NCBI GenBank assembly: GCA_903642325.1
Contig: CAHJWM010000037.1
Coordinates: forward strand, 1 to 49,086
Length of the DNA: 49,086 bases
Reading direction: 5' to 3'
From: Myxococcales bacterium
GTDB taxonomy: Bacteria; Myxococcota_A; Polyangia; Polyangiales; Polyangiaceae
The notes under the pieces: generated by a model
What the model saw: the letters and a program-made list of their open reading frames with translations, nothing else
Databases searched by the model: none
Told to the model about the DNA's origin: nothing
Made by a program: the position numbers and the translations under genes
Shown: piece after piece, positions 1-49,086 of the stretch
Layout: the number at the start of each line of letters is the position of its first letter
How positions within the stretch are numbered: the stretch's first letter is position 1

Positions 1-572
1 CCAAAGCCACGTCGGTCAGCTGAGGGCGGCGCGTACACGCCGTAGAACCGGATCAGGGGGTGGCGAGGCGGCGGGATGAGCGCCGCCAGGCGGGCAAGGA
101 ACTGCAGTGGCGACATCACGCGGTGAGTTCGCCCCACTGCGGTCAGAGCACGCGGATCGCGGGCGAGTAGCAGACGCAGCTCGAACGGCACCGAGAGCAC
201 CCACTGTCGCATCGGCACTTCGGGAACCACGTGATCCGTGAGCTGGGCAGCGGTCCCACACATGCGTCGCGCATTGCAGGATGGGCACACGCCGCGCTTC
301 TTGCACGATAGCGCGACTAGCAGGTCTTTGCCGCACGAGCGGCAGCGTGCTCGCAAAAAGCCGTGCGCCAAGATCCCACACTTCAAGTACTCGCGGAGCT
401 CGCGCTCGACGTATCGCGGCAGGGCACGCTCGTGCGTCTCGCGGGCCTCTGCCAGAAACGATTCGAGGTGCTCAGCGACAATCTTGTAGAGTGGCGTAGC
501 CTCGGCCTCGTGCCGCTGGTAGCGTTTGGACGCGGCTGGCGTTGGTCCATGGCGCGTTCCGTGCGGTCCCAC
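1..572 (-). pseudogene. IS91-family transposase, internally deleted and cut by window edge
   Basis: One minus-strand frame stays open from a GTG at 572 to base 1. Its N-terminal half looks like the zinc-binding region of IS91/IS801-type transposases: CGILAHGFLRARCRSCG, then CKKRGVCPSCNARRMC, then QWVLSVPFELRLLLARDPRA. Right after LTAVGR the frame jumps to THRVMSPLQFLARLAAL and PPPRHPLIRFYGVYAP, which in full-length members lies near the C-terminus. The catalytic centre of the family (HUH histidines and nucleophilic tyrosines) should lie between these blocks and is absent, so I infer an in-frame internal deletion. The protein would be unable to transpose. Family recognition is from motif memory, and the start codon is uncertain. 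Confidence 0.7.
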
Positions 573-628
573 CAGGGAACAATCAGCGAGCGGCGTGCCA
601 CCTGAACGGCACCAAATTTCCGGCTAAT

Positions 629-1282
629 TCATCCCCGCGGCGGTGGCCAAGCGGAGGTTCTGGCCGGCGACCGCCGGTCGGCTATCGGACCGCAGCGAGC
701 GAAGGAAACAGCCGATTCGGGACCGGTTGGCGCTCCCCTGCTGCTCGCACGCGACATGTTGGGCAAACCTTTCGGAGCAATTCGGTGGTGAGCCGCCGGA
801 CCGGGCGCCCCGCAACACACCCGCCCGCGCGTCAGAAGCCCGGGCGATGGTGCCGCCAAGGTGGCAGGAGGCACACCGCGAAGCCTGCCCCGAGCCGCTC
901 GCGCTGCCTCTCGCGCGGTGCAAGTCGCGCAGTATTCGCGGAAGCCACTCTTGCATCGCGGGCATGGCTTCGACGGGCGCTCGACAAAGCGCCGCACGGC
1001 CGCAACGGCGTCGCCTCCGCTGGCTATCGGCTGGTGGTTGTATGAGGCTTCACGGAGCGCTTGCCCGGCCCCCGCCGAGAGCAACACAGCGCCACGAAGC
1101 CGAGCCCAGGTTCACCAGAGGGATTCGACCGTGTCGACGGGCAACACCAATTCCGTGACGACCTCGTCGGGCGGCATGCCACGATCGAAGCGCGTGAATA
1201 CGCTCGCGGCGATATCGCCTGCGGCTGTCGAGTCGAGTGACGTCGACAGATCCGGCGACTTTCTGATCTCCGTGTTCGCCAT
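629..1282 (-). pseudogene. Broken paralogue with CxxC-x7-CxxC motif, in-frame TGA
   Basis: Reading starts at ATG 1282 and encodes GDIAASVFTRFDRGMPPDEV followed by VTELVLPVDTVESLW. It then meets an in-frame TGA at 1112-1114. The same frame continues as TWARLRGAVLLSAGAGQALREA and reaches a cysteine motif, CPRCKSGFREYCATC. The matching position of the neighbouring gene (1297-1915) reads LFEQWKRLRGTVLLDAKSVA, so the TGA looks like a CGA-to-TGA nonsense mutation in an otherwise aligned protein. The tail after the cysteine motif is low-complexity and may be out of register. No HTH is seen at the N-terminus, unlike the neighbour. Function unknown; the cysteine spacing suggests zinc binding. Confidence 0.55.
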
Positions 1283-1296
1283 TCTTGAACCCTGTC

Positions 1297-1915
1297 TCAG
1301 AAAAGCTTTCGCGCCTCGCGCTCGAGCACGTCAGCTCGCCCAGCTTCTTGCGCGCAGTCACGGCACCAATAGGCGGGCTCCCGCTCGCAAAGGATGCATT
1401 GCTGCTCGGTGCTCTTCTTAAACTCGGACACCGCCGACAGGAGCGCGTTCTCGTCGGTGAGGTTCGGTGCCCCCAGAGCACCAGCAAGCGCGGCGACGCT
1501 CTTCGCATCGAGCAAGACGGTTCCCCGCAAGCGCTTCCATTGTTCGAACAAGCTTTCGATCTTCTCCGGGGTCACTCGAAGCTCAGTGACCAGCCACCAC
1601 ATCGGCGCCGTTCCGAAATCGCGTGAACGCCGCCGCGGCGAGCGTGCCGTCAGCGCGCTCGCCCACCGGTACCCGGGTCCGTCTTACTCGGACGGGAACG
1701 GTTTGGATCTCGGTCTCCTCGAAGTAACGGACACCGCGCTCGCCAACGATGGGTTTGAGCTGCACGCCTTCCATCCGGCGCACGGTGCTCAAGCTCAGAC
1801 CAAGGCGTCGCGCCACCTCTCCCCGTGTCAGGAGCTTGCCGGCAGGGCCTGCCAGCATGGCAGGCGGCACGATCTCAACCGCAAAAGGCGCATGTGTAGC
1901 CTCGTCTTTCCCCAT
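1297..1915 (-). pseudogene. Frameshifted HTH protein with CxxC-x7-CxxC motif
   Basis: The first frame (1915 to 1583) begins MGKDEATHAPFAVEIVPP and contains a MerR/excisionase-like helix-turn-helix: LLTRGEVARRLGLSLSTVRR, then a wing ending GERGVRYFEETEIQTV. It continues to GTLAAAAFTRFRNGAD and stops. A second frame resumes at 1602 with VTELRVTPEKIESLFEQW, KRLRGTVLLDAKSVAAL and CILCEREPAYWCRDC. The join aligns with the downstream paralogue, so one small indel near 1595-1610 splits a single gene of about 200 codons. A DNA-binding role follows from the HTH, and the target is unknown. The two cysteine pairs share the CxxC-x7-CxxC spacing with the neighbour. Confidence 0.6.
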
Positions 1916-2420
1916 TTCTATGGCGCCCTTCTCCCCGTGTCACGAATTGCGTGTGCCATGACATGTCGAGCGTGGCGTCGACAAAGCGTCTGCGCAAGTG
2001 GGATGACATTTCCCGGGAGCCGTCGCCCATGTGGACGCGACGTTGACGGCCATGCGGCAATGACGGACCTATTCCGCGATCAATTGGTACGATTTTCTGA
2101 AGCCTGATTTGGCTTGAGCGCTGGTAATGACTGAACAATAGCCTCCGAGATTTCCGCCAAGCTCTGATCAACTAGTTCATGGTGTGAGCCGAGAAAGCAG
2201 GCTCCATGTCGAAAACGGTTTCGGCCACGCCTCTGCGTGCGCCGGGGACGCCGTGCAGTAGGTGCGCCCGCAGATCCTAGCGAGACATTTACCCGCGAAG
2301 AACATCCGGCACAGCTCGCCCACACGAAGGGCAGCGTCGGCGCAGCGCGTCAGCGCGGCTCGTCCCCACGAGTGGCGAAGCAACCTGGCGCAGCCGGCGG
2401 GCGTGCTATCGTGGGAGCGG
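1916..2420. other. Accessory stretch with no supported gene
   Basis: About 500 bases between the HTH pseudogene and the repeat upstream of the recombinase. Short open frames exist on both strands, but none shows a recognisable motif, a convincing ribosome site or a consistent frame. It may be the remains of genes lost with the surrounding mobile DNA. Confidence 0.4.
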
Positions 2421-2582
2421 GACTTCCTGCTGGGGCTGGCCGTCGACGCATTGGAAGATTTCGTAGGGAATACGAATGAAGAAGCTGGAGAATTCGATGA
2501 CGAACACCAGTAGTCATGCGACTTCTTGCTGGCGCTCGCGGTCGACCTGACCCAGCATTTGTCGGGGAATACGAGTGAAGAA
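2421..2582 (+). repeat. Two-copy 63-nt imperfect in-frame direct repeat
   Basis: Copies lie at 2421-2483 and 2520-2582, exactly 99 nt apart, and match at 45 of 63 positions by my count. Both read in the same frame: DFLLGLAVDALEDFVGNTNEE and DFLLALAVDLTQHLSGNTSEE, each ending in an acidic tail and a stop (2511-2513 and 2589-2591). Each copy also ends in AATACGARTGAAGAA. In copy 2 this overlaps the GTG start of the recombinase, and in copy 1 it contains an ATG that opens a 24-codon dead frame. The repeat therefore looks like a duplicated junction between a small upstream gene and a recombinase start. Confidence 0.75.
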
Positions 2583-4195
2583 GACGAATAGTCAGGCGGT
2601 CGCGGGCAGGATCAAGGCGGTCGGGTACGCGCGCGTCAGCACGCCCGAGCAGGCAGAAAAAGACCTCTCACTCCCGGCGCAGATGGCGAGCATTCGCCGC
2701 TACGCCCAGGACCGCGGCCTCGCGCTCGCGGGCGAGTTTGTCAAGCGAGGCGTCAGCGGGACCGACGACAACCGACCTGAGTTTCGTCGGATGCTCGAGG
2801 AGATTTATCGACCAAACTCCGAAGTCGGAATGGTCATCGTCACGCATGGCGCGCGCTTCATGCGCAACGCGACGAGGGCCCGCGTGCACAAGGAGCAGCT
2901 GCGCAGGCGTGGCATCCGCGTTCTGGCGATTCAGCAAACAGTGAGCGACGATCCGAACGGGCATTTTGCGGAGGGGATGTTCGAGTTGATTGATCAACTC
3001 GAAAGCGAAACCAATGGCGTGCGCACGCGCGCTGGGATGGCCGAAAACGCGCGCCAGGGCTACTTCAATGGCTCGAGACCGCCCTTCGGCTTTTGCGTCG
3101 AGAAGATTGCTACATCCGCCGGACCGAAGAACAAGCTCGTCATCGAGCCGGCAGAAGCAGAGCTCGTGCGCGAGGTCTTCCGTCAGTACCTGGCGGGCAG
3201 CGGCGCGAAATCCACCGCCCGCCACATGAACCAACGCGGCCTGCTCTGTCGCAAGCACCTCTGGACTCGCGATCTGGTGCTGAGGGTGATTAGCGATCCA
3301 GGCGTTGTCGGAACCTACAACTGGGGCCGGCTCGATTCCCGCGGCAATTGTATTCGGCCTGAAAGCGAATGGATCCCGATGGCAGTCGAGCGCATCGTGG
3401 ACGACGAGATTTTTCAAATGGTCCAAGAGCTGCGGCTCCCGCCGCGACCCAGGGCGCCCGCCATCGAGCCCGCTCTTCCTCGCGGGTCGGCTGCGCTGTT
3501 CGCGCTGCGGTGATACCTGCCAGCTCGAAAGCTCCGGCAAGCTCGATCCAGACGGTGAGCCCTATCGCTACTACAATTGCCGGCGCTTCTGTCGGAGCGG
3601 TAAGAAAGCTTGCGCGGGCTAGCGAATCTCGGTCGACACGCTAGATCGCGCGATCCTGAGCCATATCGCCGAGCACGTCTTCACCGCAGAGCGCTATCGG
3701 GAGATCCTGCGCGAATTCGTGGAAGACCAGGGCATTCTACGGCAAAAGACCGCCGAGCAACGACGGGTCCTCGAGCGAGAGAGAGACGAGCTCGGCAAGC
3801 GCCTCGAGCGCTGGTATGAGCGTATCGAAACGGATTCCGAGCTCGGTGACGTCGGCGCGGAGCGCCTCCGTGAGCTAAAGACCAAGCGCGACGAAGTCGT
3901 GCGTACGCTGGCCAAGCTGCGGCCCATGCACTCCGTGCCGCCGTATCTGTACAAGCCCGAGACCATCCAGCGCTTCCAGGTTCGGCTCCGCGAAGCGTTC
4001 CTTGGAGGTGACCGTGCAACCGCGCGCGTCTATCTGCAAAATCTCGTGGACCGCATCGTCGTCGGTGAAGACGAAATCATCATCGAAGCACGCGCGGGCG
4101 CAGCTCTCGCCATGATGTCTGCGTCAGGCACGACTCTTCCCGAAGCCGCCAAGGGAGAAGTTCTCGCAGACGTAGTAGATTGGCGCGCCCCGTAG
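2575..4195 (+). pseudogene. Large serine recombinase, frameshift plus in-frame stop
   Basis: Starts at GTG 2575. The resolvase catalytic domain carries VGYARVSTPEQ with the nucleophilic serine at about residue 22, followed by the recombinase domain (FNGSRPPFGFCVE, STARHMNQRGL). The frame closes at 3513. The zinc-ribbon region continues in the +1 frame (SSPLFLAGRLRCSRCGDTC, YYNCRRFCRSGKKACAG), so a frameshift lies near 3430-3475. That frame meets TAG at 3620-3622, then continues in the same frame as RISVDTLDRAILSHIAEHVF and a long coiled-coil segment to 4195. Full length would be about 535 residues, normal for integrase-type serine recombinases. With two breaks it is probably dead. Its final codons overlap the 3' end of the tRNA-Arg gene on the other strand. 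Confidence 0.85.
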
Positions 4196-4257
4196 GATTC
4201 GAACCTACGACCCTCGGATTCGAAGTCCGATGCTCTATCCAGCTGAGCTAGGGGCGC
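4181..4257 (-). tRNA. tRNA-Arg (anticodon TCG)
   Basis: The minus strand folds as a full cloverleaf. The 7-bp acceptor pairs GCGCCCC with GGGGCGC, the D-arm reads TAGCTCAGCTGGATAGAGC, the anticodon loop is CTTCGAA with TCG at positions 34-36, and the T-arm reads GGTTCGAATCC. A CCA tail is encoded at 4183-4181. It would read CGA. The 3' end is overlapped by the last codons of the broken recombinase, which makes it a plausible attachment site for the neighbouring element. Confidence 0.96.
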
Positions 4258-4405
4258 GAGCTACGCCATCCAAGTGAGAGCGGTGGGGGCGGTCAAGAAA
4301 AAATTGCAGCGCGGCGCGGCAAGGCTTTGCCGGTGGGCGATCCACGCACGCGTCGGCGTCGATCGACACCCGGAGCACTCGTGAAGGGCAGTGACCCCGC
4401 ACGGC

Positions 4406-4648
4406 TCAGCCCGTGAGGTCGAGGCGGCCCACCCAAGTCGTCTTTCCGCCTTGGACTGCGCAGCGCCCGACCTCGCGCAGCAGGTCACCGTTTGGGCCTT
4501 GCGATACCGCGATGCCGGGCTCAGTCCAGAAGGACCCCATGCGTGTGTCGTCGAGAATGCGCACGACCTCGTAATGGGCACGCGAGATACGGACGATGCG
4601 GAACGTAGTCCCCGCGACTTGAACCATACCTTTGACGACAGTTTGCAT
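4406..4648 (-). CDS. Small conserved-looking protein of unknown function (80 aa)
   Basis: Eighty codons from an ATG preceded by AAGGA at good spacing. The protein begins MQTVVKGMVQVAGTTFRIVR and has alternating hydrophobic and charged residues typical of a small beta-rich fold (SRAHYEVVRILDD, IAVSQGPNGDLLREVG). No signal peptide or membrane segment is visible. It stands alone between the tRNA-Arg gene and the glycan locus, with an AT-rich upstream region that can hold a promoter. No family recognised. Confidence 0.6.
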   Translation of the reverse strand: MQTVVKGMVQVAGTTFRIVRISRAHYEVVRILDDTRMGSFWTEPGIAVSQGPNGDLLREVGRCAVQGGKTTWVGRLDLTG

Positions 4649-4677
4649 TTATTTCCTTAAGTCCCCTCAGAGCAACA

Positions 4678-4705
4678 TAAATACTCCTTCGTCAGAATTT
4701 GTGAA
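4678..4705 (-). promoter_or_regulatory. Candidate sigma-70-type promoter for the 80-aa gene
   Basis: On the minus strand TTCACA (4705-4700) and TATTTA (4683-4678) are separated by 16 bp in an AT-rich island. The gene start lies 30 bp downstream of the -10 box. Match to consensus is moderate. Confidence 0.35.
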
Positions 4706-4930
4706 GCAGGAATCCTAGCTCGCGCAAAATGTGACGCGCCTGACTTAGAGCGAGCGCACTTTGCAACAAAATAGAAACTGTTCCGACGAGGCCGCGCAAT
4801 GCGCAGGCGTTGTCTCAGCCGAATTGCAGTGACACTTTCCGACAGTCAGTTCTCTCCAGCGCGATCTCACAAAGTTTGATGTGCGCTCCGGCCTGCGATC
4901 TGTGCTCGCGACCGGTCTAGTGTGCCCGCC

Positions 4931-6589
4931 ATGGGCACGTCCTCGGTTCGTCCGCCGTCCGCAGAGGTCGTCCCGCGCCTTCTGATCCGGGATCCCGACA
5001 TCTGGCTGGCTTGGGTTGCGTGGGGGGTCATCGCCTTCAGCGTGGTCCAAGTGCTCACTTTTTCGTTCGGGCGCGATCAGAGCATCTACGCCTTGGTAGG
5101 CGAGGGCGTGCTGCACGGCAAAATGCCGTATCGCGATCTGTGGGACTTCAAACCGCCCGGGATTTTTTTGGTCTACGCCTTGGCCCAAGGCCTGTTCGGG
5201 CGCGGCATGGCGGCCGTGCGCGTGTTGGAGGCGTTCGGCATGTTGGGGATGGTCTTTGGCTTCATGCGCCTCGCGGAGACCTTCTTCGAGCGTCAACGCG
5301 CAGGGTTGGTCGGAGGGGCCGTGGCGGCGTTGATCCACGCGGAGCTCGATTTTTGGCACAGCGGGCAGCCCGAGATTTTCGGCGGTTTTCTGACGGTAGC
5401 GGCCTTGGTCATGGTCAGCACGCGGGTTCACTCGCGCCGAAGCGTTTGGCTTTGGCTTGGCGTCGGTGCTCTCTTCGGTCTGGCGTTTCTGTTCAAGCCG
5501 CCGCTTGGCGGCGGCGCGATCGTGTGCGGCGCGTACCTCATCAAGCGCGAGCGACAGCGCGATGCGTCCGCTTCGCGCACGCTGCTCGTGCTGCTCGTCG
5601 TGAGCGTTGGCGCGGCGTTGCCGATCCTGGCGTGCGGCGCGTGGTTCGCGGCTCGGGGCTCCTGGCCCGCCCTGCACTGGACCCTCGCCGAGTTCACGCC
5701 GGGCTACACCGCGCTCGGCTGGCAAGGCCGCGAAGCCGCCAAAATGCTGTATTACGCGCTAGAAGAGGCCTTCTTTCGCTTTTCCGCCCTAGCCGCCGCG
5801 GGGGTGATCGCCATGGCCTCCATCACACCCATTCATAGCCGGGAGCGTGAAGGCACGTTCTTGGTCCTGGGCGTGATCGCGGTTCAGCTTGCGGGCGTGG
5901 CGATGCAAGGCAAATTCTTCGCGTATCACTACGCGGCGTCCCTGCAGTTGGTGGGATTTTTAGCGGGCCTCGGGCTGTACAAGCTTTGGCGTCGCTGCCT
6001 GCCGGGTGGCCTCGGCGGAGCGCTGGCGTTTGCCTCGTTCATCGCCATCGCCGCGGACATGCTGACCGCGATCCATGATCTGCCGCAATCGTTCTCCGAG
6101 CGCGCGGCGATTCGTTTGCAGTACGTACTCCGTATTCCGCCTTATACCTCACGCGAAGCGCTCGACCGCGAGCTCTCGTACGTGGCTGACTTCAACCTGG
6201 CCGCTGATCGTGATGTGGGCCTCGAGGTGCGCTCACGCACGGCAAGTGCCGATCCCATCTTCGTGTGGGGCTTCGAGCCCGCGATCTATTGGTTCGCGGA
6301 GCGCACGCCGTCGTCTCGCTTCATTTATGACGTGGCGCAGCGCAGCGAGTGGCAGAAGGGCTACGCGCGAGCGGAGTTGTTGCGCGATTTGCACGCACGC
6401 GTGCCGGCGCTCATCATCGTGCAGCACGACGACGTATTCCCCGGCGTCACCGGCCACACTTGGGACTCGCATGATGAGCTGCCGGGCTTCCCGGAGCTGG
6501 CGGCGTTCATCGACCGCGGCTACGAGCCGGTGAAGCGCATCGAGGACTTCGACCTGTATCAACGAAAGGCCGCCTCCTCCCTGCGTTAG
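4931..6589 (+). CDS. GT-C membrane glycosyltransferase (GT39/ArnT-like)
   Basis: A 552-residue protein with many hydrophobic helices. After the first transmembrane segment comes an acidic site in the first outer loop, FGRDQSIYALVGEGVLHGK, followed by MPYRDLWDFKPPG. Acidic residues here and a KPPG turn are typical of GT39/ArnT-like enzymes, which move a sugar from a polyprenyl-phosphate donor to an acceptor on the outer face of the inner membrane. The C-terminal third is soluble and probably periplasmic. ATG 4931 is chosen over the GTG at 4922 because no ribosome site favours the longer form. It opens the heptose/glycan locus and converges on the phosphoglycerol-transferase gene. Sugar and acceptor cannot be read from sequence. 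Confidence 0.8.
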   Translation: MGTSSVRPPSAEVVPRLLIRDPDIWLAWVAWGVIAFSVVQVLTFSFGRDQSIYALVGEGVLHGKMPYRDLWDFKPPGIFLVYALAQGLFGRGMAAVRVLEAFGMLGMVFGFMRLAETFFERQRAGLVGGAVAALIHAELDFWHSGQPEIFGGFLTVAALVMVSTRVHSRRSVWLWLGVGALFGLAFLFKPPLGGGAIVCGAYLIKRERQRDASASRTLLVLLVVSVGAALPILACGAWFAARGSWPALHWTLAEFTPGYTALGWQGREAAKMLYYALEEAFFRFSALAAAGVIAMASITPIHSREREGTFLVLGVIAVQLAGVAMQGKFFAYHYAASLQLVGFLAGLGLYKLWRRCLPGGLGGALAFASFIAIAADMLTAIHDLPQSFSERAAIRLQYVLRIPPYTSREALDRELSYVADFNLAADRDVGLEVRSRTASADPIFVWGFEPAIYWFAERTPSSRFIYDVAQRSEWQKGYARAELLRDLHARVPALIIVQHDDVFPGVTGHTWDSHDELPGFPELAAFIDRGYEPVKRIEDFDLYQRKAASSLR

Positions 6590-6650
6590 GGTGGAGAAGC
6601 TCGGATCCGCGCGGGTCCGCCTGCCTCGCTCGACCTTCTCGTGTCTGAGA

Positions 6651-8927
6651 TCAGCGTTCCGCCGCCGCCTTTTCCGGAACTTTGCCGGCCAATCTGCCGG
6701 CCAAGTCGAGCAGCGTCACATCCCAGCTCATGTTCAGCTCCTCTTGGGTCTTGCGACGCAGCTCGGCGCAGTCCTCGCGGCCCAAGCGCTTGAAGTCGGG
6801 AAATGATTCACAACGTCCGCCGCTGGTCGCGATGAAAATGTGCTTGTCATCGACGCCCGAGCCGTCGATGCGCGACGCATGACCCGCGCGTTCGGGAACC
6901 AAGGACTGACCGATGAACGAGCCAGGACGCTTCAGCCCAAAGAGGTGCGAGATGGTCGCGCCGATGTCGACTTGGCCGCCTAGGCTGTGAACCACTCGCG
7001 GTGCGGCATGCAGGCGTTCCGGCAACACCACGAACAGGGGGATCTGCTTGGTCGTATAATCACGGATCGCCAGACGGCGCTGCACGTCGGGCTCGAGATC
7101 GGTCTCGCTCGCCAAGTACTGGTTGAATTTCATGCGCGAGTCGTGATCACCGTAAATCACGAGCGTCGTGTTCTCGAGGAGGCCGTCCGCGCGCAGTTGG
7201 CCGAACAGCTGTTCGATGGCCTCGTCGTCGTAGCGCATCGAGTGCAAATATCCGCCAAAATCGGAGCTTTCGATCGCGCCCAAGACGAGCTTGCGCTCGG
7301 CTGGCGGCACGTACTGATACGGCCCGTGCGACGTCAAGGTGATCAGCAAGCTGGCGAATGGCGGCCCGAGTTTTTCGATCCGCGGCAGCACCCGTCGAAA
7401 GAAGAGCTTATCGCCGATGCCCCAACCGAGCTTCGGCCCTTCACCGAGCTGCTCCTTGAAGGCGGTCTGATCGAAGCCGTAGCGCGGGTACAGAACCGCA
7501 CGATTCCACATGCCTGCGGCGTACGCGTGCCCGGCGAAGGTCGTATAACCCCGTTCCTTGAACGCGTGCAGCAGCGTGACGAAGTGGTTTTCGTCCCGCC
7601 GAAACGCGATTGAGCCTTGCGGAATCGGCAACTGAGAGTTCAGCACCATGTACTCGCAGTCGGAAGTCGATGAGTCTCCGGTCTCATCATACAGGTGATC
7701 GAAGAACCACGCGCGTTCGCGCAAGCGATTCAAAAACGGCGTCAGCTCTTGGCCACGCACGTGCGCGCCGATGACCCACTTTTGCATCGCTTCCACTTGC
7801 AAAATCAGCAGATTCGTGCCGCGGGCAAGCCCGAAATCCGGATCGCTCATGCTCTCGGCGGCGCGCGCTTCGTGATACGCGCTGACCTTTGCAAACTCCG
7901 CGTCGCTGATCGTACCGTGCTCCCGCGCGTCTCGAATGGAGCGCGCCACCTCTTTGATGTGAGCGACTACGATGCCTGAATCTTGTACGGCGTCGGTCCC
8001 GTTGAGCACTTTCCACGAGCGGTCGCTATCCATCCACTTTTGCACGATGTCGGAGATCGGAAGAACGAACGCCACGCAGCTCACTAGGAGCAGCGCATCG
8101 AGGGCGCGGCTCAGCGCCCGTGGCACGAATCGTTTAGGCGCCTTCGGCCAGACGAACGGCAGCGCCACGCTGGCCACCGCCACCGGCAAAAACCAGGCGT
8201 CTTTCTTCAGCGTGTACTTGAGGACGATATCGCGTACGTCCCAGATCTGCCCACCTGCGCCGAACGCCAATACCGGCAAAATATTGCCGAAGTAGCGCAA
8301 ATAGATCAGGTCCCCGAACACCACGAGCAAGAACAGCGCCATTACTAACCCGAAGCCGCGCGAACGCTGGGCACTCGGAATCGCGGCCACTGGCAGGGCG
8401 AAAACCGCCGCGGAGAAGAACGCCGCCCGCTTGAAGCCGGGCCACATTTCCAAGTCCACCAAAGAAAGCGTCAAGTGAATGATGCCGAGGCCGACCAAAT
8501 AGGCGCACGGCACCAGTGCCGCCTCCGCCAGTAGGCGCAATGCGCGGGGCGTCCGCCCGCCAAGTAATCGCAACGTAAGGGCGAGACCGACTAGGAACGC
8601 TGGCACTTGCACGAGCAACGCCGGCGCAAAGTCGGGCGGCAGGGCGTCCGGCAAGCGCTCAGGCCAGCCGTTCGCCGTCGAGCGCCGATACAAGGCGTAA
8701 CTCGCACCCAGGATCGCCAGCCCGAGCGCCGAGCCGAACGCGATGCCCCGCGCCCGCGGGGGGACGCGCGAGAAAACTGCGCTCAGCGCTTGGTGCAACC
8801 GCGGAATTCCGAGTAGCGATAGGGCCAGCAGCGCGAGCAAGGACGCCGCGGCCACACTGAGCAATGCGCGCTGCAGCAGCGCAAGGTTCTCAGGGCTGAA
8901 ATCGCGCAGCATCGTCGCCTCGAGCAT
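6651..8927 (-). CDS. LTA-synthase-like phosphoglycerol transferase/sulfatase-fold protein
   Basis: A 758-residue protein with an N-terminal block of transmembrane helices (roughly residues 20-290), then a periplasmic alkaline-phosphatase/sulfatase-fold domain. The active-site stretch TGDSSTSDCEYM, followed by SQLPIPQGSIAF, closely parallels the lipoteichoic acid synthase catalytic region, with the nucleophile expected to be Thr421. A metal ligand motif YGDHDS follows, and SLGGQVDIGATISHLFGL is typical of the family. The family transfers phosphoglycerol or phosphoethanolamine to surface polymers; in Gram-negatives OpgB-like members decorate periplasmic glucans. TAAGG precedes the ATG; a second ATG lies five codons in. 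It is divergent from hddA. I infer decoration of the glycan made by this locus. Confidence 0.85.
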   Translation of the reverse strand: MLEATMLRDFSPENLALLQRALLSVAAASLLALLALSLLGIPRLHQALSAVFSRVPPRARGIAFGSALGLAILGASYALYRRSTANGWPERLPDALPPDFAPALLVQVPAFLVGLALTLRLLGGRTPRALRLLAEAALVPCAYLVGLGIIHLTLSLVDLEMWPGFKRAAFFSAAVFALPVAAIPSAQRSRGFGLVMALFLLVVFGDLIYLRYFGNILPVLAFGAGGQIWDVRDIVLKYTLKKDAWFLPVAVASVALPFVWPKAPKRFVPRALSRALDALLLVSCVAFVLPISDIVQKWMDSDRSWKVLNGTDAVQDSGIVVAHIKEVARSIRDAREHGTISDAEFAKVSAYHEARAAESMSDPDFGLARGTNLLILQVEAMQKWVIGAHVRGQELTPFLNRLRERAWFFDHLYDETGDSSTSDCEYMVLNSQLPIPQGSIAFRRDENHFVTLLHAFKERGYTTFAGHAYAAGMWNRAVLYPRYGFDQTAFKEQLGEGPKLGWGIGDKLFFRRVLPRIEKLGPPFASLLITLTSHGPYQYVPPAERKLVLGAIESSDFGGYLHSMRYDDEAIEQLFGQLRADGLLENTTLVIYGDHDSRMKFNQYLASETDLEPDVQRRLAIRDYTTKQIPLFVVLPERLHAAPRVVHSLGGQVDIGATISHLFGLKRPGSFIGQSLVPERAGHASRIDGSGVDDKHIFIATSGGRCESFPDFKRLGREDCAELRRKTQEELNMSWDVTLLDLAGRLAGKVPEKAAAER

Positions 8928-8959
8928 AGCCTTACGGGGCTGTGGTATTGCAAGCGACG

Positions 8960-9958
8960 GTGATCGTCTCGCGCGCTCCAGTCCGATTTTCGCTTGGTGG
9001 CGGTGGCAGCGATTTGCCCAGCTACTATCAGAGCTACGGCGGCTTCGTGGTCAGCGCCGCGATCGATCATTACGTGTACGTCACGGCCAACCGTCGCTTT
9101 TATGACAGCATCCGCCTGGCCTACTCCGAGACCGAGATCACACCTGACGTCGACTCGATTCGCCATCCGATCTTCCGCGAGGCGTTGCGCATGGCCGGCA
9201 TCGAGCGCGGAATCGAGCTCACTAGTGTCGCAGACTTGCCGGCCAATAGCGGCCTCGGCTCATCGAGTAGCTTCACCGTCGCCCTGCTCAACGCCCTTTA
9301 TACTTACAAGCGGAACTTCGTCTCGTCCGCGCGCCTAGCCGAAGACGCCTGCACGCTGGAAATGCAGCGCCTAGCCGAGCCCGTCGGAAAACAGGACCAA
9401 TACATTGCCGCCTTCGGCAACGTCATTGCTCTCACCATCGAAACCGACGGCCGCGTGCAAGTCGAGCCCGTACCCGTTCGAGACGAGGTGCTGGACGAGC
9501 TTCAAAACAATCTACTGATCATGTACACCGGCATCGAACGCCCGGCGAAGAGCGTGCTGCGTGAACAAGGCGAGCGGCTCTCGAGCAATGATCCGGCGAG
9601 CCTTGCCGGCATGCACCGCATCAAGGCCCTGGGCCGCGACGTGTACGATTTGCTCGTGAAAGGAGACGTCGACCGTTACGGCGAGCTCTTGCACGAACAT
9701 TGGCAACACAAGCGGAAACTAGCCAGCACCATGAGCGACGAGCGCCTCGACGACTACTACGACGCCGCGCGCCGCTCGGGCGCCATCGGCGGCAAGCTGA
9801 TCGGCGCGGGCGGCGGGGGGTTCTTCATGCTCTACGTGCGGCCGGCGGAGAAGCGCGCGGTGCAAGACACCCTAATCGGGCGCGGTCTTCGTCCGCTTCG
9901 TTTCGACTTCGATCTGGACGGGGCGAAAATCGTTGCCAATCTGCACCGCGGCCGATGA
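8960..9958 (+). CDS. hddA: GHMP kinase, D-glycero-alpha-D-manno-heptose-7-phosphate kinase-like
   Basis: A 332-residue GHMP kinase. The N-terminus MIVSRAPVRFSLGGGGSDLP matches HddA-type kinases. The ATP loop is ADLPANSGLGSSSSFTVAL, and the C-terminal GHMP motif is KLIGAGGGGFFML. HddA puts the 1-phosphate on alpha-heptose 7-phosphate before GmhB removes the 7-phosphate. GTG 8960 gives the usual N-terminus; a longer GTG start at 8942 would leave only 14 bp to the divergent neighbour. GmhA-, GmhB- and HddC-like genes in the same locus support the heptose assignment over fucokinase-like alternatives. It stands alone on this strand. Confidence 0.85.
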   Translation: MIVSRAPVRFSLGGGGSDLPSYYQSYGGFVVSAAIDHYVYVTANRRFYDSIRLAYSETEITPDVDSIRHPIFREALRMAGIERGIELTSVADLPANSGLGSSSSFTVALLNALYTYKRNFVSSARLAEDACTLEMQRLAEPVGKQDQYIAAFGNVIALTIETDGRVQVEPVPVRDEVLDELQNNLLIMYTGIERPAKSVLREQGERLSSNDPASLAGMHRIKALGRDVYDLLVKGDVDRYGELLHEHWQHKRKLASTMSDERLDDYYDAARRSGAIGGKLIGAGGGGFFMLYVRPAEKRAVQDTLIGRGLRPLRFDFDLDGAKIVANLHRGR

Positions 9959-9992
9959 CCTTGAGTACCTATGCAGCTCGGTCGAGGTCCCG

Positions 9993-10574
9993 TCAGTGCA
10001 ACGTGACCAAGAATGCCCAATAGCGGCCCAAGGCGCATACGCTCGCGATCAGCGCCAGCAAGAGCAGCGAGGAGCGCACGATGCGCGCGCGCTTTAACGC
10101 GCGCGGTGATCGAATTTCCGCGAGGCTCAGCAGCCAGGCTACGGTCTCCTCGGCTTTCGAGCGAAGTACCGGCGCGTCGCTGGGAGCGACGGAATCCGCG
10201 GCTAGCACATCGTCGCTGCCGAGCACGATGCTCGCTTCCGCGAGCGCGCCGGGCGCGCCTGGGCGCTCTTGCACCAAAAAGCCGTCCCACATGGCGCGAT
10301 GCGAGCGCGCTTCCGGCACTGCGCCCGAGTTGGCCGCCGAGAGCGCGTACAACGCCAAGAGCGCGGCTTCGCGCAGTAACCCGAACGCGGCGGCCTGCGA
10401 TTCGAGATCACGCAGCTCGAGCGCGGCGCGGTAGCGGGCCTGCGCGGCAACCGCGTAAGGCTTCATGCGCGCCCGGGCTTCCTCGGAAAAGGCCGCGGCG
10501 CGGCGCGACGCGCCCAAGAGCAAAACTGACTCCAGAGGTGGCACATCGGGGGAGCTCGTGACCGAGGTGGACAT
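9993..10574 (-). CDS. Unrecognised tail-anchored-like protein (193 aa)
   Basis: Begins MSTSVTSSPDVPPLESVLLL if the internal ATG at 10574 is used; the frame is open further to 10652. The body is alanine-rich and helical (AAAFGLLREAALLALYALSA), with one clear hydrophobic segment close to the C-terminus: RSSLLLLALIASVCALGRYW. That suggests a cytoplasmic helical domain anchored by a C-terminal membrane segment. No catalytic motif is seen. It is divergent from the next membrane-protein gene and lies within the glycan locus. Function unknown. Confidence 0.6.
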   Translation of the reverse strand: MSTSVTSSPDVPPLESVLLLGASRRAAAFSEEARARMKPYAVAAQARYRAALELRDLESQAAAFGLLREAALLALYALSAANSGAVPEARSHRAMWDGFLVQERPGAPGALAEASIVLGSDDVLAADSVAPSDAPVLRSKAEETVAWLLSLAEIRSPRALKRARIVRSSLLLLALIASVCALGRYWAFLVTLH

Positions 10575-10708
10575 CGCTTCTACAGATAGCGCGGTTGCGG
10601 CAGAACAGGTGAGAGCATTAGGCTCGGGCGAGCTTGTACAAGCTCGATTCATCGCTCCGTCGCGCGTGCACTCGCCTCGCGACTCGTGGCAGAGCCGCGC
10701 ATCGTGGA

Positions 10709-12475
10709 GTGCGAGCCCCTGGCGGCAAGACCCGTGTAATTGCGCTTGCGGGCGCGGCCAGCCTGCTGCTCATCACTCTCCTGATGATCCTTGGGCCCAT
10801 GCTCTCGGACTTCCACACCTACGGCTTCCACGACTGGGATGTAGAAGCGGCGTATCGCTACATCACCGTCGTTAGCCTCAAGCAGTACCACGAGGGCCCT
10901 TGGTGGCATCCTTGGTTATGCGGTGGGTTCCCCGCGTTCGGTGATACCGAGACCGCGAGTAATTTTCTCTCTCCGTATCTGCCCCTTTACCTGCTCACCG
11001 ATCTGCGTGTGGCGATGCGATTAGAAGTGTTGGGCGGGGGCCTGACCGGCCTCGTCGGCACGTTCCTTTTAGCCCGACGCTTCAGCCGCAGCGCCGCGCT
11101 GTGCGCGCTCGTCGCCGCGCTGTATGTGCTGAACGGGCGCTGGGCATTGCAGGCCGCCGCCGGCCATACCTGGCATTTGCAGTATGGCCTCCTGCCCTGG
11201 GCCCTACTTTTTTACGAGCGCGCGCTCGAGCCGGGCCGCATTCAGAACGCGATTGGCACCGGCGTTGCCCTGGCTTGCATGGTGCTCTGGGGCGGCATCT
11301 ATCCGCTCCCGCAGTCGGCGGTGATCCTGAGTTGCTACGCGCTACTGCTTTGTGCTTTCACCCGCAGCGCGCGGCCCGCGCTTGCGCTCGCTGTGGCCGG
11401 CGCCGTCGCCATTGGCCTTGGGGCACCGAAGCTGTTTGCGATCCTCGATCACATGGATCGCGTGCCCCGCCTGATCGAATCACGCGAGGTGATCGGCATC
11501 GCGGAACTGCTGGTGATGTTCACCGCGCCCGATCAACATTTTGGCGTGCGACCCGTGCGCACGCCCGCTTACAACTGGCATGAATGGGGCATTTACATCG
11601 GCCCGTTGGGCGTCGCGCTGTTGGGCGTGGCCGTAGTTTTCGCGCGCGGCCAACGCGGCCAACCGCTCAAAATTATCGCGCTCTTATTGCTTTTACTCGG
11701 CTTTGGCGCGTTTCACGAAAGCGCACCGTGGTCAATCTTGCATCAGTTGCCCGTGTTCGCGTCCCAGCACGTCCCGTCACGCTGGCACTACCCGATGCTG
11801 CTCTTGTGGGGGCTCGCCTTCCTGACCGCCGTGGGGCCGTATGTCGATCGTTGGCTGGACCGATTCCCCGCTCTAGACCTTTGGCTATTGCTTCCGCTTG
11901 CGCTCTTTTGCATGGATATAGGGCGCGTTGCTCGGCAGCCGTTCGAGCAAGCGTTTTGGATGGAAAAACCCGAGCACATCCAGGCGCTGCCTTTGTTCGA
12001 GCACCACACGAACGGCTCCGTGAACTACCTCCGACGAGACTGGGCGCCGCCCATGTTGCTCTCGATGATGGCCAACACCGGAGTGATCGCCTGTTACGGG
12101 GTCGACCCGAGCTTCAAACCTGGCGCCGTCGCCGCCGATGCCCCGGGCTATCGCGGCCGCGTGTACGTCGAAGGCGCGGGGGCAGCCGAAATCAGCGACT
12201 GGTCACCGAACCATGCGCTCGTGCGCGTGGCGGGCGCGCAGGCGGGCTCGCTCGTCGTGTACAACATGAACTACGACCCGAGCTGGAGCGCGAACGGCGT
12301 TCCCGCTCTCGACTATCGAGGCCTCGTGGCGACGCGTCTAACGGGTGATGTCGCCCAGGTCGACTTCCGCTACTTTCCGCGCACCCTGCCTTATTCGCTG
12401 CTCCTGTTTTCATGCACGCTGTTCGGCGCGGCTTGGGGCCTGGGGCGAACGCGAGAACGCGTCAGCCCTACATAA
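10709..12475 (+). CDS. Polytopic membrane protein, GT-C/YfhO-like
   Basis: About 588 residues with ten or more hydrophobic segments. After the first helix comes FHTYGFHDWDVEAAYRYI, an outer loop rich in acidic residues as in GT-C enzymes, then PWWHPWLCGGFPAFGDTETA, a motif also seen in YfhO-like proteins. The last 150 residues are soluble and beta-rich (YRGRVYVEGAGAAEISDW), ending with one more helix. Family membership suggests transfer of a lipid-linked sugar at the outer face of the membrane. The frame is open to a TTG at 10634; GTG 10709 is chosen because the residues before it are arginine-rich and not conserved-looking. Start and specificity are both uncertain. Confidence 0.7.
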   Translation: MRAPGGKTRVIALAGAASLLLITLLMILGPMLSDFHTYGFHDWDVEAAYRYITVVSLKQYHEGPWWHPWLCGGFPAFGDTETASNFLSPYLPLYLLTDLRVAMRLEVLGGGLTGLVGTFLLARRFSRSAALCALVAALYVLNGRWALQAAAGHTWHLQYGLLPWALLFYERALEPGRIQNAIGTGVALACMVLWGGIYPLPQSAVILSCYALLLCAFTRSARPALALAVAGAVAIGLGAPKLFAILDHMDRVPRLIESREVIGIAELLVMFTAPDQHFGVRPVRTPAYNWHEWGIYIGPLGVALLGVAVVFARGQRGQPLKIIALLLLLLGFGAFHESAPWSILHQLPVFASQHVPSRWHYPMLLLWGLAFLTAVGPYVDRWLDRFPALDLWLLLPLALFCMDIGRVARQPFEQAFWMEKPEHIQALPLFEHHTNGSVNYLRRDWAPPMLLSMMANTGVIACYGVDPSFKPGAVAADAPGYRGRVYVEGAGAAEISDWSPNHALVRVAGAQAGSLVVYNMNYDPSWSANGVPALDYRGLVATRLTGDVAQVDFRYFPRTLPYSLLLFSCTLFGAAWGLGRTRERVSPT

Positions 12476-12544
12476 CTCAGCGGGTTGCATGAGTATTGAT
12501 GGTCACCTAGTGGGCAAGGCTCCCTTAGCCTTCGGCGTCTCGGT

Positions 12545-13402
12545 TCAGCGTGGCTTCGCGACAGACACGATTTGAAAACCGAGCAGCTCCGGCCAGACCC
12601 CGCAAAGACGCTGTTCATAGGGCTCGACCCAGCGCTCATAAGCTTTGAAAGCCGGTGAAGCGGCGAGCGACAAGTGATCGCCGCGGGCCACGTCGCCCTC
12701 GAAAAACCGACGCAATAAGGGCGCGGCCGACTGCACGAGGGCGGGCGTGCAGTCATCCGCCAGGACCTCGAAGCCCGCATAGCGAAGGGCCTCGCCCAGC
12801 GAGCGGCGCGTGAAGAAACGCACGTGGGTGCGGTCGTACAAGCCAGACCAGGCGTAAGCAAACTGCCCGGCCAGCGTGCGCAGTCGATTGTACCACACCG
12901 CGTAGTTCGGCACCGAGATCAGCAGCGTAGCTTGGCGCGTTTCCGGCGCTTGCGCGATGCTTCGCAGCATGCCGATCGGATCTACGATGTGTTCGAGCAC
13001 GTCGGAGAGCAACACGGCGTCGAAGAGGGCGTCAGTTGCGCCAAGCGCACCGGTTGCGCCAAGCGCGCCGGTTGCGCCAAGCGCGCCGGTTGCGCCAAGC
13101 GCGCCGCCTTTGCGATTCAAGAACGCGGCCAGTGTGCCCTCGAAGACCTCAGCGCACGCAGCGCCTGCCAACGCGGCCGCGTGTGCGTTGGGCTCGATGC
13201 CAATGACTTGGACTGCCGACGTGAGCTCGGCAATGCATCGCGCGTTGGCGCCCGCGCCGCAGCCAATGTCCAAGATGCGCGCGCGGGGTCGCTGCCTCAG
13301 CACATGCTCGTGCAAGAGCTCGATCAACACCCGGTTCGGTCGCTCGACGTAGGCGTAGCCGCTCGCCTCATAATCTAGGGGAAATCCAGCCTCACGGTGC
13401 AT
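12545..13402 (-). CDS. Class I SAM-dependent methyltransferase with internal 6-aa repeats
   Basis: A 285-residue methyltransferase. Motif I is ARILDIGCGAGANARCI, the acidic end of strand 2 is VQVIGIEPNAHAAAL, and the post-I region is DAVLLSDVLEHIVDP. This Methyltransf_11/23 style is common in glycan clusters, where such enzymes methylate sugars. Between strands 3 and 4 sits a run of GALGAT hexapeptides encoded by the 18-bp repeat at 13035-13106, inserted at a surface-loop position. The C-terminus contains YDRTHVRFFTRRSLGEALRY, seen in many sugar methyltransferases. It is divergent from the methyltransferase/GT2 fusion. Substrate unknown. Confidence 0.85.
   Translation of the reverse strand: MHREAGFPLDYEASGYAYVERPNRVLIELLHEHVLRQRPRARILDIGCGAGANARCIAELTSAVQVIGIEPNAHAAALAGAACAEVFEGTLAAFLNRKGGALGATGALGATGALGATGALGATDALFDAVLLSDVLEHIVDPIGMLRSIAQAPETRQATLLISVPNYAVWYNRLRTLAGQFAYAWSGLYDRTHVRFFTRRSLGEALRYAGFEVLADDCTPALVQSAAPLLRRFFEGDVARGDHLSLAASPAFKAYERWVEPYEQRLCGVWPELLGFQIVSVAKPR
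13035..13106 (+). repeat. 18-bp minisatellite, four units, in coding sequence
   Basis: Four head-to-tail copies of GTTGCGCCAAGCGCGCCG at 13035, 13053, 13071 and 13089. The first copy differs at one base (GCACCG). The unit is six codons long, so copy-number changes keep the methyltransferase frame and only lengthen a GALGAT loop. Confidence 0.95.
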
Positions 13403-13589
13403 TGCTCGCGCAGCATAGCAAAGGCTCGATCAACGACGAACCGCGCCCGCGAGGGTCGACTGGGCCTCGCGCTCAGGGTAGCGTCCCGCTCCTCCTCGAC
13501 AAGCTCCTCCTCGACTCCGCGAATATAGTTCCGCGCGCGACGCTCGCCTCCGGTACACCACGCTCGCTGTTGCTTCGACCCCCGCCTCC

Positions 13590-15065
13590 GTGGCCCACTC
13601 GCCGATGCCCGTCCAGGAGCCCGCCGCACGATTGAACGCTGCGCTCGCCGCGCTGCTCGGCCGGCCGCGCACGGTGCTGGAGGTGGGCTGCGCGTCCGGC
13701 ATCCACGGCATGCTAGCGCGGCGTCGCGGAGCGCGCGTCACCGGCATCGAGCTGGACGCGGTGCTCGCGGCGCGCGCAAGCCGCGCGCTCGACGAAGTGC
13801 TCGCGCTCGACCCTGAAGATCGGGCGAGCGTCAGCGCCGCGCTCGGCGAGCGCCAGTTCGACCTCGTGCTCGTTCCGGATCTGTTGGACCGCGCCCGGGA
13901 CCCGGAGGGTCTGCTCGCCTTCTACGGCCAATTCGTAGGGGAGGAGGGGCGGCTCTTGGTCTCCTTGACCAATCGCGATGCTTGGCCCGTGCGTCTGCAC
14001 GCCGACCGCGCGAGCGCCGGCTATGTCACCGCCACCGGCGGCGTGCCCCGCCTGTTTTCCCGAGAGGAGGCGCTGCGCGCGGTACGGCGTTCGGGCCTCG
14101 AGCTGCTCGAGGTGAGCCTGAACCCCATGCTGCTCCGGGGTCTGCGCCTCCTTCTGGACGAGGACTTTTTCCTCACCCTGCGTCATGGCGAGAGCATGGA
14201 CACCGGCTTCCGCGATCTGACCGCGTACGAGGCATATCTCTTCGCGATCCGCCCGTTCGAGGTTGCGCTGGCTCGTTTGGCGCCGCGTTTGCTGGCCTTT
14301 CAACACGTGCTCGTCGCTCGCAAAACGCCCAAGCCGGGTCCACTCTCGCTCACCGTGGGCCTGCTCACCATGGACGAAGAGCCGAGCGTTGCCCGCATGA
14401 TGGACGAGGTGCGTCGGTACGCGCCGGACGCCAAAGTTTTGCTCGTTGACAGCTCGCTCAAGGATCAGACACCGGTCATCGCCGAGCGCATGGGCGCGCG
14501 CGTGCTGCGCCAACTTCCGCCGCGAGGCCACGGGCCCGCCATGGAGCTCTTGATGTACGAGGCGGCCCAGCAGAGTGATGCGCTGATCTACCTTGACTGC
14601 GACTTCACCTATCCCCCCCCCGTGCTGGTGGATATTCGGCGCATCTTGGAAAGCGGCGCCGACGTGGTGAACGCGGCGCGGGTCCGCCATCGCCCGGCCG
14701 CCATGCCGCTGCCCAACTATCTGGCCAATAAGACGTTCGTGCTCCTGGCGCAGCTTCTGAACGGGATGCCGGTCGCGGACTTGCACAGCGGCATGCGCGG
14801 TTATCGATCCTCGGTGATCCGGGCCTTCGACTTCGATGGTGAAGGAGACGCGCTGCCTATCGACACGGTGCTCTGGCCAGCGCGCTCTGGCTACCACGTG
14901 GTAGAAATTCCGATCGAGTATCAAGAACGCATCGGCGCCTCGAAGCTGCGAAAAATTTCGGGCACGGTCTGGACCTTCATCCGCCTCGCCAGCACGCTGC
15001 GCGTGGGGGCGCGCGGCGGTGAGAGCTACGACAGTTGGCCCGGCGTCGACGGTCGGCGCCCATGA
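13590..15065 (+). CDS. Methyltransferase-GT2 fusion (polyprenyl-phosphate sugar synthase-like)
   Basis: A 491-residue two-domain protein. Residues 1-240 form a class I methyltransferase (TVLEVGCASGIHGMLARR, then GARVTGIELDA, FDLVLVPDLLDRARDPEG). Residues 255-480 form a GT2 domain of the dolichol/undecaprenyl-phosphate mannosyltransferase type: SLTVGLLTMDEEPSVARMM, a DxD-like ALIYLDCDFTYPPP, LHSGMRGYRSSVIRAF, and ERIGASKLRKISG near the end. There is no membrane segment at the C-terminus, as in single-domain DPM1 enzymes. The GT2 part would load a sugar onto a lipid carrier for the GT-C enzymes nearby. Its stop overlaps the gmhB start (ATGA). A second ATG lies at 13605. Confidence 0.85.
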   Translation: MAHSPMPVQEPAARLNAALAALLGRPRTVLEVGCASGIHGMLARRRGARVTGIELDAVLAARASRALDEVLALDPEDRASVSAALGERQFDLVLVPDLLDRARDPEGLLAFYGQFVGEEGRLLVSLTNRDAWPVRLHADRASAGYVTATGGVPRLFSREEALRAVRRSGLELLEVSLNPMLLRGLRLLLDEDFFLTLRHGESMDTGFRDLTAYEAYLFAIRPFEVALARLAPRLLAFQHVLVARKTPKPGPLSLTVGLLTMDEEPSVARMMDEVRRYAPDAKVLLVDSSLKDQTPVIAERMGARVLRQLPPRGHGPAMELLMYEAAQQSDALIYLDCDFTYPPPVLVDIRRILESGADVVNAARVRHRPAAMPLPNYLANKTFVLLAQLLNGMPVADLHSGMRGYRSSVIRAFDFDGEGDALPIDTVLWPARSGYHVVEIPIEYQERIGASKLRKISGTVWTFIRLASTLRVGARGGESYDSWPGVDGRRP

Positions 15066-15694
15066 GCGCTATGGCCGCGCGCCCCGGTGCAATCCTCGAT
15101 CGGGACGGCACGCTGATCGACGTCGTGCGCGACGAGGAAACTGGCACCGTGCAGGTCGCGTTCCACCCGAGCCAGCTCCGACTTTTGCCCGGCGTGGTCG
15201 AGGGCCTGCACTTGCTCGCGGCCGCAGGTTACGGCTTGGCGATCGCAACGAATCAGCCCGGGCCGGCCAAGGGCCAAGTTTCGCTGGCCGCGGTCGAACG
15301 CACCAATAGCGCCTTGCTCGGCCTGCTCGCCGCCGAAGGCATCGAGATCGCGGCCCTCGAGGTGTGCCTGCATCACCCGAGCGGCGGCCCTGGCGGCGAC
15401 GCTCGCTGGGTAACGGAGTGCGCCTGCCGCAAACCAAAGCCCGGGCTGCTCTTTAGGGCAATCGAGCACGCCGGCCTGGACGCGACTCGCACCTGGATGA
15501 TCGGTGACTCGGCGGCCGACGTCGGCGCCGCGCGCGCCGCGCACGTGCGCTCGGCCCTCGTCTTTCTCGAAGAGCGTTGCGAGATATGCCCCCTCCGCGA
15601 CGGCCCACTGGTTCGCCCCGATCTGCGCGCGCCACGCTTCGATCAGCTAGTCGCCGCGATCTTGCAAACACCCCACATGAATTGTTCTGGATAA
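15062..15694 (+). CDS. gmhB: D-glycero-D-manno-heptose 1,7-bisphosphate 7-phosphatase
   Basis: A 210-residue HAD-family phosphatase of histidinol-phosphatase/GmhB type. The catalytic motif AILDRDGTLIDVV holds the nucleophile and acid/base aspartates, ATNQPG is motif II, and the zinc loop CLHHPSGGPGG with ECACRKPKPG is typical of GmhB. WMIGDSAADVGAARAA is motif IV. It removes the 7-phosphate from heptose 1,7-bisphosphate between the HddA-like kinase and the HddC-like nucleotidyltransferase. The start ATG overlaps the stop of the upstream fusion gene, and the beta-lactamase gene starts one nucleotide after its stop, so the three are probably one transcript. Confidence 0.9.
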   Translation: MSAMAARPGAILDRDGTLIDVVRDEETGTVQVAFHPSQLRLLPGVVEGLHLLAAAGYGLAIATNQPGPAKGQVSLAAVERTNSALLGLLAAEGIEIAALEVCLHHPSGGPGGDARWVTECACRKPKPGLLFRAIEHAGLDATRTWMIGDSAADVGAARAAHVRSALVFLEERCEICPLRDGPLVRPDLRAPRFDQLVAAILQTPHMNCSG

Positions 15695-15695
15695 A

Positions 15696-16619
15696 ATGTC
15701 CTTCAGGTACGATCTCGATAAGCGTACGTTGCTGCGCGGCATCGCGGCGCTTCCACTTTCGACCCTAACATCCTGCGCGAGCGCGCCGGCACCATCGGCA
15801 GCCTCCATTACGCTCCGCTCGCGTTCCGCTACGGCCCGGCTGCTTCACGTGGAGCAAACCATCGGCGGTCGATTGGGCGTAGCGGCGCTCGATACGGAAA
15901 GCGGCGCACGTCTCGAGCTTCGTGGCGACGAGCGCTTTGCGATGTGCAGCACGTTCAAGGTCGCGCTGGTGGCCGCAGTGCTAACGCGGGTCGACCACGG
16001 ACAGGAACAGCTCGCGCGACGCATTGCTTACGGCGAAAACGTCTTGCTCGAATGGGCCCCCGTAACGCGCGAGCACGTCGCGGAAGGCGAGCTCAGCGTC
16101 GAGGCGCTGTGTGCCGCCGCCATCAGCCACAGCGACAACACGGCCGCTAACCTGCTGCTCGCCACCCTGGGCGGGCCGCCAGGTTTAACCCACTATATGC
16201 GCAGCTTGCACGATCAGACCTCGCGTCTGGATCGCAACGAGCCCACGCTCAACACGGCGCTACCGGGCGACGAGCGCGACACCACCACGCCGAACGCCAT
16301 GCTCGGAAATCTTCGCCAGCTGCTGGTTGGAGAAGAGGCGCTCGGCGAAACGAGCCGGGCGCGGCTGTGTCAGTGGCTGATCGCGACCAAAACTGGGGAA
16401 CAGCGCTTACGCGCGGGCTTACCGCGCGACTGTCGCGCCGGTGACAAGACCGGCACGGGGGAGCGAGGCGCCTTCTGCGACCTCTTGATCGCGTGGCCGC
16501 CCGCGCGACGGCCGCTGCTGATTGCGGCCTACGCGATGGGCTCGCGAGGTTCGACGGAGGAGCTGAATGCAGCCTTCGCGGAGACGGCGCGCATCGTCGT
16601 TTCGGAGTTGGAGCGATGA
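15696..16619 (+). CDS. Class A beta-lactamase, putative lipoprotein
   Basis: A 307-residue serine beta-lactamase with every core motif. S85-x-x-K is in FAMCSTFKVAL (Ambler 70), SDN is in ISHSDNTAA (S146, Ambler 130), Glu182 is in NEPTLN (Ambler 166), and KTG is in GDKTGTGERG (K251, Ambler 234). By my alignment arginine sits at Ambler 220 (QRLRAGLP) and not at 244, a pattern known in several class A branches. The N-terminus has KRTLLRG, a hydrophobic run and LTSC, suggesting a Tat-like lipoprotein signal. It acts in the periplasm by hydrolysing beta-lactams. It starts 1 nt after the gmhB stop. Confidence 0.93.
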   Translation: MSFRYDLDKRTLLRGIAALPLSTLTSCASAPAPSAASITLRSRSATARLLHVEQTIGGRLGVAALDTESGARLELRGDERFAMCSTFKVALVAAVLTRVDHGQEQLARRIAYGENVLLEWAPVTREHVAEGELSVEALCAAAISHSDNTAANLLLATLGGPPGLTHYMRSLHDQTSRLDRNEPTLNTALPGDERDTTTPNAMLGNLRQLLVGEEALGETSRARLCQWLIATKTGEQRLRAGLPRDCRAGDKTGTGERGAFCDLLIAWPPARRPLLIAAYAMGSRGSTEELNAAFAETARIVVSELER

Positions 16620-16759
16620 GGAAGTCAGTTTTTGGAGCGACAGGCCAACCGCTTTGAAGAACAAAACGTGGTCTGCGCAAGGGCTTAGGGCAGCGGGATC
16701 GGATTCTGGGGCCTGCGCTCGCCGTATCGCGGGGGGAGCCGACCGGCGCCGTGCCCGCG

Positions 16760-18937
16760 TCATTCTAGGCGTAGGATCTCTCGCTCCGCGACATCCCGGC
16801 CCGCGCCCGCGGGTCGAAACGCGGCGTCCCAGTGCTCGTCACCCAGGCGTCGGATGATCTCGGTGACCGACGCGTAGACGAAGCCGCGCTTCCAACGGCT
16901 AGCCGGGATCGCGAACGGCATGCCCACGTCCGCGAGGGTCTCATCGCGGGCAACCAGCGAGAACCTAGGCGCGGCTTCCACGCGTGAGTGCAGGAGCAAT
17001 TGCGGCTCCAGCGGGTCGGGGCCCGACGCCTGCAGGTACACGCTGAAGACCAGCGAGGCTCCGCGCTCGAGCCGGGTTCCGAGCAGTGTATTCCCGTCGT
17101 CAAATGGCTGCGCGTGGCGGCGATCGCACCCACTCAGCAGGCGGGATAGCCAATGCTGGGCTCGAGCGGCGTCTCCAGCCGCGATGGCGATGTTGTGCGC
17201 TACCCGCAGCTCTTCGAAGTTTCGAGGCTCGAAGTTGGGCGACGGATTCGGACTCAGCTCGAAGCGATCGCGCATTTCCCAAGCAAGATACGGATCGGGA
17301 AGGACATCGCGCAGGGCATGGCTGCTCGAAACGAAGTAGGCTTCGAGTGTCGTTGGTTCGCGCCGCTGTATCGTGAACGCGCTCAGAGCCGCGCCGTGGG
17401 CGGTCCGATCGACGGCCAGGAAGGGCCCGAGCAGCGTGAGCGAAAAGGCTTTAGCAAGGGCTTCTTGCTCGGCGGCGGACATGAAGCGTTGGTCGGCGAC
17501 GTAGTAGCGCTCGGGACCATCACTTGCCCGCAGTGGCAAACGCGTGACGGTGGTCACGGGCCGCTGCAGAGACCAATCCACCCACAACGACTGCCGCATT
17601 CCCGGGTGCAGGGCGACGCTGCTGCCTGGGGCCATGCGCGCGGTCAGCCACTCCAGCGCAGCCACCTTGTCTTTGTCCGGCTTGATCAGATGACCGTTCT
17701 CGTTGAAGCGCCCGCCCGAGCGGTGGGCGTATCGAAGCGCCCGCAGCCCGTCAGGCAAAATAGCAAGCGGCGCGAGCAGCCCGAGCGCGCCCCAGGTGTA
17801 GCTCGCCGCCGACCCGTAGCTCCCTGAAAGCGCCCTCAGCGCTCGTTGCGTGAGGTCGAGCCCACTTTGCGTCAGACCCCCGGCGGCGAACGCGAAATAA
17901 AGCGCGAAATACTGGGGCCAAAAGATATGAACGTCCGCGCCTTGCTTGAACACCACGTACTGCACGGTGGCCATCGCGAACACCGCCAGGGGCAGTGCTT
18001 CGAGCTCACTCCGCCGCAGTACGACGCGTGCCGAAAGCACCGGCAGCGCGAGCTTACCGATGCCGATGGCAAGTCCCGTAAACGATACCTCGATCCAAAA
18101 TTTGCGCGCCTCGAGCACGCGGCTGAGCGGAGAGCTTGCGCCCGCCGAGCGCAGGTTGCCCTGCGCGAATAGCTCGTTCAGCTGCCCGAGCTGCATGAAC
18201 GTAAACAGATGAAGCCCGATCACCAAGCCGCAAAGCGTGAGCGCGAGCCCAAAAAAAACGCCGACGCGGCGGCGGTCTACGCCCATGCCCCAAGCTGGGG
18301 TAGCGAGCATGCTGGCAAAGATCGCCGCCAGCAGGCCCGCGGCAAAGACCACGGCGGCCCAGTCGCAGCTCACGGCGTAGGTTAGACCCGCCAGAGATAA
18401 GCCCAAGAAGCGACGCGCATAGCCTTGCCGAAAGCGCGCATAGCCCCACACCGAAAGTGCCACGCCGAACAAGACTGGGACCTCCAGGGAATTGAAGTCC
18501 GAGAAGCTCAGCGCAATGGGCAGCGTGGCAAAGCTTGCCGCCGTCACTAGGCCGGCGACCGGCCCCCAGAGGGCTCGCGCTCCGAAATACAGGGCGGGGG
18601 GCGTGAGCCCGCTCTGGAGCACCGCAGGCAACCGACACGCCCAAGCGTGATGGCCAAGCCCCTTCATGAACAGCGCCGTCACCCAAAATATACCCCAGGG
18701 GTGATGACAATAAAAATCCGCGGCCATGGGCGGCCGCGCCAAGTCGTGCGTCACCGGTGCGATCACGCCCCAGCGCCACATGTTCTCGGCACCGGTGCAC
18801 ACCGCGGCGGCTGACGCAAAGTGCCCCGCGCCGAAGCTATCGCCCAGCTCCCAAAGCGCCGCCGCGGCAAAGGCGAGACAGAGGACCACTGTTAGCGCCG
18901 TGCAGACGCGCTCCACGCGGATCGGGCTGCCGGACAT
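16760..18937 (-). CDS. GT-C membrane glycosyltransferase-like protein (725 aa)
   Basis: Large polytopic protein starting MSGSPIRVERVCTALTVVL. GT39-like features include a first outer loop with AENMWRWGVIAPVTHD and YCHHPWGIFWVTALFMKGLG, where an HHPWG turn replaces the usual PPG. About ten helices follow to residue 400. The last 300 residues are soluble and beta-rich (DERLADVGMPFAIP-like repeats around 16900). Last gene of the minus-strand group gmhA-like, SDR, hddC-like, GT. A GTG at 18955 would overlap the hddC stop; ATG 18937 leaves an 11-bp gap and is preferred. It may use the activated sugar made by the three genes before it, through a lipid-linked donor. Confidence 0.75.
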   Translation of the reverse strand: MSGSPIRVERVCTALTVVLCLAFAAAALWELGDSFGAGHFASAAAVCTGAENMWRWGVIAPVTHDLARPPMAADFYCHHPWGIFWVTALFMKGLGHHAWACRLPAVLQSGLTPPALYFGARALWGPVAGLVTAASFATLPIALSFSDFNSLEVPVLFGVALSVWGYARFRQGYARRFLGLSLAGLTYAVSCDWAAVVFAAGLLAAIFASMLATPAWGMGVDRRRVGVFFGLALTLCGLVIGLHLFTFMQLGQLNELFAQGNLRSAGASSPLSRVLEARKFWIEVSFTGLAIGIGKLALPVLSARVVLRRSELEALPLAVFAMATVQYVVFKQGADVHIFWPQYFALYFAFAAGGLTQSGLDLTQRALRALSGSYGSAASYTWGALGLLAPLAILPDGLRALRYAHRSGGRFNENGHLIKPDKDKVAALEWLTARMAPGSSVALHPGMRQSLWVDWSLQRPVTTVTRLPLRASDGPERYYVADQRFMSAAEQEALAKAFSLTLLGPFLAVDRTAHGAALSAFTIQRREPTTLEAYFVSSSHALRDVLPDPYLAWEMRDRFELSPNPSPNFEPRNFEELRVAHNIAIAAGDAARAQHWLSRLLSGCDRRHAQPFDDGNTLLGTRLERGASLVFSVYLQASGPDPLEPQLLLHSRVEAAPRFSLVARDETLADVGMPFAIPASRWKRGFVYASVTEIIRRLGDEHWDAAFRPAGAGRDVAEREILRLE

Positions 18938-18948
18938 CGCGGGCGAAG

Positions 18949-19656
18949 TTAGCACGCAGAGTGCACGGCGAGCTTCGCCTCCAAGTCCCGGATGCCGCGT
19001 TCAGAGCCGATCTCGTAAAAGCGCTCGCTCGCCTCGATCGCGCGCAGCTGCCCACTGTGCGCGAGCTCGGCCTGCAGCTCGTCGAGCCCGAAGGGTACAT
19101 CGGCGGGACGCGCGGCGAGCACGCTGCGCCGGAGGGCGAGCGCGCCGTAATCGATGTGGCGCAGCGCCGCGTCCGGGGTGCCGCCCTTCTGATAGCGCAG
19201 CACGACGTCTCGGCTGACCTGCGCGTTGCTGTGGTCCCATGCGCCGTCGTTCTGAAACACGCTCATCGTGCCTAAAGCCTCGGGGTGCGCTTCCAAATCA
19301 CGGAGCGGCGCCGAGTAGTCGAAGGGCAGGTAGCTATCACCGTACGTCACCAAAAAAATCGGCGAAAGCAGAGGCAATGCCCGGCGCAGCGCGCCTCCCG
19401 TTCCACGCAACGTGGGGCCGTCCTCCGAGTAAGCAATAGTGACGCCAAACGCCGCGCCATCCCCCAAAAACTCTCGGATGGAAGCGCCGAGGTGGCCAAT
19501 GCACAAGAGCACGTCGCAAAATCCACATCGCGCGATCGCCTCCAGCTGCCATGCTAAAAACGGCTTGCCGGCGATGGGCAACAACGCCTTGGGCAGCTCT
19601 CGCGTGCGGGAAGACAGGCGCGTGGCCAGGCCCCCGGCCAGGATCACGACCTGCAT
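18949..19656 (-). CDS. hddC: Sugar-phosphate nucleotidyltransferase, HddC-like
   Basis: A 235-residue NTP_transferase protein: MQVVILAGGLATRLSSRTRE, PKALLPIAGKPFLAWQLE and VTYGDSYLPFDY. This short form, without the left-handed helix domain, matches HddC/RmlA-like heptose-1-phosphate guanylyltransferases. It would couple alpha-heptose 1-phosphate to GTP. The nucleotide choice is inferred from context, and a generic NDP-sugar pyrophosphorylase remains possible. The start overlaps the SDR stop by one base (TGATG), showing translational coupling. The frame is open far upstream, but ATG 19656 gives the canonical N-terminus. Confidence 0.8.
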   Translation of the reverse strand: MQVVILAGGLATRLSSRTRELPKALLPIAGKPFLAWQLEAIARCGFCDVLLCIGHLGASIREFLGDGAAFGVTIAYSEDGPTLRGTGGALRRALPLLSPIFLVTYGDSYLPFDYSAPLRDLEAHPEALGTMSVFQNDGAWDHSNAQVSRDVVLRYQKGGTPDAALRHIDYGALALRRSVLAARPADVPFGLDELQAELAHSGQLRAIEASERFYEIGSERGIRDLEAKLAVHSAC

Positions 19657-20594
19657 CAACCGAATACCTCGCGGGCCAGCACTTGCACTGCTTCCTCGAG
19701 GGCCTGGTCGCTCGTGCGTGACACGCGAAAACCGAGCGCGGCGAGCTTGCCCGCGTCGAGCCGCGAGTGCGGCACGTCCCCCGGCCAACCGCGCTCGCCG
19801 CCAGTGTAGCGGATGCGCGCATTCGGATTCGGCGAAGCGGCGATGCACAGCTCGGCGATGCGCTTTACCGATGTAAAACCAGGCGGAGCAATGTTGTAGA
19901 TATTCAGCGGCTCGCGGGCGTGGTCGAGGCCGAACAGCACGCCGCTCACGCAATCTGCCACGTACACATAGGGCTTCGACTGCCGGCCATCGCCGAGCAC
20001 TTCTAATTCTCGTGGGCTGGCCTTCAGTTTGTTCAGAAAGTCGAGCGCCGCGCCGTGGGTGCCGCGCGGCCCCACCACGTTGCCAAAGCGATAAATCCAA
20101 GCTGAAAGCCCGAAGCAGGCCACGAACGCGCTGATCAGTGCCTCGCCCGCGAATTTGCTCGCGCCATAAAGTGAGATTGGCAGACTCCCTAAATCGACCT
20201 CGGCGCAGGCCTTTGGCGTGTCCCCGTACAGGGTGCCGGAGGAAGCGAAGATCAGGCGTTTTGCCCCCGTTCGGCGCATGGCTTCCAGCACATTCCACGT
20301 CGAGATAGTGCCCTGTTCCAAATCCAGACGCGGGTTCTCGAGCCCCCAGCGCGCCTCCGGGTTGGCGGCGAGATGAAAAACCGTATCGTGCCCGAGCATG
20401 GCGCCTTCTAGAGCAGGCAGATCCAGGGCGTCCCCGAGGACGAGCTCGCAACCGCGCGACAACGCGTGGCTGAGGAACGCGCGCTTCCCGACCGACAGAT
20501 TATCGTACACCGTGACGGGCCCGCGCTCGATCAAACGCTCCACCAAATGGCTGCCGATGAAGCCGGCCCCGCCCACTACGAACGAGCGGGTCAC
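19656..20594 (-). CDS. NAD-dependent epimerase/dehydratase (extended SDR)
   Basis: A 312-residue extended SDR. The Rossmann motif is VVGGAGFIGSHLVERL, the cofactor-binding FHLAANPEARWGLENP follows, and the catalytic tyrosine and lysine are in SLYGASKFAGEALI with serines in FASSGTLYGD. The C-terminal RGWPGDVPHSRLDAGKLAAL is typical of UDP-glucose 4-epimerase relatives. The gene sits between the isomerase and the nucleotidyltransferase with 4-base and 1-base overlaps, so it probably acts on the same nucleotide-heptose, as an epimerase or dehydratase. Exact reaction unknown. Confidence 0.85.
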   Translation of the reverse strand: MTRSFVVGGAGFIGSHLVERLIERGPVTVYDNLSVGKRAFLSHALSRGCELVLGDALDLPALEGAMLGHDTVFHLAANPEARWGLENPRLDLEQGTISTWNVLEAMRRTGAKRLIFASSGTLYGDTPKACAEVDLGSLPISLYGASKFAGEALISAFVACFGLSAWIYRFGNVVGPRGTHGAALDFLNKLKASPRELEVLGDGRQSKPYVYVADCVSGVLFGLDHAREPLNIYNIAPPGFTSVKRIAELCIAASPNPNARIRYTGGERGWPGDVPHSRLDAGKLAALGFRVSRTSDQALEEAVQVLAREVFG

Positions 20595-21190
20595 GAGCGC
20601 TCACTTTCCCACTTCATGCCGCTTCGTTGAAGCGCCGGGTGGGACACCAAAAAGTGCCAGATCACGCCCTGGAATGCTTCACTATGCGGCGTGACCGCAG
20701 CTCGATTCACGGTCGGAATGATCACGCAGGCGTGAGCGACGCGCGCGGTGAAGCCGCCGTCGCGGCCCACGATGCCGGCCAGGCGCGCGCCGACGCTTTG
20801 CCCGTATTCGAGCGCGCGCACCAGGTTTGGGCTGACGTTGCGCTCGCGATCCCCGCCGCCCACGGAAAACACCAACAGGAGGTCGCGGCTCGCTAGCTTG
20901 CTTACCTCGAGCCAGCCGGAAAATGTGGCCTCCCAGCCATCGTCGTTCACGCGCGCAGTGAGCTCTGATACATTGTCAGTCGGCGCGTAGGCTTCGATTC
21001 CACACAGTTTGCGGAAATCATTGACCGCGTGCGATGCATTTCCGGCGCTGCCCCCGACGCCCAGCACGAACAGCCGCCCGCCCCGTTCGCGTACTCCGAC
21101 GAGCTCCGCGAGCAACGCCTCCACCGCGTTCTCGTCGATCAGCTCGAGAATCCGGGCCGCGTCGCGCAAATAGGCTTTGATTAGGGACAT
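20591..21190 (-). CDS. gmhA: SIS-domain sugar isomerase, GmhA-like
   Basis: A 199-residue single SIS domain. LFVLGVGGSAGNASHAVNDF matches the GNGGSAADAQH signature of sedoheptulose-7-phosphate isomerase, with substitutions, and DLLLVFSVGGGDRERNVSPN matches the second phosphate-binding loop. Length fits GmhA (about 190). It would make D-glycero-D-manno-heptose 7-phosphate. The Asn-to-Val change in GNGG (here GVGG) and the missing DAQH acid are notable, and a different phosphosugar isomerase is possible. First gene of the minus-strand group; its stop overlaps the SDR start (ATGA). Confidence 0.75.
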   Translation of the reverse strand: MSLIKAYLRDAARILELIDENAVEALLAELVGVRERGGRLFVLGVGGSAGNASHAVNDFRKLCGIEAYAPTDNVSELTARVNDDGWEATFSGWLEVSKLASRDLLLVFSVGGGDRERNVSPNLVRALEYGQSVGARLAGIVGRDGGFTARVAHACVIIPTVNRAAVTPHSEAFQGVIWHFLVSHPALQRSGMKWESERS

Positions 21191-21253
21191 GGGCGCTTCG
21201 GGCAGCGTACCGCTCTTTCGGCCGATGTGGCAGGCTCGGCGCGCTCAAAGGCC

Positions 21254-22174
21254 ATGCATCGCGCGCGTTTTCTTTGGTTGCTCGTGCCCTTCGCCGGCCT
21301 CGTAGAGCTAGGGCTGTTTGCGAAGGATGCCAGCCGTGCGCCGCGCATCACTGAGTGGCAAGCCATGCGTACCGAGGTTGCCCGACTCAAAAGAGCGAGT
21401 GATCTATTGGTCGTGGCCCCCGAGTGGGCCGACCCGATCGCGCGCTTTGCTTTCGGGGACGAGCTCATGCCCGTCGCGGACGAAGCGCGGGCCGACGTCA
21501 CCACCTATGCACGCGCCGTCGAGGTCGACACGCTCGATGCCTCGGTCCCGGAGCTCGACGGCTGGGGCGTGACCGCGGAGCACCGTTCCGGCCGGTTTCG
21601 GATCCGCGTGCGCGAAAATCCCAAGCCCGAGCACGTATTATTTTCGTTTCTGAGCAATGCGCACCCGCCCTTTCTCGACGTCACGGCCGGCGATGCGGGG
21701 GCGAGCGAGCGCCGCTGCGTGTACAGCGAGCACGCGCCCTCGAGCACGGGGGGCCTGCACGGGCACTTGGCTTTTCCCCGCGAGCGCTACCTGTGCGGCG
21801 GAGAGGCGTTCTTCGTGGGCGTCACGATTCTGGACGACCAGGATTACCGGCCGCGGCGCTGCGTGTGGGCGCAGCCGCCGGAGGGCGAGAGCGTTCGCTT
21901 GAGCTTTTCGAACGTCCCATTAGGTCGCAAAATATCGGGCTATGCCGGGCTATCCTACTTCCTCTTTCGCGACGGCCAACACGACCCAGTGACGCTCAGT
22001 GCGCACGTCGCCGGCGAGCCGGTGGGCAGCTACGAGCACCGCGACGAGCGCGGCTGGCACCACTTCGAATTCGATACCGAGCGCTTCGCAGGTCAACGTG
22101 CCAACGTCGAATTCGACGTGCGCAGTGACGATCCAAGCGATCGCCAGTTCTGCTTCTATGCGGACACACGATGA
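21254..22174 (+). CDS. Exported beta-rich protein of unknown function (306 aa)
   Basis: Begins MHRARFLWLLVPFAGLVELG, one hydrophobic anchor or signal segment, followed by a soluble region of about 280 residues rich in aromatic and charged residues with beta-strand periodicity (GRFRIRVRENP, VRLSFSNVPLGRKISGYAG, RGWHHFEFDTERFAGQ). This resembles carbohydrate-binding or jelly-roll sandwiches, but I cannot name the family. A GTG at 21227 is an alternative start. The stop overlaps the next gene (ATGA), a GT-C enzyme, so the two probably work together at the membrane surface. The same kind of beta-rich tail is fused to other GT-C proteins in this locus. Confidence 0.65.
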   Translation: MHRARFLWLLVPFAGLVELGLFAKDASRAPRITEWQAMRTEVARLKRASDLLVVAPEWADPIARFAFGDELMPVADEARADVTTYARAVEVDTLDASVPELDGWGVTAEHRSGRFRIRVRENPKPEHVLFSFLSNAHPPFLDVTAGDAGASERRCVYSEHAPSSTGGLHGHLAFPRERYLCGGEAFFVGVTILDDQDYRPRRCVWAQPPEGESVRLSFSNVPLGRKISGYAGLSYFLFRDGQHDPVTLSAHVAGEPVGSYEHRDERGWHHFEFDTERFAGQRANVEFDVRSDDPSDRQFCFYADTR

Positions 22175-23769
22175 CCGAGAAACGCCGGCTCGACGCCTTC
22201 GACTTCGTACTCGCTTTAGTGCTGACCCTCGCCTATCTGGCGTTGCTCCTGAACAGCGTCGCCGATCTTGGTTACGCGCGGGATGAAGGCTTTTATTTTC
22301 AAGCTGCGCGCAGCTACGAAGCCTGGTTCGCGCTTCTTCACTCCGATGCCGCGCGGGCGCTCGAGCCGGGCACGATCGACGGTTATTGGTCCGTGAACCA
22401 CGAACACCCGGCGCTGATGAAGTCGCTCTTTGCGTTGTCGCACCGCTATTTGTGGTCGGGTCTGGGGCTGTTTCGCGAGCAAGGTACGGCCTACCGATTT
22501 CCGGGCATGGCCATGAGCGCTCTGGGCGTGGCCCTCACGTACGCTTGGGGTGCGCGCGAAGGCGGACGTTGGGCGGGCCTCGTCTCGGCGCTGGCACTGG
22601 CGCTCATGCCGCGGGTTTTCTACCATTCGCACTTGGCGTGCTTCGACATGCCGGTGACGACCCTGGTGCTCGTGACGAGCTATGCCTTTGCGCGTTCCCT
22701 AAAAGGTAGGTGGGGCTGGGCCCTGACGACCGGCGTGCTGTACGGGTTGCTCCTCGATACCAAGCACAACGCGTGGCTCTTGCCAGCCGCGTTCGGCGCG
22801 CACTTCTTGGTCACCGGCGCGGCCCACGCCGCGCGCGAGCTGCGCCAAAAACGTTGGGCAGTTCCCAACGCATTCGTGGCTATGGCGCTGATCTCCCCCG
22901 TCGTGTTTTACGCAGGCTGGCCGTGGATCTGGCACGACACGCTGCCGCGGCTGCGCGAGTACGTCGCCTTCCACACGGGTCATGAATATTACAATATGGA
23001 GTTTCTCGGGCACACGTACTGGAAGCCGCCCATGCCACGTCTGTACGCCTGGGTCATGACGCTCGGTACCGTGCCCGGCGTTACGCTGCTCTTGTTTGCG
23101 ATAGGGTTAGTCGTCGCTTGGAAAGGGCGCGCACGTTCGACGCCGCTGCTGTGGCTGTTCTGTTTACTGACCTGCTACGCGCCGTGGTGGTCGGACGTCA
23201 CTCCTATCTTCGGCGGCACGAAGCATTGGATGACGGCCTATCCCTTCCTGTGCCTGTTCGCGGGGAAAGGCTTTGCCTTCGTGGCCGAGCGCATTCGCGC
23301 GCTCGGCCCAGGCCGGCTCTGGGCAGAGCTCACGCCACCCGTGGTGGCCGCGGCCGTTTTGATCGGTCCTTTATGCATGACGCTGCACTCCGAGCCCTGG
23401 GGTCTTAGCTTTTATACCCCGCTCGTCGGCGGCGCTCCCGGCGCGGCCAGCCTCGGCCTCAACCGCACGTTTTGGGGCTACACCACGGGGGCGCTGCAAG
23501 GCTTCATCAATGAGCGCGCACCGCGGCGCGGCAACGTTTACGTGCACGATACCGCGCTGCAAAGCTGGGAAATGCTGCGCCAGGACCGCCGCATCCGCGA
23601 AGACTTGCGCGGCACTCTCGACATCGCTAGCTCGAGCTTGGCGCTTTATCAGCACGAGCCCCACATGCGGCGCGTGGAATACGAAACATGGGTGGACTAC
23701 GGTCACGACGCGCCCGCGGCCGTGGGCACGTTCGATGGCGTGCCTGTAATCTGGGTCTACGCGCGCTGA
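22171..23769 (+). CDS. GT39-family membrane glycosyltransferase
   Basis: A 532-residue polytopic protein. The first outer loop has DLGYARDEGFYFQAARSYEA, carrying the DE acidic pair expected at the GT39/ArnT catalytic site, then VNHEHPALMKSLFALSHRYL, a typical acceptor-loop sequence. LACFDMPVTTLVLVTSYAFA is the third conserved block, and MTAYPFLCLFAGKGF resembles the late conserved motif. It transfers a sugar from a polyprenyl phosphate to an acceptor outside the inner membrane. It is coupled by a 4-base overlap to the exported protein before it and converges on moaA with a 3-bp gap. Last gene of the glycan locus. Confidence 0.85.
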   Translation: MTEKRRLDAFDFVLALVLTLAYLALLLNSVADLGYARDEGFYFQAARSYEAWFALLHSDAARALEPGTIDGYWSVNHEHPALMKSLFALSHRYLWSGLGLFREQGTAYRFPGMAMSALGVALTYAWGAREGGRWAGLVSALALALMPRVFYHSHLACFDMPVTTLVLVTSYAFARSLKGRWGWALTTGVLYGLLLDTKHNAWLLPAAFGAHFLVTGAAHAARELRQKRWAVPNAFVAMALISPVVFYAGWPWIWHDTLPRLREYVAFHTGHEYYNMEFLGHTYWKPPMPRLYAWVMTLGTVPGVTLLLFAIGLVVAWKGRARSTPLLWLFCLLTCYAPWWSDVTPIFGGTKHWMTAYPFLCLFAGKGFAFVAERIRALGPGRLWAELTPPVVAAAVLIGPLCMTLHSEPWGLSFYTPLVGGAPGAASLGLNRTFWGYTTGALQGFINERAPRRGNVYVHDTALQSWEMLRQDRRIREDLRGTLDIASSSLALYQHEPHMRRVEYETWVDYGHDAPAAVGTFDGVPVIWVYAR

Positions 23770-23772
23770 GGC

Positions 23773-24768
23773 TCAGCCGCCTAGATAAGACATCTCGAGC
23801 CGGCGCACGCTCTTGCCGAGCGAGCGCAGCTCCGAGTAGCGATCGCCTCGCGCGCTCCAAAAGCTCGTCACCGCCGCCCCCACATCAGCCCCTGCGCGCA
23901 CGAGCGCGCGCAAATCCTGGCCCTCGCGGGCGAAAAGGCAGCCGAAGATCTGGCCGTCCGCGCTCAGTCGCAAGCGCGCGCAGTCGCCACAAAAAGGTTG
24001 GGTTACGCTGCTGATCACCCCGACCTCACCGCTGCCGTCTTGGTAGCGATAGCGCTTGGCGACCTCCCCGCGATAGTTCGGCACGAGGGGCACGACGGGC
24101 ATTTCCGCGTCGATGCGCGCGATGATCTCTTGGCCGCTCACCACATGCTCCATGCGCCAACCGTTGCTCAGCCCCACATCCATGTACTCGATGAAGCGCA
24201 CGATGTGGCCGCTGCCTTTGAAATGCCGAGCCAGTTCGACCAAGGTGTGATCATTGACGCCGCGGCGAACCACGGCGTTGATTTTCAGCGGCGGAAAGCC
24301 CGCCGCCCGCGCCGCCTCGATGCCCGCCAACACATCGCGCACTGGCAGCTCGGAATCAGTCATGCGCGCAAATACCTCGGGCGACACCGAGTCCAAGCTG
24401 ACCGTGATCCGGTCCAAGCCGGCGTCGCGCAGCGCGTGCGCGTGCTTGCTCAATAAGGATCCGTTCGTGGTCAACGCGAGCTCCAGCTCCGGAAAGCCCC
24501 GCAGCATTCGAACGAGTCTCGGCAGCTCACTGCGCAGCAACGGTTCGCCGCCCGTCAGGCGCACCTTGCGCAGCCCGAGAGGCAACAGTGCGCTTACCAC
24601 GTGCGCGATTTCCTCGAAGCTCAGGATGTCGGTCCGCGGCAAATAGCGATGCTCTTGACCGAAGTGCTCGCGCGGCATGCAATAACGACAGCGGAAGTTA
24701 CAGCGGTCCGTGACGCTCACCCGCAGGTCGGCGAGGGGCCTACCGAGCTGGTCGCGTGCGGGGAACAT
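23773..24768 (-). CDS. moaA: GTP 3',8-cyclase MoaA
   Basis: A 331-residue radical SAM enzyme for the first step of molybdenum-cofactor synthesis, converting GTP to 3',8-cyclo-7,8-dihydro-GTP. The N-terminal cluster motif is TDRCNFRCRYCMP (CxxxCxxC). KVRLTGGEPLLRSELP is the SAM-binding GGEP. The C-terminal cluster motif is FCGDCARLRLSADGQIFGCL, and the protein ends in the Gly-Gly tail needed for activity (SYLGG). ATG 24768 is chosen because the longer form would use TTG. It is divergent from moaC across about 76 bp, which must hold both promoters. Confidence 0.97.
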   Translation of the reverse strand: MFPARDQLGRPLADLRVSVTDRCNFRCRYCMPREHFGQEHRYLPRTDILSFEEIAHVVSALLPLGLRKVRLTGGEPLLRSELPRLVRMLRGFPELELALTTNGSLLSKHAHALRDAGLDRITVSLDSVSPEVFARMTDSELPVRDVLAGIEAARAAGFPPLKINAVVRRGVNDHTLVELARHFKGSGHIVRFIEYMDVGLSNGWRMEHVVSGQEIIARIDAEMPVVPLVPNYRGEVAKRYRYQDGSGEVGVISSVTQPFCGDCARLRLSADGQIFGCLFAREGQDLRALVRAGADVGAAVTSFWSARGDRYSELRSLGKSVRRLEMSYLGG

Positions 24769-24844
24769 GTGCAACGGTGTAGCATCGCTGGCCCACGCCG
24801 CATCGCTGCCGCGCAGGATCCAAACAACTGCTATCGTTACGAGC

Positions 24845-25726
24845 GTGAAACTCTACTCCTTCGACGGGGTCGACGCGGCCCTCGACCTCGTGCCGTTGGC
24901 GGCGCGCCGCGCCCTGGATCTGAGCGGGCTCAAAATCTCGCTCGAAACCTGGCGAAACCTGGCGCTCCCGGAGCGCCGGGCTTTGGTCGAAGTCGGCGCG
25001 GAGTGGTCAGTCGACTCGCAGCGGGTGAGTAGTCTGTTAGCGACCACTCCGGCCGCTCGCGTCGAGCCCGTGGCCGAGCTCGGCACCGCGACCATTCCCG
25101 TCGAGGTAGCGCGGGCATTCGGGGCGGCTCTGCCCATTTCTTCAGCCGTTTGGCAGTCGCTCTCACCGCTCGACCGATACGCTTTGTGGAAAGTGGCCAG
25201 CCGGGGCAAGCCAGACCGAATCATCGCCGCGCACGCCGAGATCGTGGGGCACAGCTCCCTTTCCACGCACGTTTCGCCAGCAGGCGGAGCGCGCATGGTC
25301 GATGTTTCGCAAAAGCCGGCATCTCATCGGCGCGCGGTGGCGGAGACACGTGTGACCCTAAGCGCAGACGCCTTCGCGCGCGTCAAGAGCGCCACAGTGC
25401 CCAAAGGGGATGTGCTCGGCACGGCGCGTCTCGCGGGGATCATGGCCGCCAAACGCACGTCGGAGCTGATTCCGCTCTGCCATCCGCTTTCGCTGACGAA
25501 GGTCGAGGTGTCGCTCGAGCTCGACGACGGCGCGAGTGCCATCGCCGTGCGTGGCATCGTGGAAGCATTCGATCGCACCGGCGTCGAGATGGAGGCCTTG
25601 ACCGCGGTCTCCGTGGCGGCGCTCACCGTCTATGACATGCTGAAAGGCATCGACCGCGCGATGGAGATCGGGCCCACGCGGTTATTGACCAAAAGCGGCG
25701 GGCGCACGGGAGATTTCTCGCGATGA
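24845..25726 (+). CDS. moaC: Fusion: nitrate-reductase-associated-like domain plus MoaC
   Basis: A 293-residue protein from GTG 24845. Residues 150-293 are MoaC, cyclic pyranopterin monophosphate synthase: [53 protein letters not shown] and [19 protein letters not shown], all intact. Residues 1-140 ([59 protein letters not shown]) resemble small nitrate-reductase-associated proteins often encoded beside assimilatory nitrate reductase. A normal MoaC is about 160 residues, so this is a domain fusion. MoaC turns the MoaA product into cPMP. The stop overlaps the moaE start (ATGA). Confidence 0.9.
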
Positions 25727-26187
25727 GCTTGTTCGAAATCCGCGACCGCGAGTTGTCCGTGCTGGAGGTGGTCGCCGCCGTAACGCGGCCAGAGGCAGGC
25801 GGCCTCGCTCTGTTCGTGGGCACCGTGCGTCGCGAAAATGCGGGTCAGCCGGTGACGCGGCTGGAGTATCAAGCCTACGCCTCCATGGCCGAAAAGGAGA
25901 TGGCGCGCATCGCGCAGGAGATCGAGCAAGAGCTGGGCGATGTGCGCTTGGCGGTGCTGCACCGCGTGGGCTCACTCGAGGTGGGGGAGGTCGCGGTGAT
26001 TTGTGCGGCCAGCACCGCGCATCGCGCCGAGGCCTTCCATGCCTGCCGTTTGCTCATCGACCGCATCAAAGCGGACGTTCCGATCTGGAAACGCGAGCAT
26101 GGGCCGAGCGGGCCGTATTGGGTAGGCTGGGAAGACGCGCGCTGTGGGCCCGGCACCGGTCACGCCGGCCACGGACACGATCAATGA
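25723..26187 (+). CDS. moaE: Molybdopterin synthase catalytic subunit MoaE
   Basis: A 154-residue MoaE. GGLALFVGTVRRENAGQPV is the conserved N-terminal block, LEYQAYASMAEKEMARIAQ the helix, VLHRVGSLEVGEVAVICAAS the core, and RIKADVPIWKREHGPSG the active-site lysine region. It ends in a His-rich tail (GHAGHGHDQ). With sulfur carried by MoaD it converts cPMP to molybdopterin, yet no MoaD gene lies in this window. It is coupled to moaC by a 4-base overlap, and its end overlaps that of mobA by 7 bp on the opposite strand. Confidence 0.96.
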   Translation: MSLFEIRDRELSVLEVVAAVTRPEAGGLALFVGTVRRENAGQPVTRLEYQAYASMAEKEMARIAQEIEQELGDVRLAVLHRVGSLEVGEVAVICAASTAHRAEAFHACRLLIDRIKADVPIWKREHGPSGPYWVGWEDARCGPGTGHAGHGHDQ

Positions 26188-26762
26188 TTCATGTCTTCCG
26201 GCGTGTCCCAGTCGCGCAGGCTGCGCCCTTCGGCGCCCCGTAGCTCCAGCTGCACCACGCCTTCTCCTAGCTCTTTGAGTACGTGCATCAGCGCGTGCCT
26301 GCCGGCCGCCAAGGAGCGCTCCAGCGCCGCTAGTGCTGGCTTCGGTGCATACGCCGCCGCCAGTGGTTGAAACCGTTCGTCGACGACCGGCACGCGCGCT
26401 GCAGCGTGCAGAGGCTCCAGCAACGCGCCGATCACCGCGTCATCCAGGAACGGCAGATCGCAGGCCAAGGCCAGCGCCACCTGACAGCTTTCCGTGTGCG
26501 CGTAGCGCAGCAAGCTCCGCAGGCCACCGATCGGTCCGACGCCGCTTGGATCATCACGCAATTGCGCCACGCCGAGCTCGGCATACGCGGGCGAGCTGCC
26601 GACCAAACACAGCTTGGCTTCGGGCGCGGCGCCGGCGCAGACGCGCAGCAGCCGCGCGAGCAATGTCTCGTTTCCGCCGGGCGCTCGGAGCAAGCCCTTG
26701 GCCACGCCACCCATGCGTTTGCCGGCGCCACCGACGAAGATACCGATCAACACTTCGCTCAC
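26181..26762 (-). CDS. mobA: Molybdenum cofactor guanylyltransferase MobA
   Basis: A 193-residue nucleotidyltransferase. The nucleotide-binding motif is GIFVGGAGKRMGGVAKGLL, with FVGG where LAGG is usual. Further motifs are GVGPIGGLRSLLRYA and ALACDLPFLDDAVI. It adds GMP to Mo-molybdopterin to give the bis-MGD form used by nitrate reductase and DMSO-reductase-family enzymes. GTG start at 26762 overlaps the moeA stop by 4 bases, so moeA and mobA are cotranscribed and translationally coupled. Confidence 0.9.
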   Translation of the reverse strand: MSEVLIGIFVGGAGKRMGGVAKGLLRAPGGNETLLARLLRVCAGAAPEAKLCLVGSSPAYAELGVAQLRDDPSGVGPIGGLRSLLRYAHTESCQVALALACDLPFLDDAVIGALLEPLHAAARVPVVDERFQPLAAAYAPKPALAALERSLAAGRHALMHVLKELGEGVVQLELRGAEGRSLRDWDTPEDMNH

Positions 26763-27949
26763 AGCTCCACCAAACGAATCATTTCCACGCTCTCGCCGGC
26801 GGCGAAGCCCGTGCTGTGTGCCGGCGCAATCAACAGTGCATCGGCGAGCGCCAAGCTCGCCGCCGACCCTGACGCTTGATTTGCGGCCGTTACCGCGAGG
26901 TCGCCTTGCAATTGAGCGCGATAAAAGCCGGTCCGACCGGGAGTGTGGCGGAGCGCGCTCTGCAATCGCGCCTGCCCGCGTGGGGGTAGCGGCCGGCGAT
27001 CGCCTTGCATGGCCCGGAGGAGCGGCATGCCGAAGAGCGCGAAGGTAAGTTGAGCCGACACCGGATTGCCGGGCAAGCCGAGGATCAACGTCTGCTCGAA
27101 GCGGCCGAAGACCAGCGGTTTTCCGGGCCTAACCGCCACTTTCCAGAAATCGAGTTGGGCGCCCACTGTGCTCAATGCGGCTCGCACCAAGTCGTGCTCT
27201 CCGACGCTGACGCCTCCCACCGTGATCAACACATCCGACCCCTTCAGGGCGGCGCGGAGCGCCTGCTCGGTGGCAGCCATATCGTCCCCGATGCGCGAGG
27301 CGACGTTTGGAGCCCCGCCCGCGCTCGCGACTAGGGCGGCGAGGCTCGGGCCGTTGGAATCCGGAATGCTGCCCGGCACGGCCGGCGTCCCAGGGCTCCG
27401 TAGCTCTTCCCCCGTGCACAGGATCGTGACTCGTGGCCGCCGCGCAACGAGCAGCTCACTCCGGTCCACCGCCGCTGCCAGCCCGATCTGGAACGGATTG
27501 AGCCGTGTGCCGCGCTTCAGCGCCATCGCTCCCTCGGCTAGATCTTCTCCGCGCCGACGGATGTGCGCGCCTGTGGCCGGCAAGGCGGTGAAGCGCGCCA
27601 GCTCGCCGTCGCGTGTGACCTCTTCCTGCATAACCACCGCGTCGGCGCCGCCGGGGATCGGCGCGCCGGTGAAGACGCGACACACACTGTTCGGCGCGAG
27701 CGGCGGGGCCGCCGCGCCGGCCCGGCTTTCCCCGCGAAGCACGAATGCCCACGGCCCTATGCCAAGGAACGCGCCGCTGTGCACCGCGTAACCATCCATG
27801 GCGCTGTAGTCGAAGCCAGGCAGCGGCGCGCTCGCCTCCAGGTCCTCGGCCAGCACGCGGCCCCCGGCCTCGGCCAAGCTCACGCGTTCGCTCGGAAGTG
27901 CCGGAGCTGACTCGAGAATACGTCGGAGGGCGTCGTCGAATGAAAGCAT
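26759..27949 (-). CDS. moeA: Molybdopterin molybdenumtransferase MoeA
   Basis: A 396-residue MoeA, normal length. The N-terminal region has PLPGFDYSAMDGYAVHSG, domain II has GAPIPGGADAVVMQEEV, domain III has LITVGGVSVGEHDLVRAAL and ILGLPGNPVSAQLTFALF, and a C-terminal beta domain follows. It inserts molybdate into adenylylated molybdopterin. The frame is open to 28141, but ATG 27949 gives the usual start (MLSFDDALRRILESAP). It is the first gene of the moeA-mobA pair. The adenylylating partner (MogA/MoaB) is not in the window. Confidence 0.95.
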   Translation of the reverse strand: MLSFDDALRRILESAPALPSERVSLAEAGGRVLAEDLEASAPLPGFDYSAMDGYAVHSGAFLGIGPWAFVLRGESRAGAAAPPLAPNSVCRVFTGAPIPGGADAVVMQEEVTRDGELARFTALPATGAHIRRRGEDLAEGAMALKRGTRLNPFQIGLAAAVDRSELLVARRPRVTILCTGEELRSPGTPAVPGSIPDSNGPSLAALVASAGGAPNVASRIGDDMAATEQALRAALKGSDVLITVGGVSVGEHDLVRAALSTVGAQLDFWKVAVRPGKPLVFGRFEQTLILGLPGNPVSAQLTFALFGMPLLRAMQGDRRPLPPRGQARLQSALRHTPGRTGFYRAQLQGDLAVTAANQASGSAASLALADALLIAPAHSTGFAAGESVEMIRLVEL

Positions 27950-28152
27950 GGCGCGGCGATCATAGCCCGTTGTCGGATTTCGTTGGAATGCAGTCAGTGA
28001 GCAATCCGTCTGACTTGTATGCCGAACCGTGCTCGGGCTGCGCTTCGCGCGCGGTTGACTCCGGATCGGCGGCAAGCGTCGAGCTCGGGCCGCTCCACCC
28101 GGTGCGCCAAAATTCTCGAAACACGGGTTTGCTCGAGCCATGAGGAAGACGC

Positions 28153-29568
28153 ATGATCTCCAACATGAAGCGCGTTGCAGGATCGACCATGCTCCTCGGC
28201 TTGGTCTTCATGGTGGCTAGCCGCCCGGCCTTCGCGCAAGACGGCACGAGCGATACCTGGTTCGAGGAGCCCAGCTCTGCGGATTCGCAAGCCGCGGCTC
28301 CGCCGGAGCTGCCCGTCGCCGGCCCGGACGGCGCGGCCCTGCCCACGTCGTCGTCGCCCTCTGCTTCGCCCGGACCATCCCCCGTGAGCGCTCCTGCGCC
28401 CGGCGCGGAACAAGGGCCGGAAGATAACAGCGCCGAGACGGATCCGCGCGCCATCACTGAATTCCGCCCCACCCTCGACCCGTACGGCAGCTGGGTCGAC
28501 GACGCTAAGTACGGCACGGTCTGGGTTCCCAACCGCGACGCGGTCGGGGAGGACTTCGCTCCCTACGTAAGTGCCGGCCATTGGTCGCTGAGCGAGGACA
28601 ACGACTGGGTGTGGCAGAGCGACTACCCGTTCGGCAATGTCGTGTTTCATTACGGGCGTTGGGTCTGGATCCCAGGCACGGGCTGGAGCTGGGTCGCAGG
28701 GCGTCGTTATGCGAACGCCTGGGTCACTTGGCGCGTGCCCACTGACGATTACGGCTATGTGGGCTGGGCACCCATGCCGCCGGCTTGGGGCTGGTATGGC
28801 GGATCTGCGGTTTCGCTTTCTTGGTATCCGCCTGCGGCCTACGTGTTCTGCCCGAGCGGTTACGCGTTCTCGTACCGCGTGCATTCATACATCGTGCACG
28901 ACCGTTATATGGTGCGCGACGTCGCAGCGCACACGCGCAATTACTCGGACCGCGAGCGCGGCGGCATGCAGCACGCTGCCGCTGCGCCCCGCGTTCTGCC
29001 CGCTAATTCGGCCCCGCCGCGCGGGCCCAGCCTGCAATACGCCCACGTCCCGCCGTCCATGGCGCCAGCAAGTCGGCTTCCGATTCGCTCGGCCTCCGCA
29101 GGCTCGCGGTTAGCCGGCGACGCAGCATTCCGCAATAACGCCGGGCTCCGCACGCCAACGCCTTACTCCGGCTCGCAGGGAGTCCGCGGCTGGTCAACAA
29201 GCAGCTACCGCGCCGCCTCAGCCAACGGCTCGGACCCAATCCGGCGACCGCTCTCTTCAGCGCCGTCGAGCACCTACCGGCCCCCAGTGCGCATGTCGTC
29301 CGCGCCGAGCGTGTCACGTTACGACGCTTCATCCGCCGCGCCGCTCCGCGTTCCTGCGCGCAGCTACACCGCGCCCTCACCATCGTATTCTGCACCGCAA
29401 TCGTATTCTGCGCCCGCCTTCCGTTCATCTTCCGCCACTCACTACTCGGCCCCCGCCATCCACTACTCGGCTCCCGCCATCCACTACTCGGCTCCCGCCA
29501 CTCACTACTCGGCTCCCGCGTTCAACTCCGGCTCCGCCCACTCGTTTCACGCTCCATCGAGGCGCTGA
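28153..29568 (+). CDS. Secreted DUF6600-like protein with C-terminal tandem repeats
   Basis: A 471-residue exported protein. GAGGAAG precedes the ATG by 6 nt. Signal peptide is MKRVAGSTMLLGLVFMVASR and PAFAQ with an AxA cleavage site. After a Pro/Ser/Ala linker (residues 40-105) comes a Trp/Tyr/Gly-rich domain: LDPYGSWVDDAKYGTVWVP, GRWVWIPGTGWSWVAGRRYA and DDYGYVGWAPMPPAWGWYGG, as in DUF6600 proteins. The last 180 residues are low-complexity Ser/Ala/Pro/Tyr ending in HYSAPA repeats. Probably an envelope or extracellular structural protein; function unknown. A lipoprotein gene follows after 2 bp, so the two form an operon. Confidence 0.8.
   Translation: MISNMKRVAGSTMLLGLVFMVASRPAFAQDGTSDTWFEEPSSADSQAAAPPELPVAGPDGAALPTSSSPSASPGPSPVSAPAPGAEQGPEDNSAETDPRAITEFRPTLDPYGSWVDDAKYGTVWVPNRDAVGEDFAPYVSAGHWSLSEDNDWVWQSDYPFGNVVFHYGRWVWIPGTGWSWVAGRRYANAWVTWRVPTDDYGYVGWAPMPPAWGWYGGSAVSLSWYPPAAYVFCPSGYAFSYRVHSYIVHDRYMVRDVAAHTRNYSDRERGGMQHAAAAPRVLPANSAPPRGPSLQYAHVPPSMAPASRLPIRSASAGSRLAGDAAFRNNAGLRTPTPYSGSQGVRGWSTSSYRAASANGSDPIRRPLSSAPSSTYRPPVRMSSAPSVSRYDASSAAPLRVPARSYTAPSPSYSAPQSYSAPAFRSSSATHYSAPAIHYSAPAIHYSAPATHYSAPAFNSGSAHSFHAPSRR
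29440..29520 (+). repeat. 21-bp tandem repeat, four units (last one partial)
   Basis: Units start at 29440, 29461, 29482 and 29503 and read CACTACTCGGCTCCCGCCAT plus one base, encoding HYSAPAI/T. A related 18-bp unit, TCGTATTCTGCRCCGSMA-like, sits just upstream at about 29383-29418 and encodes SYSAPQ/A. Expansion stays in frame. Confidence 0.9.
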
Positions 29569-29570
29569 TC

Positions 29571-30140
29571 ATGCTTAAAGGTTTCGCGCTCGGAATTGCT
29601 TGCCTGCTCTTTTCCGCCTGCTCCTACGATAACGGGGACGCGCGGCGCGTTGCCCTCGATCCGGAAAAACCGGAGGTCGAATGCGGAACGTCGGCGCGCT
29701 CCACCATCGATGCTGACCGCAAGATTGACGTCGATCAGGGTATCGGCGCTGGTGTGTACGTGGAGTACGCGGCCGGCGGACATTGGCATGTACGCACGAG
29801 CTGCGACACGGACCGAACGGGCGTGGGTTGTCCCTGGGATATCCTCGTCTCGCCCGAGGACGGCCACTCATTGTCGAACTTAGCGAGCGAGGATCTGGAA
29901 GCCGACGACAGTTTGCAGCCGTATCCAGACGCTCCGGGCACGTTCCAGCTCGTCGCCAACACCGGCTCCGATATCGATGGTTTCACGTTCGACGGCGATC
30001 CGGGCGCGGCCATTAGTTTCGACGCTCTGCTCGACGGAACGTGCACGCAAGCGGTGCATTTCTTTTTCTGGGTCGGTGACGGCGCGCTCCACTCCGGCTC
30101 GCCTTCGAATCCGTTGGCCTTGATCCCCTCCGCCGAGTAA
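29571..30140 (+). CDS. Putative lipoprotein of unknown function (189 aa)
   Basis: Signal MLKGFALGIACLLFSACSYD with lipobox LFSAC, so the mature protein would start at Cys17. The rest is acidic and cysteine-containing (VECGTSARSTI, RTSCDTDRTGVGCPWD, LLDGTCTQAVHFFFWVGDG) with beta-strand character. No family recognised. It lies 2 bp after the DUF6600-like gene with a plausible ribosome site inside that gene, so both are probably made together and act in the envelope. Confidence 0.75.
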   Translation: MLKGFALGIACLLFSACSYDNGDARRVALDPEKPEVECGTSARSTIDADRKIDVDQGIGAGVYVEYAAGGHWHVRTSCDTDRTGVGCPWDILVSPEDGHSLSNLASEDLEADDSLQPYPDAPGTFQLVANTGSDIDGFTFDGDPGAAISFDALLDGTCTQAVHFFFWVGDGALHSGSPSNPLALIPSAE

Positions 30141-30295
30141 CGCATCGCGGATCGTCTGGCGTTGGCCTGCGGCGAACCGTTTGCGGCCGCAGTGGCGGCC
30201 AAGCGATCGCGCTCTAGCGCGGCTTCGCGAATGACGCGCCCGGCGACGATGTGACGGGGAGCGCTTTGTGTGGTTTAATCATGAGTTGGTAATCG

Positions 30296-32383
<2,088 letters not shown>

Positions 32384-32453
32384 AAATTAGAGGCTCGCGC
32401 CGCATCCGCGCCTTGTGCAACGCCGGTGGTTGCCAACGCTGAGCAGCGCGAGC

Positions 32454-32921
32454 TCATTGCTCGACCAGAGTGCGCCGCGTCGAGCTGGGGTCCCGCGTCC
32501 CGCTGTCGATGTTCGGCACCTGCCCGGTCGAGGCGATCACCGCCGCGGATTGGCCGGGTGCAATTTGCACTCGGTGTCGATTGAGGGCTTGCAACGCACT
32601 TTCCAAAAAGCCGAGCTCTCTGCGGCTCAGCGTGCCGGGCCGGCTGTGCTCGATGGTCGACGCCAGGCCGAGCCAGCGCTCGGCGTGCTCGAAATCGCCC
32701 AAAGCCATGAACGTGGCGCCGCGATAGGCCGCGTAGGCGGCGCGAGCGGTGAGAGGCGCGCGTGCTACGCGAGCCTCACTGCGTTCGAACACCTCGTCGG
32801 CCTCTACGTAGCGGCCCTCTCCGTACAAATCGGCCCCCCGCTGCACGAAGTGGTTGGCCCCACACGCAGACAGCAACCAGGCCGTTCCACAGCCAAGCAG
32901 GACCGCGACGCGTTGTCTCAT
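32454..32921 (-). CDS. TPR-like lipoprotein (155 aa)
   Basis: Starts MRQRVAVLLGCGTAWLLSAC, with lipobox LLSAC. It is followed by helical pairs of TPR type: GADLYGEGRYVEADEVFERS, then AAYAAYRGATFMALGDFEHA and ERWLGLAS. The tail is Ser/Thr-rich. Architecture and motif order match the lipoprotein at 45538-46104 (YAYFRGMTDYRLGF, then ARHWLAIA), so the two are paralogues. It converges on prkA. Probably an envelope protein-protein interaction module; partner unknown. The frame is open to 32933. Confidence 0.75.
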   Translation of the reverse strand: MRQRVAVLLGCGTAWLLSACGANHFVQRGADLYGEGRYVEADEVFERSEARVARAPLTARAAYAAYRGATFMALGDFEHAERWLGLASTIEHSRPGTLSRRELGFLESALQALNRHRVQIAPGQSAAVIASTGQVPNIDSGTRDPSSTRRTLVEQ

Positions 32922-33178
32922 CACTTCAAGCATACGGCGCTACTCGCGTAAAGGTAGGTCCACACTGGAAGGCCGCGGCCTTCCTCTGCAAATTGCCGCG
33001 CGATCTGGCGTTGTCTCACCTTCACGCACCCGATACTTGTGATGGGGCGCGTGGCTGGCGCGGCTGTGCCACTCGCCCCCGGTGGCGACGCTCCCGTAGC
33101 CAAAACAACGGGCACGCAGGTGGGCATTGGTGTTGGCACTGTGCCATGGCACTATCCGCGCGCTTTCAAGGAGATCAG

Positions 33179-34102
33179 ATGTCCCTACGCTCGTTCGCGG
33201 TGCGCAGCTTGGCGGTTACTTGCTGTCTCGTGTTGCTCGCCCTCGCTCGTCCGGCTCTCGCCGCGGGTCCGGCAGGTGCCCCGAAAACTGCGGCCCGCGC
33301 CGCGCCAACGACCGACACCGAACCCGCAGCGCCTGCAGAGGCGGACTCCGCGCCAGCTGAAGTGCCCGATGCTCCGCCCAAGCTCGAGGCCAAGGACGAC
33401 GCGACCGTGCCCGACGCTGAAGCAGGCAGCTCGCCCGTCGAGCTCCCCGGTAAAACCTACTACGGGGTTGGCTTGCGCTACCGGGCCATCATCGTGCCGA
33501 AGTTCATGATGAACTTGTTCGGTGACGGCGGGCGCACCGTGCTCGCGCACGGCATCGGCCCCGAGCTCACGATCCGAAAGAACGCATTCGAGTACGGCTT
33601 TTCGACCTGGTTCGCGTCGTACGCCATGGACCCGACCCCGTTCAAATCCAAGTCGGACACCGCCGATGCTTGGGAGCTCGTCGAAAGCAAAATAAAAGTC
33701 CTGTACGTGACCGCAGACTTTCTGTGGAGTCACGATCTGGCGCCTGAATTTGCTTTCAATTACGGGCTAGGCGCCGGCCTAGGGTTCGTGTGGGGTGACC
33801 TCAAACGCCAGCAGGCTTACTCGCCAGGAGCCAGCGGCAACGACAACACGGGCGAGGGCTACCTGCCGTGCCCGGGGCCGACCGCGAGCCAGGGCGGCCC
33901 CGCCAACTGTGCCCAGGGCAAGCACTACGACTACAACGAGCCCAATTGGGCCAATGGCGGCTCGAAGCCCATCGTGTTTCCGTGGCTCGTACTACAGACC
34001 GGCTTGCGCTGGAAGCCGCATCGCAACTTCATCGCGCGCTTCGACGCCGGCTTCGGGACGAGCGGCTTTTTCCTCGGGCTTGGCGCTGACTACGGTCTCT
34101 GA
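33179..34102 (+). CDS. Putative outer-membrane beta-barrel protein (307 aa)
   Basis: ATG 33179 is preceded by AAGGAG at 6-nt spacing, which decides the start although the frame is open to 32762. Signal peptide MSLRSFAVRSLAVTCCLVLL then ALARPALA with AxA cleavage. A Pro/Ala/Glu-rich linker runs to residue about 80, then a barrel-like domain with alternating aromatic strands (YYGVGLRYRAIIVPKFMMNL, GPELTIRKNAFEYGFSTWFA, FNYGLGAGLGFVWGDLKRQQ), ending GFFLGLGADYGL. The C-terminal hydrophobic residue fits outer-membrane insertion. Same strand and 11 bp before the giant kinase/activator gene, so cotranscription is likely. Function unknown. Confidence 0.8.
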   Translation: MSLRSFAVRSLAVTCCLVLLALARPALAAGPAGAPKTAARAAPTTDTEPAAPAEADSAPAEVPDAPPKLEAKDDATVPDAEAGSSPVELPGKTYYGVGLRYRAIIVPKFMMNLFGDGGRTVLAHGIGPELTIRKNAFEYGFSTWFASYAMDPTPFKSKSDTADAWELVESKIKVLYVTADFLWSHDLAPEFAFNYGLGAGLGFVWGDLKRQQAYSPGASGNDNTGEGYLPCPGPTASQGGPANCAQGKHYDYNEPNWANGGSKPIVFPWLVLQTGLRWKPHRNFIARFDAGFGTSGFFLGLGADYGL

Positions 34103-34113
34103 GTCGAGCGGCC

Positions 34114-37100
34114 GTGGCTGAGCTCGAGTTACCGGAACGGTACGAGCCACTCGCCCGACTCGGCAAGGGCGGCGGGGGCGAGGTTTGGGCGGTGCGCGAT
34201 CGACATTCGGGTCGCAGGTACGCGCTCAAAGTCTTGGCCGATGAAGCGAGCGAGCGCGAGACGTCTGCGCTCGTCCGCGAGGCCGTTGCGTTATCGGGGC
34301 TGGAGGGGCTGGGCGTGCCGCGGGTCGTGCGCTTCGGGCGCCTGCCGCGCTCGGGCCGCGCGTTCTTGGTCCGAGAATTGGTGGACGGCCAAAGCTTGGA
34401 AGAGATCATGGCCGAGGGTCAAAGCTTGCGCGCGCTTTCGGCGCTGTCTCGCGCCGCGGACCAGCTGACGGTGCTGCACCGGGCGGGGCTCTTTCACGGC
34501 GACGTCAAGCCCGGCAATATCGTGGTGGAGCTCGGCGGGCGCGCGACTTTCGTCGACCTGGGCTTGGCGACTCCGTTCCGTGAGGCCGGTGCTCGTGCCG
34601 AAGGACTCACGCCCCGCTACGCCGCACCCGAGCTCTTTCACGATGCTCGGCTCACCGTGCGCGCCGAAGTCTATGCCCTCGGCGTGACGTTGAACGAAAT
34701 CATCGGCGCCAGCCGTCGCTCTGAGCTCAACGTGGAAGTGCTGCGCGAGCTCGGCGCGGTTGCCAAGCGTGCAACGCTAAGTACGCCGGGCGACCGCTTT
34801 CCGTCGGTCGATGAGTTCGCGAGCGCACTGAGGCGCGCCGCTGGTCTACCTGCGAGTCCGGAAGCGGGCGCGGAGCAAGTGTCGTTTTGGCCCGTGCTTG
34901 GCATCGACGCGACATCGGCGCAGTTACTAGAGCGGGTGAGCGCGCTCCGGCCCAGTCAGCGGTTGCGTCTGGTCGGCGCTCCGGGCTCTGGCCGCACCGC
35001 CCTGCTGCGCCGTGTGGCGTGGTCACTCGGGGTGCGCGGCGCGGCCTTGGCCTGGCTCGAAGACGTCAGCTCGATTTCGAGCCTGAACGCCGAGCTGGCC
35101 GCGCATTCGTCGCTGCACGGGGTGCTCGTGTTGGTCGACGATGCCGACGCGCTCGGCGACGACGGCCTGCGCGCGCTCGCAAACGCGCAAATGCAAGGTG
35201 CGCGCTTGGTCACGGTAGGGGGCGCGCCACTGCCGGCGGACGCCCCGGAATTCGTGGTGCCGCCGCTCGAGGAGCACTGCGCGATCGACTTACTGCGGCG
35301 AGCGGTGCCGTCGCTCACGCAGAGCCTCCTGCAGCGCATCGTCGAGGTTTCCGGCGCTCGGCCCGGCGAGTTGCGGCGCCTCGTGCGTATCATCGCCAGC
35401 GACGCGGTTGCGTCTGCGGACGACTTGGAGCGAGTGCTCGGCTCCGTCGACGTGAGCTCCGTCGTGCCGTCGGATCCGCTGGAACGTGCGCTGTATTTCC
35501 TCGATCGCGGGCGCTTCAACGCGGCGCGCAGCGCGCTCGACGCGCTGGCTGGCGACGACCGAGTTTTGGTCCACATCGCGCGCGGCCGTTTGCGACTCAG
35601 CTTGGGTGACGCGGCAGGCGCGCGAGCGCTGCTCGAGGCAACCACGGACCGAAGCGACAGCACCGCGCACGAGCGGCTGATCATTCGCCTGTACCTTGGC
35701 CGTTCAGAGGTCGGCGTCGGCGACTACCAACTCGCATTGCAGGTACTCGAGCCGCTGTTCGGCGAGCCCCCGCCTGTATCTACCGAATCTTTGTCTTATG
35801 CGGGGCTGGCGCTGTCCATGTTGGGCAAGCACGACGAAGCGCGCGTCGCGCTCGAGCGCTCGCTTGCGCAGGCTTCGAACCTCGCGGCTCCGCGGCTGGA
35901 AGCGCTGGCGCTCGCCTCGCTTGGGTTGGTCTTGCAACGGAGCGACCGCAACGACGACGCGGGCGATGCTTACCGAAAAGCCATTGCCGCCGCCGAGCGC
36001 GCCAGCGACGCGGGCGTGCTGGCGACGGTGCAGCTCAATTTGGCCGGACTGCTGAAAATCCGGGGCGACATAGCGGGCGCCATCGAGCACTTCGAAGCGG
36101 CCGTCGACATGGGCCGGCGCTCGGGACGACGATCGAGCGCGCTGCAGGCGCTGCTCAATCTCGCGAACACCGATCTGTACCTTGGACGGTTGGCGCGCGC
36201 GCGGAGCAGCATCGAGATGCTGCAAGAACAGCGCACCGAGCTGAGCGCGGTCCTCCGCGCCCAGTTGCTCGGCTTGGAAGCCGAGCTCGAGCTCCGCCAA
36301 GGTAATCTCGAGGCCGCTATCGCGAAGTTCGATGACTGCGCAGGCGCTTACGAAGTGCTCGGTCGCTCGGTGGACGCCGCGGAAGCCCGCCTGGAAGGCG
36401 TCTTGGCCGCCGCCCGCACGCTACGGCCCGATCTGATCGCTCTGCGCGCGTCTCTGAATCGAGCCGAGCTGGAGCTAGCCGACGCTTCTGCGCACCGGTC
36501 GCTCTTCTTGTTGGCTTCTGCTCGTTTGAAGAATCTGCTGGGCGACGAGCTAGGCGCGCGTAAAAACCTGGACGAAGCGCTGCAGGCGGCCCGCAGCGCG
36601 GCTCAGAAAGACTGGATTTGGCGCGCGCTCGAAGCGCGCGCCGAGCTCGAGGAGGCGGGGGGCCAGCCGCTCTTGTCTCGGCGTGATCGCGAAGAGGCGC
36701 TCGCCGTGTTGGAAGAAATTGGCGCTCGCCTGCCGCGCGATCTGCGTGAGGTGTACTGGAACGATGCCCGCCGGCGCACCCTGCGCGCCTCCGTACCCGC
36801 GGCAATTGGCGTCGCCGCAACCGAGTTTTTGCCGTTCAACACCCTGCGCGCGGCAGGGGCGCTACCGCGCGCAGGGAGCTCTTTGCCCGCCAGCGCGAGC
36901 GCGTCGATCTCGCAGCTCAGCTCCACGCCCCTAGAACAACGTTTGGCGCGCATCTTGGAGGTCAATGCTCGGCTGGTCGGCGAGCTCGACTTGGATCGGC
37001 TGACCGAGCGCATCACCGATTATGCCGTCGAGCTGGCACGCGCAGAGCACGGCTTCGTGCTGCTGAAGCAACTTTCGGGTGCGCTCACGGTACACACCTC

Positions 37101-38556
37101 CCGTTCGCGCGCCGGCGACCCTGCGCACGCCGACTTCTCTCGTTCGATCGCGGAGACCGTGATCGAAACGGGCGAGCCCGTGCTCACGATGAACGCTCAA
37201 AGCGACGCGCGCATGCAGGGCTACGCCTCCGTACATCAGATGAACCTGGAGTCGGTGGTGTGCGTGCCCATCCTCGCTCCCGCGGGCACGGCAATCGGTG
37301 CCCTCTACCTGGAGACACGAATGCGCCCGGGGGCGCACTTCGAGCGTGAGCTCCCCACGTTGCTTGCCTTCGCCGATCAAGTCGCGATAGCGCTCGAGAA
37401 TGCTCGGCTGATCAACGAAAACAAGGCGCGCGCCGACGCTCTGGCGGGCGCCAATTCTGCTCTGGAAGAGGCCCAGGAGCGCCTGCGCGAGCTGCTCGAT
37501 GGCCGCACCGAGCAGCTCAAGCGCGCGCGGCAAAAGTTGCGGGATGCGCGCGAAGCTTTGTACGGCCATTTTGGTTATCAGGGCTTGGTCGGCACGAGCG
37601 AGGTCATGCGCCGCGTGTACGCGTTGATCGACCGGGTGCGCGACACCGATGTGCCGGTGCTGATCACTGGTGAGAGCGGCACGGGCAAGGAGGTCGTGGC
37701 CCGCGCCATACACAGCGCTTCGGCCCGCTCGAAGGCTCGCACGCTGGGCGTCAACTGCGGCGCGATCCCGGAAAATCTGCTGGAGAGCGAGCTCTTCGGC
37801 CACGTGAAGGGCGCTTTTACCGGCGCTGATCGCGATCGCAAAGGCCTCCTCCGAGACTGCCAAGGGGGCAGCATTTTGCTCGACGAAATCGGCGAGATGC
37901 CGCTCAAAATGCAGGCCAGCCTGTTACGCGTGCTGCAAGAACGGAAAGTACGCCCGGTCGGCGGCAACCGCGAGGAAGACATCGACGTGCGTCTTCTGTT
38001 CGCGACCAATCGCGATTTGTCACGCATGGTGGCCGACGGCAGATTCCGCGAGGATTTGTACTACCGCATTCACGTGGTCGAAGTACGCGTGCCGGCCCTG
38101 CGCGAGCGCCCGGACGACATCCCCCAGCTCGTAGATTACTTTCTGGGCTTGTTTGCCGCGCGTTACAAGCGCGAGAAAAATGGCCTGACCAAGCAGGCGC
38201 TGCAGCGGCTCGGGCAATACTCTTGGCCGGGCAACGTGCGCCAACTCGAAAACGTGCTGCTGAATGCTTGGGTCATGAGCGAAGACCCGGAGCTCGATGC
38301 CTCGGATTTCGACATTCCCGACAATTGGGCTCTCGGCGCGACCGGCCCGTCGCGCGTCGCCCACGAGGTGACGCCGCCGCGCGGCGCGCCGCTAAAGCGG
38401 AGGAAGGCCAGCGTCTCGGAGCATCGCCGGGACGAGCGTGACCGGATCATGGACGCTCTGCGCGAAAGTAACTGGAACCGCGTCAAAGCGGCCGAGATCA
38501 GCGGAATCCCCAGGCGAACGTTCTATCGGCGCCTGAGGGAGTATGGCATCCAGTAG
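34114..38556 (+). CDS. Ser/Thr kinase-ATPase-TPR-GAF-sigma-54 activator fusion (1480 aa)
   Basis: One open frame joins five modules. Residues 10-260 are a Hanks-type kinase: glycine loop LGKGGGGEVW, Lys39 in YALKVL, catalytic HGDVKPGN with Asp130 (HGD for HRD), metal site VDLGLA (DLG for DFG). Residues 280-450 are a STAND/AAA-like ATPase with P-loop GAPGSGRT near 289 and VLVDDADAL. Residues 450-930 are TPR-like helices. Residues 945-1100 are a GAF domain (ELARAEHGFVLLKQLSG) followed by a coiled coil. Residues 1155-1390 are a sigma-54 AAA+ domain: GESGTGKEVV, GAFTGA, ILLDEIGEMP. The end is a Fis-type HTH, AAEISGIPRRTFYRRL. It should activate sigma-54 promoters and phosphorylate itself or partners. 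GTG start. Confidence 0.93.
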   Translation: MAELELPERYEPLARLGKGGGGEVWAVRDRHSGRRYALKVLADEASERETSALVREAVALSGLEGLGVPRVVRFGRLPRSGRAFLVRELVDGQSLEEIMAEGQSLRALSALSRAADQLTVLHRAGLFHGDVKPGNIVVELGGRATFVDLGLATPFREAGARAEGLTPRYAAPELFHDARLTVRAEVYALGVTLNEIIGASRRSELNVEVLRELGAVAKRATLSTPGDRFPSVDEFASALRRAAGLPASPEAGAEQVSFWPVLGIDATSAQLLERVSALRPSQRLRLVGAPGSGRTALLRRVAWSLGVRGAALAWLEDVSSISSLNAELAAHSSLHGVLVLVDDADALGDDGLRALANAQMQGARLVTVGGAPLPADAPEFVVPPLEEHCAIDLLRRAVPSLTQSLLQRIVEVSGARPGELRRLVRIIASDAVASADDLERVLGSVDVSSVVPSDPLERALYFLDRGRFNAARSALDALAGDDRVLVHIARGRLRLSLGDAAGARALLEATTDRSDSTAHERLIIRLYLGRSEVGVGDYQLALQVLEPLFGEPPPVSTESLSYAGLALSMLGKHDEARVALERSLAQASNLAAPRLEALALASLGLVLQRSDRNDDAGDAYRKAIAAAERASDAGVLATVQLNLAGLLKIRGDIAGAIEHFEAAVDMGRRSGRRSSALQALLNLANTDLYLGRLARARSSIEMLQEQRTELSAVLRAQLLGLEAELELRQGNLEAAIAKFDDCAGAYEVLGRSVDAAEARLEGVLAAARTLRPDLIALRASLNRAELELADASAHRSLFLLASARLKNLLGDELGARKNLDEALQAARSAAQKDWIWRALEARAELEEAGGQPLLSRRDREEALAVLEEIGARLPRDLREVYWNDARRRTLRASVPAAIGVAATEFLPFNTLRAAGALPRAGSSLPASASASISQLSSTPLEQRLARILEVNARLVGELDLDRLTERITDYAVELARAEHGFVLLKQLSGALTVHTSRSRAGDPAHADFSRSIAETVIETGEPVLTMNAQSDARMQGYASVHQMNLESVVCVPILAPAGTAIGALYLETRMRPGAHFERELPTLLAFADQVAIALENARLINENKARADALAGANSALEEAQERLRELLDGRTEQLKRARQKLRDAREALYGHFGYQGLVGTSEVMRRVYALIDRVRDTDVPVLITGESGTGKEVVARAIHSASARSKARTLGVNCGAIPENLLESELFGHVKGAFTGADRDRKGLLRDCQGGSILLDEIGEMPLKMQASLLRVLQERKVRPVGGNREEDIDVRLLFATNRDLSRMVADGRFREDLYYRIHVVEVRVPALRERPDDIPQLVDYFLGLFAARYKREKNGLTKQALQRLGQYSWPGNVRQLENVLLNAWVMSEDPELDASDFDIPDNWALGATGPSRVAHEVTPPRGAPLKRRKASVSEHRRDERDRIMDALRESNWNRVKAAEISGIPRRTFYRRLREYGIQ

Positions 38557-38660
38557 CGTGCTCGGACGCCGAAGGCTGAGACGACGACGGCCGTGACGAG
38601 TGACCATCCAAAGCCATTTCCGCGGCTATCGATGACTGGCGCGGTGCGAGCGCGTAACCG

Positions 38661-39086
38661 ATGAGCTCGGTGAGCGAGCGTGCCGCAAGCCCGCGTAGCG
38701 CGAGCAGGCGACTTTTCGAGCGCCTGTTCGCCCTATTGTTCCTCGCCGCAGGCGCGACTCATTTTTTACGGCCGGCAGGTTTTGTCGCCATCGTTCCCCC
38801 GTACTTGCCGGCGCCGCTCCTGTTGGTTTACCTGAGTGGCGCGTGCGAGCTTCTACTAGGCGGCGCCGTGTTGTTGCCACGCTGGCAACCACTGGCCGCC
38901 TGGGGCTTGGTGGCGTATCTCGTGGCGGTCTTCCCCGCGAACGTGCAGATGGCGCTGCACCCAGGGCTTCATCCCGCGTGGACGCCGTTTCTGCGCTGGG
39001 CGCGGTTGCCGGTTCAAGGCTTGCTGATCGCCTGGGCACTGTCGTACACCCGCCGCCCCAAGCCGCCGCTATCGACGCGGCTGTGA
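38661..39086 (+). CDS. DoxX-like small membrane protein
   Basis: A 141-residue protein with four hydrophobic segments. The conserved DoxX-like pattern is visible: LFLAAGATHFLRPAGFVAIV, then PPYLPAPLLLVYLSGACELL and LGGAVLLP. In this family the loop around THFLRP and the SGACE segment are typical. Members are inner-membrane proteins often linked to redox or thiosulfate metabolism, but the role of this type is not established. It stands about 100 bp after the kinase/activator gene and converges on the HEAT-repeat lipoprotein. Confidence 0.8.
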   Translation: MSSVSERAASPRSASRRLFERLFALLFLAAGATHFLRPAGFVAIVPPYLPAPLLLVYLSGACELLLGGAVLLPRWQPLAAWGLVAYLVAVFPANVQMALHPGLHPAWTPFLRWARLPVQGLLIAWALSYTRRPKPPLSTRL

Positions 39087-39108
39087 GCGCGCCAGTTTGC
39101 CTCCGCCC

Positions 39109-40857
39109 TCAGTCCGCGCGCGCCTCCAGACGATACACGACCTGCTTGAGCGGCGAATCTCCCGCAGATTTCTCACGATTTGGCGACTTTGCGTTCTTCT
39201 CCAGAACGGCCGTGAGCTTGGCCGCGGCTTCCTTCGAGCCCTTGGGCGATAAGTGATCGATCACCTCGGCGGCCACGAAGCGGAGGGCCGCATTGGTGAC
39301 TGCATCGATCCCGCTCACGATTTCATCGCGGTTTTGCTCGTTGCCCAAGATACCGATCATGTAGCCGGCTTTGATGCCAGCGAATTGATTGCCCGCAGTT
39401 TGGTTTTCGCTTTTTTGAAAAGCGGCAACGTAGCAAGGCACGCGGTCTCCGCACGCCTTTAGCAAGTTGTCGACGGTCGTGTAGCTGGCCTTCTCCAGGG
39501 TCGTGCCGTACTTATCGACCGCCGCTTTCACTTGCGGCAGCTGATCGGGTTTGGCGATCTTGAGCGCCGTGATGGTGATTGCACTCTGCAGTGCCTTCCG
39601 GTCGTCCTCGCTGCCCTTGGTTTTTGCCGCGCGATCGAGGAGCCAGCCTACCATCGAGGAGTCGAAAAATTGGCCGGCGGATTCCGTTAGCGTTTCGAGC
39701 GCGCTCCCCGAGGGCGGGATCTCGGCGTCGATAGGCAACGATTCATACGCCTTCTCGAAAGCCCGCTTGGACTCGTCGGTGGCCGGAATTTTCACCAGCT
39801 CTCGCGCAATGACCGCCTTGTTGCCGTCGTCCGTCTCCGCCTTCAGCGCATCGATCATGGGGCCGGTCGTGTCACCGCGACCGATCGTTCCAACAATCAA
39901 TGCCGCCGTCGTCACGTACGGTTTGCCCTTCACCTCCGTGCCCGTCAGATCCTTCATGCGCCGCGCGGAGAATGCGGCAAGCTCGGGGTCTTGACCGCGT
40001 AGCAGCTTGACCGCCGCGTCAGCGGCGGGCTTGCCGAGCTTGACCAGAGCTAGCAAGGCCGTGACCTGCACGTCGGCCTTGCTGGGATCGAGCATGATTT
40101 TAAGCAGTGGCTGAACGGCGGCCGGATCTCCGATGCGCCCCAACACCTCCGCCGATACCGGCTGCCAAAAGGATTGGTCACGGTACGGGTCAATCAAGTC
40201 TTTGTCTTTCGCCGTCTTCGGCTGGACCATTTCGGCGTCGAGCACCTTGACGAGCGGCCCGACCCAGGCCTTGGAAGGCGCAACCCGCATCGCGTCCTGA
40301 ACGTCTCGAATGGCGACACCGCCCAACATAGTGCTGGCGCGAAGCTTCAAAAAAGCGGCCAAAAGCTGGTCAGATACCCCCGTGAGGTTCAAGTCCGCGG
40401 TGGCGATTGCCGCCCACTTGATGTCCTGGTCGTCCTTGGCGGTGGCCGGGTGCTTGGCGAACTCTTCGAAGGCTTTTTTCACCGCAGGCTCGACCCGCGT
40501 GTCCTTGTAAGCGGCGAGCAGCTTGATCAGCGAAACGCGGGTCTTGTCATCCAGCGTGTCGTAGCTGTCCACGTAGGTCTTGGTCAGCGGGTCCACCGTC
40601 TTGCTGATCAGTGTCTGAACGCCTTCGGACTTCATGTCTCCGTTCTTCGTCACGGAATCTTCGAAGAACTGCTCGAGGCGCTTTACTGCGCGCGCGCGCC
40701 AAGCGGCGTCGTCGAGTTTCTCGACCCAGTAGTCGGGCTGACTCTCGTCTTTGCAACCGACTACGGAGGCGGCGACCGAAACTAGCGTGGTGGCGGTCGC
40801 GGTCCCCAGGACGAGCGAGCGGATGAGCGACGCGATGGTACGCGAGGTGCGCAGCAT
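39109..40857 (-). CDS. HEAT-repeat lipoprotein (582 aa)
   Basis: ATG 40857 gives MLRTSRTIASLIRSLVLGTA and a lipobox SVVGC, so a lipid-anchored protein. The mature part is all helical with HEAT/PBS-lyase-like repeats: PDYWVEKLDDAAWRARAVKR, QPVSAEVLGRIGDPAAVQPL, then ALLALVKLGKPAADAAVKLL and AALIVGTIGRGDTTGPMIDA. Such proteins act as scaffolds in the envelope. The frame is open to 40893, but the shorter start gives a proper signal. Partner unknown. A candidate promoter lies about 90-120 bp upstream. Confidence 0.85.
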   Translation of the reverse strand: MLRTSRTIASLIRSLVLGTATATTLVSVAASVVGCKDESQPDYWVEKLDDAAWRARAVKRLEQFFEDSVTKNGDMKSEGVQTLISKTVDPLTKTYVDSYDTLDDKTRVSLIKLLAAYKDTRVEPAVKKAFEEFAKHPATAKDDQDIKWAAIATADLNLTGVSDQLLAAFLKLRASTMLGGVAIRDVQDAMRVAPSKAWVGPLVKVLDAEMVQPKTAKDKDLIDPYRDQSFWQPVSAEVLGRIGDPAAVQPLLKIMLDPSKADVQVTALLALVKLGKPAADAAVKLLRGQDPELAAFSARRMKDLTGTEVKGKPYVTTAALIVGTIGRGDTTGPMIDALKAETDDGNKAVIARELVKIPATDESKRAFEKAYESLPIDAEIPPSGSALETLTESAGQFFDSSMVGWLLDRAAKTKGSEDDRKALQSAITITALKIAKPDQLPQVKAAVDKYGTTLEKASYTTVDNLLKACGDRVPCYVAAFQKSENQTAGNQFAGIKAGYMIGILGNEQNRDEIVSGIDAVTNAALRFVAAEVIDHLSPKGSKEAAAKLTAVLEKNAKSPNREKSAGDSPLKQVVYRLEARAD

Positions 40858-40948
40858 GAAGATGCCTCCCGAGGCAGGTGAAGGGCCGGACACGGTCGCC
40901 CCGGCCCCATGAAATGGCTTGAAAATCCCTGTGTTACCGAGGAAGCGG

Positions 40949-40978
40949 ACGCTACTCGGAGGGTGTCGGCGCTGTCAA
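40949..40978 (-). promoter_or_regulatory. Candidate promoter for the HEAT-repeat lipoprotein gene
   Basis: Minus-strand TTGACA (40978-40973) is a perfect -35 box. TAGCGT (40954-40949) at 18-bp spacing is a weak -10. It lies in the 196-bp gap between the cysQ-like gene and the lipoprotein gene. Confidence 0.3.
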
Positions 40979-41053
40979 CGAAGGCTCCGCACCTACACCT
41001 TCTTACGTCGGGCGGCGAGCCAAGCCGGCAAGTCACCGCAAACTCCGAATTTG

Positions 41054-41869
41054 CTAGGCGCGTGCGACGGCCAAGCGGTCGATGATGGCGTCGTGCAGGA
41101 GCCCGTTGCTGGCGACGATGCCGCGGTCGTTGTCGAGCTCGGCGGCGCGATAGTCGAACCTTTCACCGCTCGCGTTGGTCAGCTTCCCGCCGGCAGCGGT
41201 GACCAGCGCATCGGAAGCGCAAGCGTCCCAGCGCTTACCCGCGTAGTGCGGCGCCACGTAGGCATCGGCGGTGCCACGGGCGATCGCCGCAGCTTTTAGA
41301 CCAGCGCTCCCGAGCGCGATCAGCTCGTGGGCGCCGAGCGCGGCGAGCGTGCGCTCCAAGGCCGGGTTACGGTGAGAGCGAGAGCCAACGACGCGCGCTT
41401 CGACCAATGCCGGCCGAGAGCTCACCAGGATCGCCGACCGTGCGCCCCGAGCGTCGATCGACTGAGCGCCCTTTCCAACTTCCCCTAGCCAGGATATGCC
41501 CAGTTCCGGCGCGTGAATGACGCCAGCAATGGCGCGCTCGCCCTCCACGAGGCCGATCATCACCACGAATTCGCCGTTTCGCGCAACGAATTCGCGCGTG
41601 CCATCCAATGGGTCGACGAAGAAAATGCGCTCGGCGTTGCGGTACCCCTCGAACGAGGACGGCTCGCTCTCTTCAGCGACGATGGGCACGTTCGGAAAGA
41701 GCGTCGTCAAGCGCTCACAGATTAGGTCATTGGCTCGCCGGTCTGCTTCCGTGACCGGGTCGCTCGGGCCTTTGTAATCGACGGCAAAATTGCTGGCGTA
41801 GACCTCGCGTATCAGCACGGCTGCCTCGCGAGCGACGCCGTCCAGCGTCTCCACGAGGCTCTGGCTCAC
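41054..41869 (-). CDS. cysQ: CysQ-like 3'(2'),5'-bisphosphate nucleotidase / IMPase-family protein
   Basis: A 271-residue inositol-monophosphatase-fold enzyme. Metal ligands are in VPIVAEESEPSSFEGY and FFVDPLDGTREFVARNGEF, with the C-terminal metal site in GKRWDACASDALVTAAGG. The DGTREF form, with REF where IMPases usually have TNF, favours the CysQ/PAP-phosphatase branch, which hydrolyses 3'-phosphoadenosine 5'-phosphate made in sulfate activation. Its start overlaps the stop of the aldo/keto reductase gene (ATGA), so they are one operon. Confidence 0.85.
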   Translation of the reverse strand: MSQSLVETLDGVAREAAVLIREVYASNFAVDYKGPSDPVTEADRRANDLICERLTTLFPNVPIVAEESEPSSFEGYRNAERIFFVDPLDGTREFVARNGEFVVMIGLVEGERAIAGVIHAPELGISWLGEVGKGAQSIDARGARSAILVSSRPALVEARVVGSRSHRNPALERTLAALGAHELIALGSAGLKAAAIARGTADAYVAPHYAGKRWDACASDALVTAAGGKLTNASGERFDYRAAELDNDRGIVASNGLLHDAIIDRLAVARA

Positions 41870-42813
41870 GCGGAGATCCCCACGTTGTCGAGGCGAATCA
41901 TCAGTGCCTCGATGGCCTCCTCGCTCAGATAGGGCGGCTCTCTCCCGGAGTCACGCACCAGTTGGTCCAGCTGGAGCGCACTACGAGGCCCGAGCACGGC
42001 GCTCGTCACTAACTCGTTGCTGAGCACGAAGCGCAGCGCAGCCGAGCGCAGGCTAGTGACCGTGGTTCCGTTCACGCACGGTCGCACCGCGTTCAGCTGC
42101 GAGATGCGGCGCTTCAAGTCATCGCTGGTCCAGCGCTCGGCACGGTGATCGGTGCTCGCAAATTGCTTGTCCGTTGGCCATTGCCCGCACAACAGCCCGT
42201 GGGCCAACACGGAGCGCGCGAGCACTCCGATATTCGGTGCGCGAAGCTCGGTCGCCAGCTGACGAAGGATTCGGCTGTGAAACGCGTTGTGGGCGAGCTC
42301 GATCACCTGCGCCCCCTGCTTGATCGCGGACCGTGCCGCGTCCATGCCCTCCACGCTGGCGCCCCAGGCCCGAATCGCCCCCGCGGCCTTCAGCTCTTCG
42401 AGCAGCGCCGTGGCCTCGCCGCGTTCCAGGCTGCGCTCGGATGGGTTGTGCAATAAAAGCACGTCGATGACCTCGCGTTTCAGACGTTCGCGCGAGCGCT
42501 CGAAGCTGTCCCGGAGAAACGCCGGCGCAAATGATTTTCGCGCCGGCGAAGCGTCGCGATCCGTACCGAGCTTGGTCACCAGCACGACATCCTCGTGCTT
42601 CTCGAGGCGCTTTCCGAGCCGCGTTTCCATCTCGCCTTTGGCGTAGCTGTCCGCGGTTTCGATCAACGTCACGCCGAGCGCTAGCGCCCGATCGATGATT
42701 GCGTCCTGCTCGGCCTCGGGGATAGCCGCATAGCCGTCACCCGACAGCCCCCAGGTGCCGAGCCCGAGCTCTGACACCAGCAGACCCGTGCTGCCGAGGA
42801 CGCGTTTACGCAT
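41866..42813 (-). CDS. Aldo/keto reductase
   Basis: A 315-residue TIM-barrel oxidoreductase. MRKRVLGSTGLLVSELGLGT is the standard N-terminus; the catalytic Asp and Tyr are in TLIETADSYAKGEMETRLGK, Lys in VVLVTKLGTD and His in DVLLLHNPSERS. NADPH-binding residues follow in VLGPRSALQLDQLVRD. Substrate unknown. The cysQ-like gene is coupled to its stop by a 4-base overlap. Confidence 0.9.
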   Translation of the reverse strand: MRKRVLGSTGLLVSELGLGTWGLSGDGYAAIPEAEQDAIIDRALALGVTLIETADSYAKGEMETRLGKRLEKHEDVVLVTKLGTDRDASPARKSFAPAFLRDSFERSRERLKREVIDVLLLHNPSERSLERGEATALLEELKAAGAIRAWGASVEGMDAARSAIKQGAQVIELAHNAFHSRILRQLATELRAPNIGVLARSVLAHGLLCGQWPTDKQFASTDHRAERWTSDDLKRRISQLNAVRPCVNGTTVTSLRSAALRFVLSNELVTSAVLGPRSALQLDQLVRDSGREPPYLSEEAIEALMIRLDNVGISA

Positions 42814-42855
42814 GGCGCGGTGTATAGCAAAGCTCGCGAGGGCCGGCCCGCAAAC

Positions 42856-44883
42856 TTATTTTCGCGCGCTGTACACCCAATAGTGCGCCGCATTGAATGG
42901 TGCGCCGTCCGCGCTGACCACGACCTCGGCCGGCCCGCGCGGCATGTCCGCGGGCAAGGTGAGCGAGTGCTCTTCGAAGCCCGGTCTGCTGACCGTCCAG
43001 CTTTCGATCCGCCTGCCCCCGATACGCAAGCTGACCCGGGTCGCGGTGTCGCTGCCCAAACGTGACACGAACTTGGCTCCCGGAGCCAGCTGCATTCGGA
43101 ACGTGTCTTGCCGGCGGTTGCGTCGGGCGCCGTCCAGTATCACCCCATCGGAGACCACGACGTCATCCGCCTGTGTCGCGGGCCGCACGACGTAGTAGTG
43201 AGAAACCTCACTTTCCAAGTCAGCGACGTCCAGCGCGTCGAGCGCTGAACGGTGCCAAAACTCGGGTGCCTGTGCGTCTTCGCCGGTGCCAAGCTTGCTG
43301 TAGTCGGCGTGACACGCGAGCATGGTTTCGCCGCCCAAGATCGTGGCGTGCACCGTGCGCTCCTGGACGCACACGCCGAGCAGCGGTGGGATCGCGAACC
43401 ACTGGGGATAGACGATGAAGTATGTTGGCAGGGCGCTGCGCGGCAGGTGCTCGTAGTGCTCGAAGCGCGATCCGGGACCGGCGGACCAATACCGTGCCTC
43501 ACCGACGGTCGTCAGCCCTACGACGTCGAACAACGCATGGTTCGACAGGTAGCCGATGGCGCCAGTGTCGCTCACGCCCAGTCGCTCTTCGGGCTCGAGT
43601 GAGTCGCGAGCCCACGTCGCGAGCGTGCCTTGTTGGCTGGAGATCGCGTGCGCGCTGACCGCCAAGTCTTCGAGCGCAAACGAAAATTTGCTTGCAAGGG
43701 CCAAGCCGGCGGCCGCCGCCAGTGCGTACCGCAGTAGACCGGCGCGCGGCCGCCAGAGGGCTGCAAGCTCTCCCGCCTGGTCGGCCAATGCCACGACGCC
43801 GATCAGCCAGGGCGCCGCGAACGGCCACAAATAGCGGAGCCGGTTCCACAAGAAGCTGTCGTACGTAGTAGGCAGAAATATTCCGAGCCCGAGCGCCACG
43901 AGCAGCCAGGCTCGGCGATTGCTGCGCCGAGCTTGACCCGCGATGATCAACGCCGGCAGCGCCAGCCACGCGAAGAAGCGAGAATGCGCGGGCAGGTATG
44001 CCGAGCTCCACAGCTGCCCGTCGAGCAACGTCGACACTAGCAGGCGGGCGTTCGAAAGCACCTGCTCGACCAGTTGTGCGCGATCGAGGTAGGGATTGAA
44101 GGGAAGCCATTTGACGAGCGTCGTCGTTTGCGTCGCGTAGCCCGTGAATACGCGATAGATCGCCGGAGGCACGCCGATGAATGCCAGCGAAACGAGGCCC
44201 AGCGCGCGTCGGCGACCGCTCGCGGCAATCAGTAGCGCGGCCGAGATCAGCACGCTGCCGAGTGCACCCTCCGGCCGCATCAAGGGCGTAAGCAACGCCA
44301 GCAACAGCATCTCCCAAGCACGCCGCCGATCGCCCTCCAACCACTCTGCGGCTCGGCGGGCACAGCGCATCAGCAGCCAAGAGAGCGGAACGGATTCCAT
44401 GCCGCTTGCGGCAAACCAAGTGTTGGCGCTGAACGACAGGACCAAAATGCCGGCGAGCCAGGCCATGCGTGGGCTCGTAACGCGCTCGGCCGCGCGCGCG
44501 CTTTCGTAAGCGAGCAAACCGAGCGCAATGAACCCGAAGGCCCAGGCCCACGGGATCAGCGCCATCCCTTGCACGCCAAACAGCTGTGGCACCGCCAAGA
44601 GCAACGGCCAAAGGAGGCTGGTCGCGCCGGGCACGGGCGAGGCGCCCAGGGAATAGACGAAGGGGTGCCCCTGCGCGAAAGAACGGGCGAACTGAAAATG
44701 AATGTAGCTGTCGTCCAGCGGAACCGCGGCGTCCCCGCCGTTCAGCGTGAGGATGCCATGGATGGCGGGCCATGCCGCCAGCGCTGCGCCGAGGAGATAA
44801 CTCCAAGGCGAGCGCGCGATCCGGAGCCAGCGAGGGCAATCGGCCTGTGCTAACACCGCCCGAGTCTTAGCATCGACCTCCAC
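42856..44883 (-). CDS. GT-C-like polytopic membrane protein (675 aa)
   Basis: Begins near ARSPWSYLLGAALAAWPAIH and has about ten transmembrane helices to residue 400. The first outer loop has AAVPLDDSYIHFQFARSFAQ then GHPFVYSLGASPVPGATSLL, a DD pair and aromatic loop typical of a GT-C subgroup, followed by ANTWFAASGMESVPLSWLL and PEGALGSVLISAALLIAASG. The last 240 residues form a soluble domain ending in beta strands (VVVSADGAPFNAAHYWVYSA). Probable lipid-linked sugar transferase; substrate unknown. The open frame starts at GTG 44883, directly against trmB; a GTG at 44856 is an equally good start and leaves 27 bp. Confidence 0.7.
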   Translation of the reverse strand: MEVDAKTRAVLAQADCPRWLRIARSPWSYLLGAALAAWPAIHGILTLNGGDAAVPLDDSYIHFQFARSFAQGHPFVYSLGASPVPGATSLLWPLLLAVPQLFGVQGMALIPWAWAFGFIALGLLAYESARAAERVTSPRMAWLAGILVLSFSANTWFAASGMESVPLSWLLMRCARRAAEWLEGDRRRAWEMLLLALLTPLMRPEGALGSVLISAALLIAASGRRRALGLVSLAFIGVPPAIYRVFTGYATQTTTLVKWLPFNPYLDRAQLVEQVLSNARLLVSTLLDGQLWSSAYLPAHSRFFAWLALPALIIAGQARRSNRRAWLLVALGLGIFLPTTYDSFLWNRLRYLWPFAAPWLIGVVALADQAGELAALWRPRAGLLRYALAAAAGLALASKFSFALEDLAVSAHAISSQQGTLATWARDSLEPEERLGVSDTGAIGYLSNHALFDVVGLTTVGEARYWSAGPGSRFEHYEHLPRSALPTYFIVYPQWFAIPPLLGVCVQERTVHATILGGETMLACHADYSKLGTGEDAQAPEFWHRSALDALDVADLESEVSHYYVVRPATQADDVVVSDGVILDGARRNRRQDTFRMQLAPGAKFVSRLGSDTATRVSLRIGGRRIESWTVSRPGFEEHSLTLPADMPRGPAEVVVSADGAPFNAAHYWVYSARK

Positions 44884-45495
44884 ATGAAAACGAATCCGTA
44901 CGCGGACGCGCCGCGCCTACCCGAAGGCGAGCGCGTCGATCCCCGAGCTCTGGTCGGAGGCGGCACGCGCCCGATTGAAATCGAGATTGGCCCGGGGCGC
45001 GGCGGCTTCGTGTTCGAGCGCCTTGCGGCAGACCCCGAGGTTTGCATGTTGGGCCTGGAAATCCGCCGCAAATGGGCGACTATCGTGGATCAAAAGCTAC
45101 GCGAGCGCGGATGCGGCGACCGCGCTCGCGTGTTCGCCGAAGACGCCAAGTCTGCCCTGCCGCGCTTTCCCGAAGCCTGCGCGCGCGCCGTGTTCGTGCA
45201 CTTTCCCGACCCATGGTGGAAGAAAAAACACCACAAGCGGCTCGTGGTGACCGCGGAATTGCTGACCCAAGTGTGCCGCGTGCTCGGGTCCGGCGGAGAG
45301 CTGTTCATCCAAACGGACGTGAGCGAACGCGCGACGGCCTACGCGGCACTGATCGCGCTCGAGCCCCGCCTGCGCGCGTTGAATCCGGAGCTCGGCTTCG
45401 CTGCCGAAAATCCATTTTCGGCGCGGAGCCCGCGCGAGCACCGTGCCATCGCCGATGGTCTGCCTATCTATCGCTTGCATTTCCGTTTGCAATAG
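44884..45495 (+). CDS. trmB: tRNA (guanine-N7-)-methyltransferase TrmB
   Basis: A 203-residue SAM methyltransferase that makes m7G46 in tRNAs. IEIEIGPGRGGFVFERLA is motif I, CMLGLEIRRKWATIV holds the SAM-binding acidic residue, FVHFPDPWWKKKHHKRLV is the diagnostic TrmB motif, and GGELFIQTDVSERATAY follows. Length is normal. It is divergent from the GT-C-like gene with essentially no gap. Confidence 0.95.
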   Translation: MKTNPYADAPRLPEGERVDPRALVGGGTRPIEIEIGPGRGGFVFERLAADPEVCMLGLEIRRKWATIVDQKLRERGCGDRARVFAEDAKSALPRFPEACARAVFVHFPDPWWKKKHHKRLVVTAELLTQVCRVLGSGGELFIQTDVSERATAYAALIALEPRLRALNPELGFAAENPFSARSPREHRAIADGLPIYRLHFRLQ

Positions 45496-45537
45496 GGCGG
45501 GCCCGAGCGCGCATCGGCTTGATTCGGCTTGCAGCGT

Positions 45538-46104
45538 ATGGGTAGTGTCACCGTCGCGATGTGCAGCCTGACCTTTTCGTTGTCGGCGCTGCTCGTCGCC
45601 GCCAGTCTTACCGCATGCGCGACGTACCGTGAGGAGCTGAACCGCGGGCAGCGCATGTACGAAGAAAATCGATACGAAAATGCGCTGGCGATTTGGCGTC
45701 TACTCGACGATGACAGCGACTCCCTGAGCCCGAGCGATCAAGCGCGCTACGCCTACTTTCGCGGGATGACAGACTACCGGCTCGGCTTCCGCGCCGACGC
45801 GCGTCATTGGCTCGCTATCGCCAAAGCTAGGGAAGACGCTCAGCCAGGGCGACTGCGTGCGGACTGGAAAGGGCGCTTGGACCAATCGCTTTCGGACTTG
45901 AATCAGGAAGCGTACGGAGTCGTTCCGCCACCGCGAGCCAGCGATGCGGCGGTAGGAACGCTCCTGAGCGCCAGTGACGCCGGAAGCCCCAGCGCGGGCC
46001 TACCGCGGGCTGTCGCGCCGGAAGGCGGCTTCGGTGAGTGCCGTGCCGACGCCGATTGCCGAACGGGTGAGGTGTGCGATGGCAAGTCGTGCCAGCCGCT
46101 CTGA
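45538..46104 (+). CDS. TPR-like lipoprotein (188 aa)
   Basis: Starts at ATG 45538 (a TTG three codons upstream is also in frame; ATG 45559 is another option). Signal with lipobox SLTAC, then TPR-like helices: NRGQRMYEENRYENALAIWR and ARYAYFRGMTDYRLGFRADA with RHWLAIAKA. The C-terminus carries a small cysteine-rich segment, GECRADADCRTGEVCDGKSC, like the 'C-x(n)-DCxxGxxC' tails common on myxobacterial surface proteins. Paralogous to the lipoprotein at 32454-32921. It sits 42 bp after trmB on the same strand. Confidence 0.75.
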   Translation: MGSVTVAMCSLTFSLSALLVAASLTACATYREELNRGQRMYEENRYENALAIWRLLDDDSDSLSPSDQARYAYFRGMTDYRLGFRADARHWLAIAKAREDAQPGRLRADWKGRLDQSLSDLNQEAYGVVPPPRASDAAVGTLLSASDAGSPSAGLPRAVAPEGGFGECRADADCRTGEVCDGKSCQPL

Positions 46105-46121
46105 GCGCCGGCTCGACCCAC

Positions 46122-46156
46122 AAAAAAACGAGAGCGCCCGGGTAGGAGCGCTCTCG
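46122..46156 (-). terminator. Rho-independent terminator of the YdcH-like gene
   Basis: Perfect 9-bp stem CGAGAGCGC / GCGCTCTCG (46129-46137 and 46148-46156) with a 10-nt loop, followed on the minus strand by seven T residues (46128-46122). Placed 60 bp after the stop of the minus-strand small gene. Confidence 0.9.
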
Positions 46157-46215
46157 CTAACCGCGTCACGCCGCCTGACCAAGGCCGAGGGCGGGAGTCA
46201 TCGAGCGCGAGGCCG

Positions 46216-46398
46216 CTAGGCGCCCCGCATGCGCGTAAGCAAATCCCGGGTCAGTAACTTTTCTTTTTTCAACGCCGCAACCGTTTGCTGTTCCGCCGGA
46301 GTGAGATAGGCGCGGCGCGCGAAGCGATCCACCTGCTCATTCAACGTTCGATGCTTCAGTTCGAGTTCGCTCACGAGCCCGTTCGTCATCGTATCCAT
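46216..46398 (-). CDS. YdcH/DUF465-like small protein (60 aa)
   Basis: Sixty residues: MDTMTNGLVSELELKHRTLN, EQVDRFARRAYLTPAEQQTV and AALKKEKLLTRDLLTRMRGA. The pattern of a first helix, a proline-containing turn (LTPAEQ) and the LKKEKLLTRDLL helix matches the DUF465/YdcH family, short coiled-coil proteins of unknown function. A strong ribosome site, AGAGGAGG, precedes the ATG. It has its own candidate promoter and a clear terminator, so it is a one-gene transcript. Confidence 0.85.
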   Translation of the reverse strand: MDTMTNGLVSELELKHRTLNEQVDRFARRAYLTPAEQQTVAALKKEKLLTRDLLTRMRGA

Positions 46399-46469
46399 TT
46401 ACGTCCTCCTCTGCTGCCCAGCGTGTTGTGCGCATTCGTACCGAGCGAGATGCCCTTCAACACCGAGTC

Positions 46470-46497
46470 AGATTAAAACTCTGTCGTCGAGCGTCAA
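46470..46497 (-). promoter_or_regulatory. Candidate promoter of the YdcH-like gene
   Basis: Minus-strand TTGACG (46497-46492), 16-bp spacer, TAATCT (46475-46470). It lies 72 bp upstream of the start codon in the AT-richest part of the gap between two divergent genes. Confidence 0.45.
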
Positions 46498-46606
46498 TGG
46501 CAAACTGGCCTCGTCTCCAAGTCTCGCCCCGCGGAGCGCGAGCGTGCTAGCTACGAAATGGCCGAGAAACAAGAACTTGCGCGGTTAGGGCTTCGTTGGT
46601 GAACGT

Positions 46607-47806
46607 GTGAGCAACAGAAAACATTCCTGCCACTACTCGAGCTCAGCGCGGGTCTTCTGTGTTGCATTTGGGCCCCTTGCCGCCATTGGCTGCACCTCCG
46701 GAGCGCAAGCCACGCGTCCTCCACAGAGCGCTGCGTTCGTGAGCCCGTCTGCGGCACCCGTGTCGGTGGCGCGAACGGTGGTGACGCCCGCGCGCGCTAC
46801 CGACATCCCGGAGCTCTTTGCGCAAGCGACCGCGGAGGGCAAGGCCCTGCATCATGAAGCCGCTGCACGCGGCTTCCAGCGTGCCTTCGAGCTCGATCCC
46901 GACGGGCCGCTAGCCGACAAGTCGCTCTTCGAAGCCGCAGAGATGTACGATGTCGCGGGCCAAAACGAGCCCGCGCTGGCGCGCTATGAGCAAGTGGCGC
47001 GCCGCTTTCCCAGCTCGGATCTCGATCGAGTGGCGCGCGTGCGGGCGCTCCGTTTGCTCACCTACCTCGAGTATTATGAGCGCGCGGGCGAGCTCGCGGA
47101 ACAAACCGCCCTCAAGTACAAAGACCTCTTGAGCTTTGATCAGCTGACCGTGCTTGCCGCGCGCGCTCTCTCACGGCTCGCACGAGACGACGACGCACAA
47201 GCCGATGTGTTTATCGGCAAAGCGCGGGACATCATCGAGCGCGAGAGCTTGGACGCCGCGGGTCGCGTGCCTACAGAGCTGGCGCCGGTGTACTTTGCGC
47301 TGGGTGAGCTGCGTCGCATCCGCGCGCAGCGCATTCACTTCACCCCGGTGCCCGCGAACTTTGCCGCGGCGCTCGAACGGCGCTGCCAGCTTCTGCTCGA
47401 CGCGCAGAGCGCTTACTCGGACGCCATGCGCGCGTACGACGCGCACTGGTCGGCAATGGCGGGCTTTCGCGTGGGCGAGCTCTATCAAAATCTACATGAG
47501 GAGCTGATGTTGGTACCGGCTCCCAAAGCAGCCGACAACGAGCACCGGCGCCAGTTGTTCGAGGGGGCGATGCGGCTGCGCTATTCCATCCTGCTCGACA
47601 AGGCGAAAGCCATGATGGACCACACTGTCATGCTCGGCGACCGCACGGGCGAGCCGTCGCCATGGATTCTGAAAGCGCGTCAGGCCCGAGACTCGATCAC
47701 GAGTGCCACTCACGCCGAGCACGAGGCGCTCGCACGCCTGCCGTACACACGCGATCAATTGCAGGCCGCACTCGACAGCTTTGCTGCTGGCAAACCGCCA
47801 CCTTGA
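46607..47806 (+). CDS. TPR-repeat lipoprotein (399 aa)
   Basis: GTG start; N-terminus MSNRKHSCHYSSSARVFCVA then FGPLAAIGCTS with a lipobox-like AIGC. After a Ser/Ala/Pro linker comes an all-helical domain with TPR features: AAARGFQRAFELDPDGPLAD, SLFEAAEMYDVAGQNEPALA with RYEQVARRFPSS, and YLEYYERAGELAEQTALKYK. The second half is helical without clear repeat register (AMRLRYSILLDKAKAMMDHT). Similar proteins are encoded beside gliding-motility or secretion genes in myxobacteria, but nothing in this neighbourhood confirms that. Last gene before the tRNA array. Confidence 0.75.
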   Translation: MSNRKHSCHYSSSARVFCVAFGPLAAIGCTSGAQATRPPQSAAFVSPSAAPVSVARTVVTPARATDIPELFAQATAEGKALHHEAAARGFQRAFELDPDGPLADKSLFEAAEMYDVAGQNEPALARYEQVARRFPSSDLDRVARVRALRLLTYLEYYERAGELAEQTALKYKDLLSFDQLTVLAARALSRLARDDDAQADVFIGKARDIIERESLDAAGRVPTELAPVYFALGELRRIRAQRIHFTPVPANFAAALERRCQLLLDAQSAYSDAMRAYDAHWSAMAGFRVGELYQNLHEELMLVPAPKAADNEHRRQLFEGAMRLRYSILLDKAKAMMDHTVMLGDRTGEPSPWILKARQARDSITSATHAEHEALARLPYTRDQLQAALDSFAAGKPPP

Positions 47807-48265
47807 AAAGGCGGATGCAGGCTAGGGCAAGCTGCTCAGGGTTGACGCGCTATCGCACTGCCTTCAGGAGTTGCGATTAACTCGTTGATTTTACTGAGTG
47901 AATTTTCAGTGCTGGGCGGCTCAGACAGTGTCAGCGTAATACTGCCCGGTCGGTATGAAATGTGCTTGACACCCCCGGGGGCTGGCGCTACCAGAGCGCG
48001 GTTCTCCTCGGTCCCCGCCCAACAATCCCCGACCAGCAAAACAGCGGGCCGGAGGACGGGTGGGGTGCCCCTTTTGGGCGGCCTGCTCAATTGGTGCTAA
48101 ACGGGTCGCCCGTCGTGGGAAGTGTCGTTCGTCTTTACTGTGTTCCTAGGCCCCCGGAAACAAGTTCGCTCGCCAGAGTTGCTCATGCAGGCTCACGGCT
48201 CTCAAGAAGTGTCGCCACTCACGTTCCGCCCCAATCCGGGTCCGGCGGGATCCGTGCGTGGCCTC
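47807..48265. other. Leader region of the tRNA-tuf array, no supported gene
   Basis: About 460 bases. The part from 47870 to 47970 is clearly richer in A and T than the surroundings. An 84-codon minus-strand frame (48090-47836) exists, but its third-position composition is unlike the native genes and it has no ribosome site, so I do not call it. A candidate promoter at 47966-47994 is the only signal seen. Confidence 0.5.
47966..47994 (+). promoter_or_regulatory. Candidate promoter of the tRNA-tuf array
   Basis: TTGACA (47966-47971), 17-bp spacer, TACCAG (47989-47994). The -35 is perfect and the -10 weak. A C5G5 palindrome lies in the spacer. The first tRNA starts about 270 bp downstream, implying a long leader or another promoter. 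Confidence 0.35.
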
Positions 48266-48338
48266 GCTGGCGTAGCTCAACTGGTAGAGCACCTGTTTTG
48301 TAAACAGGTGGTTAGCGGTTCGATTCCGCTCGCTAGCT
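48266..48338 (+). tRNA. tRNA-Thr (anticodon TGT)
   Basis: Acceptor GCTGGCG pairs with CGCTAGC with one G-T pair. D-arm TAGCTCAACTGGTAGAGC, anticodon stem CCTGT/ACAGG with loop TTTGTAA (TGT at 34-36), T-arm GCGGTTCGATTCCGC. No CCA encoded. First of four tRNAs before tuf. Confidence 0.96.
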
Positions 48339-48378
48339 CCGGCCTTCGGCTTTCGACCTCGCAAAAAACAAAAACTTC

Positions 48379-48461
48379 GGAGGGTTGCCCGAGCGGCCAA
48401 AGGGAGCAGGCTGTAAACCTGCCGGCTCACGCCTACGTTGGTTCGAATCCAACACCCTCCA
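48379..48461 (+). tRNA. tRNA-Tyr (anticodon GTA)
   Basis: Acceptor GGAGGGT pairs with ACCCTCC. D-arm GCCCGAGCGGCCAAAGGGAG, anticodon stem GCAGG/CCTGC with loop CTGTAAA (GTA), then the long variable arm of class II tRNAs and T-arm TTGGTTCGAATCCAA. CCA not encoded. Confidence 0.96.
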
Positions 48462-48471
48462 CCCCCAGCCT

Positions 48472-48551
48472 CCACCCCGTCTCGGGTGGGGGTGTCGGTT
48501 CGTCTGTTCTCGGGAGCCCCGCTCCCCCCCGCGGAATCCATTTCCGCGGGG
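48472..48551 (+). other. Two strong hairpins in the tRNA-Tyr/tRNA-Gly spacer
   Basis: The first is CCACCC/GGGTGG at 48472-48489. The second is a perfect 10-bp stem, CCCCGCGGAA/TTCCGCGGGG, at 48527-48551 with a 5-nt loop. Neither is followed by a T-run, so a terminator is unlikely; a processing or folding element for the tRNA precursor is more plausible. Confidence 0.6.
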
Positions 48552-48613
48552 CCCCGCCCCAGGTTTTGGTGGCCCGGCACCAAAACTCACGGCCCTCGTC
48601 GGCTAGGTTTTCT

Positions 48614-48686
48614 GCGGGAGTAACTCAGTTGGTAGAGTCTCAGTTTTCCAAACTGAAGGTCGACGGTTCGAGCCCGTTCTCCCGCT
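48614..48686 (+). tRNA. tRNA-Gly (anticodon TCC)
   Basis: Acceptor GCGGGAG pairs with CTCCCGC. D-arm TAACTCAGTTGGTAGAGT, anticodon stem TCAGT/ACTGA with loop TTTCCAA (TCC), T-arm ACGGTTCGAGCCCGT. CCA not encoded. Confidence 0.96.
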
Positions 48687-48777
48687 CTGATTTTTCATGT
48701 GTTTCTCGTCTCTCCTATCGCCACGCGACGTTGAGGACGCCGAAGCAAAGCCGTTGCGCGAGCTTAGTCGAGGCGAA

Positions 48778-48822
48778 CACCGGAGCGGAGCGTACTCTTG
48801 TACGTGAGCACCGGAGCGGAGC
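48778..48822 (+). repeat. 14-nt direct repeat flanking a small palindrome
   Basis: CACCGGAGCGGAGC occurs at 48778-48791 and 48809-48822, 31 bp apart. Between them lies the short inverted repeat CGTAC-TCTT-GTACG (48791-48804). It sits in the spacer between tRNA-Gly and the second tRNA-Thr. Confidence 0.7.
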
Positions 48823-48880
48823 CGAGGCACAGCCCCCGGCCAAGATCGCGCGAGGTGCCAACACTCGAGCCAACGTATCC

Positions 48881-48953
48881 GCCCACCTAGCTCAGTTGGT
48901 AGAGCACGTCCTTGGTAAGGACGAGGTCATCAGTTCAAACCTGATGGTGGGCT
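48881..48953 (+). tRNA. tRNA-Thr (anticodon GGT)
   Basis: Acceptor GCCCACC pairs with GGTGGGC. D-arm TAGCTCAGTTGGTAGAGC, anticodon stem CGTCC/GGACG with loop TTGGTAA (GGT), T-arm ATCAGTTCAAACCTGAT. CCA not encoded. It lies 56 bp before tuf. Confidence 0.96.
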
Positions 48954-49009
48954 CGAACCGCGTCCAACCGTAGTCACATCCCAGCAATTAAGAGAGTCGG
49001 AAAGTAAAG

Positions 49010-49086
49010 ATGGCTAAGGAAAAGTTCGTACGCACGAAGCCGCACGTGAACGTGGGCACGATCGGTCACATCGATCACGGCAAGAC
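49010..49086 (+). CDS. tuf: Elongation factor Tu, 5' end only
   Basis: ATG at 49010 opens [20 protein letters not shown] followed by IDHGK, the highly conserved N-terminus and first GTP-binding motif of EF-Tu. The gene runs off the right edge after about 25 codons. EF-Tu delivers aminoacyl-tRNA to the ribosome. The preceding tRNA-Thr/Tyr/Gly/Thr order is the conserved tufB-type arrangement of many bacteria, and cotranscription is likely. Ribosome site is weak (AAGAGAG, 16 nt upstream). Confidence 0.97.

Follow-up and report, generated by a model that had tools for sequence, protein, structure and literature searches.

An in-frame 18-bp minisatellite is located inside the catalytic domain of a methyltransferase gene in the 49,086-nucleotide stretch of Myxococcales DNA analyzed here (the window). 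It probably arose by a recent expansion private to this lineage, through slippage (or unequal recombination), at a loop of the enzyme that tolerates added residues, and is most likely neutral or nearly so. The array and its host gene are located as follows:

13035–13106, minus strand (coding strand of the host gene): 18-bp tandem array, 4.0 copies (Tandem Repeats Finder, TRF)
12545–13402, minus strand: class I SAM-dependent methyltransferase of 285 aa, host of the array (PF13489)

TRF described the array with a period of 18, 98% matches, no indels and a score of 137. In codon phase it occupies positions 13034–13105 and encodes (GALGAT)x4, residues 100–123 of the methyltransferase. The unit in coding phase on the minus strand is GGCGCGCTTGGCGCAACC; the first three copies are identical, and the fourth differs from them by two silent changes. 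As in other in-frame coding minisatellites, the units are arranged head to tail, their period is a multiple of three and the 285-aa frame remains open throughout. Both TRF and the translation agree with the initial annotation of this DNA, which had read four nearly identical in-frame 18-bp units coding for GALGAT. Since the best TRF score among 1000 codon shuffles of the host gene was only 52, vs 137 for the real array, a chance origin can be excluded. The near-identity of the units suggests that the expansion was recent.

Short-read assembly could instead have produced a false copy number, or even the whole array. The genome is a draft in 140 contigs, and several of the arrays sampled elsewhere in it are located at contig starts, as expected if repeats break assemblies. 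We regard this explanation as improbable, given that 72 bp fits into an ordinary short read, that the end unit carries two silent changes and that the reading frame of the gene runs on into the sequence on either side of the array. The true copy number may be larger than four.

With at most one mismatch, the four copies of the array are the only ones in this genome. When up to three mismatches were allowed, the whole genome gave 82 matches (34 + 48), four of them in the array and 78 outside it, vs 66 (30 + 36) in the reversed control; a pair of such units was found in one of the 108 family genomes, the present one. With no copies elsewhere above the control and the pair confined to a single genome, an origin from a dispersed repeat or mobile element was rejected. 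Of the 18 bases that follow the array, just 10 agree with the unit, which points only weakly to a first-unit template. When the tripled unit was compared with the rest of the gene by exact, ungapped matching, the longest match on the same strand was 7 bases (300 codon shuffles gave 6–12, mostly 7–9), so that copying of the unit from the codons of the glycine-rich motif I is unsupported; on the other strand it was 9 bases, the shuffles referring to the same strand only. A DNA hairpin promoting slippage was likewise unsupported, the fold of the array as single-stranded DNA having a z-score of -0.60 and 54 of 200 shuffles folding equally well.

The host ORF matches Methyltransf_23 (PF13489) with an E-value of 7.3e-22 over residues 22–214 (78.3 bits vs a curated cut-off of 27), and the array therefore falls inside this domain. 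The protein contains the sequences DIGCGAGANA and GIEPN, largely conserved in the alignments, which we take to be the glycine-rich motif I and the acidic end of strand 2, respectively. Eight NCBIfam models matched it at E ≤ 1e-3, none of the eight reaching its cut-off. Both the top sequence-profile match (E 3.8e-41) and the first-ranked fold match (E 1.8e-15) were 3cc8, a putative class I SAM methyltransferase from Bacillus cereus, the nearest solved structure on both counts; in the profile alignment, a sequence alignment only, 3cc8 has a short stretch before FD and no repeat.

The enzyme looks intact, since it keeps 84 of the 89 columns that are invariant in the other 11 orthologues. Its five differences fall within the range of 0 to 6 counted in the same way for each other orthologue row, and gene decay was therefore rejected. 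The tip branch of the host protein (0.7) is also within the range of the others (0.02–0.86), in a tree in which its placement is weak.

Orthologues were searched for in 108 family genomes (this one and 107 others) at E ≤ 1e-40, with up to 22 candidates scored per genome, so that some may be missed. At least 12 of the 108 genomes, this one and 11 others, contained a match. None of the seven other genomes of the same genus had one among its best 22 candidates; weaker methyltransferase matches were found in five of these seven (best 3.3e-16). A scan of named genome contigs revealed 22 relatives, of which five are close (L059–L063, 50–57% identity), with the labels Myxococcales, Polyangiaceae or delta proteobacterium. 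These five duplicate five of the 11 orthologues, with which they agree in identity, bit score and aligned sequence, and the 16 other rows of our alignment accordingly represent 11 distinct orthologues. The nearest orthologues are 50–58% identical over the best aligned segment. At the level of the phylum, at least 10 of 377 genomes, this one included, gave a match at E ≤ 1e-35 when the best six candidates per genome were scored. Among these candidates, the only match outside the family was in G314 (L146), 44% identical over residues 127–281, a range that does not cover the array.

The repeat is absent from all 11 distinct orthologues. The alignment gap at the array comprises 24 residues in nine of them, 23 in L003 and 22 in L058, and this 24-residue excess over nine of the 11 means that about all four units (72 bp) are extra, which speaks against pure duplication, under which one template copy would be expected. 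Similarly, the span from GIE to DVLEH/DVVEH is 71 aa in the host protein vs 47 in eight orthologues, 48 in one and 49 in one. This pattern caught 10 of the 11 orthologues, missing L053, whose alignment gap is 24 residues, and its scan gave no row for G314 (L146). A GATGAT-type stretch in G026 (L141) that matches residues 100–125 belongs to a 184-aa frame that is not methyltransferase-like by eye, and it was discarded. Judging from the sequences compared, the array is apparently private to this genome within the family. The near-identical units and their absence from every distinct orthologue are consistent with slippage as the likely origin, the process initially invoked for changes in loop length; the pattern named at that time as refuting the initial interpretation, the same copy number in all relatives together with synonymous divergence of the units, is not what we found.

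In an AlphaFold2 model of the host protein, obtained in one job from a shallow alignment of 13 rows (mean pLDDT 79, pTM 0.81), a coil at residues 97–128 is located between a helix (91–96) and a strand (129–133). This prediction fits the earlier placement of the array in a loop of the catalytic domain. Residues 100–119 have a pLDDT below 50, and the repeat loop is probably disordered according to the model. In the class I fold, loops leading from helix to strand sit opposite the SAM pocket. By this topology, the repeat loop is probably located away from the pocket and exposed to solvent.

According to the scenario that we favor, replication slippage or unequal recombination would have expanded the 18-bp unit in the part of the gene that codes for the helix C–strand 4 loop of the class I methyltransferase, each unit adding six flexible residues (GALGAT) without breaking the frame or the fold. 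Such an array would be tolerated because 18 is a multiple of three and the loop is probably exposed and away from the SAM pocket. We infer the slippage, the recency, the position opposite the active site and the neutrality of the array; the first two are read from unit identity alone, because the searches turned up the gene in no close relative.

The following genes, with their identities in L142 (the locus around orthologue L058, which keeps all four of them), are located near the host gene:

8942–9958, plus strand: GHMP kinase resembling HddA (below the NCBIfam cut-off); 72%
10634–12475, plus strand: 613-aa protein without Pfam match, membrane protein by eye; 53%
13590–15065, plus strand: fusion of a methyltransferase and a family 2 glycosyltransferase, divergent from the host gene (same divergent pair in L142); 62%
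15035–15694, plus strand: HAD phosphatase, histidinol-phosphatase domain subfamily (above cut-off), GmhB-like (below cut-off); 68%

In three more distinct loci (L059/L053, L060 and L051), the HAD gene (63–66% identity) adjoins the orthologue, and a fusion-type gene (45%) adjoins orthologue L062; in the remaining orthologue loci, most of which hold little flanking sequence, neither of the two was seen. Together with the neighborhood kept in L142, the adjoining HAD gene of those three loci supports orthology. The neighbors resemble HddA, GmhB, sugar nucleotidyltransferases and glycosyltransferases, with the NCBIfam matches to HddA, GmhB and the nucleotidyltransferase being below their cut-offs. 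Since these neighbors are of sugar type, a carbohydrate setting of the gene is plausible. The host had previously been called a surface-glycan gene, a description that the neighbors make plausible.

The glycosyltransferase part of the fusion resembles dolichyl-phosphate hexose transferase (below cut-off), and similar methyltransferase–glycosyltransferase fusions were noticed by eye in other family genomes. Directly after the HAD phosphatase gene, a class A beta-lactamase gene is located at 15696–16619 (NF033103, 304.7 bits vs a cut-off of 200). A single ORF at 24710–25726 contains a NarM-like match (residues 57–170, below cut-off) and a MoaC match (residues 186–337, above cut-off), and is possibly a fusion.

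A functional alternative is that the array is a contingency-type site, at which frequent changes of copy number between strains would affect how active or stable the methyltransferase is, or how it binds partners, and in this way vary a surface glycan. We consider this unlikely. Near-identical units in an in-frame array inside an enzyme domain, together with carbohydrate-type neighbor genes, would fit such a site, but the loop is predicted to be disordered and by topology probably lies away from the SAM site, all 11 orthologues lack the array, and four 18-bp copies are short for a hypervariable site. The tuning role proposed initially is not supported, given the same predicted disorder and probable distance from the SAM pocket, and the lack of conservation of the loop. 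On/off switching by frameshift is not expected, because 18-bp steps keep the frame. Copy-number variation between strains is plausible. There is only a slim chance that the gene encodes a sugar or glycan methyltransferase whose disordered loop varies in length through an unstable 18-bp array, with graded, frame-preserving variation between sister cells. If it were true that the copy number varies and matters, this would be a case of graded, non-frameshifting variation of a glycan enzyme.

The omega loop of PenA, a class A beta-lactamase, borders the active site. A precedent for the contingency reading comes from this loop: de novo repeats selected with a drug, with a measured change of function, are reported there, and the duplications change the substrate range and revert (PMC4169377). 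In both enzymes an in-frame duplication lengthens a loop of a folded protein. PenA has two units and an altered function, whereas the methyltransferase has four units, no known phenotype and a loop that is probably away from the SAM pocket.

To place the array in its genomic context, we sampled 60 stretches of this genome (1.2 Mb, contigs C1–C34 of 140), many of which begin at a contig start. In total, TRF found 103 non-overlapping arrays in this sample, and the period was a multiple of three in 76 of the 95 arrays with a period of at least 9. Eleven were comparable with the methyltransferase array, having a period of 15–24 that is a multiple of three, no fewer than three copies and 88% matches or more; this set leaves out other unit lengths (e.g., 27 bp in L133, 81 bp in L103 and 9 bp in L112). 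Pfam domains (E ≤ 1e-3) occur in seven of these hosts, and the other four have no Pfam match, the L111 host being read as the SSB frame and not as the longest open frame. None of the seven arrays lies inside an above-cut-off Pfam domain of its host; one overlaps a sub-cut-off collagen match, and one starts six residues past a trypsin domain. By eye, several of the comparable arrays are located in Gly/Ser-rich stretches of lipoprotein-like proteins. Thus, in-frame minisatellites are not rare in this genome, and the methyltransferase array is mildly unusual in its position within a catalytic domain, since none of the seven comparable arrays overlaps an above-cut-off Pfam domain of its host.

This position is what could be cited for an adaptive gain, in which the insert would serve this lineage, e.g., as a flexible segment for binding a partner protein or the membrane. 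We find it very improbable: the insert is a low-complexity stretch of Gly, Ala, Leu and Thr, is predicted to be disordered and was seen in no orthologue found. A recent expansion in a permissive loop remains our preferred explanation. The array is ordinary in kind, and its small point of interest is its position inside an enzyme domain. In Bacillus, coding tandem repeats are described that have a period that is a multiple of three, encode an amino-acid repeat and are present in some gene copies only (PMC8161180). The present array resembles them in the unit length, the amino-acid repeat and the presence or absence between gene copies; unlike them, it was seen in only one gene, in one genome, and lies inside a catalytic domain. 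None of the titles and abstract openings in the literature searched deals with this array or with minisatellites in myxobacterial methyltransferases. The array neatly illustrates the growth of a minisatellite within a folded enzyme domain, at a seemingly tolerant loop, and it might serve to mark strains of this lineage.

Other in-frame arrays were also noticed. The second one of the window, at 29432–29519 (21 bp x 4.2), encodes by eye a HYSAPAI/HYSAPAT repeat close to the C-terminal end of a protein of 471 aa, outside its DUF6600 domain (residues 107–210). In L081, a sulfatase ORF contains a collagen-like 18-bp array of the GADGKD type (14684–14793) between the N-terminus and the sulfatase domain. 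In L103, two in-frame arrays at 3127–3567, 33 bp x 3.6 (76% matches) and 81 bp x 3.0 (98%), are located in a Lys/Glu/Ala-rich open frame of 711 codons.

Follow-up and report, generated by a model that had tools for sequence, protein, structure and literature searches.

The window, the whole 49,086-nucleotide stretch analyzed here, carries a narM-moaC fusion gene on the forward strand at 24845-25726, a single open frame of 293 codons running from GTG to TGA. Its first 137 residues (24845-25255, +) form a NarM-like domain defined by PF09655, TIGR02664 and an all-helical AlphaFold2 model, which is joined through a linker (25256-25294, +; residues 138-150), marked by a drop in pLDDT and by a length that varies between fusions, to a MoaC domain, cyclic pyranopterin monophosphate synthase (25295-25726, +; residues 151-293 and stop; PF01967). 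The preliminary description had assigned MoaC to the second half only and had likened the first 140 or so residues to nitrate-reductase-associated proteins, and profile searches bear out both points. Pfam PF09655 (Nitr_red_assoc) matches the first 135 residues at 55.9 bits (E 8e-15, cut-off 25; matched span 11-123), while PF01967 matches residues 151-286 at 182 bits (8e-54) with the whole model covered, and the MoaC equivalog model TIGR00581 scores the fusion at 189.9 bits, above its cut-off of 141.5. All six positions that we take to be catalytic in MoaC (KHEEDK; K51, H77, E112, E114, D128 and K131 in E. coli numbering) are intact. The N-terminal domain also matches the NCBIfam model for NarM, TIGR02664, at 56.3 bits (E 5e-15) but does not reach the curated cut-off of 110. 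By these scores it is a distant relative of NarM that NCBI's own criteria would not count as NarM.

The GTG start at 24845 matches the start in more than 30 homologues, and third-position GC is equal in both halves of the fusion (0.79). We considered chance, an assembly error or a frame artefact as the source of the joined reading frame; this was ruled out by the even coding signal, by independently assembled named contigs and by a survey for the same fusion elsewhere, which the preliminary description had suggested. Using a whole-fusion profile, the two-domain protein was detected in 52 of the 108 genomes sampled from the Polyangiaceae-type myxobacteria, a family of soil bacteria, and in 26 of the 48 genera represented, counting matches at E 1e-99 or better with rows tallied by hand. 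About half of the family genomes in this sample lack the fusion. Among the window's own genome and 58 relatives, 36 of 59 contain a PF09655 match; reading the frames identified NarM-MoaC in 27 of these 36, three of which (G015, G019 and G032) have a clearly decayed MoaC. A phylum-wide draw of 377 genomes confined PF09655 to the window's order. Named contigs with the fusion come from Polyangiaceae and allied Myxococcota, among them four Polyangium isolates, one of which is the cultured Polyangium fumosum DSM 14668. The fusion is old.

Genes of molybdenum cofactor (Moco) synthesis flank the fusion on both sides. The GTP 3',8-cyclase gene moaA (23773-24774, −; TIGR02666 at 353.6 bits, cut-off 284) lies upstream and is divergent, and the gap between the two genes (24775-24844) is likely their shared promoter region; neither this gap nor the rest of the window holds a known Moco riboswitch at Rfam thresholds, and the gap gave no Rfam match of any kind. 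Downstream, moaE (25723-26187, +; PF02391 at 125.5 bits) overlaps the stop of the fusion with its start by ATGA, followed by a mobA-like nucleotidyltransferase gene (26181-26762, −; PF12804 at 77 bits, with MobA as the best NCBIfam model, under its cut-off) and the molybdotransferase gene moeA (26759-28141, −; PF03453, PF00994 and PF03454 all matched). Across relatives, moaA, moaE, mobA and moeA are the conserved company of the fusion gene. Elsewhere in the window, four consecutive tRNA genes occupy the contig end (48266-48953) and a fifth lies at 4184-4257.

Within its genome, the fusion is the sole MoaC match and the sole PF09655 match. MoaC makes cyclic pyranopterin monophosphate for all molybdoenzymes of a cell. 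As the fusion is the only MoaC, the cofactor for every molybdoenzyme of this host must pass through it if the host uses molybdenum. On contig C67, the same genome encodes a NarB/NasC-type assimilatory reductase along with nirB, nirD and a transporter of the NarK type; it also has two xanthine-dehydrogenase family proteins and one sulfite-oxidase family protein. On contig C4, a second narK-nirB pair is followed by no more than a NarB-type reductase fragment (L051:7719-8288; 49% identity across 139 residues), apparently a gene remnant.

Modeled alone with AlphaFold2, the N-terminal domain is nearly all helices (pLDDT 96, pTM 0.89). The whole fusion reaches a pLDDT of 92.5 with a pTM of 0.59, and pLDDT falls to 64-70 around residues 131-150. 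Across 46 fusions, the linker ranges from 14 to 164 residues. The whole-protein pTM, the pLDDT dip and the variable linker are together consistent with a flexible tether rather than a fixed interface. On a solved MoaC structure, 4pyd_C, the MoaC part superimposes with a VIA-align Z of 25.0 and an rmsd of 1.2 over 154 residues (53% identity). For the N-terminal domain, the best Foldseek hit had an E of 4.1, VIA-align retrieved none at Z ≥2 among 70 chains from Foldseek's list, and PDB sequences gave no profile match; a missing structural relative does not prove that the fold is new. Across the 45 fusions with a catalytically plausible MoaC, seven residues (P17, R21, R22, D25, R44, W103 and R111) never vary; three of them, P17, R21 and D25, persist in NarM proper and in fusions to MobA as well.

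Such conservation could point to a regulatory or substrate-handling domain of MoaC, in which Arg21-Arg22-x-x-Asp25 would bind a phosphorylated pterin or nucleotide and control or feed the cyclic pyranopterin monophosphate reaction. Besides the seven invariant residues, the loss of D25 in all nine fusions with a decayed MoaC favors this reading, although that loss may represent as few as two events. Most of these residues are nevertheless kept in NarM-MobA, NarM-MoaE and standalone NarM, all of which have no MoaC attached; moreover, no domain interface is predicted and the linker length ranges more than tenfold. We consider regulation of MoaC by its N-terminal domain decidedly improbable.

Fusions beyond NarM-MoaC widen the range of partners. 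Four distinct proteins (L014/L124, L019, L025/L112 and L118) have the architecture NarM-MoaC-MoaE, and one contig (L123) encodes NarM-MoaE without MoaC. The draft genome of the latter also encodes NarM-MoaC on another contig (L127), so this bin may represent one organism with both proteins or a mixture. In two genomes of another family (L085 and L086), NarM proper is fused to MobA, and in a third genome (L153) narM is followed directly by mobA. On a Komagataeibacter plasmid, narM, annotated as a nitrate reductase associated protein, sits beside genes for an FdhF/YdeP-family oxidoreductase, moaA, moaD, moaE and fdhD; no nitrate reductase is annotated beside narM at this locus. The common factor of these fusions and neighborhoods is the molybdenum cofactor, from the first steps to the last. 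The preliminary description had proposed a role tied to the early steps of cofactor synthesis. Its link to the cofactor holds, as the fusions to MoaC, MoaC-MoaE, MoaE and MobA attest, but its restriction to early steps does not, given that MoaE acts in the middle of the pathway and MobA late. A role in a single step shared with MoaC is likewise weakened by the MoaE and MobA fusions.

We therefore put at about even the chance that the fusion is a working MoaC carrying a NarM-like accessory domain on a flexible linker, which docks MoaC into Moco assembly or delivery. The MoaC part would make cyclic pyranopterin monophosphate for all molybdoenzymes of the cell, as suggested by its status as the only MoaC, its full-length domain and its intact catalytic residues. 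The NarM-like domain, compact and helical, would serve as a docking module by which MoaC is tethered to further components of the Moco assembly or insertion line. Such tethering would explain the swapping of domains of this family between MoaC, MoaE and MobA, which have in common the pathway or its end product and not one chemical step. Attachment to several cofactor-making enzymes points to NarM as a partner of the cofactor assembly line rather than of nitrate reductase alone; on this reading, cyanobacterial NarM proper would have its role in assembling or delivering the cofactor, not on nitrate itself. As evidence for tethering we count the domain assignments, the single copy, the spread over genera, the MoaE and MobA fusions, the Moco gene company, the Komagataeibacter locus, the linkers, the pTM and the loci of two genomes (G005 and G006) described below. 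Against docking, the N-terminal domain could regulate MoaC or bind a pterin intermediate instead, about half of the family does without the fusion, and some standalone NarM-like genes, on an Agrobacterium plasmid and in genomes of family f5, lie away from cofactor genes.

Two settings of standalone NarM-like genes were recorded. On an Agrobacterium leguminum plasmid (L159), a gene annotated as nitrate reductase associated protein is surrounded by genes of amino-acid metabolism, and neither a Moco nor a nitrate gene lies within 8 kb. In four other genomes (L149-L151 and L157; G398, G210, G228 and G251), standalone NarM-like genes without Asp25 were seen by eye to lie beside globin-domain-like and cytochrome-oxidase-like genes, not Moco genes.

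The family name raises the question of how closely the fusion follows nitrate reductase. The N-terminal domain might be a dedicated nitrate reductase maturation chaperone, with the MoaC fusion only securing co-expression of cofactor supply and maturation. In its favor are the NCBIfam name of the family (nitrate reductase maturation protein NarM), the NarB/NasC-type reductase operon with nirB, nirD and narK in the window's own genome, and the position of the fusion in G005 and G006, immediately after the nitrate-assimilation genes nirB-nirD and narK, with a NasA-like reductase in between in G006. We surveyed 32 genomes with a catalytically plausible fusion (G033 included), using as probes the NarG model, NapA-like partial matches and two enzymes, the NarB-type one of the window's own genome and a second, NasA-like one encoded at the L104 locus. 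Of the 32, 13 were found to have a NarB-type (≥44% identity) or L104-type (≥66%) enzyme, NapA-like matches only in a further five and NarG in a further three. At least 11 (G012, G017, G021, G024, G029, G033, G036, G056, G346, G384 and G395) gave no NarB/NasA, NapA or NarG-type match, a count in which some genomes are incomplete and 13 candidates were scored per large genome. The cleanest cases are the nearly complete G012 (98%), G346 (99%) and G024 (97%), for which all candidates were scored. Two of the 11, G021 and G395, encode a 701-residue enzyme, 37-39% identical to the probes, that could reduce nitrate, and several have xanthine-dehydrogenase or sulfite-oxidase family proteins. Conversely, G050, G105 and G011 contain a NarB-type enzyme without any PF09655 match. 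A strict tie to nitrate reductase is ruled out by the fusion genomes that gave no NarB/NasA, NapA or NarG-type match; judged by gene content, the fusion is not tied to nitrate, although G005 and G006 still show a link. Both the genomes without such a match and the NarB-type enzymes without PF09655 speak against a dedicated chaperone, which we regard as unlikely.

In G006 (L156:2973-6746), and likewise in G005 (L107), the nitrate-assimilation genes include a 1257-residue frame that combines a uroporphyrinogen-III-synthase-like part with NirB and NirD. At L156, this frame is followed by narK, a DmsB-like Fe-S protein gene, the NasA-like reductase gene and the narM-moaC fusion.

In a tree of 75 domains, none of them from cyanobacterial NarM, the MoaC-linked group splits from NarM proper with support of 97/97; the tree rests on a short alignment, and many of its inner branchings stay open. 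On this tree, the N-terminal domain is placed as a sister subfamily of NarM proper. The preliminary description had called the nitrate-reductase-associated family poorly understood; the family does have a name, NarM in NCBIfam, with the window's domain in the sister subfamily below the NarM cut-off. In a tree of MoaC, the MoaC parts of the fusions are not cleanly grouped in a single clade, and the starred branches require two or more changes of state. This argues against a single clean origin of the fusion and is compatible with one gain followed by losses or replacement. A neutral origin would hold that neighboring narM-like and moaC frames were joined without any new function beyond co-expression. 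PF09655 and Moco genes are often neighbors, which would make an in-frame join easy. Retention in 26 genera with an invariant N-domain motif, together with fusions to Moco enzymes that arose more than once (MobA from NarM proper), renders a purely neutral join very unlikely.

Several known systems come close to the fusion. Synechococcus elongatus narM is reportedly needed for nitrate reductase activity and found next to mobA. NarM and Nitr_red_assoc (PF09655, TIGR02664) share with the window's domain a homologous all-helical domain, the P-x-x-x-R-R-x-x-D motif and proximity to Moco genes, whereas the window's domain falls below the curated cut-off, belongs to a separate clade, is fused to MoaC and occurs also in genomes without detectable nitrate reductase. 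The MoaC half shares the full-length domain, intact catalytic residues and fold of ordinary MoaC (PF01967, TIGR00581, PRK09364) but follows an extra 137-residue N-terminal domain and linker. Known MoaC fusions, namely MoaC-MoaB (PRK03604), MoaC-MOSC (PRK14499) and MoaC-MobA (PRK14500), also join MoaC to another Moco-related domain; in those, however, MoaC comes first, none has a NarM-type domain, and their models score far below cut-off here. The proposed delivery of cofactor machinery to an apo-molybdoenzyme resembles the role of NarJ-type redox enzyme maturation proteins by analogy only: PDB profile, Foldseek and VIA-align searches revealed no sequence or structural relation of the N-terminal domain to NarJ/TorD-type structures, a missing match that is no proof. 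Paracoccus NarJ matures both Nar and Nas enzymes (PMC6618116), and a study cited in PMC13197769 concerns contacts of the Moco machinery with nitrate reductase A in E. coli. Both offer precedent for the contacts that docking to the Moco line would involve.

Our literature search returned no paper joining "nitrate reductase associated protein" with MoaC. Nor did the papers searched describe the architectures NarM-MoaC, NarM-MoaC-MoaE, NarM-MoaE or NarM-MobA, some of which may nevertheless be listed in automatic databases. The two domains belong to known families, and MoaC is known to occur in fusions; what is new is the NarM-MoaC architecture, which is real and conserved. NarM has so far been a name without a mechanism. 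Fusions to three Moco enzymes, in genomes with and without nitrate reductase, make its function testable through the proposal that NarM acts with the cofactor machinery, and Polyangium fumosum DSM 14668 provides a cultured host for the fusion.

One branch of the fusions has decayed. Eight proteins (L141-L146, L047 and L048; G023, G029, G025, G056, G376, G015 and G032) make up a paralogous clade with 100/97 support, each with a NarM-like domain ahead of a MoaC-like region without the catalytic residues. Hydropathy alone predicts a C-terminal membrane helix in six of the eight, and these genomes have an intact MoaC elsewhere, fused or single. The clade members are apparently membrane-anchored pseudoenzymes. 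Asp25 of the NarM-like domain is lost in all nine MoaC-decayed fusions (the eight clade members and the separately decayed G019 protein), which would fit a need for Asp25 in the Moco-linked role but may reflect only two events. A broader and rather doubtful extension of docking would make NarM-type domains a general Moco-assembly scaffold whose fold has no solved relative and which lineages attach to MoaC, MoaE or MobA as needed, and would have the membrane-anchored NarM-MoaC pseudoenzyme of one branch regulate or localize the pathway. In G019, the only MoaC match of the genome is a NarM fusion (L049:2077-2952) with PYDEDK in place of KHEEDK, and a NasA-like enzyme is present.
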